A stretch of 41,350 nt of DNA from Acidobacteriota bacterium (GTDB lineage Bacteria; Acidobacteriota; Aminicenantia; JBFLYD01). The stretch covers positions 1 through 41,350 of the forward strand of contig JBFLYD010000021.1 of NCBI GenBank assembly GCA_040756905.1, read 5' to 3'. The position numbers and the translations under genes are program-made. This document shows, in pieces, positions 1 through 41,350 of this stretch (positions are counted from its first letter, which is position 1; each line of letters opens with the position of its first letter). The notes below the pieces were generated by a model. The model saw nothing but the letters and a program-made list of their open reading frames with translations, had not been told where the DNA came from and made no database searches.

Positions 1-16
1 GAAGTTGCTTAGCCAT
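1..16 (-). CDS. Partial CDS running off the left edge, possible transposase start
   Basis: Only the first five codons (MAKQL) are inside the window. The ATG is at 16-14 on the minus strand, with a perfect AGGAGG Shine-Dalgarno at 30-25 and an 8-nt spacer, so a real gene start is likely. The upstream 60-113 stretch carries repeated TGGAC motifs, as in the leader of an insertion sequence. That suggests a transposase gene such as an IS21-type istA, but five residues cannot prove it. Confidence 0.45.
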
Positions 17-18
17 AA

Positions 19-50
19 TTTAAACCTCCTTTATCGAAAGAAGGTTTAAA
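19..50 (-). promoter_or_regulatory. Inverted repeat overlapping the ribosome binding site of the left-edge gene
   Basis: A perfect 9-bp inverted repeat (19-27 and 42-50, loop of 14 nt) includes part of the AGGAGG at 25-30. In the mRNA of the left-edge gene this stem would partly hide the ribosome binding site. Transposase mRNAs often carry such inhibitory structures to limit read-in translation; that role is an inference here. Confidence 0.3.
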
Positions 51-58
51 TCATAGCG

Positions 59-138
59 TGTCCAAAAAGTCCACTTTTAAACTTTAAATCATTGAATAAT
101 AGTCCATTTTTAATTTTTAGTTGACAATTTGGATGAAG
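59..138. mobile_element. Probable terminal region of an insertion sequence (left edge)
   Basis: On the minus strand this stretch contains repeated TGGAC-centred motifs (plus-strand GTCCA at 60, 69 and 102). Two of them sit in a longer similar context (AAAAGTGGACTTTT and AAAATGGACTATT). Repeated short motifs upstream of a gene that starts with a strong ribosome binding site resemble the multiple terminal repeats of IS21-family elements. A possible outer tip is the TGTCAA read on the minus strand near 125. Only one end is visible, so family and boundary are tentative. Confidence 0.3.
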
Positions 139-142
139 ATAT

Positions 143-171
143 TTGACAAAAGTATTAATTGTAATTATATA
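143..171 (+). promoter_or_regulatory. Sigma-70-type promoter for the PadR gene
   Basis: TTGACA at 143-148 and TATATA at 166-171 are separated by exactly 17 bp, close to the housekeeping consensus. Predicted transcription start is near 178, giving a leader of about 20 nt before the ATG at 198. A short TAGT-gta-ACTA inverted repeat just downstream of the -10 could be an autoregulatory operator, as is common for PadR genes, but its arms are only 4 bp. Confidence 0.6.
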
Positions 172-197
172 TATAGTGTAACTAAATATAAGGGTTT

Positions 198-602
198 ATG
201 AGATTCTTAAGGGAAATAAAAAGAGGGTCAACAAAGTTTTTGATTCTATCTCTTCTTAAAGAAAAGGAAATGTATGGGTATGAGCTCTTAAAAGAGATCG
301 AGAAAAAATCAGGAGGATATTTTAAATTGGATGAAGGTACTCTTTACCCAGCTCTTCACAGCCTTGAAAAAGATGGATTTATTGTGAGTTCATGGAGGAA
401 AAGCCAAAAAGAAGGCCTTCCTGACAGAAAATATTACTCGATAACAAAAAAGGGAATTAAATTTTTTGAGGAAACATCAAAGGAATGGAATCAGTTCGCT
501 AAAAATCTTTCCCAGTTTTTGTTTACCAGAACCGTTTCAAATAAAATTATAGATCATAAATATATCCATGAAATGAAAACTTTTAAGGTGATGAGTTTGT
601 AA
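198..602 (+). CDS. PadR family transcriptional regulator
   Basis: A 134-residue DNA-binding protein of the PadR family, which are winged-helix repressors of transport or stress genes. Residues 8-85 carry the family pattern: a helix opening with GSTKFLILSLL, then MYGYELLKEIE, the recognition segment DEGTLYPALHSLEKDGF, and the wing with GLPDRKYYSIT. The C-terminal helix (about 88-134) would serve dimerisation. AAGGG lies 3 nt before the ATG, and a near-consensus promoter lies upstream. The next gene, 27 nt downstream, is a HAAS-type membrane protein, a pairing frequent for PadR regulators. No transporter follows. Confidence 0.92.
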   Translation: MRFLREIKRGSTKFLILSLLKEKEMYGYELLKEIEKKSGGYFKLDEGTLYPALHSLEKDGFIVSSWRKSQKEGLPDRKYYSITKKGIKFFEETSKEWNQFAKNLSQFLFTRTVSNKIIDHKYIHEMKTFKVMSL

Positions 603-629
603 CTGGACTTGAAATAAGAAGGATGAACA

Positions 630-1577
630 ATGTATGAAAAAATAGATAAATTTCTTAAAGAATTTTTCTCTGATGTAAATCTTGAAAATAATAAGGCTTC
701 TGAGATTCTTTTTGAATTCAAATCCCATCTTTATGAATCTTCAAAAAATCTGGAAGAGGAAGGATGGGGTCATGAGGAATCCCAGATAGAATCAATAAAG
801 AAGCTTGGTAATTTAAAGAAATTGAAAAGGAGATTACTCTGGATTCATGGGTTTGGGAGGCTTTCTGGGAATATTTTCAAGGATGTTTTCCTTGCAATTT
901 TACCTTTTTTCCTATTTTCAGTCTTATTTTTAATCGACTTAATAGGGATTTCAATTTCATTTTTACCACGTAAAACTCTATGGGATTCGTATCATTCTTT
1001 TCTATTACTTTTAGTTATATTTGTAAGCTTTTATGCCTATAAAAATGGAGCACCTTTGTGGACGATTCCGTGGCTGGGTTTTTTAAATGTTTTGTGGATA
1101 TTGATTGGAAGTGTGCTTTTTGTTCTGTTTTTCAAAATCGCGATTTTTTACTGGCTTGTCTTGATAATTTTGTCTTTTATATTTATTTTCTCCATTTATT
1201 TTGTTTCTAAAAGAAATTTTTATCTGCTTCCCCTTTATCTTCTTCCACTCGCGTTTCCTTGGATAGCCTCTGCTTCAGATGAAATAGTTCCTCCAGTTAG
1301 ATTTACCCTCCAACTCTCTGTTTCTTTATTTTGCATTTTTGCAAGCGGAATTTACATAATTTCAAGATTAAAATATTTAAAAACAGTATTAGTTTCAGGG
1401 TTTATATTTTACTCTATTTTATATTACTATATTCTATTTGAAGCACCTTTAACTTTCACAACGGGAACAAACTTTATTGGAATCATTCCAGCTGCAATGG
1501 GGTATATTTTACCTTGCTTGATTATATCTATCTCTCCCATGTACATATTGATAAAGAAAAAGTTCTCCATCCTTTAA
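630..1577 (+). CDS. HAAS/DUF1700-like membrane protein, PadR partner
   Basis: A 315-residue inner-membrane protein. Residues 1-75 are soluble and helical (MYEKIDKFLKEFF... then a helical pair ending KKLGNLKKLKRRL). This resembles the HAAS/DUF1700 or permease-prefix domain often encoded next to PadR regulators. The rest (about 85-310) is a run of roughly seven or eight hydrophobic segments without recognisable catalytic motifs. AAGAAGGA precedes the ATG by about 6 nt. It is cotranscribed with the PadR gene. A membrane sensor that controls PadR activity is a reasonable inference; the exact role is unknown. Confidence 0.7.
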   Translation: MYEKIDKFLKEFFSDVNLENNKASEILFEFKSHLYESSKNLEEEGWGHEESQIESIKKLGNLKKLKRRLLWIHGFGRLSGNIFKDVFLAILPFFLFSVLFLIDLIGISISFLPRKTLWDSYHSFLLLLVIFVSFYAYKNGAPLWTIPWLGFLNVLWILIGSVLFVLFFKIAIFYWLVLIILSFIFIFSIYFVSKRNFYLLPLYLLPLAFPWIASASDEIVPPVRFTLQLSVSLFCIFASGIYIISRLKYLKTVLVSGFIFYSILYYYILFEAPLTFTTGTNFIGIIPAAMGYILPCLIISISPMYILIKKKFSIL

Positions 1578-1953
1578 CTAATAAACCAGAACTTTTAAGA
1601 AGGCACAGACTCTATGGAGGATTAAATCTTCGATTTTAAAATAATTTATTTATTCTTTTATCTTCTTCTATCTCTTTCAATTTAATAGGTTCCTCAGGAA
1701 AAGCCTCCAATTTCAGAATAATTCCTTTGCTTTGGAAATAAGGAAATTTTTTTCGATATTTTAAAAAATAATTAGTTCAATATAAAAAAGATTCAATGGA
1801 AAATAAAAAAATTTTAAATGAAGAAATAATGTTTAAAGACATGTTTGAAGTAAAAAATATAACCCCCAATATAAATGAATTTATCAGAATTAGAATGAAT
1901 TTTTGTTTATAAAATTCTATAATAATTTATAAGGAAATATAATTTAAAACTCA
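1578..1953. other. Intergenic stretch with a possible gene remnant
   Basis: 376 bases of very AT-rich sequence without a convincing intact gene. The minus strand holds an open segment from about 1770 down to 1640 that looks like a protein C-terminus (listed separately). The plus strand holds a 38-codon ORF at 1796-1912 with a weak ribosome binding site and low-complexity composition, which I do not call as a gene. I see no strong promoter or GC-rich terminator. Confidence 0.4.
1637..1775 (-). pseudogene. Possible C-terminal remnant of an unidentified protein
   Basis: The minus strand is open for about 45 codons. Its natural-looking sequence contains KGIILKLEAFPEEPIKL and KEIEEDKRINKLF before a stop near 1637. 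There is no start codon with a ribosome binding site, and a stop lies just upstream in frame, so this is at best a decayed gene tail. The family is not recognisable. Chance coding in AT-rich DNA is the alternative. Confidence 0.22.
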
Positions 1954-1962
1954 TTGGACAAA

Positions 1963-2997
1963 ATGGAAGAAGCGATTCTTTATACAAAGCTTTCTGATGG
2001 CAAAGTTCAGTGCAATGTTTGCATAAAAAGATGCGTCATCAAGGAAAAAAATACAGGACATTGTGGAACGAGAATTTATAGAGATGGAAAACTTTATTCT
2101 TTAATATATGGAGTTGTAGCCTCATGGGCTATATCTCCCATTGAGAAAAAGCCCATGTATCATTTCTATCCTGGAAGTTTATGGCTTTCGCTTGGCTCTT
2201 ACGGCTGCAATTTCCGATGTCCTGGTTGCCAGAACTGGGACATTTCTCATGTTCAAATCGGAAAAAATAAAAATCCAGAAAAAAAATTATCTTTTGGAGA
2301 ATATGTTTCACCTGAAGAACTTATCAAAAACGCAATTAAACATAATTGCAAAGGAATTTCCTGGACTTACAATGAACCTTCCATCTGGATAGAATACATC
2401 CTTGATGGAGCAAGATTGGCAAAAGAATCTGGCCTGTTAACTAACCTTGTTACAAATGGCTCAATGACAGAGGAAGCTCTTGAGATTATATCGCCTTATT
2501 TAGACTCAATGAGAATTGATTTAAAAGGTTTCAGTCAAAATACCTACAAAAAAATTGCTCATATAAAAGAATTTTATCCAATATTAAATCTTATAAAAAA
2601 AGCAAAAAATGAGAAAGGAATTTTTGTTGAGATAATAACAAATGTGATTCCAGAATATAATGATAAAGAAAATGAGTTAAGAGAAATTGCAAAATGGATA
2701 AAGGAGAATTTAGGCGAAGAAACCCCATGGCATGTAACACGTTTTTTCCCTTATCTAAAGCTTTCTCATTTAACTGAAACCCCTATAATTAACCTTGAAA
2801 AAGCAAGAGAAATTGGGAGAGAAGCAGGATTAAAATATGTTTATCTTGGAAATGTACCTGGCCATCCAGGAGAAAATACTTACTGTCCAGAGTGCGGAAG
2901 AATGATCATTCAAAGGTTTTCCCTTTCATTATTCGAAATTAATTTGAATGGAAATAAATGTTATTTTTGCGGTAATGAAATCCACGGAAAATTTTAA
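1963..2997 (+). CDS. amrS: AmmeMemoRadiSam-type radical SAM enzyme (AmrS)
   Basis: A 344-residue cytoplasmic radical SAM protein. The N-terminus has a cysteine-rich segment (C17, C20, C24, C34). The SAM/4Fe-4S motif is C82-x3-C86-x2-C89 in YGCNFRCPGCQNW, typical of the AmrS/PflA-like group. The region DMRIDLKGF and the GNVPGH segment are also usual in this family. The C-terminus adds two CxxC pairs (CPEC, CYFC), suggesting a zinc ribbon or second cluster. AmrS belongs to a system with AMMECR1 (AmrA) and Memo (AmrB) whose substrate is poorly known; neither partner is in this window. I chose the ATG at 1963 because family members start just before this EAxxYxKL segment. A TTG at 1954 is possible. 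The only AAGGA is far upstream. Confidence 0.88.
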   Translation: MEEAILYTKLSDGKVQCNVCIKRCVIKEKNTGHCGTRIYRDGKLYSLIYGVVASWAISPIEKKPMYHFYPGSLWLSLGSYGCNFRCPGCQNWDISHVQIGKNKNPEKKLSFGEYVSPEELIKNAIKHNCKGISWTYNEPSIWIEYILDGARLAKESGLLTNLVTNGSMTEEALEIISPYLDSMRIDLKGFSQNTYKKIAHIKEFYPILNLIKKAKNEKGIFVEIITNVIPEYNDKENELREIAKWIKENLGEETPWHVTRFFPYLKLSHLTETPIINLEKAREIGREAGLKYVYLGNVPGHPGENTYCPECGRMIIQRFSLSLFEINLNGNKCYFCGNEIHGKF

Positions 2998-3041
2998 AAT
3001 AAGAAGAAAATAAGAATTTATTCTTGATTTCTTGCTTTTTT

Positions 3042-3053
3042 AATATTAATATT
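3042..3053. promoter_or_regulatory. Palindrome before vapBC, possible operator
   Basis: AATATTAATATT is a perfect 12-bp palindrome ending 7 bp before the GGAGG ribosome binding site of the antitoxin gene. Ribbon-helix-helix antitoxins usually repress their own operon through palindromes in this position. In AT-rich DNA such a site can arise by chance, so support is weak. Confidence 0.25.
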
Positions 3054-3068
3054 TAACTGGAGGAAGAA

Positions 3069-3293
3069 ATGAAAAGGAAAATAGGCACATTGATAGATGA
3101 TACAATATTTTCTGCTTTAAAAATCCTTGCGGCAAAGGATAAGAAAAAAATATCAGAAGTTATTGAGGAAGCTATTATTTTATATTTAAAAAAAAGAAAA
3201 AAAGGGGTAGTTGAAAAATCAGAAGGAGCAATTAAGCTACCTCTTGATATAGTAAGAGAAGTTCTTGAGGAAGAGAACTTCTATGAAACTTGA
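3069..3293 (+). CDS. vapB: Ribbon-helix-helix antitoxin (VapB-like)
   Basis: A 74-residue protein. The N-terminal strand (MKRKIGTLIDDTIFSALKILAAK) and the helix KKKISEVIEEAIILYLKKRKK give the ribbon-helix-helix/CopG pattern of DNA-binding antitoxins. The acidic C-terminal tail (about 55-74) would wrap the toxin. GGAGGAAGAA precedes the ATG. The gene overlaps the following PIN-domain toxin by 11 nt, the usual arrangement for VapBC. It should neutralise the toxin and repress the operon. The name VapB is by position and fold; sequence alone does not give the subfamily. Confidence 0.75.
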   Translation: MKRKIGTLIDDTIFSALKILAAKDKKKISEVIEEAIILYLKKRKKGVVEKSEGAIKLPLDIVREVLEEENFYET

Positions 3294-3780
3294 TGATATC
3301 AAATCTGGCGAAAAAATTTTTATCGACTCGAACATTTTTATCTATCATTTCTCTGGTGTCTCAAAAAGCTGTAAAGAGTTTTTAATTCGTTGTGAAACCG
3401 GCGAAGTTTATGGTTTTGTTTCTATAAATATTTTACTTGAGGTTATGCACAAACTAATGCTTGCTGAAGCTTTATATAAAAAATTAATTACGCCTGGAAA
3501 TTTAGTCCATAAATTGAGAGAAAATCCTGATATTGGAAAAAAGCTTTCTGAATATCAAAAAAATACGATGAATATTTTAGAAATGGGAGTAGAAGTCATT
3601 CTATTCCATGAGGAGATTTTAGAGATGAGCTTTGAATTTCGCAGGGATTATGGCCTTTTAGTAAATGACTCGATTACTTCTGCCATGATGAAAAACTCAG
3701 GGATTTTAAATATCGCTTCTTCTGACAAAGATTTTGAAAGAGTTAAAACTTTCAAAGTTTACCCCCCTTCAGATGTTTAA
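3283..3780 (+). CDS. vapC: PIN-domain ribonuclease toxin (VapC-like)
   Basis: A 165-residue PIN-domain endoribonuclease, the toxin of a type II pair. The acidic metal-binding residues are visible: D15 in FIDSNIFIY, E53 in INILLEVMHK, D129 in LLVNDSITSAMM, and D148/D150 in ASSDKDFERV near the C-terminus. I start at the ATG at 3283 because GAGGAAGAG lies just upstream and the product begins right before the PIN strand. An earlier TTG at 3265 would add residues with no ribosome binding site. The overlap with the antitoxin supports translational coupling. PIN toxins of this group usually cleave tRNA or rRNA; the target cannot be read here. Confidence 0.85.
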   Translation: MKLDDIKSGEKIFIDSNIFIYHFSGVSKSCKEFLIRCETGEVYGFVSINILLEVMHKLMLAEALYKKLITPGNLVHKLRENPDIGKKLSEYQKNTMNILEMGVEVILFHEEILEMSFEFRRDYGLLVNDSITSAMMKNSGILNIASSDKDFERVKTFKVYPPSDV

Positions 3781-3865
3781 TTAAATTGAAAGCGAACCTA
3801 TGGAAGATATAATTATAATTATGATAAAGATTTAAAATTTTATTTTTTAATAGAGGGAGGGATAG

Positions 3866-4876
3866 GTGAAAAAAATCTTTTTTGTTATTTTTTCTATGTT
3901 TTATTTATTGTTTGTAAGTTTACTATTTTATGGCCAGGAAAGACCTCTAAATTCAATTCCTCCTGTGAGTACCTATTCAATTGTTGCTTATGACCCAGCC
4001 ACAGGAGAACTTGGAGTTGCAGTTCAATCACATTGGTTTTCAGTTGGTCCTATTGTTCCATGGGTTGAGGCTGGCGTTGGAGCTGTAGCAACCCAGTCCT
4101 TTGCTGAGGTTTCTTATGGTCCCCTTGGTCTTGAATTAATGAAAGCAGGAAAATCACCTGAGGAAGCTCTGAAAGCTCTTGTCTCAGCTGATAAGAGGGA
4201 GGATGTGAGGCAGGTTGCGATGGTGGATGCCAAAGGAAGAATAGCAGTTCATACTGGAAAAAATTGCATTCCTGAGGCAGGTCATTACACAGGAAAAGGG
4301 TTTTCATGCCAAGCAAATCTAATGTTAAAGAATACAGTGTGGGAGGCAATGGCAAAAGCATTTGAAAATACAAAAGGAGAATTAGTTGATAGGCTTATGA
4401 CAGCTTTGGAAGCTGCAGAGGCAGAAGGAGGAGATATCAGGGGTAAGCAATCAGCTGCTATAGTGGTTGTAAAAGGAAAACCAAGTGGATTGTGGTATAA
4501 AGATAGATTGTATGATTTAAGGGTTGAAGACCATCCTTACCCTTTACCTGAGCTTCGAAGACTTATAAATTTAAGTAAAGCATATTCCCATATGGACAAA
4601 GGAGATGTTTTCCTGACTCAAAATAATATAAAATCTGCGATGGAGGAGTATAAAAAAGCAATGGAAATGTATCCTGAAAATTTAGAGATGGCTTTCTGGC
4701 CAGCAGTCACAATGGCAAATCTCGGCAAGATACAGGAAGCCCTTCCTCTTTTTAAATATGTATTTGAAAAAGATTCAAACTGGGTTATCCTTGTTAAAAG
4801 GCTTCCAGGATGTGGCCAGCTGCCAGATGACCCTGAAATTATGAAAAAAATTCTTTCAGCTGCCCCTAAAAAATAA
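3866..4876 (+). CDS. Secreted DUF1028 protein with C-terminal TPR-like region
   Basis: A 336-residue protein with an N-terminal signal peptide (1-23, ending before GQERP). A DUF1028 domain (about 35-240) follows, recognisable by TYSIVAYDPATGELGVAVQS and VGAVATQSFAEVSYGPLGLELM. DUF1028 is thought to have an Ntn-hydrolase-like fold, but its reaction is not established. Residues about 245-320 look like TPR helices (KAYSHMDKGDVFL, AMEEYKKAMEMYPENLEMAFWPAVTMANLGKI). The start is a GTG with GAGGGAGGG 5 nt upstream. The gene is convergent with the cytochrome gene. A periplasmic hydrolase role is an inference. Confidence 0.85.
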   Translation: MKKIFFVIFSMFYLLFVSLLFYGQERPLNSIPPVSTYSIVAYDPATGELGVAVQSHWFSVGPIVPWVEAGVGAVATQSFAEVSYGPLGLELMKAGKSPEEALKALVSADKREDVRQVAMVDAKGRIAVHTGKNCIPEAGHYTGKGFSCQANLMLKNTVWEAMAKAFENTKGELVDRLMTALEAAEAEGGDIRGKQSAAIVVVKGKPSGLWYKDRLYDLRVEDHPYPLPELRRLINLSKAYSHMDKGDVFLTQNNIKSAMEEYKKAMEMYPENLEMAFWPAVTMANLGKIQEALPLFKYVFEKDSNWVILVKRLPGCGQLPDDPEIMKKILSAAPKK

Positions 4877-4908
4877 ACAAAGTTATTAGCTTTATTATTG
4901 ACTTTAAT

Positions 4909-5799
4909 TCATTTAAATTTTTCCCATTGTAATTTGGCAATAGCAGAAGGAACATGGACCAGATGGCATTTATGACAACTCTCCATTCCAATGCCCATAG
5001 CTAATTCTTCAACTACTTTTGGGTCAACAGAAGGTGCACTAAGTGCCTGACCAAGTTTATCTATCATATCCTGAACGCTCTCATCAGTATAATATTTTCT
5101 CTCTGTATTATGGCAATTCAGACAGGTTTCCTTGAGTGTCTGAAACCTTGCGTTAACTCCTTGAAATTGCTTTCGGGCGTTTTCCTTCTGGTTCTGCTGA
5201 ATGTCTAAGAGAATTCCTACAAAGCTTGTATCGAGGTATTGCATGAATCTGGTAAAGTTAACTTCTTCATTAGTTAGGGGGTCTTTAACTTTTATCCCAG
5301 AGAAATCCTGCCAGTGGTACTTCCATTGAACCTTGGGCATATTAACAATATGACAGTCAGTACATATATTTCCTACCCTTTCATATGCTAGCATTACTTT
5401 TCCTTGGTCTCCAGTCTTTAAAGCTGCTCCGAGTTCCTCAACCGGTTCTATGGGAAAGTATTTTTCCCATTCAGGCACCAATTTTGAATTCTCAATGTAT
5501 TGAGCTTTAAAATTTTCAAAATTGACCATAACATTCTGAAAGTCATTCTCAGTTAAATCTGAAATAATTCCAGAAAAGAAAGTTCCCATCTCTTGCATCT
5601 TTAACGTAAATATAGGTTGTTCAGCTTTAGGAGGGAAAAGATTGTCAAGGGAACCTGGTGGTGGAGAAGCGATTGCCAAGAGTTCTTCTTTTTCTTGTTT
5701 AGACTTTTCTGTTTTCGTAGCTTTTTCTCCTGTAAATCCCAGAAAAATAGTCAAAAGCAAAACAGCCCCTAAAGCCAATACTAACGATGATTTTTTCAT
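4909..5799 (-). CDS. Periplasmic c-type cytochrome with three CxxCH haem sites
   Basis: A 296-residue exported protein with a signal peptide (1-23, ending near FTGE). Three covalent haem-binding motifs are present: CTDCH at 146-150, CLNCH at 226-230 and CHKCH at 275-279. The segments between are mainly helical and seem to form two similar halves, as in cytochrome c'-like helical bundles. It probably carries electrons in the periplasm. No reductase or oxidase genes are adjacent, so the partner is unknown. AAAGGAGG lies 6 nt before the ATG. Two of the motifs sit near the C-terminus, only 49 residues apart. Confidence 0.85.
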   Translation of the reverse strand: MKKSSLVLALGAVLLLTIFLGFTGEKATKTEKSKQEKEELLAIASPPPGSLDNLFPPKAEQPIFTLKMQEMGTFFSGIISDLTENDFQNVMVNFENFKAQYIENSKLVPEWEKYFPIEPVEELGAALKTGDQGKVMLAYERVGNICTDCHIVNMPKVQWKYHWQDFSGIKVKDPLTNEEVNFTRFMQYLDTSFVGILLDIQQNQKENARKQFQGVNARFQTLKETCLNCHNTERKYYTDESVQDMIDKLGQALSAPSVDPKVVEELAMGIGMESCHKCHLVHVPSAIAKLQWEKFK

Positions 5800-6215
5800 A
5801 ATTTACCTCCTTTTATTTAGAATCCTTCTCATAACGCCCTTCTCGGCGTTTACATAAAAAACATTATTTCACCCTTTGCTTAACCTCACTTACTTATAAT
5901 CCCCTTATGATTAATCAGGGAGATTAAATAAGTGCATTCATTATGAGAAGTATGGAAAACTCTATGAAATTAAGGATTAATATGAGGTCTCCTTTTTCTA
6001 TTTATTTCGATTTGTTATTATTATTAATTTTAGGAAAAGTAAATTCAATAAATCCTAATTTCATTATTGGGGTAATAATAAGATAAAAAATAAAATTTGT
6101 CAATAAAAATGTTTAGACACTTTAAAAAATAATTTTCTGGAATTTAAAAGTTTATAAAAACATTTTATAAAAAATACTGTTGAAAAATAGAAATTAGAAG
6201 AATAGAATTTTTAAA
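5800..6215. other. AT-rich divergent intergenic region
   Basis: About 416 bases between the cytochrome gene (minus) and the small membrane protein (plus). Near the cytochrome start there is a 6-bp stem with a 6-nt loop (5833-5838 with 5845-5850), which would lie in that gene's 5' leader. A 10-bp inverted repeat pairs 5825-5834 with 5941-5950 at long range. The rest is AT-rich, with no gene I can support. Confidence 0.4.
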
Positions 6216-6344
6216 ATGGGCTGTTTGAGCTGGATATTTGTTCTGTTTGCTATTGGAGCAATTTTTATAGGTTTTCTGTTTCACATATTCTGGGTATTGG
6301 CTATCATTTTTCTTCTTTTGGCTATTGTGTTTAAGAAGAAATGA
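6216..6344 (+). CDS. Small hydrophobic membrane protein, 42 residues
   Basis: This short ORF encodes MGCLSWIFVLFAIG... ending in a basic KKK tail. It forms two hydrophobic stretches (about 5-22 and 24-39) separated by FHIFW. Length and pattern resemble small lmo0937-like/DUF5670-type membrane proteins of unknown function, often linked to envelope stress. The ribosome binding site is weak (AGAAG, 15 nt upstream). The evenly hydrophobic composition and the positive C-terminal end argue for a real gene. It stands alone ahead of the M14 peptidase gene. Confidence 0.45.
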   Translation: MGCLSWIFVLFAIGAIFIGFLFHIFWVLAIIFLLLAIVFKKK

Positions 6345-6475
6345 AGATTCATTAAATTTATGTTTTTATGAAAATTTGATTAAAAATAATTTTAAAATCT
6401 CTAAAAATATTTAAGATTTAAATGAGGGCGATTAAATTAGCTTGAGTTAATTAATATTTTGAAAGGGAGGTTAAA

Positions 6476-9331
6476 ATGAAAAGAGAAAACTTTTTAAGAT
6501 TCTCACTTATTTTTAATCTTGTGTTATTCTTTTGGTTAAATTTAGCTGTTTTATTTTCACAAAATGAAGAAGAAATTTCCAAAAAACTCATCAAAGAATA
6601 CACAACAGATCCATCATTTCTAAATTCATGGGTTGACTATATTCCCTTCTCTAAAACAGTTCCCACTCCCTATAAAGTTTTAGGCTACATAAATGGAACT
6701 CCAGGAAAGCTCACTTATTATGATGACATTTACAAATATTTTAAAATCCTTGCGGATAAATCAGATAATGTAGAATTTTTTCTCATTGGAAAAACAGATG
6801 AGGGAAATGAAATGTTTGTTGTTGCGATTGCAGATAGCAAGACGATAAAAAGTTTAAAAATTTATAGAGATTACTCTTATCAACTTTCAGATCCAAGAAA
6901 AACAGATGAAGTAAGAGCCAAGCAGATTATAAAAAAAGCAAAGCCAATATATTACCTGACAGGAGGTCTTCATTCTGCAGAAACAGGTAGCCCTGAGATG
7001 CTCACTGAATTAGCATACAGGTTAGCAGTCTCAGATGATGAGAAAATAAAGAAGATAAGAGAGAATATAATTACACTGATTACCCCTGTTCTTGAAATTG
7101 ATGGATGGCAGAGACAGGTTGACTGGTATTATCGCCATACAAAAAAAATTGAAAAAATTGAGGATATTCCAATGATAACTTCTCCTTTCTGGGGAAAATA
7201 TGTATTTCATGATAATAACAGGGATGGAATCCAGATATCTCAGAAGTTGACTAAAAATCTTTATAAAGCATTTTTTAACTGGTATCCGCAGGTAACCCAT
7301 GACCTTCACGAATCCCTTCCTCTCCTCTATGTTTCAACAGGATATGGTCCATACAACCCAAATTTAGACCCAATTTCAACTCAAGAATGGCAGTGGATTG
7401 CCCAGTATGAAGTTACTGAGCTTACAAAGCTTGGGATGCCAGGGGTGTGGACATGGGCATTTTTTGATGGATGGTATCCAGGGTATCTGCTATGGCTTGG
7501 AAATAATTACAATGCGATTGGAAGGTTCTATGAGACTTTTGGAAATGCAGGTGCCAACACCTATGAAAGAGAGCTTAAAGAAAAATTCATGGGAAAGCCA
7601 GTTACAACAAAAGAGTGGTACAGAGCCTATCCTCCTCCAAAAAAGGTTAAGTGGTCTCTCAGAAATAACATTAATTACATGCAGAGTGGAGTTATCGCAG
7701 CTTTATATCTGACTGCCCTAAACAAAGAAACAATCCTGTATAATTTCTGGAAAAAAGGGTTTAACTCATATATGAAGGGAAAAACTGAACCCCCTTATGC
7801 CTGGGTAATTCCTTCAGGACAGAAAAATATAAATGCAGTGTATGACCTTTTGAATTTATTGCTTGAGCATCGTATCGAAGTTCATAAAGCGAATGAAAAG
7901 ATTAAATTAAAAGATAAAGAGTTTCCAGAGGGAAGTTTTGTCGTAAGGATGGATCAGCCTTATAGAAACCATGCAAAAAATTTGCTTGAAATTCAAGAGT
8001 TTCCAAAAGATGCAGCTACAATTCCCTATGATGATACAGGATGGACTTTGGGATTTCTGTATGGAGTTGCAACAGAAAAAATCGATGATCCAGATATTCA
8101 GAAGATCTCAATGTCTCCTGTGGAAGAGCCTCTTATGTATAGAGGAAAATTTATTAAAGTAGATAATCCAAATTTTTACATAGTGAAAAATAATGGGTCA
8201 AACACAATGATATCTGCCAGGTATGGATTGAAAAAATACAAAATTTTTGTAGCTGAAAAAGAATTCACGATAAAGAATGAAAATTACCTTGCAGGAACAT
8301 GGATAATTCCAGTAAAAAATAATCCTCCTGAGTTAGAAAATGAACTTAAAGAAGCTTCAGAAAAATTTGGCCTTGAAGTTTCGAGTTTAGAGAATAAATT
8401 AGAAGTTCCTCATCATGAACTGGACTTACCAAGGATAGGGGTTTATCATACCTGGCTCTATCCCCAGGATGCAGGTTGGGTTCATTTTACATTTGATAAA
8501 GCAGGTATTCCATATAATTTAATAAATGATGAGAGATTAAGAGAGGGGAATCTAAAAAAGGATTTTGATGTTATCATCCTTCCAAATCAATGGGGAAATT
8601 TAACATCATTTCTCAGAGGAATTTCCTCAAAATATTCTCCAATTGCATATAATAAAACGAAAGAGTTTAAACATTTAGGAGAAGTTGATAGTTCAGATGA
8701 TATAACTGGAGGTATGAAATTAGAGGGTTTTTTAACTTTGGAGAAATTTATAGTTGAAGGAGGTGTTCTTATTGCTTTAGATAATGCCTCAAGGTTGCCC
8801 ATTGAACTGGGTTTTGTGGATGATATATCTCTTGTTCCTTCACCAAAGCTCCAGTTAAAAGGTGCAATTGTAAAAGGAGAAACTTTTAAGAAGGAACATC
8901 CAATTCTTTATGGCTGTCCTGAGGAAATATCTATATTTAAAGGTTCAAATTCAATGTTTAAAGTTAGCAAGAAAGCTCTTAAATACATCGTGCTTCAATA
9001 TGGGACTAAGGAACCTATTGGATACGAAGAACAGGAAGACTATTACTCTCGATTATATTATGGAGATTTCGGAAGTAATATGGAGGATGGTTTAGATATA
9101 TCTGAGCCTCAAGAAGAGATTAAAAAGCCAGAGCAAAAGTCTCCTGTCTGGTTGAGCGGTCTTGTTAAAAATGAGCAGGAACTTGATGGAAAAGTAGCCA
9201 TTATGGATGTTCCTTTTGGAAATGGACATGTAGTTTTATTCAATTTCAATCCCCTTTATCGGTATATGAATCAGTGTAATTTTAATTTTGTTTATAATGC
9301 TATATTGAATTACAACGATATGAAAAATTAG
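6476..9331 (+). CDS. Large secreted M14-family zinc metallopeptidase
   Basis: A 951-residue exported protein. A signal peptide (1-28, ending LFSQ) precedes a zinc carboxypeptidase-like domain (about 60-440). The metal motif H166-S-A-E169 is in GGLHSAETGSPE, and a further His is in THDLHES (H275/H278), matching the HxxE...H set of M14 enzymes. Residues about 450-650 are a mixed linker with KNNPPELENELKEA. Residues about 655-935 look like a GATase1-like fold beginning RIGVYHTWLYPQ and ending GNGHVVLFNFNPLYR. GGGAGG lies 6 nt before the ATG. It likely trims peptides or modified peptides outside the inner membrane. I could not place the catalytic Glu with certainty. Confidence 0.85.
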   Translation: MKRENFLRFSLIFNLVLFFWLNLAVLFSQNEEEISKKLIKEYTTDPSFLNSWVDYIPFSKTVPTPYKVLGYINGTPGKLTYYDDIYKYFKILADKSDNVEFFLIGKTDEGNEMFVVAIADSKTIKSLKIYRDYSYQLSDPRKTDEVRAKQIIKKAKPIYYLTGGLHSAETGSPEMLTELAYRLAVSDDEKIKKIRENIITLITPVLEIDGWQRQVDWYYRHTKKIEKIEDIPMITSPFWGKYVFHDNNRDGIQISQKLTKNLYKAFFNWYPQVTHDLHESLPLLYVSTGYGPYNPNLDPISTQEWQWIAQYEVTELTKLGMPGVWTWAFFDGWYPGYLLWLGNNYNAIGRFYETFGNAGANTYERELKEKFMGKPVTTKEWYRAYPPPKKVKWSLRNNINYMQSGVIAALYLTALNKETILYNFWKKGFNSYMKGKTEPPYAWVIPSGQKNINAVYDLLNLLLEHRIEVHKANEKIKLKDKEFPEGSFVVRMDQPYRNHAKNLLEIQEFPKDAATIPYDDTGWTLGFLYGVATEKIDDPDIQKISMSPVEEPLMYRGKFIKVDNPNFYIVKNNGSNTMISARYGLKKYKIFVAEKEFTIKNENYLAGTWIIPVKNNPPELENELKEASEKFGLEVSSLENKLEVPHHELDLPRIGVYHTWLYPQDAGWVHFTFDKAGIPYNLINDERLREGNLKKDFDVIILPNQWGNLTSFLRGISSKYSPIAYNKTKEFKHLGEVDSSDDITGGMKLEGFLTLEKFIVEGGVLIALDNASRLPIELGFVDDISLVPSPKLQLKGAIVKGETFKKEHPILYGCPEEISIFKGSNSMFKVSKKALKYIVLQYGTKEPIGYEEQEDYYSRLYYGDFGSNMEDGLDISEPQEEIKKPEQKSPVWLSGLVKNEQELDGKVAIMDVPFGNGHVVLFNFNPLYRYMNQCNFNFVYNAILNYNDMKN

Positions 9332-9367
9332 ATTCCTAAAATTTTAACATTGAGATAATAAAGGAGC

Positions 9368-9946
9368 CTATTTCAATCTTTTTTCAACTTTTTCCCAGTC
9401 GATGTTTTTAAAAAATGAGGAAATGTAATCTGCCCGCTTTAGTCCATAATCAATCATAAAAGCATGTTCAAAGACATCCATCACAAGAATGGGTTGACAG
9501 CCAGCCATATGACCTGTTTCATGTTCATTTATCCATTGATTGAATAGCTTTCCTGTTTTATCATCCTGGTATAGAATAACCCAGCCAATCCCCCTCATCG
9601 CTCCAGTTGCTTTAAAATCATTTTCCCACAACTCATAGCTTCCAAAATCTTCTTCGAGTTTCTTTGCTAATTTACTGTTTTTTTCAATTAGCTTTTCCCC
9701 TCCTAAATTTTCAAAATAATACTCATGGAGTCTCATACCATTGAATTCAAATCCATATCTTCTTTTCAATTCTGCATATTCAGGTATTGCAGTTTTTCCT
9801 TCTTTTAACATCTGGGAAAGAATGTCACTGAGTTTATTTGTGTTTATTACATATCCCTGGTAAAGAGTGAAATGATTCTTTAATAAAGTTTCGCTAAAAC
9901 CTTCCATTCCGATTAAATTTGAATAATCTTTTGCTTCGTATGTCAT
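9368..9946 (-). CDS. sod: Iron/manganese superoxide dismutase
   Basis: A 192-residue cytoplasmic superoxide dismutase (no signal peptide). The four metal ligands are visible: H25 in LLKNHFTLYQ, H74 in MRLHEYYFENLGG, D157 and H161 in LVMDVFEHAF. The usual Trp after the ligand Asp-Val is Phe here (DVFEH), and the second His of the family's HH pair is Tyr/Gln (LYQGYV), so this is a divergent member. A Gln in AGCQPIL sits in the C-terminal half. Metal preference cannot be fixed by eye. GGAGGA 5 nt before the ATG overlaps the region of the stop codon of the upstream M28 gene, so the two are likely one operon. Confidence 0.93.
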   Translation of the reverse strand: MTYEAKDYSNLIGMEGFSETLLKNHFTLYQGYVINTNKLSDILSQMLKEGKTAIPEYAELKRRYGFEFNGMRLHEYYFENLGGEKLIEKNSKLAKKLEEDFGSYELWENDFKATGAMRGIGWVILYQDDKTGKLFNQWINEHETGHMAGCQPILVMDVFEHAFMIDYGLKRADYISSFFKNIDWEKVEKRLK

Positions 9947-9957
9947 TCTTCCTCCTT

Positions 9958-12024
9958 TTATCTTTTTATATACTCGATTAAATTTACTTTTTCCAATAAA
10001 TTGAAGAAATCTTCAAAATATTTTAAATTCTGCTCTCCGTATTCTGCACTAACTGCATTGTAAATTTCTAAAATAGATCTTTTTCCGTCCATAAAATTTG
10101 AGGCTTCGTAAATCGCATGTCCGGATAATTTTATTTTTTCTCTTACGTTAACTTCCTTCAATTTATCCTCTAAAAAACTGATATTTAACGGGCCCTTCCA
10201 CCATTCTGTTCTTTTTGGAATAATCATAGAAGCCTTTTTCTCTTCAGGCGTTAGTGAAATAATAGGGGGTTTTATGTTTAATTTCTTACAACAAATTTGA
10301 TATAGATTTTCAATTTCTTTTTTAAAAATTGTTTCATTAGAACTGAGATTCTCGATAAGATTTTTAATTATATTTTTTGATTCAACATTTTTTGTAAATT
10401 GAACAGTTGACAGAATTGAACTTTTTTCCCGAAGAAAAGAGTGGTCAAGAATATTATAGAGCTGCTTATAATATAAGAAAAGCTCATCAGAGTTTTTACT
10501 TAAATATAATTTTCTAATTCCATCGTTCAAATTTTCTCTTATCCTGAGCAATCCATTTTTGAATATCTGATGACTCATCCATATTGCTTCGTCATCTTCT
10601 GCATTTGCAATCGTCCAGATTGAGAGGGCTGTTATAAGGCAGACTCTTTTCAGTTCTGTGGGGTCAGTTACATCAGGAGTATCCTGACTTGTATGATGGA
10701 ATGGATCAGGCCAGTGTCCAAACATAACAGAAGGAATACTTATTGATCCTTCGGTTAAAATATAATGGTCACTTCCTCCACTATAAGGAAGAATTCTGAA
10801 ATTAAAAGGGCTGTTATTTCCTCTCAATGATGTTATGTTTAGCTTATCCGTGAGTAAAGTGTAATATTCCACAAGGTCATTTAAAAATGTGGGCATAGAA
10901 TCAGGGGTTTTTGTAACGTTGAAAGTGGAATCTGTAATTTCTAAATTTTCACCAATCATATCAAGGTTTATAGATGCAATTGTATTCTTTTGGAATTCAG
11001 GATGGGCTTTTATGTAAGCAATTGTGCCGCTCATCTCTGGGACCCACATAAAACGGATTGTTCTTTTTGGATAATTAATCTTTTTTTCATCGATAAGTTT
11101 CTTTATCGTTCTTGCAATTTCTAAAGTTCCAGCACTTCCAGAAGCATTGTCATTTGCGCTTGGCTTTGGATGGCATAGGTGTGCAATTATTAAAACTTCT
11201 TTTTCTGGATAAACATTTCCTGGAATTGTTGCTGTAAGAACTTCAACCTCTCCTCTATAAATTTCAGCGTCAACTTTAGCATGTAAGACTACCTTTTTCC
11301 CGCTCTGAAGAAGATTTTTGAGCATTGCTCCCTGACTTTTACTTACATTAAATGCAAACCTGGTTTTGTCTTTTTCACTCAGTCTGACACGCAAAGAAGT
11401 ATATCTGACAAGTTCAGGATGTTCTTTTCTTACTTCCATTGGATAATAAGTTACTATACCAGTGGCTCCTCTTTTCATTACTGCTTCTCTGTGAACATCT
11501 CCTGAGTATCCTGTTGCTAAAACAATTTTTCCTTTTACATCTTTTCCTTCATATTCTTCAGGATTTAGACCTGTTCCCACGTCGATCAATTCAGACTTTA
11601 CATTAGCGCTTCTGCTCAATGTTGCAAGTACATTTGGATTTTCTTCATAATCACATAATTTTTGTTGAAATGGTTCTACTAACCAGAGTTCTGCACTTTT
11701 TGCTTCCCAGCCAGGAGGTGTCTGCAAAGTGAAATAATAAGTATCTCCATCAGATGGCCATCCTTCTAAAGATATATTTTCAATTCCATATCTTTTTAAT
11801 TCATTCTGAATGTAAATAGCAGCGTCATGCCATCCTCTTGAAGCTTGGATTCTGTGAAACCTTGAAATCATTATAACCTCATCTTTAGCTCTCTCTCCTG
11901 AAAGTTCATTGATGAATTCATCGATTATCTTTTTCGAAATGATTTCCTGTGCGGTTAGAAATGGAAATGAAGAAGAAAAAAGAAAAATAATGACAAATAG
12001 AAATGAAAATAGATTTTTTCTCAT
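9958..12024 (-). CDS. Secreted M28-family zinc aminopeptidase with inserted PA-type domain
   Basis: A 688-residue exported peptidase. The signal peptide is 1-26 (ending LTAQ). The M28 catalytic domain is split by a protease-associated-type segment (about 140-255, with GKDVKGKIVLATGYSGDVHREAVMKRGATGIV). Zinc and catalytic residues fit the family: H282/H285 and D292 in IIAHLCHPKPSANDNASG, E330 in WVPEMSGT, D355 in INLDMIGEN, H443/H444 in DPFHHTSQDTPD. The C-terminal 200 residues are helical and end in a segment like an M28-associated winged helix (GKRSILEIYNAVSAEYG). It probably releases amino acids from peptides in the periplasm. The superoxide dismutase gene follows 11 nt downstream. Confidence 0.88.
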   Translation of the reverse strand: MRKNLFSFLFVIIFLFSSSFPFLTAQEIISKKIIDEFINELSGERAKDEVIMISRFHRIQASRGWHDAAIYIQNELKRYGIENISLEGWPSDGDTYYFTLQTPPGWEAKSAELWLVEPFQQKLCDYEENPNVLATLSRSANVKSELIDVGTGLNPEEYEGKDVKGKIVLATGYSGDVHREAVMKRGATGIVTYYPMEVRKEHPELVRYTSLRVRLSEKDKTRFAFNVSKSQGAMLKNLLQSGKKVVLHAKVDAEIYRGEVEVLTATIPGNVYPEKEVLIIAHLCHPKPSANDNASGSAGTLEIARTIKKLIDEKKINYPKRTIRFMWVPEMSGTIAYIKAHPEFQKNTIASINLDMIGENLEITDSTFNVTKTPDSMPTFLNDLVEYYTLLTDKLNITSLRGNNSPFNFRILPYSGGSDHYILTEGSISIPSVMFGHWPDPFHHTSQDTPDVTDPTELKRVCLITALSIWTIANAEDDEAIWMSHQIFKNGLLRIRENLNDGIRKLYLSKNSDELFLYYKQLYNILDHSFLREKSSILSTVQFTKNVESKNIIKNLIENLSSNETIFKKEIENLYQICCKKLNIKPPIISLTPEEKKASMIIPKRTEWWKGPLNISFLEDKLKEVNVREKIKLSGHAIYEASNFMDGKRSILEIYNAVSAEYGEQNLKYFEDFFNLLEKVNLIEYIKR

Positions 12025-12211
12025 TTTTACTCCTTAAATTTAATTTTTAACTTAATTATTTTCCTCAATATTTAAAAAATCATCAAGGAAAAACTTATTC
12101 TATAAAATCAACTCGAGAAATAGTATATTTAAAAAAAATCAAATTTCAATTATATTATTTAGGATTTTAAAAAATATAGCGATTTTGTTGGTATATGGAG
12201 TTAGGATTGAA

Positions 12212-13153
12212 ATGAAATTTAGAAATGGAAAAATTCTGATACTCATTTTTCTTATTATTTTTGTCCAAATTCCTGTTAGATCTGTTAATACTAATTTCAA
12301 ATTTTTTTGCCCTTTATCTCATTCCCATTCATTGATCATAGAGGGGATATTCAATATGTTATTTTTTATTTCTGAAGATCTGAGTAACTCTATCGTATTA
12401 GCAGATGAAAGATTAAAGTTGGGAACCACAACCAGTGTGGAAAATTCAGGGCTTCTTGATGTAATTATTCCTCCTTTTGAAAAGAAAAATAAAATAAAGA
12501 TAAGTGTTATTGCAGGTGGTTCTGGACAGGCTTTAAAACTTGGAGAGAGTGGTGATGTGGATATTATCATTTCCCATGCTCCTGAATTAGAAAAAGAGTT
12601 TATCAAGAAAGGCTTCGGAATTAAAAGAAAGATTTTTATGAAAAACGATTTTGTGATTGTCGGTCCTTCAAATGACAGAGCAGATGTTAAAAGAGCAAAG
12701 AATGCAGTAGAAGCCTTTAAAAAAATCCTGTTAAATAAATCTAATTTTATTTCGAGAGGAGATAAATCGGGAACTCACATGAAAGAAATTTCCATATGGA
12801 AAAAACTCAGGATTTCTAAGCCCTATGGAAGCTGGTATCAAGAAGCAGGGAGGGGAATGGGAGAGACTTTGATAATTTCTAATGAAAAAAATGCCTACAC
12901 GATTACTGATAGAGGAACTTATCTTGCTTTAAAAAATAAAATTTCATTGCAAATACTTTTTGAAGGTGATGCTTCCCTTGATAATCTATATAGTGTTATC
13001 ACTGTTAATCCAAAAAAATTTAAGTATGTTAAATATGAGATTTCATGTAAATTCATTGATTGGCTGATATCCAATGAATGCCAGAAGACCATTGCTAATT
13101 TTAAAGATAAAAATGGGAATCAACTTTTTGTTCCATTATTTTTTAAAAAATAA
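12212..13153 (+). CDS. tupA: Tungstate ABC transporter substrate-binding protein TupA
   Basis: Periplasmic oxyanion-binding protein of a TupABC importer, 313 residues from the ATG at 12212. Motifs typical of TupA are TTTSVENSGLLDVIIPPFEKK, AGGSGQALKLGESGDVDIII and RGDKSGTHMKE; the TTTS and SGT residues bind the oxyanion. The N-terminus has a hydrophobic signal (about 7-22). About 45 extra residues precede the first family strand, longer than usual, with a second hydrophobic patch. I prefer ATG 12212 over TTG 12185, which lacks a ribosome binding site. tupB follows after a repeat-bearing gap. Tungstate would serve tungstopterin enzymes, in line with an anaerobic life. Confidence 0.88.
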   Translation: MKFRNGKILILIFLIIFVQIPVRSVNTNFKFFCPLSHSHSLIIEGIFNMLFFISEDLSNSIVLADERLKLGTTTSVENSGLLDVIIPPFEKKNKIKISVIAGGSGQALKLGESGDVDIIISHAPELEKEFIKKGFGIKRKIFMKNDFVIVGPSNDRADVKRAKNAVEAFKKILLNKSNFISRGDKSGTHMKEISIWKKLRISKPYGSWYQEAGRGMGETLIISNEKNAYTITDRGTYLALKNKISLQILFEGDASLDNLYSVITVNPKKFKYVKYEISCKFIDWLISNECQKTIANFKDKNGNQLFVPLFFKK

Positions 13154-13200
13154 GAATGAAAAGATACTTGTCAAATATTTTGATTTATGTTGGAACAAGT

Positions 13201-13313
13201 AATTTAATACAAACGCATTATATATTTTGTAGGGCAACCCTTCAGGGTTGCTTAAGGCAAGGCTAAAGCTTTGCCCTACGTGTCAATTTATCTATTGTGT
13301 TTGTATTAATTTT
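13201..13313. repeat. MITE-like element with terminal inverted repeats and palindromic core
   Basis: The ends match as inverted repeats: TTAATACAAAC at 13204-13214 and its complement at 13299-13309. Flanking bases extend the match to about 14 with one mismatch. Inside lies a GTAGGGCAA...TTGCCCTAC core (13229-13279) folding into two stems (13234-13240 with 13245-13251; 13257-13264 with 13267-13274). A second copy with the same ends is at 30917-31060. It sits between tupA and tupB, and could tune their relative expression. Confidence 0.6.
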
Positions 13314-13334
13314 TATGATTTATCAGGAGGAAAA

Positions 13335-14027
13335 ATGGAATTTATATGGGAAGGAATTTCAACTGCATTCAGACTTATAATTTCATTGGATAGAGAAGTA
13401 TTTGAAATAGTAATTTTTACATTATATATAGGCTTAATCGGAATTCTAATTTCTTCATTGATGGGAATACCCATCGGTTTATTTTTGTTTCAGAAAAAAT
13501 TTCCTGGAAGACAGTTTTTCTTAGTGATATTGAATACATTAATGGCATTGCCAACAGTCGTTGTGGGTTTAACTCTTTTTTCAATTTTGTCAAAAAAAGG
13601 TCCTTTAGGTAATCTTGGATTGTTGTTTAGTCCCGGGGCTATTATTTTAGGCCAGGTATTGTTAGTGACGCCATTAATTACAGGTATTTCATTCAATGCT
13701 TTTCAATCAATAGATAAAAGGGCAATATGGACTGCCAAGAGTTTAGGAGCGAATGGTTTCCAAGTTTCTTTAATTATATTGAAAGAGGCAAAGAGCATGT
13801 TACTTTTATCTGTAGTAGCTGGATTTGGAAGGGTAATCTCTGAGGTGGGAGCAGCGATGATGCTTGGCGGTAACATAAAGGGATACACAAGAACGATAAC
13901 AACAGCAATAGCCCTTGAAACAGGAAAGGGAAATTTTTCTCTGGGCATTGCCCTTGGAATAATTTTAATGTTTCTTGCATTTTTAGTTAATTCTTTTCTT
14001 ACAAATCTTCAAAAGCAGAGATATTAA
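13335..14027 (+). CDS. tupB: Tungstate ABC transporter permease TupB
   Basis: A 230-residue inner-membrane permease, about five or six membrane helices. It has the binding-protein-dependent transport signature in the cytoplasmic loop (AIWTAKSLGANGFQVSLIILKEAKS) that docks on the ATPase. Features typical of TupB are ALPTVVVGLTLFSILSKKGPLG and SEVGAAMMLGGNIKGYTRTITTAI. The ATG at 13335 follows a perfect AGGAGG at 13325-13330. A longer upstream frame runs through the repeat element and should not be counted. The stop codon overlaps the tupC start (TAATG). Confidence 0.93.
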   Translation: MEFIWEGISTAFRLIISLDREVFEIVIFTLYIGLIGILISSLMGIPIGLFLFQKKFPGRQFFLVILNTLMALPTVVVGLTLFSILSKKGPLGNLGLLFSPGAIILGQVLLVTPLITGISFNAFQSIDKRAIWTAKSLGANGFQVSLIILKEAKSMLLLSVVAGFGRVISEVGAAMMLGGNIKGYTRTITTAIALETGKGNFSLGIALGIILMFLAFLVNSFLTNLQKQRY

Positions 14028-15049
14028 TGGGTAGGATATTTCTTCAAATCAAAAATCTGATTAAAGTTTTTAACGATAAAAAAGTTCTTGAGATTGAAGA
14101 GATATATTTTGAGAAGGGAAAGATTCATATTATAACGGGACCCAATGGAGCAGGGAAGACAACCCTTATGAACATTCTTAGTTTTTTAAATGAACCTGAT
14201 TCTGGTGAAATAATTTTTGAGGGGGGATCTTTTAATTATTTAAGATTAAAAAAAAGAGAAATTATGCAGAGAATGGCATTTGTTTCCCAGAATCCATATA
14301 TTTTTAAAACCTCTGTTAAAAAAAACATTGAATATGGATTGCGTTGGAGAAATTTTCCTGAAGAAGAGATAGAAAAGAAAGTTAAATCTATAATGGATAA
14401 ATTAGAAATTACCCATCTTGAAAAAAGAAAACCTAAGGAACTTTCAGGTGGAGAAATACAGATGATTGCCCTGGCAAGGGCACTGGTTTTAGAGCCTGAC
14501 ATTTTATTTCTCGATGAACCAACCGCAAACATGGACAAGAAAAATGAAAGATTGGTGGAATCCATAGTAAAAGAAACAAATTTGGAGAGAAATATCACTG
14601 TATTCTTTGCAACCAACAATCTACACCAGGCTTATCGAATTGGAGACACGGTCATTACGCTTATCAATGGAAGAGTTATCTCTAAGCTGTTAGAAAATCT
14701 TTATAAAGGAATACTCATAAAAGAAAATGAAAATTACTTCTTTAAAACAAAAAAATTAAAAATTTCAGTCCCTCCCCGAGTTGAAGAATCTCAATTCACA
14801 AAGCACATCTCAATTGCACCAGAGGATATATTAGTCTCGCGCACACCAATAGAGTCAAGCGCGAGGAATTCTTTTAAAGGTAGAATAGTAAAAATTGAAG
14901 AAGAAAAGGATGCTTCAGTAAAGCTTTTAATAGATGGAGGAGAAGAATTCATAGTTAAAATAACAAGACTATCTTTTAATGAAATGAGATTAAACTTAGG
15001 AGAGGAAGTTTATTTAACTTTTAAAACCTCTTCAGTAAGATTTATTTGA
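14027..15049 (+). CDS. tupC: Tungstate ABC transporter ATPase TupC with C-terminal MOP-like domain
   Basis: A 340-residue ATPase. Walker A is GPNGAGKTT (38-46), Q-loop Q88 in FVSQNPYIF, signature LSGGE (139-143), Walker B ILFLDEP (159-165). A C-terminal region (about 265-340, with FKGRIVKIEEEKDASVKLLIDGGEEF) resembles the oxyanion-sensing MOP/TOBE domain that can shut down import. The H-loop His is missing: the usual THD is TNN (N197, N198 in FFATNNLHQA). The one-base overlap with tupB couples translation. Loss of the switch His could slow hydrolysis, or another residue such as H200 may stand in. Confidence 0.92.
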   Translation: MGRIFLQIKNLIKVFNDKKVLEIEEIYFEKGKIHIITGPNGAGKTTLMNILSFLNEPDSGEIIFEGGSFNYLRLKKREIMQRMAFVSQNPYIFKTSVKKNIEYGLRWRNFPEEEIEKKVKSIMDKLEITHLEKRKPKELSGGEIQMIALARALVLEPDILFLDEPTANMDKKNERLVESIVKETNLERNITVFFATNNLHQAYRIGDTVITLINGRVISKLLENLYKGILIKENENYFFKTKKLKISVPPRVEESQFTKHISIAPEDILVSRTPIESSARNSFKGRIVKIEEEKDASVKLLIDGGEEFIVKITRLSFNEMRLNLGEEVYLTFKTSSVRFI

Positions 15050-15127
15050 ATCTTAATTACCTAAATTTTTACTTATTTTTACACACTACATAAAATAAAG
15101 GATAAAATAGTTAAATAAAAAATAGTA

Positions 15128-15189
15128 GTAGGGCAAGCCTTTAGGCTTGCATATTTTTTGAATTAAGCAAAGCTAAAGCTTTGCCCTAC
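15128..15189. repeat. Palindromic repeat unit (GTAGGGC...GCCCTAC family)
   Basis: 62 bp opening with GTAGGGCAAGCC and closing with GCTTTGCCCTAC. It contains two perfect stems: 15133-15139 with 15144-15150, and 15167-15174 with 15177-15184. It is the same family as the cores at 13229 and 31005. The flanking MITE-type ends are not recognisable in this copy. Confidence 0.65.
15133..15159 (+). terminator. Rho-independent terminator-like hairpin downstream of tupC
   Basis: A perfect 7-bp GC-containing stem (GCAAGCC / GGCTTGC) with a TTTA loop is followed by ATATTTTTT. It lies about 85 nt after the tupC stop. This is the only hairpin plus T-run near the end of the tup operon, and it is supplied by the repeat unit. 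Confidence 0.5.
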
Positions 15190-15400
15190 AAGGGGTGTTA
15201 TCATCAATACTATGTGTTTATTATCGTTAACTCTAAGTTGTTGTATGTATTTTATACAATAAAATCAAAAATATACTATAAACACTACAACTGAGAGCTG
15301 AAGAATTCTTGTGGAGTGTATAAAAATTAATAAAAATTTGGGTAATTAGAAAAATAATTTATTTAATAAACCCCGAGATATGCTTACAAAATGTTTTTCT

Positions 15401-16699
15401 CTATTTTAAATCCAATATATTTCTATAAGCTTCCATATCCATAAAGCCATGACCTGAAATATTTACTCCTATTACTTTTTTTTCTCCGGATTCTTTGCAT
15501 TTCAAGGCTTCATCTATTGCGCACGTAATTCCATAGGAGGATTCAGGGGCTGGAAGAAATCCCTCAGATTCAATGAAAATTTTAGCTCTTTCAAATACAT
15601 ATCTCTCATCCTGAGGATAAGCTATACTTTCTATAAGTCCTAAATGTCTAAGTAAACTTATTATTGGAGCAGAGCCATGGTATCTCAACCCATCAGCTCT
15701 TATGGGCTGCATTTCTGCCCTATGGCCAAGGGTATACATTTTAAGAAGAGGAGTAAGCTCTCCATGGTCAGCAAAATCATATTTATACTCTCCCTGAAGA
15801 TTCGGTGCAGCCTGGCTCTGGGCTGCGATGAATCTAATCTTTTTTCCTTTTTTGAAGACATCTTTGAAAAATGGTAAAACAAAACCTCCAAAATTAGACC
15901 CTCCACCAAGGCACGAAGTTAAAATATCCGGGTAATCTTCAAATTTCTCAAACTGTTTTTTTGTCTCCAATCCTATAATTGTTTGATGTAATAGAACATG
16001 GTTAAGGACTGAACCCAGACAGTAAATTGTGTCAGGATTTTTCTGAGCATCTTCAACTCCCTCAGAAATTGCTATCCCTAAGGAACCAGGGTGATTTTGA
16101 TTTTTTTCATAAAGTTCTCTTCCTATATCTGTCTTTGGGCTCGGTGATGCATAAACCTCTGCTCCCAATAATCTCATGAATGTTCTTCTGTCCTGTTTCC
16201 AGTTGTATACAGCTCTTACCCAGTAGATTGTGCATTTCAATCCAACAACGCTTGCAGCATATGCAAGGGCTGTTCCCCATTGCCCTGCACCTGTTTCAGT
16301 TGTTACTCTTTTGTACCCTTCTTTTTTTGCATAATAGCATTGGGCTAAGGCTGTGTTTACTTTATGGCTTCCTGTAGGACTGTAGAATTCAGCCTTGTAA
16401 TAAATTCGTGCTGGCGTATCAAGTCTCTTTTCAAGATTTTTCGCCCTGAACAGCGGCCTTGGTCTTCCTGCTTGCTGATAGAGTTGTAATAATTCTTCAG
16501 GGATGTCTATACCTCCTTCCTGGGCAAATTCCTGGTTTAAACATTCTGAAAGTAAGATATTTGGAAGATTCTTTATCCTTGATTCTCCTTCATCAGGATC
16601 TTTTGGGGGTGGAAGAGATTCTGGTAGATCAGGGAGTACGTTATACCATTGCTTTGGCATTTCATCTACAGCTAAATTAACCTGTCTTAATTCTTTCAT
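15401..16699 (-). CDS. trpB: TrpB2-type tryptophan synthase beta-like PLP enzyme
   Basis: A 432-residue cytoplasmic pyridoxal-phosphate enzyme of the TrpB2 class, which joins serine and indole to make tryptophan, sometimes without a TrpA partner. The PLP lysine is K113 in SPTGSHKVNTAL, the catalytic Glu is E135 in TTETGAGQWG, and the phosphate loop GGGSN is at 265-269. The GQWG (rather than GQHG) and the long N-terminal extension (PESLPPPKDPDEG) are TrpB2 features. No other trp genes are near, so indole salvage is likely. The ATG at 16699 has GGAGGG at 16709-16704; a TTG 3 nt earlier is too close to it. Confidence 0.95.
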   Translation of the reverse strand: MKELRQVNLAVDEMPKQWYNVLPDLPESLPPPKDPDEGESRIKNLPNILLSECLNQEFAQEGGIDIPEELLQLYQQAGRPRPLFRAKNLEKRLDTPARIYYKAEFYSPTGSHKVNTALAQCYYAKKEGYKRVTTETGAGQWGTALAYAASVVGLKCTIYWVRAVYNWKQDRRTFMRLLGAEVYASPSPKTDIGRELYEKNQNHPGSLGIAISEGVEDAQKNPDTIYCLGSVLNHVLLHQTIIGLETKKQFEKFEDYPDILTSCLGGGSNFGGFVLPFFKDVFKKGKKIRFIAAQSQAAPNLQGEYKYDFADHGELTPLLKMYTLGHRAEMQPIRADGLRYHGSAPIISLLRHLGLIESIAYPQDERYVFERAKIFIESEGFLPAPESSYGITCAIDEALKCKESGEKKVIGVNISGHGFMDMEAYRNILDLK

Positions 16700-16717
16700 C
16701 AATCCCTCCAGCCCTGC

Positions 16718-16746
16718 ATTATAATGGCATATATTTTTGTTTTCAA
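16718..16746 (-). promoter_or_regulatory. Sigma-70 promoter for trpB2
   Basis: On the minus strand TTGAAA (16746-16741) and TATAAT (16723-16718) are 17 bp apart, a near-perfect housekeeping promoter. Transcription would start near 16711, leaving a leader of only about a dozen bases that holds just the ribosome binding site. No attenuator or tryptophan leader fits in this space. Confidence 0.65.
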
Positions 16747-16802
16747 GGAATATTATATTTTGGAAATGTAAGGTTTTATAGTGGTCAAAAATTTTTAGAT
16801 GC

Positions 16803-17387
16803 TTAAATGTTAAACAGATATGTAAATTTCAACATAAGGGCACGATTGTTAGTTTTAAATGCCTTCCCATTCTTGCTCAATTCTTCATTATACACAAGAA
16901 AGAAGTCACTTCCTGGTGTATGGATAAAACTCAAAAGAAAGTTCCCGATAATAGCATTCTTGTCACTATTCCACTGGATGAATGCTTTAGCAAAGAGTTT
17001 AGGAGAGAATGTGTAAAGAATCCTCGTTCCGATAATTTCTGTCTTAAAATTGCCTGATTTAAGTTTCACATCATTATGATCGTAGAGAAGATTAATTGTA
17101 AGATGAGCTCCCAATTTTAAATTAGTACCAAATCCATATCCAGTAATATTTCCATCATAAAAATTGCCCTTGGTGAACTTTATCTTCCCTGAAATTGCTT
17201 TACTTTTATCAGATTCAAACTCACTGTAAAAATTGTTAAAACGGTAACTTCCAGATTGAATGAATATACCCTCATGGATTTCGAACCTTTCCTTCAGGAA
17301 TTCATAGTTCTGGACAAAAATCCCTAAAAAGGTGGCGCCATTTTGGAACAAAGAGTAAAAGCCTGTGAAATTGGTTCTGGTTTCCAA
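16803..17387 (-). pseudogene. Severed C-terminal barrel segment of the DUF5916 protein
   Basis: About 194 codons in the same reading frame as the upstream CPBP-DUF5916 gene, separated from it only by a TAA stop at 17399-17397 and the three codons after it. The junction reads NYFAN-stop-QGKLETRTNF, and an uninterrupted GKLETR segment is usual in the DUF5916 outer-membrane barrel. The remainder has alternating hydrophobic strands and ends LMLKFTYLFNI, an aromatic-terminated strand typical of outer-membrane proteins. There is no ribosome binding site of its own, so it is probably untranslated unless the stop is a sequencing error or is read through. Confidence 0.75.
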
Positions 17388-17396
17388 TTTACCTTG

Positions 17397-19820
17397 TTAA
17401 TTGGCAAAATAGTTGAAATCGTTAAAAAAAGAAACCTGTCTAATATTTAATATTTTAGGACGGGGTGAAATGCCAAAGTTAATCTGGGTTTTACGAATGC
17501 CTGTTCTCGGCATAAATCCCATCTCAGGGTTGAAATTATCCTGGATTGTATTTTGTGATAGAAAGATTGTCCATAAATCATCGTTATAGAAAAAATCTCC
17601 GTAAGCTGCAAAATCGTTTCTGTTTTTTTCTAAAGAAAATGTTTTTGCCAAAAATCCACTTATTTGTGCATTTCTACTCAGAAAAATATTTGCATCAATA
17701 CCCACACCACGATTGAAGTCTTTGCCATCCAAGGAGTCTTTATTTAAACCAATGAATCCCATAAATGAATTAGTCAGAATATCCTTTTTAACCCTGAGCA
17801 CGCTAAAATTTGTTCTGGGGATAGCTATGTACTCATCATTGTCATTCGTATAACTTGTACGTTTTGCAGTAATATTCAGAAAACCGAGATTAAAGCCTCC
17901 TGTTTTTCCTGTCATCTTTAAACCGCCGAGAAGCGGAATAGGTCTGTTATCCTCTGAGAGGCCAATCCGTCGGCTAAAAAAAAGAACGCTTGCCGGTATA
18001 ACAGGTGAAAAGGTTCTCTCACCAAAGCGAAAAATGCTTGCTCCCTCAAGAAAAAAATCTCTTTTCTCAGGAAAAAAGAGTTCAAATCGGGTGAGGTTGA
18101 CTTGTTCCTGATCAGCCTCCACCTGAGCAAAATCAGTGTTCCAAGAAATGTCCATTGTAAGGTTGGAAGTGAGATGATACTTAAGGTCAATTCCAAAATT
18201 GAGTCTTCTATCATAATTATGACTTTCAATAAAATCACTCTGGACACCAGTAAGAGTATATGGCTTAAGTTCCAATTTTTTCGGCTGTCGGAGATCTCGA
18301 ATACCCGTTAAATGACCGTAAGCAGAAACACGATACTTACCCCAGTAACCATAGTCCCTTAAAATTGGAGAGAAGAAGGCCTCCTCACGTTTGCGTGGTA
18401 TGTAGCGACTGAGGTTAATTCCCCAGATTATATCTTCGCTCTTGTGAAATCTCAGGGTTTTGAAAGGAATGGAAATTTCTGCTGTCCATCCTGCGTTGTC
18501 GATACTTGAGGCATTTTCCCAGACTCCGTTCCAATCCCAATTTTGACCCTCATCTGGAACATCAGCCATTATAATTCCATCCCTTTGTGCACCTAAAGGA
18601 TTTGTACAAAAGTAGAAAGCACTGCGATGGTCATGATAAGTGTCAAGGTATATCTCAATGCAATCATTATTCAACAGATCTATATCTCGGCGCATTTCAT
18701 TGGCAACAATCTTACTCACCTCTCTATCCAAACACCGAAATCCAATGTAAAGATTATCATCGTCATACATAATGCAAACTTCTGTTCTCTCAGAAACTGG
18801 TTCTCCTTCTCTTGGCTCTCGCTGAATGAAGCGATCAACTACCACAGCTTTTTCCCACTCTTTTTCATCGAGTCGTCCGTCAATATGAATTGCGCTCTCA
18901 ATCTTAATTGACATGGTGGATAAAGGTACAATTGTAGGAGTGTTTTTTTTATTCTGTGCATAACCCATTTTCACTGGCATAGAAAAACCTATCAACACCA
19001 GGGGAATAAAGAAAATAAGCCTTATCCTTATTCCTTGCATTCTATCATTTCTTGATTTCGTTCTCACCCATCTCCAAAATAAAACAAATATGATAAGGTT
19101 TAAAAACGACCCCAGAATCCCTCTTTCTGGATCAAAGAGGTGAGGAGAAGCAATATCAAGTGCTCCAGTTTTCTCACCATAACCATAAAATGTATACGAA
19201 AGAGAGTTCCATAATGCATGGGAAACTGAGGGAGGAAGTAATGATCCAGAGATATAACGAAGCAACCCAAAGATCAAACCAATAAGAAACATGTTTCCAA
19301 GATATACTGGAACAACAGCTTTTGGAAGAGAAAACACCATGATGGTCGTAGCATAATGCCACAAAGAAAAAACTACACTCGTCCATACCAATCTAACCCA
19401 GAGTTTAGGACTGTTTTTTTCTAAAATTCCCCATAGCCAGCCACGAAAGAATCCCTCCTCTGTTAGCAATGCACCAACAACGGTAATCGGATTAAACAAA
19501 ACCAAAATACGTGTGACAATAGTAGTAACTGAAATATTATTTGCCTGAATGCTTCCAGTTAGCCAAACGATTAAACCAGTCACTCCCATTACCGCAATAG
19601 GATAGAAGAAAGACAATATATAAGCATGAAGATTTCCCAATCTAGTGCCTATGTCCTGAGCCGATAACCGCGTTATAACCCATAACAACAAAGTTAACGG
19701 GAGCAAAGCTAATGCATAAAAAATTTGTTTTCTGGTAAGAATAGTGATAATAGGGGATATGGCTAAAGCTGCGATACTACCTACTATTGGCCATACCCAG
19801 CTGCTTCGTTTCTCACTCAT
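17397..19820 (-). CDS. CPBP intramembrane protease fused to DUF5916 protein, truncated by in-frame stop
   Basis: An 807-residue open frame. Residues 1-255 are a CPBP/Abi-type membrane protease with E121-E122-x3-R126 (LLTEEGFFRGW), H155 (SLWHYAT) and H201-x3-N205 (SHALWNS). M261 starts a stretch that looks like a second signal peptide (MQGIRIRLIFFIPLVLIGF, ending GYAQ at 289). Next comes a CBM9-like domain (about 305-490, HIDGRLDEKEWEKA) and the start of a DUF5916 barrel (about 520-807, SWNTDFAQVEADQEQVNLTRFELFFPEKR). No stop separates the halves, so this is either a true fusion or two genes merged in frame, with an internal start at M261 (19040). The in-frame TAA at 17397 removes the last part of the barrel. 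The block is richer in G+C than its surroundings. Confidence 0.8.
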   Translation of the reverse strand: MSEKRSSWVWPIVGSIAALAISPIITILTRKQIFYALALLPLTLLLWVITRLSAQDIGTRLGNLHAYILSFFYPIAVMGVTGLIVWLTGSIQANNISVTTIVTRILVLFNPITVVGALLTEEGFFRGWLWGILEKNSPKLWVRLVWTSVVFSLWHYATTIMVFSLPKAVVPVYLGNMFLIGLIFGLLRYISGSLLPPSVSHALWNSLSYTFYGYGEKTGALDIASPHLFDPERGILGSFLNLIIFVLFWRWVRTKSRNDRMQGIRIRLIFFIPLVLIGFSMPVKMGYAQNKKNTPTIVPLSTMSIKIESAIHIDGRLDEKEWEKAVVVDRFIQREPREGEPVSERTEVCIMYDDDNLYIGFRCLDREVSKIVANEMRRDIDLLNNDCIEIYLDTYHDHRSAFYFCTNPLGAQRDGIIMADVPDEGQNWDWNGVWENASSIDNAGWTAEISIPFKTLRFHKSEDIIWGINLSRYIPRKREEAFFSPILRDYGYWGKYRVSAYGHLTGIRDLRQPKKLELKPYTLTGVQSDFIESHNYDRRLNFGIDLKYHLTSNLTMDISWNTDFAQVEADQEQVNLTRFELFFPEKRDFFLEGASIFRFGERTFSPVIPASVLFFSRRIGLSEDNRPIPLLGGLKMTGKTGGFNLGFLNITAKRTSYTNDNDEYIAIPRTNFSVLRVKKDILTNSFMGFIGLNKDSLDGKDFNRGVGIDANIFLSRNAQISGFLAKTFSLEKNRNDFAAYGDFFYNDDLWTIFLSQNTIQDNFNPEMGFMPRTGIRKTQINFGISPRPKILNIRQVSFFNDFNYFAN

Positions 19821-19934
19821 TATGTGTTACCTCCGTTTAAAATGGCTATTAATGTCTCCAGACTTTAAAGAACAGTTGAAAGGAGAGAGAGCCGCAAAGC
19901 TTGGGTTATTTCCTATACAATTCACTATGAGACC

Positions 19935-20597
19935 TTATTGGATTTTAGGGATCAAGGCTAATGAATTCAGTAGGGCATGTAACAAGATACTGGTATAAAC
20001 ACTCCCTGTCCACAGAACCACTCCTGCAAAGATGAATCCCATGAGAGTTCCATAGAGAATCATCCAGGGTTCCCAGTGGAAAACACCCGTAAGGATGGCA
20101 GAAACAATCAGGGCTGGTAGTGGACCAAAGCGTTCTAAGAAGCTCCGAAAGACAAAACCCCTAAATAGGAGTTCATCGGCAACAGGGGCCGTGGCCACTG
20201 AAAGTAAGACCACCAAAATGAACTCAGAAACATTCTCGAACCGCACAAGATCAGCCATCTCAGCTAATAGATCAGGTGGCAGCGGAACAACTCGCTGTAA
20301 AACCATAGCACTCACCAGAGCAACACCAAAGCCGAGAGCAACAACAGGCAATGCTTTTTTCCAAGAGGGGCGATAGAATCCAAGGGTAGATTGAGGGGAT
20401 AATCTGAGAATTCGAAGAGTAACCCAGAGGGGAAGGAGGATCGACACCAAAAGTGTAAGAATCTTAGCAATCTTCAGAGTGACACCTGTAAGATAAAAAG
20501 CCTTGATGCTCAGGTCCAACCCTTTATGTAAGACCAATGCGATAAGTACTATGATTATCGCTATCAACGGTAATACTCTTTCATATTTTAAACTCAT
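19935..20597 (-). CDS. CPBP family intramembrane metalloprotease
   Basis: A 220-residue polytopic membrane protein of the CPBP (CAAX protease and bacteriocin-processing) family. Catalytic motifs: D141-E142-x3-R146 (VADELLFRGFVFR; Asp replaces the first Glu of the usual EExxxR), H174 in GVFHWEPW, and H207-x3-N211 in LLHALLNS. About seven hydrophobic segments are visible. GGAAAGG precedes the ATG. It lies 38 nt after a truncated MocR-type regulator and 114 nt before the CPBP-DUF5916 gene, all on one strand, so a shared transcript is likely. The substrate is unknown; roles include bacteriocin maturation or self-immunity. Confidence 0.88.
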   Translation of the reverse strand: MSLKYERVLPLIAIIIVLIALVLHKGLDLSIKAFYLTGVTLKIAKILTLLVSILLPLWVTLRILRLSPQSTLGFYRPSWKKALPVVALGFGVALVSAMVLQRVVPLPPDLLAEMADLVRFENVSEFILVVLLSVATAPVADELLFRGFVFRSFLERFGPLPALIVSAILTGVFHWEPWMILYGTLMGFIFAGVVLWTGSVYTSILLHALLNSLALIPKIQ

Positions 20598-20635
20598 GTT
20601 AACCTTTCCAAGTTATGTTAAAGCCCATTAAAAAA

Positions 20636-21091
20636 TTATAAGTTGAGACACTTTCGAAAATCCTCCAATGGGTAAAGGCGTGGGTCAAGGCCAAGAGTTG
20701 CCAAACTGATGATTTTTCCTTTTAACCTTAAACTCTTTGGCCTCTCGGGAGAATAACGTAAAAAAGTTTCATACAGTTTCTTGGCTTCGGAAGATGATGC
20801 TTTTTCCCAGGAAATAACACTTTGTTTTTTTGGGTTATAGGCAACTTCCTTATGCCGTTTTTGGACGATATTGTAAGAGCCTGGCTTGCTCTGGAGATAC
20901 CCCTGGGCTTGCAATTTGGCATAAGTCTGGTATACCGTTGAGCGATTGACTCCAAGTTTTTGGGCAAGACTTCGGGATGAAGGTAAGGATTTTCCCGCAT
21001 CGAGGGTTCCCTGGTTGATGAGGTTTTTTATTTCTTCAATAATTTGCTTGTACAGGGGAGTGGAGCTGAATTTATCAATTCTTAAGATCAT
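20636..21091 (-). CDS. GntR/MocR-type regulator truncated before its aminotransferase domain
   Basis: A 151-residue product. Residues about 12-78 are a GntR winged helix (TPLYKQIIEEIKNLI, LPSSRSLAQKLGVNRSTVYQTYAKL, GYLQSKPGSYN). The tail, ISLATLGLDPRLYPLEDFRKCLNL, is the conserved opening of the MocR/PdxR aminotransferase-like domain. Full MocR proteins are about 450-500 residues, so some 300 residues are missing after this point. Either the gene is a remnant, or the helix domain survives as a small repressor of the adjacent protease. I use the ATG at 21091; a TTG at 21157 would add residues without a ribosome binding site. No leftover aminotransferase coding is visible downstream. Confidence 0.78.
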   Translation of the reverse strand: MILRIDKFSSTPLYKQIIEEIKNLINQGTLDAGKSLPSSRSLAQKLGVNRSTVYQTYAKLQAQGYLQSKPGSYNIVQKRHKEVAYNPKKQSVISWEKASSSEAKKLYETFLRYSPERPKSLRLKGKIISLATLGLDPRLYPLEDFRKCLNL

Positions 21092-21235
21092 TGTAGTCTC
21101 GTTAATTTCTGTTCCACGCTGAATATACGCCTTGAATTGGTGGTCATCAACAGCCAATTTTATAAAAAAATAAACCGGCCAATCTCAACTTTTTAAATCA
21201 AGATCAATGGATTACTTGCAAAAATATTGATTAAT

Positions 21236-22486
21236 CTATAAGGAAGGGGATTCTGAGCTTAACCATTTAGTTAAAAGATAGGGTTTATTTTTTTCAAAAA
21301 TTTCTGCATCCTGATGGACAATTTCCTCCGCTTCAATATCATTCATATCTTTTGTCCTGTTTACAAAAGATGCTACCTTTGCATAGTAAAGAGGGCTCAT
21401 TATCTCAACAAGTTTATATCTGTCTTTTTTCCACGTATGAAATGTTACTAAGAAATCGTACAATATTTTTGCCCAGATTTCTGTTTCTATATAGAAAGTA
21501 GAATTCTGAGTGTTATGTAATTTTTTAAGATATTTAAAACTTTCAGGGTTAACAATTTTTTCCCATAAGACTCCGAAATGGTCAAACCCTTCTTTGTAAT
21601 TATCTATCAATTTTTCTAAATTAATCGAAAAAGGAGAAGGTTCTATCTGCTCCATCTCTCCAAATACAGGAACTGATTCACTTTTTTCAATCTTTGACCA
21701 GTAATTATAATATTGCTCGATTAGATTGAAAAGAGTGTGAACAACCTGCCTAAACATAGCAGCCAATGTATCACTCGGATCTTTTACATCATGGATTTTA
21801 ACTCCAAGGTATGACTGACAAATTGAAAAATTGTTTACGATGGCATTGATTGTAAGCCATATATCAATTCCATATCTTGCAACATCAGTTGTCCATACAT
21901 CCTGTTGTTCCAGATATTTAACAAGAGGTAAAGAGAATCCAAATTCTCCTCCGATAGGCTGTCTTATCTGTTTTCCGAATAAAGCTCTTGTTAGGACATA
22001 TACGATGTTATTTGTAATCGTTCCATCATATTTATACCTGCTGTATAAAGGGGCGACAAAATGAAATCCATCTTTTAAAATAGGATCCAGAAGATTCTTT
22101 ATCCATTCTGGTTTGATACTTCTTAAATCAGCATCGAAGATAGCAACAGCCTGAGCCTTTAAGTTTCTTGCAGCCTCGAAAATAAGTCTTACAGCACTTC
22201 CTTTTCCTGGAATTCCCCGATAAATGGTTATCAGCCTTTCCACATAAGGTCTTATACTTTTTTCTAAAGCGACTTCTCTCGTATCATCAGTCGAACCTCC
22301 GTCTGCGATAATGATGAGAGCTTTTTTCTCAGGAAGATATTTGGCAACCCCATCACTTATAGTGTCTTCTACAAAACTGATTGTTTCATCATTGTTAAAG
22401 GAAGGAATGCCAACTACAACATCAACATGTTCAATTCTTTCTATTCTCCGATTTGACCATCTACGGAGAGCGGTGTTAAATTTCAT
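21236..22486 (-). CDS. GpgS/GT81-like family 2 glycosyltransferase
   Basis: A 416-residue cytoplasmic glycosyltransferase. It has the GT-A fold marks VVGIPSFNNDETI (nucleotide strand), IADGGSTDDTR, PGKGSA (93-98), FDADLRSIKPEW (DAD at 118-120, metal binding) and QPIGGEFGFS (177-182). Also present is YGIDIWLTINAI, followed by LGVKIHDVKDPSDTLAAMFRQV. This order matches glucosyl-3-phosphoglycerate synthases and their relatives. The 140-residue C-terminal helical part is longer than in mycobacterial GpgS. It is divergent from the operon with a second GT81 enzyme, so it may add another sugar to glucosylglycerate or work on a different acceptor. No ribosome binding site is evident. Confidence 0.75.
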   Translation of the reverse strand: MKFNTALRRWSNRRIERIEHVDVVVGIPSFNNDETISFVEDTISDGVAKYLPEKKALIIIADGGSTDDTREVALEKSIRPYVERLITIYRGIPGKGSAVRLIFEAARNLKAQAVAIFDADLRSIKPEWIKNLLDPILKDGFHFVAPLYSRYKYDGTITNNIVYVLTRALFGKQIRQPIGGEFGFSLPLVKYLEQQDVWTTDVARYGIDIWLTINAIVNNFSICQSYLGVKIHDVKDPSDTLAAMFRQVVHTLFNLIEQYYNYWSKIEKSESVPVFGEMEQIEPSPFSINLEKLIDNYKEGFDHFGVLWEKIVNPESFKYLKKLHNTQNSTFYIETEIWAKILYDFLVTFHTWKKDRYKLVEIMSPLYYAKVASFVNRTKDMNDIEAEEIVHQDAEIFEKNKPYLLTKWLSSESPSL

Positions 22487-22799
22487 TTTAACTAAAAATT
22501 ATATTCTAAATTTTTGTTGATTTCAATGAAAATGATGAGTAAGCCAAATTATATATACATTATCTTCTTTTCAAAAAATAAAATTGGCTGATTACAGAGA
22601 CTATTAAGGATTTAAGGAGTTTCTATCAACGAGCTAAGTGAATTCTGAAAGTAAATCCTATCTTTTTTATTTATAATAATTAAACATGCCTTGAAATTTG
22701 AAAAAGTTCAAGAAATTTTGGTTGAAGATGGATGTTTTTATCTGTTATATTTTTTAAGTAAAGGGTTTTCTTTTGTTGGATTAAATTATTTTTAAAAAA
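22487..22799. other. Divergent intergenic region before the sugar ABC operon
   Basis: 313 bases, AT-rich. It must carry promoters for the glycosyltransferase (minus) and the importer operon (plus). A candidate promoter for the latter is listed separately. A 33-codon open stretch (about 22696-22794, KFEKVQEILVEDGCFYL...) lacks a start codon and is not called as a gene. Confidence 0.4.
22722..22751 (+). promoter_or_regulatory. Candidate promoter of the sugar ABC transporter operon
   Basis: TTGAAG at 22722-22727 and TATATT at 22746-22751 with an 18-bp spacer. It would start transcription near 22758, about 40 nt before the first ATG. The match is moderate and the surrounding DNA is very AT-rich, so chance occurrence is possible. 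Confidence 0.4.
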
Positions 22800-24080
22800 A
22801 TGATTAAACCAAAGTTATTGATTTTTATTTTTTTAATTATATTAGCTATTTATTTTTGCAGTGATAATAAAATCGAAAATCAGAGTGATAAAAAAGTGAG
22901 GCTTGTTTTTAAGCATGGGAAAATTGTGGGAAATATTTTTTATTTTTCAGAGATTATTAAAAAATTTGAAAAGGAGAACCCACAGATAAAAATCCTTGAT
23001 GAAATTCTTCCCTCTGCAACTGATAGTCAGCATCAATTTTACATCATAAATCTTGAAGGAAAGACATCAAACTTAGATGTAATTGCTCTTGATGTAATCT
23101 GGGTTCCTGAATTCAGCCATGCTGGATGGATACGAGACCTCAGTCATTTGATTCCTGAGGAGGAAAGAGAGATATTTTTTCCATGCACGGTTGAGGCTAA
23201 TACTTATAAAGGAAGATTATATGCAATTCCATGGTATATAGACACAGGAGTTCTTTATTACAGGAAAGATTTATTGGATAGGTATGGATATTTACCGCCA
23301 AAGACTTGGGAAGAACTTATTCAGATATCTCAGTATATCTTGAAAAAAGAGAAAGATGAGAATCTGAAAGGTTTCATCTGGCAGGGAAAACAATACGAAG
23401 GGCTGATTTGCAATGCTTTAGAGTATATTTGGGGAAACAACGGAGAGATAATAAAAGAGAATAATGCATTGATAAACAGTAAAGAAAATATAAAAGCGCT
23501 GAAGTTTATGAGGGATTTAATCTATAAATACAAAGTAAGTCCTTCCCTTGTTACCAACTGCGATGAGGAAGCAACAAGGCATATTTTCGGGAATGGAAAT
23601 GCTATATTTATGAGAAACTGGCCTTATGCCTGGAACCTTTTTCAGGAAGAAGGGTCAAAAGTTAGAGGAAAAATTGGAATATCTCCCCTTCCATCTTTTA
23701 AGAATGGAAAAAGCAGTTCAACGCTCGGAGGATGGCAATTAGCGATTAATAAATATTCCAGGTATCCTGAGGAAAGCGAGAGATTTATTAAATATATGAT
23801 CTCTCCTGAAACCCAGAAGTTTATGGCAATTAACGTTGGATATAAGCCTACAAGAATGATTTTATACCAGGATGAAGAATTGAAAAGAAAACAGCCTTTT
23901 ATCGCAGGTTTATTTGACATATTAAAAAATTCAAAGCCAAGACCTGTGACTCCTTATTATATGATGATTTCTCAGGTTCTTCAATCTGAGATCAGTTCTG
24001 TTATTTCTGGAATTAAATCTCCAGAAGAAGCTTTAAATTATTGTGAAAAACAGATAAATTTTATCCTCGGAAAAGTATAA
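22800..24080 (+). CDS. Sugar ABC transporter substrate-binding lipoprotein (family 1)
   Basis: A 426-residue extracytoplasmic sugar-binding protein. A hydrophobic signal ends at C20 (LAIYFC-SDNK), which could be lipidated although the residue before Cys is Phe rather than Gly/Ala/Ser. The family 1 pattern is clear: EIIKKFEKENPQI, LDVIALDVIWVPEFSHAGWIRDLS, AIPWYIDTGVLYYRKDLL, PPKTWEELI, FGNGNAIFMRNWPYAWNL, LGGWQLAINKYSR. This is closest by eye to the trehalose/maltose-binding group. Two permeases and an ATPase follow with tight spacing. Given the downstream glucosylglycerate genes, the substrate may be an alpha-glucoside such as trehalose, maltose or glucosylglycerate. Confidence 0.9.
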   Translation: MIKPKLLIFIFLIILAIYFCSDNKIENQSDKKVRLVFKHGKIVGNIFYFSEIIKKFEKENPQIKILDEILPSATDSQHQFYIINLEGKTSNLDVIALDVIWVPEFSHAGWIRDLSHLIPEEEREIFFPCTVEANTYKGRLYAIPWYIDTGVLYYRKDLLDRYGYLPPKTWEELIQISQYILKKEKDENLKGFIWQGKQYEGLICNALEYIWGNNGEIIKENNALINSKENIKALKFMRDLIYKYKVSPSLVTNCDEEATRHIFGNGNAIFMRNWPYAWNLFQEEGSKVRGKIGISPLPSFKNGKSSSTLGGWQLAINKYSRYPEESERFIKYMISPETQKFMAINVGYKPTRMILYQDEELKRKQPFIAGLFDILKNSKPRPVTPYYMMISQVLQSEISSVISGIKSPEEALNYCEKQINFILGKV

Positions 24081-24087
24081 GAAATAA

Positions 24088-24975
24088 ATGAAAAAATTTT
24101 TTGATGATCAAAAATTAGGTTATTTTTTGATAGTTCCTTCTCTTATAGTAATCTCCATTGTGGCTTTGTTTCCGATAATTTATGTTGTTTGGCTCAGTTT
24201 CCATAAAAAAATGCTTATTTTCAACATATCTGAATTTGTTGGATTGAAAAATTATGCATTTCTTATAAATGATGAAAGATTCTGGAACAGCTTATTCAAC
24301 ACTGTTTATTTTACTGTCATTTCTGTATCCCTTGAATTCATTTTTGGCTTGGCGATAGCTCTTTTAATTAACAGAAAATTTCCCGGAAGAGGAATAGTTA
24401 GAGCGATAATTTTAATTCCATGGGCAATTCCAACAGTAGTCTCAGCAAAGATATGGGATTGGATATACAACGGCGATTTTGGAGTGCTTAATTTTGTGTT
24501 GAAGTATTTTCACATAATTTCATCCAGCGTTAACTGGCTTGGGGATAGATATTTTGCAATTCATGCTGCAATATTCATGGATGTCTGGAAAACCACTCCT
24601 TTTGTTGCTCTTATTTTTATAGCCGGACTGCAGATTATTCCCGAAGATTTGATTAAAGCAGCTCGGGTTGATGGTGCAAATTATTTTTATATATTTAAAA
24701 AAATAATTTTGCCTATATTAAAACCTGTTATAATGGTCATTCTCGTATTTAGAACTCTTGATGCTTTTAGAGTGTTCGATGCAATTTATGTCCTGACAGG
24801 AGGAGGTCCAGGAAACACAACAGAAACTCTTTCTATTTATGCCTATAAGGTTCTTTTTCAAACTCTTCAATTCGGGTATGGGTCAACCATTTCTGTGGTT
24901 ATATTTTTTTCAATCATGAGCATAAGTTTTCTCTACATCAGAATTATTGGCAAAGGATTGAGAGAATTTAAATAG
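24088..24975 (+). CDS. Sugar ABC transporter permease (MalF/SugA type)
   Basis: A 295-residue inner-membrane permease with six predicted helices. The EAA loop that docks on the ATPase reads EDLIKAARVDGANYFYIFKKIILPILKP (about 190-217). Other family marks are FVGLKNYAFL near the N-terminus, IPWAIPTVVSAKIWDWIYNGDFG and VLTGGGPGNTTETLSIYAYK. It starts 7 nt after the binding-protein stop. It forms the channel together with the next gene product. Confidence 0.94.
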   Translation: MKKFFDDQKLGYFLIVPSLIVISIVALFPIIYVVWLSFHKKMLIFNISEFVGLKNYAFLINDERFWNSLFNTVYFTVISVSLEFIFGLAIALLINRKFPGRGIVRAIILIPWAIPTVVSAKIWDWIYNGDFGVLNFVLKYFHIISSSVNWLGDRYFAIHAAIFMDVWKTTPFVALIFIAGLQIIPEDLIKAARVDGANYFYIFKKIILPILKPVIMVILVFRTLDAFRVFDAIYVLTGGGPGNTTETLSIYAYKVLFQTLQFGYGSTISVVIFFSIMSISFLYIRIIGKGLREFK

Positions 24976-24984
24976 GTATAATAA

Positions 24985-25803
24985 ATGAAAATAAAAATTA
25001 TCGTGTTTTATTTCCTGTTGATTCTCTCTCTTCTCTACTGCCTTGGTCCCTATTTATGGCAATTTTTTACTTCTTTTAAGCCCGATCATGAATTGACTTC
25101 GATTCCTCCCATTTTCCCCAAGACTCCTACTTTTTCTCATTATAGAGCAGTATTCAAAGAGCATCCATTTTTTAGGATTATTTTAAATAGTTTTATCGTT
25201 GCTACTGCTACAACTCTCCTCTGCTTAATCATAGGTTCACTGGCATCTTATTCGATAGCAAAATTAAAAATCAGAGGAAAAATTATAATACTGAGTATTT
25301 TTCTTTCGATTTCAATGTTTCCACCGATAGCAACTGTTAGTCCTCTTTACATAATAATCAGATTTCTTGGATTGAGAGATACCTGGTGGGCATTGATTTT
25401 AACATACACTACTTTTGCAATGCCTTTAACGATCTGGATTTTATCTAATTTTTTCAAAGAAATTCCCGATGACCTTTTAAAGGCAGCTAAAGTCGATGGA
25501 TGTACCTCATTCACTACTTTTATAAAAATTATTCTACCCCTCTCAGGGCCGGGAATTTTTACAACTGCTATCCTTGTTTTTATTTTTTCATGGAATGAGT
25601 TTCTTTATGCTTTAACTTTTACAAATACTGAATCGTCAAGAACAATTCCTGTGGGAATTGCTCTATTTCCAGGTCTCCATGAGATTCCATGGGGAGATAT
25701 TGCTGCTGCATCGATTACAGTAACAATTCCTCTAATAATGCTGACATTACTTTTTCAGAAGAGGATAGTTGAAGGCTTAACCGCAGGAGCAATTAAAGGA
25801 TAA
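24985..25803 (+). CDS. Sugar ABC transporter permease (MalG/SugB type)
   Basis: A 272-residue second permease of the importer. An N-terminal helix leads into LGPYLWQFFTSFKPDHEL. The EAA loop is DDLLKAAKVDGCTSFTTFIKIILPLSGPG, followed by FSWNEFLYAL and the usual C-terminal KRIVEGLTAGAIKG tail that contacts the ATPase. It begins 9 nt after the previous stop and ends 3 nt before the ATPase gene. Confidence 0.94.
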   Translation: MKIKIIVFYFLLILSLLYCLGPYLWQFFTSFKPDHELTSIPPIFPKTPTFSHYRAVFKEHPFFRIILNSFIVATATTLLCLIIGSLASYSIAKLKIRGKIIILSIFLSISMFPPIATVSPLYIIIRFLGLRDTWWALILTYTTFAMPLTIWILSNFFKEIPDDLLKAAKVDGCTSFTTFIKIILPLSGPGIFTTAILVFIFSWNEFLYALTFTNTESSRTIPVGIALFPGLHEIPWGDIAAASITVTIPLIMLTLLFQKRIVEGLTAGAIKG

Positions 25804-25806
25804 GAA

Positions 25807-26898
25807 ATGGCAGAAGTAAGATTTGAAAACATAAGTAAAAGGTTTAACAATGTTGAAGTTATAAAAGGAATCAACATAGTGATAAAAGATAGAGAATTTT
25901 TCACTTTTGTTGGGCCGAGTGGATGTGGAAAATCCACTATATTAAACATGATTGCAGGTTTAGAATCTGTATCAGAGGGATATATATATTTTGATGGAAA
26001 AATAGTTAATGATACATCTCCAAAAGAGAGAGATGTGGCTATGGTTTTTCAGAGTTATGCTCTATATCCCCATCTAAATGTTTTTGAAAACATTGCATTT
26101 CCGTTGAGGATTAAAAAATTGTCAGCTGAATACATCGAAAGAGAAGTAAATAAAGTTTCAGAAATGCTTGGAATTGAAAGCTTATTAAAGAGATTGCCAA
26201 AAGAATTAAGTGGTGGAGAAAAACAGAGGGTTGCATTGGGGAGAGCTATAATAAGAAAACCGAAGGTTTTTCTTCTGGATGAACCTCTTTCAAACCTTGA
26301 TGCAAAGTTGAGAATGGAAATGAGAGCCGAGTTGAAAAAATTGCACAATGAGTTGAAGGTCACTATGATTTATGTTACGCATGATCAGGCTGAAGCAATG
26401 ACTCTTTCTGATAGGATTGGAGTTCTTTTTAAAGGAGAAATTTTACAGGTTGGTTCTCCAATGGAAGTATATGAATTTCCTGAGAATGTATTTGTTGGTG
26501 AATTTGTCGGGAGCCCTTCAATGAATTTCATAGAAGGAACGATAAAAAGAGAAGATGGTTATTTTTTCTATTCCGATGGATTAAGAGTCAATATCCAGGA
26601 AAATATATTGAAAAAAATATTAAATAAAATATCAAATGAAAGATTAATTGTTGGCATAAGACCGGAGTATATAAAAATCTCAAAACAAAAAACACTTAAA
26701 GGAATTGAATCATACATCTATGCAGTTGAACCTATGGGGTCAGAATCATTTGTAACTGTTAAATTATATGATAAAAAATTAACATGCAAGGCAGAGCCTG
26801 AGTTTAAAGCTGAATTTGGAGAAAAAGTATTTATCGAATTCAATGAATTAAAATTTCATTTTTTTGAAAGAGATAAGGGAGGGAGGATAAAAATTTAA
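25807..26898 (+). CDS. Sugar ABC transporter ATPase (MalK/UgpC type)
   Basis: A 363-residue ATPase. Walker A is GPSGCGKST (36-44), signature LSGGE (134-138), Walker B VFLLDEP (154-160), D-loop SNLDAKLR, and the switch His is H192 in VTHDQAEAMTL. The C-terminal 120 residues are a regulatory TOBE/OB domain (GIRPEYIKI, VEPMGSESFVTVKL). The stop overlaps the following phosphatase start by one base (TAATG), so uptake and glucosylglycerate genes are translationally linked. Confidence 0.95.
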   Translation: MAEVRFENISKRFNNVEVIKGINIVIKDREFFTFVGPSGCGKSTILNMIAGLESVSEGYIYFDGKIVNDTSPKERDVAMVFQSYALYPHLNVFENIAFPLRIKKLSAEYIEREVNKVSEMLGIESLLKRLPKELSGGEKQRVALGRAIIRKPKVFLLDEPLSNLDAKLRMEMRAELKKLHNELKVTMIYVTHDQAEAMTLSDRIGVLFKGEILQVGSPMEVYEFPENVFVGEFVGSPSMNFIEGTIKREDGYFFYSDGLRVNIQENILKKILNKISNERLIVGIRPEYIKISKQKTLKGIESYIYAVEPMGSESFVTVKLYDKKLTCKAEPEFKAEFGEKVFIEFNELKFHFFERDKGGRIKI

Positions 26899-27740
26899 TG
26901 GCAGAAAAAGCAAAGAAAAAAATTATTATTTTTACTGACCTGGATGGAACACTTCTCGATATGGATACCTACTCTTTTGATGAAGCAAAGGATGCTCTTA
27001 GAATTATTGAATTGGTGAAAATCCCATTGATTATCTGTTCAAGTAAAACTCGAAAAGAAATTGAAGTTTATAGAGAAAGGCTTAAAAATTTCCATCCATT
27101 CATTTCTGAAAATGGAGGAGCTGTTTTTATACCACCGAATTATTTTAAAAGGAAGTATTTTTTTGATAGAATTGAAAAAGATTATAAAATAATTGAAATC
27201 GGTGTTGAATATAAAAAATTAATAGGAATTTTTTCTGAGCTGAAGAAAAATACGGGATTAAAATTAAGAGGTTTTTCTGAAATGAAAGTAGAGGAAATCA
27301 TTAAATTGACAGGATTGCCTGAAGAAGAAGCGAAGCTTGCAAAACAGAGGGAGTACTCTGAGTCATTTTTGCTTGTGAATAAGAACGAAGAAACAGTAAA
27401 GATATTGGATGAAACTGCAAAAAGGATGGGGGTAACTGTAACCGAAGGAGGAAGATTTTTCAATCTTTCAATTGGCAATGATAAAGGAAAGGCAATAAAA
27501 AAATTGATGAACATTTTCAGAAGAGAAATAGGAAAAGATACCTTAACACTTGGGCTGGGAGACAGCATGAATGATTTACCCCTTCTAAAAGCAGTTGATT
27601 TTCCGGTTTTAATAAGGAAAAAAGATAGAAGTGTTGAATGGGGAATTAAATTGAAATTGGAAAATGTTAAAATTTCTCGAGTTCCAGGCCCAGCTGGATG
27701 GGATGAAGAAGTAGAAGAATTTTTGTTTAAATATTATTAG
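26898..27740 (+). CDS. gpgP: Glucosyl/mannosyl-3-phosphoglycerate phosphatase (HAD, MpgP family)
   Basis: A 280-residue HAD phosphatase expected to remove phosphate from glucosyl-3-phosphoglycerate to give glucosylglycerate. Motif I is D14-L-D16-GT, motif II ICSSK (46-50), motif III K196 in IGNDKGKA, motif IV GDSMND (D222, D226). REYSESFLL and GGRFFNLSIGNDKGK are typical of the MpgP family cap. It overlaps the ATPase gene by one base and is followed 10 nt later by a GT81 synthase. That context favours the glucosyl over the mannosyl substrate, although MpgP-type enzymes often accept both. Confidence 0.88.
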   Translation: MAEKAKKKIIIFTDLDGTLLDMDTYSFDEAKDALRIIELVKIPLIICSSKTRKEIEVYRERLKNFHPFISENGGAVFIPPNYFKRKYFFDRIEKDYKIIEIGVEYKKLIGIFSELKKNTGLKLRGFSEMKVEEIIKLTGLPEEEAKLAKQREYSESFLLVNKNEETVKILDETAKRMGVTVTEGGRFFNLSIGNDKGKAIKKLMNIFRREIGKDTLTLGLGDSMNDLPLLKAVDFPVLIRKKDRSVEWGIKLKLENVKISRVPGPAGWDEEVEEFLFKYY

Positions 27741-27750
27741 GGAGGAAAAA

Positions 27751-28959
27751 ATGAGCGATTTTTTTCAAAATGGGACGATTACAACCCTTCATAGATTGGG
27801 TGCTTCTAATGTAGAGAAGCTGGAAGAAGAGCTGTTTGAGATTTCTAAAAAGAGAAAAATTTCCCTTGTCCTTCCAGCTCTTTTTTCTGAACTGAAAGGA
27901 AGGGCGCTTCCAAGAATAATAAAAGAACTCCAAAAAGTTAAGTATTTATACCAGATTGTTATTACTCTTGGAAGAACTGAGAAGAAAGAGTTTAAAATAG
28001 CAAAGGATTTTTTTTCAGCTCTTCTACAAAAAGTTTCAATAATCTGGAATGATGGAGAGAGGATTCAGAAACTATATAAATTACTCGAAAAGAATGAGCT
28101 TTCAGCAGGACCTGATGGAAAGGGAAGGTCAACATGGATGGCGTATGGATATGTTTTAGCTGACGGAGAAAGTGATGTAATCGCATTGCATGATTGCGAT
28201 ATTTTAACTTACAATCGAGAGCTATTGGCAAGACTGATTTATCCAGTAGCAAACCCGAATCTGAACTATGAATTCAGTAAAGGATATTACAGCAGAATTA
28301 CAGATAGACTACATGGTAGAGTAACAAGATTATTCTTCACCCCGTTCATCAGAGCATTACGGAAAATAATCGGGCCAAATCAATTTTTAGAGTATCTTGA
28401 CAGTTTCAGGTATCCTCTTGCTGGAGAATTTTCTATGATCGCTGACTTAATAAGAAACATAAGAATACCAGGAGATTGGGGACTTGAAGCAGGTGTCTTA
28501 GCTGAGGTATACGCGAATTGTTCGATTCATAGAATATGTCAGTCTGATTTAACCGATAACTATGAACATAAGCATCAGCCACTTTTACCTAAAGATCCTC
28601 AAAAAGGCCTTTTAAAAATGGTAATTGATATCTCAAAATCTCTCTTTAGAACCCTTGCAAGAGATGGAATTGTATTTTCTGATGGATTTTTTAAAACACT
28701 CGGTGCAACATATTCGAATATTGCAATGGAAACTATTTTAAGATATGAGAATGATGCTGCGATAAACAGCCTGGTTTTTGACAGACATTATGAAGCCCTG
28801 GCAGTAGAAACATTTATAGAGGGGCTCAGAATCGCAGGAGAGGAATTTATTAAATATCCATATAGTTTTCCTTATATTCCTCGATGGAGAAGAATTTCAT
28901 CTGCGATACCAAATTTCTTTGAAATGATTCTTAACGCAGTAAAAGAGGATAATAAATAA
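27751..28959 (+). CDS. gpgS: Glucosyl-3-phosphoglycerate synthase (GT81)
   Basis: A 402-residue cytoplasmic glycosyltransferase that would transfer glucose from an NDP-glucose to 3-phosphoglycerate. The strand SLVLPALFSELKG (39-50), GPDGKGRSTWMA (120-131), the metal motif HDCD (D148, D150) in VIALHDCDILTY, and PLAGEFSM (222-229) are those of GT81. So are WGLEAGVLAEVY and the late VFDRHYEALAVETFIEGLR. Length agrees with the about 400-residue GpgS of archaea and Persephonella-type bacteria. The phosphatase partner lies directly upstream. Glucosylglycerate is a compatible solute used in salt, heat or nitrogen stress. GGGAGG precedes the ATG. Confidence 0.88.
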   Translation: MSDFFQNGTITTLHRLGASNVEKLEEELFEISKKRKISLVLPALFSELKGRALPRIIKELQKVKYLYQIVITLGRTEKKEFKIAKDFFSALLQKVSIIWNDGERIQKLYKLLEKNELSAGPDGKGRSTWMAYGYVLADGESDVIALHDCDILTYNRELLARLIYPVANPNLNYEFSKGYYSRITDRLHGRVTRLFFTPFIRALRKIIGPNQFLEYLDSFRYPLAGEFSMIADLIRNIRIPGDWGLEAGVLAEVYANCSIHRICQSDLTDNYEHKHQPLLPKDPQKGLLKMVIDISKSLFRTLARDGIVFSDGFFKTLGATYSNIAMETILRYENDAAINSLVFDRHYEALAVETFIEGLRIAGEEFIKYPYSFPYIPRWRRISSAIPNFFEMILNAVKEDNK

Positions 28960-28981
28960 AAAAACATAATTTTCCCTTCTG

Positions 28982-30133
28982 ATGAAATTACTAAAAAGAA
29001 AAGAATTTTTATACTTTTTTGTATTTTTTATAATCTTTATTTCTCTCACTCTGATTTATTTTCTTAAAGTAAAAAAAGAGATGGTGGATTTTTCTGTTTA
29101 TTACAAAGCAGGCGAAAGAATTATAAATGGAGAATCGTTATATCGAATTGAAGATGGGCACTATCAATTCAAATACCCTCCTTTTTTTGCTTTCTTATTT
29201 TCATTTATATCCTTTTTTCCTCTTAATATTGCTAAATTAATCTGGTTCTATTTAGAAATTATAGCATCCATTTTAATTTTTTATTTCTCGATTAAATTGA
29301 TAAATAGAGATGATGCCAGAAATTTAATGGTTATTTTTCTCTCTTTTTTAATTCTCGCAAAATTTTATGGCCATGAGATCAACCTTGGACAGGTAAATTC
29401 TGTGATGAATTTCTTTCTGATTTTAATGGTATATTTTTTTGTGTTGAAAAAAGATTTTCTATCAGGATTGTTTCTTTCGATTTCAGTAATCATCAAGCCC
29501 TATTATTCGATTTTTCTTATCTATTTCTTCTTTAAGAGGAAAATTAAACTTGTATTGAGTTCATTAATTTTTACAACAATCTTTTTCTTCATCCCAACAA
29601 TTTTTTATGGACTTAAGGGAAACTTTCTTGAGGTAGAAAAATGGATTAAGAATCTTTCAGTATCTACTCCTTCTCTTATTTCTTCTCAAGATAATGTTTC
29701 CTTGATGGCATTTTTCACAAAGAATGTGACTAAAGGAAAGGATGTTTTAATTTTTTATTTTATTTTTTTAATCTTATTTTTTTTTCTTTTGATTTATCTT
29801 CATTCAATTGGAGAAATAAATGTCTTAAAGAATCAGGAGATTCTTGAGTCTTCAATGATTTTGATTATGATACCACTGATTTCCCCCCTTGGATGGGATT
29901 ACACTTTGATTTCATCAACGCTTGGAGTTGTAATTTTAGTTAAGTACTTTAACAGGTTTGAAACAGCGCATAAGTTTATATTAGTATTGAATTTCGCTCT
30001 TATTGGTGGAACTCTTTACGATCTCATGGGAAGGAAATTATATTCAGAGTTTATGAATTATTCAGTTTTGACGATAAATTTTTTAATAATCATTTTTTAT
30101 TTATCACTTCTCCGCTTGAAAAAGATACTATAG
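28982..30133 (+). CDS. GT87 (DUF2029) membrane mannosyltransferase
   Basis: A 383-residue polytopic membrane protein with about nine or ten hydrophobic segments. The first periplasmic loop carries VDFSVYYKAGERIINGESLYRIEDGHYQFKYPPFFAF, the GT87/DUF2029 signature: an acidic residue, YY.AG and YPP. Later segments include LGQVNSVMNFFLILMVYF and ISPLGWDYTL. These enzymes move mannose from a polyprenyl phosphate onto lipids or glycans outside the membrane. The next gene is a polyprenyl-phosphate mannosyltransferase that could provide the donor. No ribosome binding site is evident before the ATG, which lies 22 nt after gpgS. Confidence 0.8.
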   Translation: MKLLKRKEFLYFFVFFIIFISLTLIYFLKVKKEMVDFSVYYKAGERIINGESLYRIEDGHYQFKYPPFFAFLFSFISFFPLNIAKLIWFYLEIIASILIFYFSIKLINRDDARNLMVIFLSFLILAKFYGHEINLGQVNSVMNFFLILMVYFFVLKKDFLSGLFLSISVIIKPYYSIFLIYFFFKRKIKLVLSSLIFTTIFFFIPTIFYGLKGNFLEVEKWIKNLSVSTPSLISSQDNVSLMAFFTKNVTKGKDVLIFYFIFLILFFFLLIYLHSIGEINVLKNQEILESSMILIMIPLISPLGWDYTLISSTLGVVILVKYFNRFETAHKFILVLNFALIGGTLYDLMGRKLYSEFMNYSVLTINFLIIIFYLSLLRLKKIL

Positions 30134-30201
30134 GGTGAGGTCTCATGAATATCTTCAAAAAAAATATTTTTCATAAAGTCCATTGAACAAAACCTAGTTT
30201 G

Positions 30202-30918
30202 ATGAAAGCTCTTATAATAATTCCCACATATAATGAGGCAGAAAATATCGAAAATCTGATAAAGGAAATTTTTAATCTCAAAATCCAGGATGTAGAGCTC
30301 AGCGTTCTTGTGGTGGATGATAATTCTCAGGATGGAACTTCTGAAATAGTTGAAAAATTGATGAAAGAGAATAAAAATATTTTTTTAATAAAGAGAGAAA
30401 GAAAATCAGGTTTAGGCTCAGCATACATAAGAGGCTTTAAATACGCCTTAGAAAAAAACTTTGATTTTGCTTTTGAGATGGATGCTGATTTTTCCCATAA
30501 GCCTTCATACATTCCAGATTTTTTAAATGAAATTAAAAACAATGATTTAGTTCTTGGTTCAAGATACATTGAAGAAGGAGGCATATCCAACTGGGGTATC
30601 ATAAGAAGATTTATAAGCAGAGTCGGAAACATTTATGCAAAGCTTATTCTTGGGATACCGGTTAATGATCTAACAGGAGGGTTCAAGTGTTTTAGAAGCT
30701 CAGTTTTAAGAAATTTAGAGCTCGATAGAATCTCCTCTGATGGCTATTGTTTTCAGATAGAGGTTAACTATTTGTGTTATAGAAAAGGATTTAAGATAAA
30801 AGAAATTCCGATTATGTTTCAGGAGAGAGAAAAAGGAAAATCTAAAATATCTAAAAGAATAATCTGGGAAGCTATCTGGAAAGTGTGGAGCATAAAAATT
30901 GCTTCTTTTTTTAACTAA
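30202..30918 (+). CDS. Polyprenyl-phosphate mannosyltransferase (Dpm1-like GT2)
   Basis: A 238-residue cytoplasmic GT2 enzyme of the dolichol-phosphate mannosyltransferase type. The start is LIIIPTYNEAENI, with VVDDNSQDGT (DD at 39-40), SGLGSAYIRGFKYAL, the metal motif EMDADFSHKP (94-96), LVLGSRYIEEGGISNW and VNDLTGGFKCF. It ends without the C-terminal membrane domain found in longer relatives. It would make polyprenyl-phosphate mannose (or glucose) for the GT87 enzyme upstream. I choose the ATG at 30202; a TTG immediately before is less likely. No clear ribosome binding site is present. Confidence 0.87.
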   Translation: MKALIIIPTYNEAENIENLIKEIFNLKIQDVELSVLVVDDNSQDGTSEIVEKLMKENKNIFLIKRERKSGLGSAYIRGFKYALEKNFDFAFEMDADFSHKPSYIPDFLNEIKNNDLVLGSRYIEEGGISNWGIIRRFISRVGNIYAKLILGIPVNDLTGGFKCFRSSVLRNLELDRISSDGYCFQIEVNYLCYRKGFKIKEIPIMFQEREKGKSKISKRIIWEAIWKVWSIKIASFFN

Positions 30919-31060
30919 TATAAACGCATTTAATTCTGATGCATTCCTGTCCCCTCACCCCCCTCCCTGAACTTGTTTCATGGGTTGATTCGGAGTTGCG
31001 CAATGCAAGGCTGAAGCTTTGCCCTACATGTCAAATTATTTGGGTCGTTTGTATTAATTT
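30917..31060. repeat. Second MITE-like element filling the gap to the permease array
   Basis: It has the same ends as the element at 13.2 kb: TAATATAAACGCATT on the left (30918 onward) and GTTTGTATTAATTT on the right (31047-31060). Near the right is the half core GCAAGGCT-GA-AGCTTTGCCCTAC (31005-31027), which folds into a stem. The left half of the core is replaced by an unrelated C-rich stretch. The right end overlaps the stop codon of the convergent permease gene. Confidence 0.5.
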
Positions 31061-32450
31061 AACGGACATCATATTTTAAAAAAGCAATGAAAGCTAAGTA
31101 AAGTAGCAATAAATTAGAAAAGATTAATAAGCTGAAATCGATAAATATATTTTTAACCTGTTCACTCCCTTTAGGAATTTCATCCTTGAACTTTGGAATA
31201 ATTTCATAGTTAACTGGTTTGTTCGTGAAAAATAACTCTGACTCCGGGTTGATCCAATGGGGGCTATTAGGGTCATTAGCATCCTCTCTTTTAACAAATT
31301 CTAAAAGAATCTGGCGATAGATCTCCAATTTTCTTTTTAAATGCTCAAATCTAATTATTCCTCCGAGTATTATAGTCTCGTTTGCATATCTAAATTGTGC
31401 TGCTGGTGAGATCCTCGATAAATTTCTTGCCAATTTAAGTTGGTTCAGCTGCTTTTGATAATAATCATTTCGAATTGACATTTCTGCCTGTAACATCTTG
31501 TTTGTAGTTTCAGCCCTCACCTTATGAGATGGCCTGAAAGGATTTGAGGGCTCCATTGCCCATGTTCCTTCAGGTGCGTTCTCAAACATTTCTTTTTTTA
31601 CCAAGCTAATTTTTTCAATAATCTCTCCTCGCTCTGGCACAGAGTGTATCTGGGAGATTATAATCGCTCCCATATTAGGAATTAACAATACCAAGATTGC
31701 CCAGCATAAAAGTAAAGAAACCAAACTTGTGGATGAATGTTTTGTAAGGGAGCTCATCAGCAAGCCAAGAAAAGTAAAGCTGGAAATATACAAAAAAGAT
31801 AGCGCCAATGATGAAAGAACTTTAACTAATACATCGGTTCCAAGGGGAATGGATTTAAAATTTGTGATAATCAAAAGATTTAAAATTACTCCCACCAATA
31901 ATGGTATGAAAATGGTAATCAATACTCCAAAATATTTTCCGAGGATAATTTTCCACCTGTTTATATTCATAGATATTGAAAGCCTTAATGAGCCCCTTTC
32001 TTTCTCTCCAGAAATTCCGTCATAGGTTAACACTATAATTCCAAAACTTAAGATTATGCTGATGATAAAAATCCAGTCGACATCCTGAAATTTCTGAAGG
32101 AAAGGATTTCCACCTCCTTTACGGGGTTGATATTCAAATATGCGGAACGCATTGAAAATAAATAGATTGGGAAGATGTTTTTCGAAAGCTTCATTGATAA
32201 AAGCAGTTGGCCTGGGAGACAAATAAAACTTCTGGTCATGAAGGGAAAGCTTTCCCAAGTTGCTACTCAAGGAACGTAATTTTTCCTCTTCTTCGATAAT
32301 GTTGTCGCTATATTCTTTAATCTCAATTTTATAACGAGAGGTGTAAGAAATACCGTTAACAATAAAAAGAGAAATTGTAAGAATGGAAATCAGCAAAAAG
32401 CGAAGGCTATACAAATGATCTAAAAGCTCCCGTTTAATAATTAGCCACAT
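31059..32450 (-). CDS. ABC-2 type permease, array member 5 (last gene)
   Basis: A 463-residue membrane protein. A first helix (about 17-37) is followed by a roughly 80-residue outside loop, a helix, and the array's common motif YDGISGEKERGSLRLSISMNINRWKIILGK. Then come about four helices (ABC2_membrane_2/DUF3526 pattern), a second long outside loop containing SRISPAAQFRYANETI, and a last helix ending KYDVR. The gene starts 6 nt after the previous permease. It should work with the ATPase at 36.8-37.5 kb. Its stop codon lies at the edge of a repeat element. The substrate is unknown. Confidence 0.85.
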   Translation of the reverse strand: MWLIIKRELLDHLYSLRFLLISILTISLFIVNGISYTSRYKIEIKEYSDNIIEEEEKLRSLSSNLGKLSLHDQKFYLSPRPTAFINEAFEKHLPNLFIFNAFRIFEYQPRKGGGNPFLQKFQDVDWIFIISIILSFGIIVLTYDGISGEKERGSLRLSISMNINRWKIILGKYFGVLITIFIPLLVGVILNLLIITNFKSIPLGTDVLVKVLSSLALSFLYISSFTFLGLLMSSLTKHSSTSLVSLLLCWAILVLLIPNMGAIIISQIHSVPERGEIIEKISLVKKEMFENAPEGTWAMEPSNPFRPSHKVRAETTNKMLQAEMSIRNDYYQKQLNQLKLARNLSRISPAAQFRYANETIILGGIIRFEHLKRKLEIYRQILLEFVKREDANDPNSPHWINPESELFFTNKPVNYEIIPKFKDEIPKGSEQVKNIFIDFSLLIFSNLLLLYLAFIAFLKYDVR

Positions 32451-32456
32451 ATTTTT

Positions 32457-34058
32457 TTATTGGTAACGTGGATCATATCTTATAGTGGCAACATAACTGA
32501 GAGAAAATAAAATAACAACGATAATGATAAGAACGATGAGATCAATGGAAATTCTCTGGAGTGTATCGATATAATTCTCATTCTTTAAAGAAAAGCGGAG
32601 AATATCATTAACATCAAGGTAAGATTTCAAATGTTTCAAGATATCGATCGGACCATATTTAAACTCTGCAAACATTCTAAAGAAATTACCCTTTGTCACG
32701 CTTTCTAATTCTCTATAAGTTTTATACTTTCCCTCTGTATAATAGGCTATCCATTCATCTGCTGTTCTCATCTCAGATTCTTTCATCTGGGTAAAATAGG
32801 CAAAAGAGGAAAACAGGTTTTTACTCATGTAATAATTTATAATTTGTTCTCGATACCTTTTGCATTTTTCTATAAATTGAAGATGACTCTCCAAATCTGT
32901 CCTGGTTAAGCCAGAAGCTATGTGTCTGAATATAGTTAGAGGCGAAATTATTGAAAGATATTTAGTTAAATTACTTTGTCGAATAAGGTCATTTAGATAA
33001 TTTTGCTGGATCGCATATTTTCTCTGGGCATATTCTATTCTAAGTGGTTCAGAAAATGAGTTTAATTGCCTTCTATTTTCCATTACATCTTTTGGGCTGA
33101 TCATGCGAGTTTGTCCATCTATACCACCTATATAAAGCCAGTTTATTCCCATTACGGGTTTAGGAAGTTTTTCTTCAAAATTTTTTACCTTTTTTCCAAA
33201 TTCTTCATTCAGATTTTTTGTAGCTTTATCTATTGCTTCTTTAGGTATGATACTGGTCAAACTTTGAGATAAAAAAAGCGAGGCATTTGGCACAATTATC
33301 ACCAGAAAAACCCAGATAAACAATGCAATCATCAAACTAGTGGAAGAGCGAGAAGTAAGAGTAGAAATAAACATACCTAAAAGTAAAAAAATAAGAACAT
33401 AAAGCAATGAAGAAAGAGAAATGCTCAATATTCGAAGCCAGTCTTCAATTTTAAATTCAATAGAGCGATGCACAAGGATTACTAAAAAGCTTACAATAAA
33501 ACTCAATAATATGATTGGAAGTAATGTGAGAACATGACCTAATAGTTTTCCAACAATCAACCTATCACGGGAGATATTATTAGCTAAAGTAGTTGCCAAT
33601 GTTCCACTTTCTTTCTCTTTAGAGAAAGAATCATAAGTGAAAAGAAGGGCAAAAAGAGAAAGTAAGACCGAGCAGATAAAAGTAAAATCAATGTTAAGAA
33701 ATGAAGCAAGAAATGGGTTTTCCCTTTCAGTAGCTGAGCCCTCAGCCAGGAAAGGAACTTGCCCGAGGAGGATTTTTACTTTATTTCCAAGGACTTCTTC
33801 TGAATCTGAAATGAATATACTTAGAGGCTCAGGCTTTTTTAATACTGTTGGACGAATTTGGGAGTAAACATAAATTTCCTTGAATTCCTTTTCATACTTT
33901 TGGCTCTCCTGCTGGTAAATTTTCAATCTTTCAAGATAGTGGACAAGAGATAAATTAATACTTATAGGTATCAATAAAACACAGAGCAATAGGCCAATAA
34001 GGAATTTGAAAGTGAGAAGGCTACTCAAAAATTCTTTTTTAGAGATATTCCATATCAT
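32457..34058 (-). CDS. ABC-2 type permease, array member 4
   Basis: A 533-residue membrane protein, the longest of the array. It has the shared layout: an N-terminal helix after ISKKEFLSSLLTFKF, a first outside loop, and the motif YDSFSKEKESGTLATTLANNISRDRLIVGK. Four or so helices, a long second outside loop (with SIISPLTIFRHIASGL) and a last helix follow. The tail is RYDPRYQ, a variant with two extra residues compared with the other members. Spacing to the neighbours is 6 nt on both sides, which implies coupled translation. Confidence 0.85.
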   Translation of the reverse strand: MIWNISKKEFLSSLLTFKFLIGLLLCVLLIPISINLSLVHYLERLKIYQQESQKYEKEFKEIYVYSQIRPTVLKKPEPLSIFISDSEEVLGNKVKILLGQVPFLAEGSATERENPFLASFLNIDFTFICSVLLSLFALLFTYDSFSKEKESGTLATTLANNISRDRLIVGKLLGHVLTLLPIILLSFIVSFLVILVHRSIEFKIEDWLRILSISLSSLLYVLIFLLLGMFISTLTSRSSTSLMIALFIWVFLVIIVPNASLFLSQSLTSIIPKEAIDKATKNLNEEFGKKVKNFEEKLPKPVMGINWLYIGGIDGQTRMISPKDVMENRRQLNSFSEPLRIEYAQRKYAIQQNYLNDLIRQSNLTKYLSIISPLTIFRHIASGLTRTDLESHLQFIEKCKRYREQIINYYMSKNLFSSFAYFTQMKESEMRTADEWIAYYTEGKYKTYRELESVTKGNFFRMFAEFKYGPIDILKHLKSYLDVNDILRFSLKNENYIDTLQRISIDLIVLIIIVVILFSLSYVATIRYDPRYQ

Positions 34059-34064
34059 CTCTTC

Positions 34065-35492
34065 TCATCTCACATCATATTTTATGAAGGAAATGTAGCT
34101 TGAAATGAAAAATATCAGGAGGAAAATGATAAGTATTGAAAAAAATGGAAGACACCATAGAAGTCTTCCTTTTAATTCTTCCTGGTTATAAGAGAATTTA
34201 GGCCTATCTGACATATCAATAAATGTGTTCCAGGGATCTTCAGCAGGGTGATTTTTCTGAAATTCTGAAACTTTTTTCATGGCATATTCTCTGAATCTTT
34301 CAGCCCAATTTTTTCCAATTCTGGCAAAATGAATCATATTTCTTATCCCTGTTGAAGAAAGATCAGAAGCTAAATATGTGAAGTTGGAAAGAGGGGAAAG
34401 AAGGGAAATAATTCCTGAGATAATAATTTGAGAGTCCTGCTTTTTACCAAACTGTCTCCAGATTTTATCTGCCTTTTCATTTTGAATTCTATTAGCCTCC
34501 TCCCAGGCCTTCTGCCATTCATTTGTATATTCTTCCATAGCTTTCCTGAACGCAAGGTCAGTCTTAGCTCTTTCCTTCCGGTCTTTTTCTAAAGGAGTTT
34601 CTTTCAAGAAGGGATATTTTTTATAAAGCTGAGCTTCCTTCTTTCTCCACAACTTTCTTCCAAGTTCATCCCTTTCCACATCAGTAATCCTTGAGGTTTC
34701 TCTTTGAACTTTTATGTATGAAGGCATTTTCATGATGAACGAAGTAATGTATGGAGAAATATTTGGGATGATGAAAACAAATAAAACCCAGAAAAAAAGG
34801 GAAGTCAATATGGAAGAGGAAGAAAATCGATGTTTTGAGGATATAAAAATACCTATACAATAAAAAATTGATATGTATATTATGGCTCCTATAATTATTA
34901 TTAGAAAAGAAATCCAGTCAGATACATTAAAATTAAATTTTGAGTTGAAACTTATGATTAAAAGCCCAATTAACAAGGAGACAAAGAATGGGATAAGAAG
35001 GGTAATTATTCCGCCTGCAATTTTACCCAGGATTAATCTTGACCTTGAGATGCTGTTTGATAAAGCTGAGCTTAAAGTTAAATCCTCTCTTTCTCCTGAA
35101 ATAGAATCATAAGAGAGAATCAATGCAGCAAGGCTCAAGAAAATCGAGACTATGAAAGTGAAGTCTATAAGGGGGAATACTATAGGAATGGGGTCGTTAT
35201 CAAAGAATTCTAAATTTATATCTTCAGAAATACCTCTTATCATGGAATGAAAAGGAATAGGAGGTTGAAAAGGGTTTAAAATAGCTCCTATCCTGTTGAA
35301 ATGGGCATAATTTTTCAAGAAATTTTCAATTTCTATCTGCCTCTGGGAATATTCATCTGCTTTTTTAGAATAATCTATGCTTAAAAAGAAAAATGTCAAA
35401 GGAATAAGTATTATTAAAAATAAAAAGATTACAAAGAATTTGAATGAAGAAATATTATTTTGAACCTCTTTTTTCACAATTGTTTTAAACAT
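34065..35492 (-). CDS. ABC-2 type permease, array member 3
   Basis: A 475-residue membrane protein of the same family. It starts MFKTIVKKEVQNNISSFKFF, has the central YDSISGEREDLTLSSALSNSISRSRLILGK, the outside-loop segment SLLSPLSNFTYLASDL, and ends SFIKYDVR. The second outside loop is rich in charged residues (ERDELGRKLWRKKEAQLYKKYP). Only 3 nt separate it from the previous permease gene. The upstream gene's last codons (GCG AGA TGA) lie where a ribosome binding site would be. Confidence 0.85.
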   Translation of the reverse strand: MFKTIVKKEVQNNISSFKFFVIFLFLIILIPLTFFFLSIDYSKKADEYSQRQIEIENFLKNYAHFNRIGAILNPFQPPIPFHSMIRGISEDINLEFFDNDPIPIVFPLIDFTFIVSIFLSLAALILSYDSISGEREDLTLSSALSNSISRSRLILGKIAGGIITLLIPFFVSLLIGLLIISFNSKFNFNVSDWISFLIIIIGAIIYISIFYCIGIFISSKHRFSSSSILTSLFFWVLFVFIIPNISPYITSFIMKMPSYIKVQRETSRITDVERDELGRKLWRKKEAQLYKKYPFLKETPLEKDRKERAKTDLAFRKAMEEYTNEWQKAWEEANRIQNEKADKIWRQFGKKQDSQIIISGIISLLSPLSNFTYLASDLSSTGIRNMIHFARIGKNWAERFREYAMKKVSEFQKNHPAEDPWNTFIDMSDRPKFSYNQEELKGRLLWCLPFFSILIIFLLIFFISSYISFIKYDVR

Positions 35493-35495
35493 TTT

Positions 35496-36758
35496 TCATC
35501 TCGCATCATATTTAGCAAAGAAATAATAAGCTAAGGTAAAGAACATAATATTCCAGAAAATAATTAGAAATAAATCTAAAAAAGCACCTTCAAGAAGTAT
35601 TTCTGAGATTGACCTTTGATTGTATTTAAATGCATGGGAAATAGATGGTTTTTCTGTTTGATAGAGAAACGGAAGAATTCTATTTTTGTAAGTGATTAAT
35701 TCTCTTTTTAAATTCCTTTCCTCACCAATTCCGGTCCCAGAAATATCCATCATGGAAAAAATGTAGCTTGAAACAGGAGAAATCCTATTTATTGATTTGA
35801 CGAAATCGATAAACTTATCGAATTTGATTCTGTAAGATTCATCGAGTTTATCATTTTCAGAGCTTATTTTTTCCACCCTTGAAGCCCAATCTTTCAAAGT
35901 TTCACCTTTACCAATCTTTCTTTCCTGAATTCTTTCAAATACCTCACCTATCCATATGTGCTGCCTTTTCTGATTTATAGATTTAACTGATGGAAGATCT
36001 TTAGCTCCTCGAGCTATAAGACTTCCCGAATTGGGAATTACAAAAACTAAAATAGCCCATAAAAAAAGAAGAACTACCAGGGAGGTTGATGATTTTCTTG
36101 TGATGGATGAAATAAGAAATCCGAGAGTAAAAAATACGGATATATAAAAAATTGAAATGCTCAAAAGAATCAAAAATCTTGATGCATGATCAGAAGAAAA
36201 TTTTATTTGAGGATCAATGTTTATAATTAGAAAGGTAAGAAGGGATATAATTAGAAAAGGCAAAACGAGACATAAAAAATTTCCTATCCACTTTCCGAAA
36301 ACAATGTTTGCCCTTGAGATATTGTTGCAAAGTAAAACTCTTAATGTTCCTGATTCTTTCTCTCCACATATTCTGTCAAATCCAAAAAGAAGAGCAACTA
36401 AAGATAGAATCACTTTAATCACATAAAGAAAATCTACTGTTGGATAGAAAGAAAATATTGGGTTTGATGCTTTTTGTCCTGCTCCTACTCGAATTCTTGT
36501 AACAGAGATTTCAAAAGACCTGGTCATAGCTTCATCAACACCTTTTACAAAAATTGAAAGGGGATTGGGAGGAAGAACCACTATAGGCTCTTCTGGCTTT
36601 GGTTTTATTATATGATAGTCTGAAAGCCTTTCTTTATAGTCCTTATACATTATAAAAATGGAAAGGCTTAACAAAAGGGAAGTTAAAAGAATGGCAATAA
36701 AAAATTTATAGCTCAGAAGGTTGCTTCTTATTTCATTTTTAACAATTTCTTTGATCAT
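35496..36758 (-). CDS. ABC-2 type permease, array member 2
   Basis: A 420-residue membrane protein, the shortest permease of the array. It begins MIKEIVKNEIRSNLLSYKFF, carries FDRICGEKESGTLRVLLCNNISRANIVFGK, then about four helices, an outside loop with SINRISPVSSYIFSMMDISGTG, and the tail FFAKYDAR. It is the first permease after the ATPase gene, separated from it by 75 nt holding a strong stem-loop. The first outside loop contains a proline-rich patch (KPKPEEPIVVLPPNP). Confidence 0.85.
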   Translation of the reverse strand: MIKEIVKNEIRSNLLSYKFFIAILLTSLLLSLSIFIMYKDYKERLSDYHIIKPKPEEPIVVLPPNPLSIFVKGVDEAMTRSFEISVTRIRVGAGQKASNPIFSFYPTVDFLYVIKVILSLVALLFGFDRICGEKESGTLRVLLCNNISRANIVFGKWIGNFLCLVLPFLIISLLTFLIINIDPQIKFSSDHASRFLILLSISIFYISVFFTLGFLISSITRKSSTSLVVLLFLWAILVFVIPNSGSLIARGAKDLPSVKSINQKRQHIWIGEVFERIQERKIGKGETLKDWASRVEKISSENDKLDESYRIKFDKFIDFVKSINRISPVSSYIFSMMDISGTGIGEERNLKRELITYKNRILPFLYQTEKPSISHAFKYNQRSISEILLEGAFLDLFLIIFWNIMFFTLAYYFFAKYDAR

Positions 36759-36777
36759 TAGCTTCTGTGTAGCCCTT

Positions 36778-36823
36778 TAGTCATTTAGCCCGTTAGCTCT
36801 AAAGCCAAAAGGCTAAATGGCTA
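36778..36823 (-). promoter_or_regulatory. Stem-loop between the ATPase and the downstream permeases
   Basis: The minus-strand transcript can form a 13-bp stem with one mismatch (TAGCCATTTAGCC at 36823-36811 with GGCTAAATGACTA at 36790-36778) and a 20-nt loop. There is no T-run after it, so it is not a classic terminator. It is well placed to protect the upstream ATPase message from decay or to reduce read-through into the permease genes. Confidence 0.45.
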
Positions 36824-36833
36824 TCTTCATTGT

Positions 36834-37544
36834 TTATCTTGTCTCCATGTATTGAAGGTAGAGTTTCTCTAAATTCTCATGCTCTATCTCTTTTGAGGTC
36901 ATCTCTGCAACTAAGTATCCTTCTTTCATTATTCCAACTCTATCTGCAATCTCCTTTGCACGGAATATGTCATGGGTTGACATGAGGACTGCTTTTCCCT
37001 CATCCCTTATCTCAAATAGAATCTCGAGGAACTCATGGGCAGCCTGAGGGTCTAAACCTGCTGTTGGTTCATCAAGTAACATATTCTCTGCATCCTTTGT
37101 AATTGCAATTGCCAGAGCTAACTTCTGTCTCATCCCTTTTGAGAAGTGTTTCACCCTTTTCTCAAACGCCTCCTCCTCCAGTCCTACTCTTCTCATAATG
37201 TTGAAATAATCCTTCTTGGTTAAATTCTTTTTTCCTCCTAATTTTGCAAAAAAATCGAGGTTCTGTGTTGCACGAAGGTTTCCGTAGAGCATGACATTCT
37301 CTGGAACGTAGGAGACATATCTTTTTGCTTCAAGGGGGTCTTTTGTGACGTCTATTCCGTTTATAAAGGCAGTTCCAGAGGTTGGAGGAATAAAATTCAG
37401 GAATAGATTTATCGTTGTTGTTTTTCCAGCTCCATTTGCACCTAAAAGGCAGTATATCTCCCCTTTTTTTACCTCCATGTTTAAATTATTCAAAGCCCTT
37501 GTTCTATCCTCATATACTTTTGTGAGATTTTCAGTTTTAAGCAT
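36834..37544 (-). CDS. ABC transporter ATPase for the permease array
   Basis: An ATPase of the ABC-2 export type. Numbered from the GTG two codons upstream, Walker A is GANGAGKTT (37-45). The signature is FSKGMRQ rather than LSGGQ, usual in this group; Walker B reads NMLLDEPTAGLD, and the switch His is in MSTHDIFRAKEIAD. I choose the ATG at 37544, giving 236 residues, because AAGGAGG ends 5 nt upstream of it; the GTG at 37550 would abut that site. The AGG AGG codons for the last two Arg of the upstream NEW3 protein form the ribosome binding site, so the two are translationally linked. It is the only ATPase in view for five permeases. Confidence 0.92.
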   Translation of the reverse strand: MLKTENLTKVYEDRTRALNNLNMEVKKGEIYCLLGANGAGKTTTINLFLNFIPPTSGTAFINGIDVTKDPLEAKRYVSYVPENVMLYGNLRATQNLDFFAKLGGKKNLTKKDYFNIMRRVGLEEEAFEKRVKHFSKGMRQKLALAIAITKDAENMLLDEPTAGLDPQAAHEFLEILFEIRDEGKAVLMSTHDIFRAKEIADRVGIMKEGYLVAEMTSKEIEHENLEKLYLQYMETR

Positions 37545-37546
37545 AT

Positions 37547-39022
37547 TCACCTCCTTGTTAGTTTTATCCCAAATACCACAATGCCCACTAAAAGACCTAT
37601 GAGTAATGTTATCAGCACTGTTATACCCAGGATATTTGTTTTTGATGAGATGTGAATCCTTACGATCTTATCCTCTGATTCAATCCTTCTTCCAAAAGAT
37701 GTGCATTCGGTCTTAATCTTTGGTTCATAATCTCCAACTGATACATCTACTGGGGGAAGAAACCTTATCTTAACGATTCTCTCTTTATCCTGTTCCAATG
37801 ATTGAATTAAATCTGGCTCTACATCAGCTCTCCAGTTTAAAGGTAAATCCGTATATATTCTTATGTTATCCAATCTTCTTGTTCCTGTGTTTTTCACATT
37901 TACATCCATCTCCACATCCTCTCCCACTTTTATCTCATGGTATAGGTTTAAAGCTCCTACCTCAATCCTTCCTATTCCTCTGGGTATTATCTCAAGCCTT
38001 ACTTTTCCTCCCTTTATGTCTTTTAGAATAGCCATTTTGCCCTCTGGTCCTTTAGCCGTTTGGCTAATAGATCTTTCAAGCTTATTAGATTCTTCTTCAT
38101 CCAGACAGAGTGTATAAAACTCAATAGATTTATCTATTTTTACTTCCTCTGAAGGATTTTTTGGTAGGTAGAGTTTTAACTGGAGCTTTAAAGAGGTTAT
38201 TCCCTCAGAGAATTTTATCTGGGAGAGTCTTGCAGAAGTCTGGGGATCGATGAAATCGTAGGCTATCTGATGGGGAAGACCAAAGAGGTGAAGTCTAAAT
38301 ACAGAACCTTCCCTTGTGAACCTCTCCAAAGAGAGGTCAAATGAGGCTTCTCCTCCTAAATCAGCCTCCTGGGAGAATTGAGATGAATTCACTGTCACAA
38401 TGTTTGCGGAGGCTTCTTTTAGAAGATATACCTTTGTTCTCTCTTCTCTTCCTGCGTAGAAAACCGAAACCTCTAAGGATTCAACATCTTTAAGTAAAAT
38501 AAAATCTGCCTCTTTCGCCTCTCCTAAAGAAAGCGATGAGATTTTTTCCTGATACGGCTCTGAGATTATAAACCCATCTGAAAGAAGTGATACATATATA
38601 TCTTTTATCTCTTTCAGGAAATCCTGAGGAAATAGCTCTTCCTTTATTCCTAAAGAAAACAATGCTTCTAATTCCTTTGCTGAATAAAGAAGGGATACTT
38701 TTACATGGATTTTTCCCCTTTGATCCATCCATTTTGTGGCTGAATCAACTACAACTTTTGCCTCAGAACCAGTAAATGAGATAAGTGCTTGCTGATATTC
38801 AACCTGTGCCCTTAGATAGGAGGTTTCTTTCTTTGCAAACTCCTCCTCAGAGATTAAACCAGCTTCTTTTAGTTTCAGCGCTCTTTCATAATCTCCTCTC
38901 ATCTCCTGAAGGTGAAGCTGTGCTTTTTTGAGGTTTAAAAGTTTTTGGGTCTGAGATTCCTGGGGAAAGAGGAATAGAGATATAGAAATTAGAATCAAAA
39001 TAAAAAAAATCTTTTTAATCAT
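37547..39022 (-). CDS. Membrane-anchored coiled-coil/NEW3-domain protein
   Basis: A 491-residue exported protein. The signal peptide is 1-20 (ending LFPQ). A coiled coil (about 27-83, LNLKKAQLHLQEMRGDYERALKLKEAGLISEEEF) resembles the hairpin of HlyD/TolC-type adaptor proteins. The middle is beta-rich. A NEW3/Ig-like segment (about 385-460, VKVGEDVEMDVNVKNTGTRRLDNIRIY, then LPPVDVSVGDYEPKIK) precedes a C-terminal helix (463-487) and a basic end (KLTRR). It is thus anchored in the inner membrane with its body outside. It overlaps the RHH gene by 8 nt and the ribosome binding site of the ATPase gene. A periplasmic adaptor or substrate-capture role for the ABC system is an inference. Confidence 0.75.
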   Translation of the reverse strand: MIKKIFFILILISISLFLFPQESQTQKLLNLKKAQLHLQEMRGDYERALKLKEAGLISEEEFAKKETSYLRAQVEYQQALISFTGSEAKVVVDSATKWMDQRGKIHVKVSLLYSAKELEALFSLGIKEELFPQDFLKEIKDIYVSLLSDGFIISEPYQEKISSLSLGEAKEADFILLKDVESLEVSVFYAGREERTKVYLLKEASANIVTVNSSQFSQEADLGGEASFDLSLERFTREGSVFRLHLFGLPHQIAYDFIDPQTSARLSQIKFSEGITSLKLQLKLYLPKNPSEEVKIDKSIEFYTLCLDEEESNKLERSISQTAKGPEGKMAILKDIKGGKVRLEIIPRGIGRIEVGALNLYHEIKVGEDVEMDVNVKNTGTRRLDNIRIYTDLPLNWRADVEPDLIQSLEQDKERIVKIRFLPPVDVSVGDYEPKIKTECTSFGRRIESEDKIVRIHISSKTNILGITVLITLLIGLLVGIVVFGIKLTRR

Positions 39023-39206
39023 GTCTTAATCTCTCCATATCATCTGAAAATTCAAGCTTCCCTTCCATATTTATGATCTCCTCTATCCTCTTTTTTTTGA
39101 TGTATTCTTTAAGTGATAATATAATGGCCTCTGTTCTTGTCCTTGCTTTAGACAATCTTTTCACTTCCTCCAGTATATCATCAGGTAAAATGATTGATAT
39201 TTTCAT
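39015..39206 (-). CDS. Solitary ribbon-helix-helix protein (VapB-like)
   Basis: A 63-residue protein. MKISIILPDDILEEVKRLS is the DNA-contact strand and first helix. KARTRTEAIILSLKEYIKKKRIEEI is the second, close to the type II VapB/DUF2191 antitoxin pattern. The C-terminus (INMEGKLEFSDDMERLRHD) is the usual toxin-binding tail. No PIN toxin follows: instead the gene overlaps the NEW3 protein start by 8 nt, in the position where vapC normally lies. It may be an exapted autorepressor of the ABC operon or a leftover antitoxin. GGGA lies 5 nt before the ATG. Confidence 0.75.
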   Translation of the reverse strand: MKISIILPDDILEEVKRLSKARTRTEAIILSLKEYIKKKRIEEIINMEGKLEFSDDMERLRHD

Positions 39207-39240
39207 AATTTCCCAATAGATTAAGCAAACTCCATGCCAA

Positions 39241-39269
39241 ATTATATAAAATTAGAAAGAAGTCAACAA
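39241..39269 (-). promoter_or_regulatory. Promoter of the RHH-NEW3-ATPase-permease operon
   Basis: On the minus strand TTGTTG (39269-39264) and TATAAT (39246-39241) are 17 bp apart. Transcription would begin near 39234, about 28 nt before the RHH ATG. The RHH product could bind here. A TTGACT one half-turn inside is an alternative -35 but gives a spacing that is too short. Confidence 0.5.
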
Positions 39270-39352
39270 TTATATATATTTCCTTCCCCTGGGTTGAACC
39301 AGGTTTATTGACAAAAGCGGGTAAATAATTACTCAATTTGATCCATATTTCA

Positions 39353-39496
39353 TTAAAATTCTTTTTTTCTCTTTGATATTATTAGCTTCTTTCTATATGG
39401 GTAAAAATTTACACAAAAATTTAAGATTTTTACGCAAATTTTTAAGTTTCTCTTGATATTATTAGCTTTCCTCAGAAGCTTTTCATGGGTATTCAT
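39353..39496 (-). pseudogene. Small ORF resembling a HicA-like N-terminus, probably degenerate
   Basis: The minus strand has GAGGTGAGAAA directly before an ATG at 39496. It encodes MNTHEKLLRKANNIKRN followed by Lys/Asn/Phe-rich low-complexity residues to a stop at 39353 (47 residues). The opening resembles the N-terminus of some HicA-like small proteins, but the rest does not. An imperfect 20-bp direct repeat (AAGCTAATAATATCAAGAGAAA and its near copy about 80 bp away) shows that the region has been duplicated. It is either a decayed gene or a small unknown gene. Confidence 0.25.
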
Positions 39497-39528
39497 TTTC
39501 TCACCTCTTAATCCCTTTTCACCAATTA

Positions 39529-39713
39529 GTGTTGTGTCACTTAAATACCTTTCCTTATTCTTATGTGACACAACACTTTCCCTATGGGAGAAAGATCTCC
39601 TTAGACGCTTCGCTGAGCACCCCCAGACATGGGGAAGCCTTCTTCCCCATACCCCTTCAGTGTGCTGTAAGAGAGACCGTCTGCCTGCGAAGAGATTTAA
39701 GGAACAGCACACT
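39529..39713. repeat. Cluster of three perfect inverted repeats
   Basis: Three independent palindromes lie within 185 bp: 12-bp arms at 39529-39540 and 39565-39576 (GTGTTGTGTCAC), 9-bp arms at 39629-39637 and 39642-39650 with a 4-nt loop (ATGGGGAAG), and 10-bp arms at 39659-39668 and 39704-39713 (AGTGTGCTGT). The block is more GC-rich than its surroundings and does not code for a convincing protein. It follows the stop of the first permease gene and may hold its terminator, a structured RNA or a decayed mobile element. Confidence 0.5.
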
Positions 39714-39766
39714 AATATTCTCCACTCTTCCCTTCAAAGCTAATGGATAGGGAGTAATAGCAATAT

Positions 39767-41215
39767 TTATCGAACATCATATTTAATAAAGGAATAATAA
39801 GTGACAACGAAAAAAATGGCAGTATATATGATCAATATTGCTAAATCCACTGCTCTTTTTTTAATGGCATCTCCAATTGTGATAGATGAATAAGAAAAAA
39901 GAGGTAGCTCATAGATTCTTGGAATATCCTCATCAGAACCTCCAAAGCCAAAATTCATAGACTCTTTTCCTCTCTTAACTGTCATCTGGTCTTGCCATGT
40001 TTTACTCCAGAATTTCTGCTCGATAAGATTCTGGTAAGTTCTTACGGATTGGAAGAATTTTTCCCTTTCTCCAGGACCTGTTCCAGCTAAATCAGATAGA
40101 AGATAAGCAAAACAAGAGGCTGGAGATATTCTTGAGATGATAACTGCTAAGATTTGCTGGTTAGTCATACGACGATCATAATCAGATTGAAGTTTTAAGA
40201 GCGAATTGGCAATTTTTTCTTCAAAAATCTTTACAATAGGTTTTCTCAATTTCCTGTATTTATTCCACCAATCTCTCCCCCCGCCAATCATTCCTTCTTT
40301 ACCAATCATATTTTCCCTTTCTAATGCTTCTACAAGCTTTGCTCCTTTTTCTTTTTCAATTTCCCTTCTGACACTTTCTTTCTCCCGTTTAAAAACTATC
40401 TCATCTTTTACAGGATAAATAACCTTGGAGATGATACCTGAAAGCCTCGGTATTCCAAGAAAAAGAATCACCCATATAAAAAGAAGAAAGGTAAAAGCAC
40501 TTAAAGAGCTATGAGTTCTTGAAGATATGAACATTCCAAGATGAAGGATTAAAGTTATCTGGATAAAGGAGGAAATTATTATCCCAATAAATGGAAAAAG
40601 AATTCCTCTATCGAACAAAGGATAGCCGAAAATTAGAAGGATGAGGATACCAATGAGGACTGATAAAATATAAGGAATCAGGATAGTTATGTAGCCTCCT
40701 AAAAGTTTTCCCAGAATGATAGTGCTTCTACTGGAGGAATTGGAAAGGGTTAACCTAAGGGTTCCCTTTTCCTTTTCTCCAACTATTGAATCAAAACTCA
40801 TCAATAGTGCCATAAGAGTGATGACTATGTTAATAATAAAAAGCAAATCAAGATGACCGAATAGAGGCGCTATAATTTCATTCCTGTTTTCACCTCCACG
40901 CCATTCAATTTCTTCCTTAGAAATGCTGAAAGAATTGGGCAAAGAATCTTCATAGCCTGAGATTAACGCATTTAAAGGAGGAGTTTTTCTAAATCCTTGG
41001 ACTCCAGCAATGTATCTTCCTCCCTTTTTTGATTCTTCTAAGGCTGAAAGATAATCCCTTTCGAGAGAGGATAATGATTGGGCTTTGGTTGAGTAATTTT
41101 TAAAATTTACATAGAAGCCAAGGGGAATGAGAACAATGCAGAGAAGAACAAGAATAAAAAATCTAAGACTCACGACATGCTCAAGGATTTCTTTTCTTAT
41201 GATTGTGACTAACAT
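39767..41215 (-). CDS. ABC-2 type permease, array member 1 (detached)
   Basis: A 482-residue membrane protein of the same family. MLVTIIRKEILEHVVSLRFF leads into the first helix. The central motif FDSIVGEKEKGTLRLTLSNSSSRSTIILGK starts at 141. The outside loop has VISRISPASCFAYLLSDLAGTG, and the end is SFIKYDVR. It lies on the same strand as the rest but is separated from the RHH gene by 560 nt of repeat-rich DNA, so it is probably a separate transcript. AGGAAGA lies 5 nt before the ATG. A mobile-element end begins about 9 nt upstream, so its native promoter is missing or replaced. Confidence 0.85.
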   Translation of the reverse strand: MLVTIIRKEILEHVVSLRFFILVLLCIVLIPLGFYVNFKNYSTKAQSLSSLERDYLSALEESKKGGRYIAGVQGFRKTPPLNALISGYEDSLPNSFSISKEEIEWRGGENRNEIIAPLFGHLDLLFIINIVITLMALLMSFDSIVGEKEKGTLRLTLSNSSSRSTIILGKLLGGYITILIPYILSVLIGILILLIFGYPLFDRGILFPFIGIIISSFIQITLILHLGMFISSRTHSSLSAFTFLLFIWVILFLGIPRLSGIISKVIYPVKDEIVFKREKESVRREIEKEKGAKLVEALERENMIGKEGMIGGGRDWWNKYRKLRKPIVKIFEEKIANSLLKLQSDYDRRMTNQQILAVIISRISPASCFAYLLSDLAGTGPGEREKFFQSVRTYQNLIEQKFWSKTWQDQMTVKRGKESMNFGFGGSDEDIPRIYELPLFSYSSITIGDAIKKRAVDLAILIIYTAIFFVVTYYSFIKYDVR

Positions 41216-41224
41216 TTTCTTCCT

Positions 41225-41350
41225 TGTATATTCCGATCCAAAGTGGCCATCGATTCCGATTCAAACCGGCCACTGATTCTGATTGAAAGTGGCCACCCAT
41301 TCCGATTTATTCCGGCCACTTTTTCGATGAAATCAGAATTTGAAAAAGTT
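41225..41350. mobile_element. Terminal repeats of an IS21-like insertion sequence (right edge)
   Basis: Four imperfect 19-bp direct repeats start at 41231, 41254, 41277 and 41300, an exact period of 23 bp. The consensus is TTCCGATTnAAAnnGGCCA. A TG dinucleotide at 41225 could be the element's outer tip. Several spaced transposase-binding repeats at an end are characteristic of IS21-family elements. The element continues off the window, so no transposase can be seen. Confidence 0.6.

Follow-up and report, generated by a model that had tools for sequence, protein, structure and literature searches.

A putative tripartite ABC-2 exporter of Acidobacteriota with a non-canonical NEW3 adaptor and one ATPase for several permeases

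How five ABC-2 permeases encoded beside a single ATPase might be energised, and which role the NEW3-domain protein encoded next to this ATPase might play, are the questions raised by a locus in assembly GCA_040756905.1 (Acidobacteriota; Aminicenantia; JBFLYD01). The genome is a MAG of 2.56 Mb in 69 contigs with a completeness estimate of 97.8%. The window, meaning the whole stretch of DNA that was analysed, is the entire contig JBFLYD010000021.1 (C21; 41,350 bases), so that anything upstream of P5 is unassembled. In the order of transcription the genes encode P5, an RHH protein of 63 aa, the NEW3 protein, the ATPase, P4, P3, P2 and P1; all of them lie on the minus strand, and the open reading frames stand where an earlier note on this DNA had placed them. 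The tandem genes P4, P3, P2 and P1 are separated by 3, 6 and 6 nt, in agreement with the 3-6 nt given there, and P4 follows the ATPase gene after 75 nt. The NEW3 gene overlaps the ATPase gene by 4 nt and the RHH gene by 8 nt. In detail, the features are:

31059..32450, minus strand: P1, NosY-type ABC-2 permease, 463 aa, second of the P2-P1 pair (PF12679, 8.8e-31; P1 clade)
32457..34058, minus strand: P2, NosY/DUF3526-type ABC-2 permease, 533 aa, first of the P2-P1 pair (PF12679, 8.7e-31; PF12040 over cut-off; P2 clade)
34065..35492, minus strand: P3, ABC-2 permease, 475 aa, second of the P4-P3 pair (PF12679, 3.7e-31; P3 clade)
35496..36758, minus strand: P4, ABC-2 permease, 420 aa, first of the P4-P3 pair (PF12679; model pLDDT 91, best solved match NosY; P4 clade)
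36834..37550, minus strand: ATPase, DrrA/NosF/ABCA-like NBD (PF00005, 5.4e-28; alignment)
37547..39022, minus strand: NEW3 protein, putative adaptor with signal peptide, alpha-hairpin, Ig-like stalk ending in the NEW3 domain, and C-terminal TM (PF10633, model)
37553..37633, minus strand: C-terminal transmembrane helix of the NEW3 protein, residues 464-490 (model; conserved GIVVFGIKLTRR tail)
37715..37930, minus strand: NEW3 (NPCBM_assoc) Ig-like domain, residues 365-436 (PF10633, 2.1e-9)
38771..38953, minus strand: NEW3 protein residues 24-84, an alpha-hairpin like that of MFPs (modelled as helices 24-53 and 59-84; profile matches to the EmrA, MexJ and ZneB hairpins)
38849..38884, minus strand: RLS motif (R-x3-L-x6-S) at the hairpin tip, R47/L51/S58 (motif definition PMC3391258)
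39015..39206, minus strand: VapB-type antitoxin without VapC, a neighbour outside the exporter (PF09957, 3.2e-7, over cut-off)
39767..41215, minus strand: P5, stand-alone-type ABC-2 permease, 482 aa, upstream of NEW3 (PF12679, 1.6e-34; 19-row P5-type clade)

The end of the contig (41200-41350) carries a short repeat that contig C22 shares and that also opens contig C50; this repeat may have halted the assembly upstream of P5. A permease on C50 near this shared repeat was considered as a missing part of the array and rejected, since it belongs to another, small ABC-2 transporter that has a separate ATPase. Another repeat of about 188 bp (39527-39714) is dispersed in the genome in about 40 copies of 78-95% identity; it is MITE-like and has an inverted repeat of 13 bp close to one of its ends, and Rfam gave no match for it.

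The RHH protein had been counted as a member of the system. Its product carries a VapB antitoxin domain, no VapC gene is adjacent, the NEW3 gene follows directly, and in none of the surveyed relatives is an RHH gene found beside NEW3. A role as regulator or partner was rejected on the grounds of the VapB match and of this missing conservation; the gene is the relic of a VapB antitoxin and not part of the exporter. The arrays that had been proposed as the object of a neighbourhood survey do recur in other genomes as NEW3, ATPase and permease genes, without the RHH gene in the relatives surveyed.

All five permeases match PF12679 (ABC2_membrane_2) with E values of 6e-29 to 2e-34 and 101-120 bits against a cut-off of 27.2, and P2 lies above the cut-off of DUF3526 (PF12040), the other four below. 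Among solved proteins NosY is their sole homologue at the sequence level and the best match in fold. The P4 model shows a NosY-like fold with a coupling helix, and NosY is its top Foldseek match with a TM-score to the target of up to 0.78, although the rmsd is high. The central motif [FY]D..[SC].E[KR]E..[TS]L, formerly described as common to all five, maps to the short helix, 138-144 in the model, that separates TM2 from TM3; P5 reads FDSIVGEKEKGTL, however, so that the [SC] position is not valid for this permease. The site is the expected ATPase-coupling region of ABC-2 permeases, i.e. ordinary ABC-2 sequence without a private signature, and the motif was rejected as a special mark of this system for this reason and because of the deviating P5.

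The five permeases share only 25-33% pairwise identity, which marks them as old paralogues. A maximum-likelihood tree of 74 permeases, accompanied by a larger quick tree, separated P4 (support 99/98), P3 (100/98), P2 (100/97) and P1 (96/83, or 99/96 with one further row) into groups of their own and contained a second pair class, P2b/P1b. P5 falls inside a broader stand-alone group, a 19-row P5-type clade supported by 100/99. In relatives the gene order recurs as P4 then P3 and as P2 then P1: wherever both genes are full-length in a surveyed NEW3 array, P3 directly follows P4 (14 of 14 arrays, counting the window), and one locus (L103) repeats the order ATPase-P4-P3-P2-P1 of the window. At another locus (L104, 9559-14315) a P2-P1 pair separates P4 from P3, like a unit that has been inserted there, and P3 is cut by the contig end. 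Four permease classes thus form conserved clades with a conserved order, contrary to the possibility, left open before, that they are recent lineage-specific duplicates. A recent tandem duplication was rejected on the basis of the low identity and the old clades.

The other permeases of the same genome extend this picture. A pair on contig C22 has the order P4 then P3 and takes a basal position in the P4 as well as in the P3 clade, and the members of a pair on contig C61 are split between the P2 side and the P1 side of the tree. Together with the conserved order, these placements suggest that permease pairs duplicate as units. In a complete Latescibacteria chromosome P2-type and P1-type genes have been multiplied jointly, which, combined with the ordered pairing, is the pattern that co-duplicating heterodimer partners would produce, short of proof. 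Near many of these P2-P1 genes (L120-L122, OY282352.1, 5.207-5.262 Mb) lie paralogous exported proteins of about 265-300 aa of the YGGFSSHPDSLQVFYDYIHGQEMMKVEAG type; the two tested had no match in Pfam. Judged from the trees, the P4-P3 and P2-P1 clades are old and separately supported and the P5-type permeases stand alone, and the ordered pairs probably are heterodimers. The suggestion of interchangeable or hetero-oligomeric channels is therefore retained in a changed form: instead of five equivalent units there are probably two heterodimeric pairs and, in addition, a type that stands alone.

The ATPase of the window is intact in Walker A, the FSKGMRQK signature, Walker B and H193 according to the alignment, and the ATPases adjoining NEW3 in relatives are 44-71% identical to it. 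A whole-genome search identified it as the single ATPase of its group in the own genome, the next best showing 38% identity. Additional ATPase genes past the right edge, which the earlier note had named as a refutation, would lie outside this contig, and the search of the whole genome returned no second close ATPase. About 11 permeases are encoded in this MAG of 69 contigs at three places (C21, C61 and C22), all of them near contig ends where an ATPase gene could be missing. The arrangement of one ATPase for many permeases recurs in the neighbourhood survey of relatives. In one genome (G037) NEW3 is followed after 17 nt by P4 and then by P3, with no ATPase gene at the locus; its sole orthologous ATPase is encoded on another contig beside a P5-like permease. 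A second genome (G049) combines one ATPase with eight permeases at its NEW3 locus, and on the Latescibacteria chromosome 15 such permeases lie within about 54 kb, versus 3 ATPases in total. The permeases multiply and the ATPase does not, yet this expansion is not universal, since two complete Aminicenantes chromosomes contain a minimal permease-ATPase-NEW3 unit with one permease per ATPase.

These minimal units would also fit a rival explanation, in which one or more ordinary ABC-2 exporters have grown into an array by tandem duplication, only one pair uses the local ATPase, the remaining permeases use other ATPases or decay, and NEW3 is an accessory stalk and no OMF adaptor. Further ABC-2 ATPases are indeed present in the own genome, two of them at 37-38% identity and each beside its own weaker PF12679 permease, and one C61 permease is truncated near the contig end; the orphan permeases could thus pair with a less similar ATPase instead. 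We nevertheless consider this explanation unlikely, as the permeases of the window are full-length and belong to old clades whose order is kept across many genera, as a close second ATPase is lacking in the own genome, and as the locus of G037 has no ATPase at all.

The NEW3 protein was modelled (pLDDT 86) with a signal helix, an alpha-hairpin (24-53, 59-84) of high pLDDT, several beta-rich domains and a C-terminal helix (464-490). A profile search against the PDB returned MFP-type adaptors only, every match running through the hairpin (EmrA, MexJ, ZneB) and being weak (E 8e-4 to 4e-2), and the only other match in the own genome is the hairpin of a MacA-type MFP. The motif R-x3-L-x6-S is the published TolC-docking motif of MFP hairpins (PMC3391258). 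At the tip of the NEW3 hairpin R47 is conserved in 25 of 25 sequences, L51 is L in 19 and M in 5, and S58 is S in 18 and T in 1, with P or A replacing the serine in 6. The whole-fold search found generic Ig-stalk proteins and no MFPs. NEW3 proteins have no HlyD match in Pfam, and neither lipoyl nor beta-barrel domains were found flanking the hairpin, from which we conclude that the protein is not a member of the MFP (HlyD/MacA) family.

The nearest named relatives of the NEW3 protein belong to Candidatus Aminicenantes (Acidobacteriota) MAGs, and within the same class the identity is about 60%. True orthologues are present in 12 of 60 close genomes, the own genome included, mostly as a single copy; in five further ones only the hairpin is matched. 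At E <= 1e-10, orthologues occur in 26 of the 297 genomes of the phylum, and others were found in Gemmatimonadota and Latescibacterota. An ATPase gene on the same strand lies within 1.7 kb in 43 of 60 surveyed NEW3 genes and within 200 nt in 36, the remaining genes being mostly near contig ends; this adjacency is seen in Aminicenantes, other Acidobacteriota and Latescibacterota.

Relatives also provide a link to a TolC-type outer-membrane channel (OMF; PF02321). At 10 loci, spread over three phyla, the stop of the OMF gene and the start of NEW3 overlap by 4 nt, and at 14 more an OMF gene lies within about 3 kb. With the three OMF queries used, none was found beside NEW3 in many Acidobacteriota loci. 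In the own genome the OMF is encoded away from the array, the best match (41% identity) being on contig C69, followed by glycosyltransferase genes. Given the MFP-like hairpin and this partner gene in relatives, NEW3 looks like an adaptor, as had been supposed before. It seems to be undescribed and recurs in at least three bacterial phyla: in the open-access literature a NEW3 domain was found with an ABC transporter in secretome work only, and nothing was found on DUF3526 or on an ABC-2 system with an Ig-like periplasmic adaptor.

Several neighbourhoods of NEW3 show further features. In Gemmatimonadota and Latescibacterota four loci (L116-L119) have an OMF gene followed by two tandem NEW3 genes, three of them without a nearby ATPase. 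A glycosyltransferase family recurs at eight NEW3 loci of relatives, and at one locus (L086) genes for a sigma-54 response regulator and a histidine kinase adjoin OMF-NEW3, related genes recurring elsewhere.

Among solved structures NosY is closest to the permeases and NosF is one of the closest to the ATPase, and the gene of the periplasmic NEW3 protein is coupled to that of the ATPase. A NosDFY-like machine might therefore be assumed, in which NEW3 would replace NosD and the permease-ATPase would perform mechanical work on a periplasmic maturation factor instead of export. Profile, model and fold searches, however, gave no NosD-like match in the array and characterise NEW3 as an Ig stalk, which carries an MFP-type hairpin with RLS motif and has a TolC-type partner gene in relatives; in addition, several permease classes would be left unexplained. 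We regard this as very improbable, and the system, lacking NosD, is not a NosDFY member.

The best solved matches of the ATPase, the ABCA phospholipid transporters, point in another direction: lipids or another hydrophobic cargo might be exported or flipped and then handed to periplasmic LolA-like carriers, with a different permease pair for each carrier. In the own genome a LolA_like protein is encoded directly next to one orphan permease, and exported proteins are encoded next to others, but only one neighbour is a significant LolA_like match (another has E 0.006, a third no match), the family does not recur at the NEW3 arrays of relatives, and the C61 context looks RiPP-like (PqqD domain, M16-type peptidases). 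The idea thus appears improbable. In detail, the second permease set on C61 (L010-L011) is surrounded by genes for two M16-type peptidases, a PqqD-domain protein, a 6-bladed beta-propeller, a LolA_like protein and an ABC exporter with fused ATPase.

As the probable reading we favour a tripartite, cell-envelope-spanning ABC-2 exporter in which the NEW3 adaptor is non-canonical, one ATPase is shared and the permease dimers are interchangeable. In such an exporter an ATPase dimer would drive NosY-type permease dimers, P4/P3 and P2/P1 acting as heterodimers and the P5-type permease probably as a homodimer, and one ATPase might serve several of them, including pairs encoded elsewhere in the genome (in trans). 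The C-terminal helix of NEW3 would anchor the protein in the inner membrane, with the Ig-like stalk spanning into the periplasm, and its MFP-like hairpin with the RLS motif would be presented to a TolC-type OMF, encoded next door in relatives and here on C69. More tentatively, with somewhat less than even confidence, the system may be a modular export platform, in which one ATPase, together with an OMF-docking adaptor of a new class that has its MFP-like hairpin at the N-terminus, an Ig stalk and its anchor at the C-terminus, energises up to about a dozen swappable permeases, mostly as heterodimeric pairs and some of them in trans. If this is true, the HlyD/MacA fold is not the only scaffold on which OMF docking has arisen, and a function would be assigned to the NEW3/DUF3526-type gene set of Acidobacteriota, Latescibacterota and Gemmatimonadota. 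The system also offers a direct test of how one ATPase chooses its permease partners.

Among known systems YbhFSR-YbhG-TolC, a tripartite ABC-2 exporter of E. coli (PMC7190983), is similar in its ABC-2 ATPase, two different permeases, hairpin adaptor and probable TolC-type exit. However, YbhG is an MFP, whereas the adaptor here combines an Ig stalk with a C-terminal anchor; the present ATPase has one NBD, YbhF two; and up to 8 permeases per locus occur in the present system. With MacA, AcrA and HlyD the NEW3 protein shares an alpha-hairpin with RLS motif, an inner-membrane anchor and the link to a TolC-type channel, but it lacks a lipoyl or barrel match, and its hairpin is N-terminal and its anchor C-terminal with the Ig-like stalk in between.

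NosFY(D), which acts in nitrous oxide reductase maturation, has the same permease family and ATPase type. The present system differs from it by NEW3 and OMF partners in place of a NosD-like one, by several permease types and by permeases of 420-533 aa with larger periplasmic parts versus 276 aa, and no nos genes were seen within the window. The profile matches described above also connect all five permeases to the PF12679 permeases and P2 to those of DUF3526 (PF12040).

Finally, a single ATPase for several permease complexes is known from MsmK, MceG and FhuC, and the sharing proposed here would be analogous. The shared-ATPase systems found in the literature are importers only, whereas the present system would export; if the proposal is true, the motor of an ABC exporter can also serve many permeases, and the system would be the export-side counterpart of these importers.
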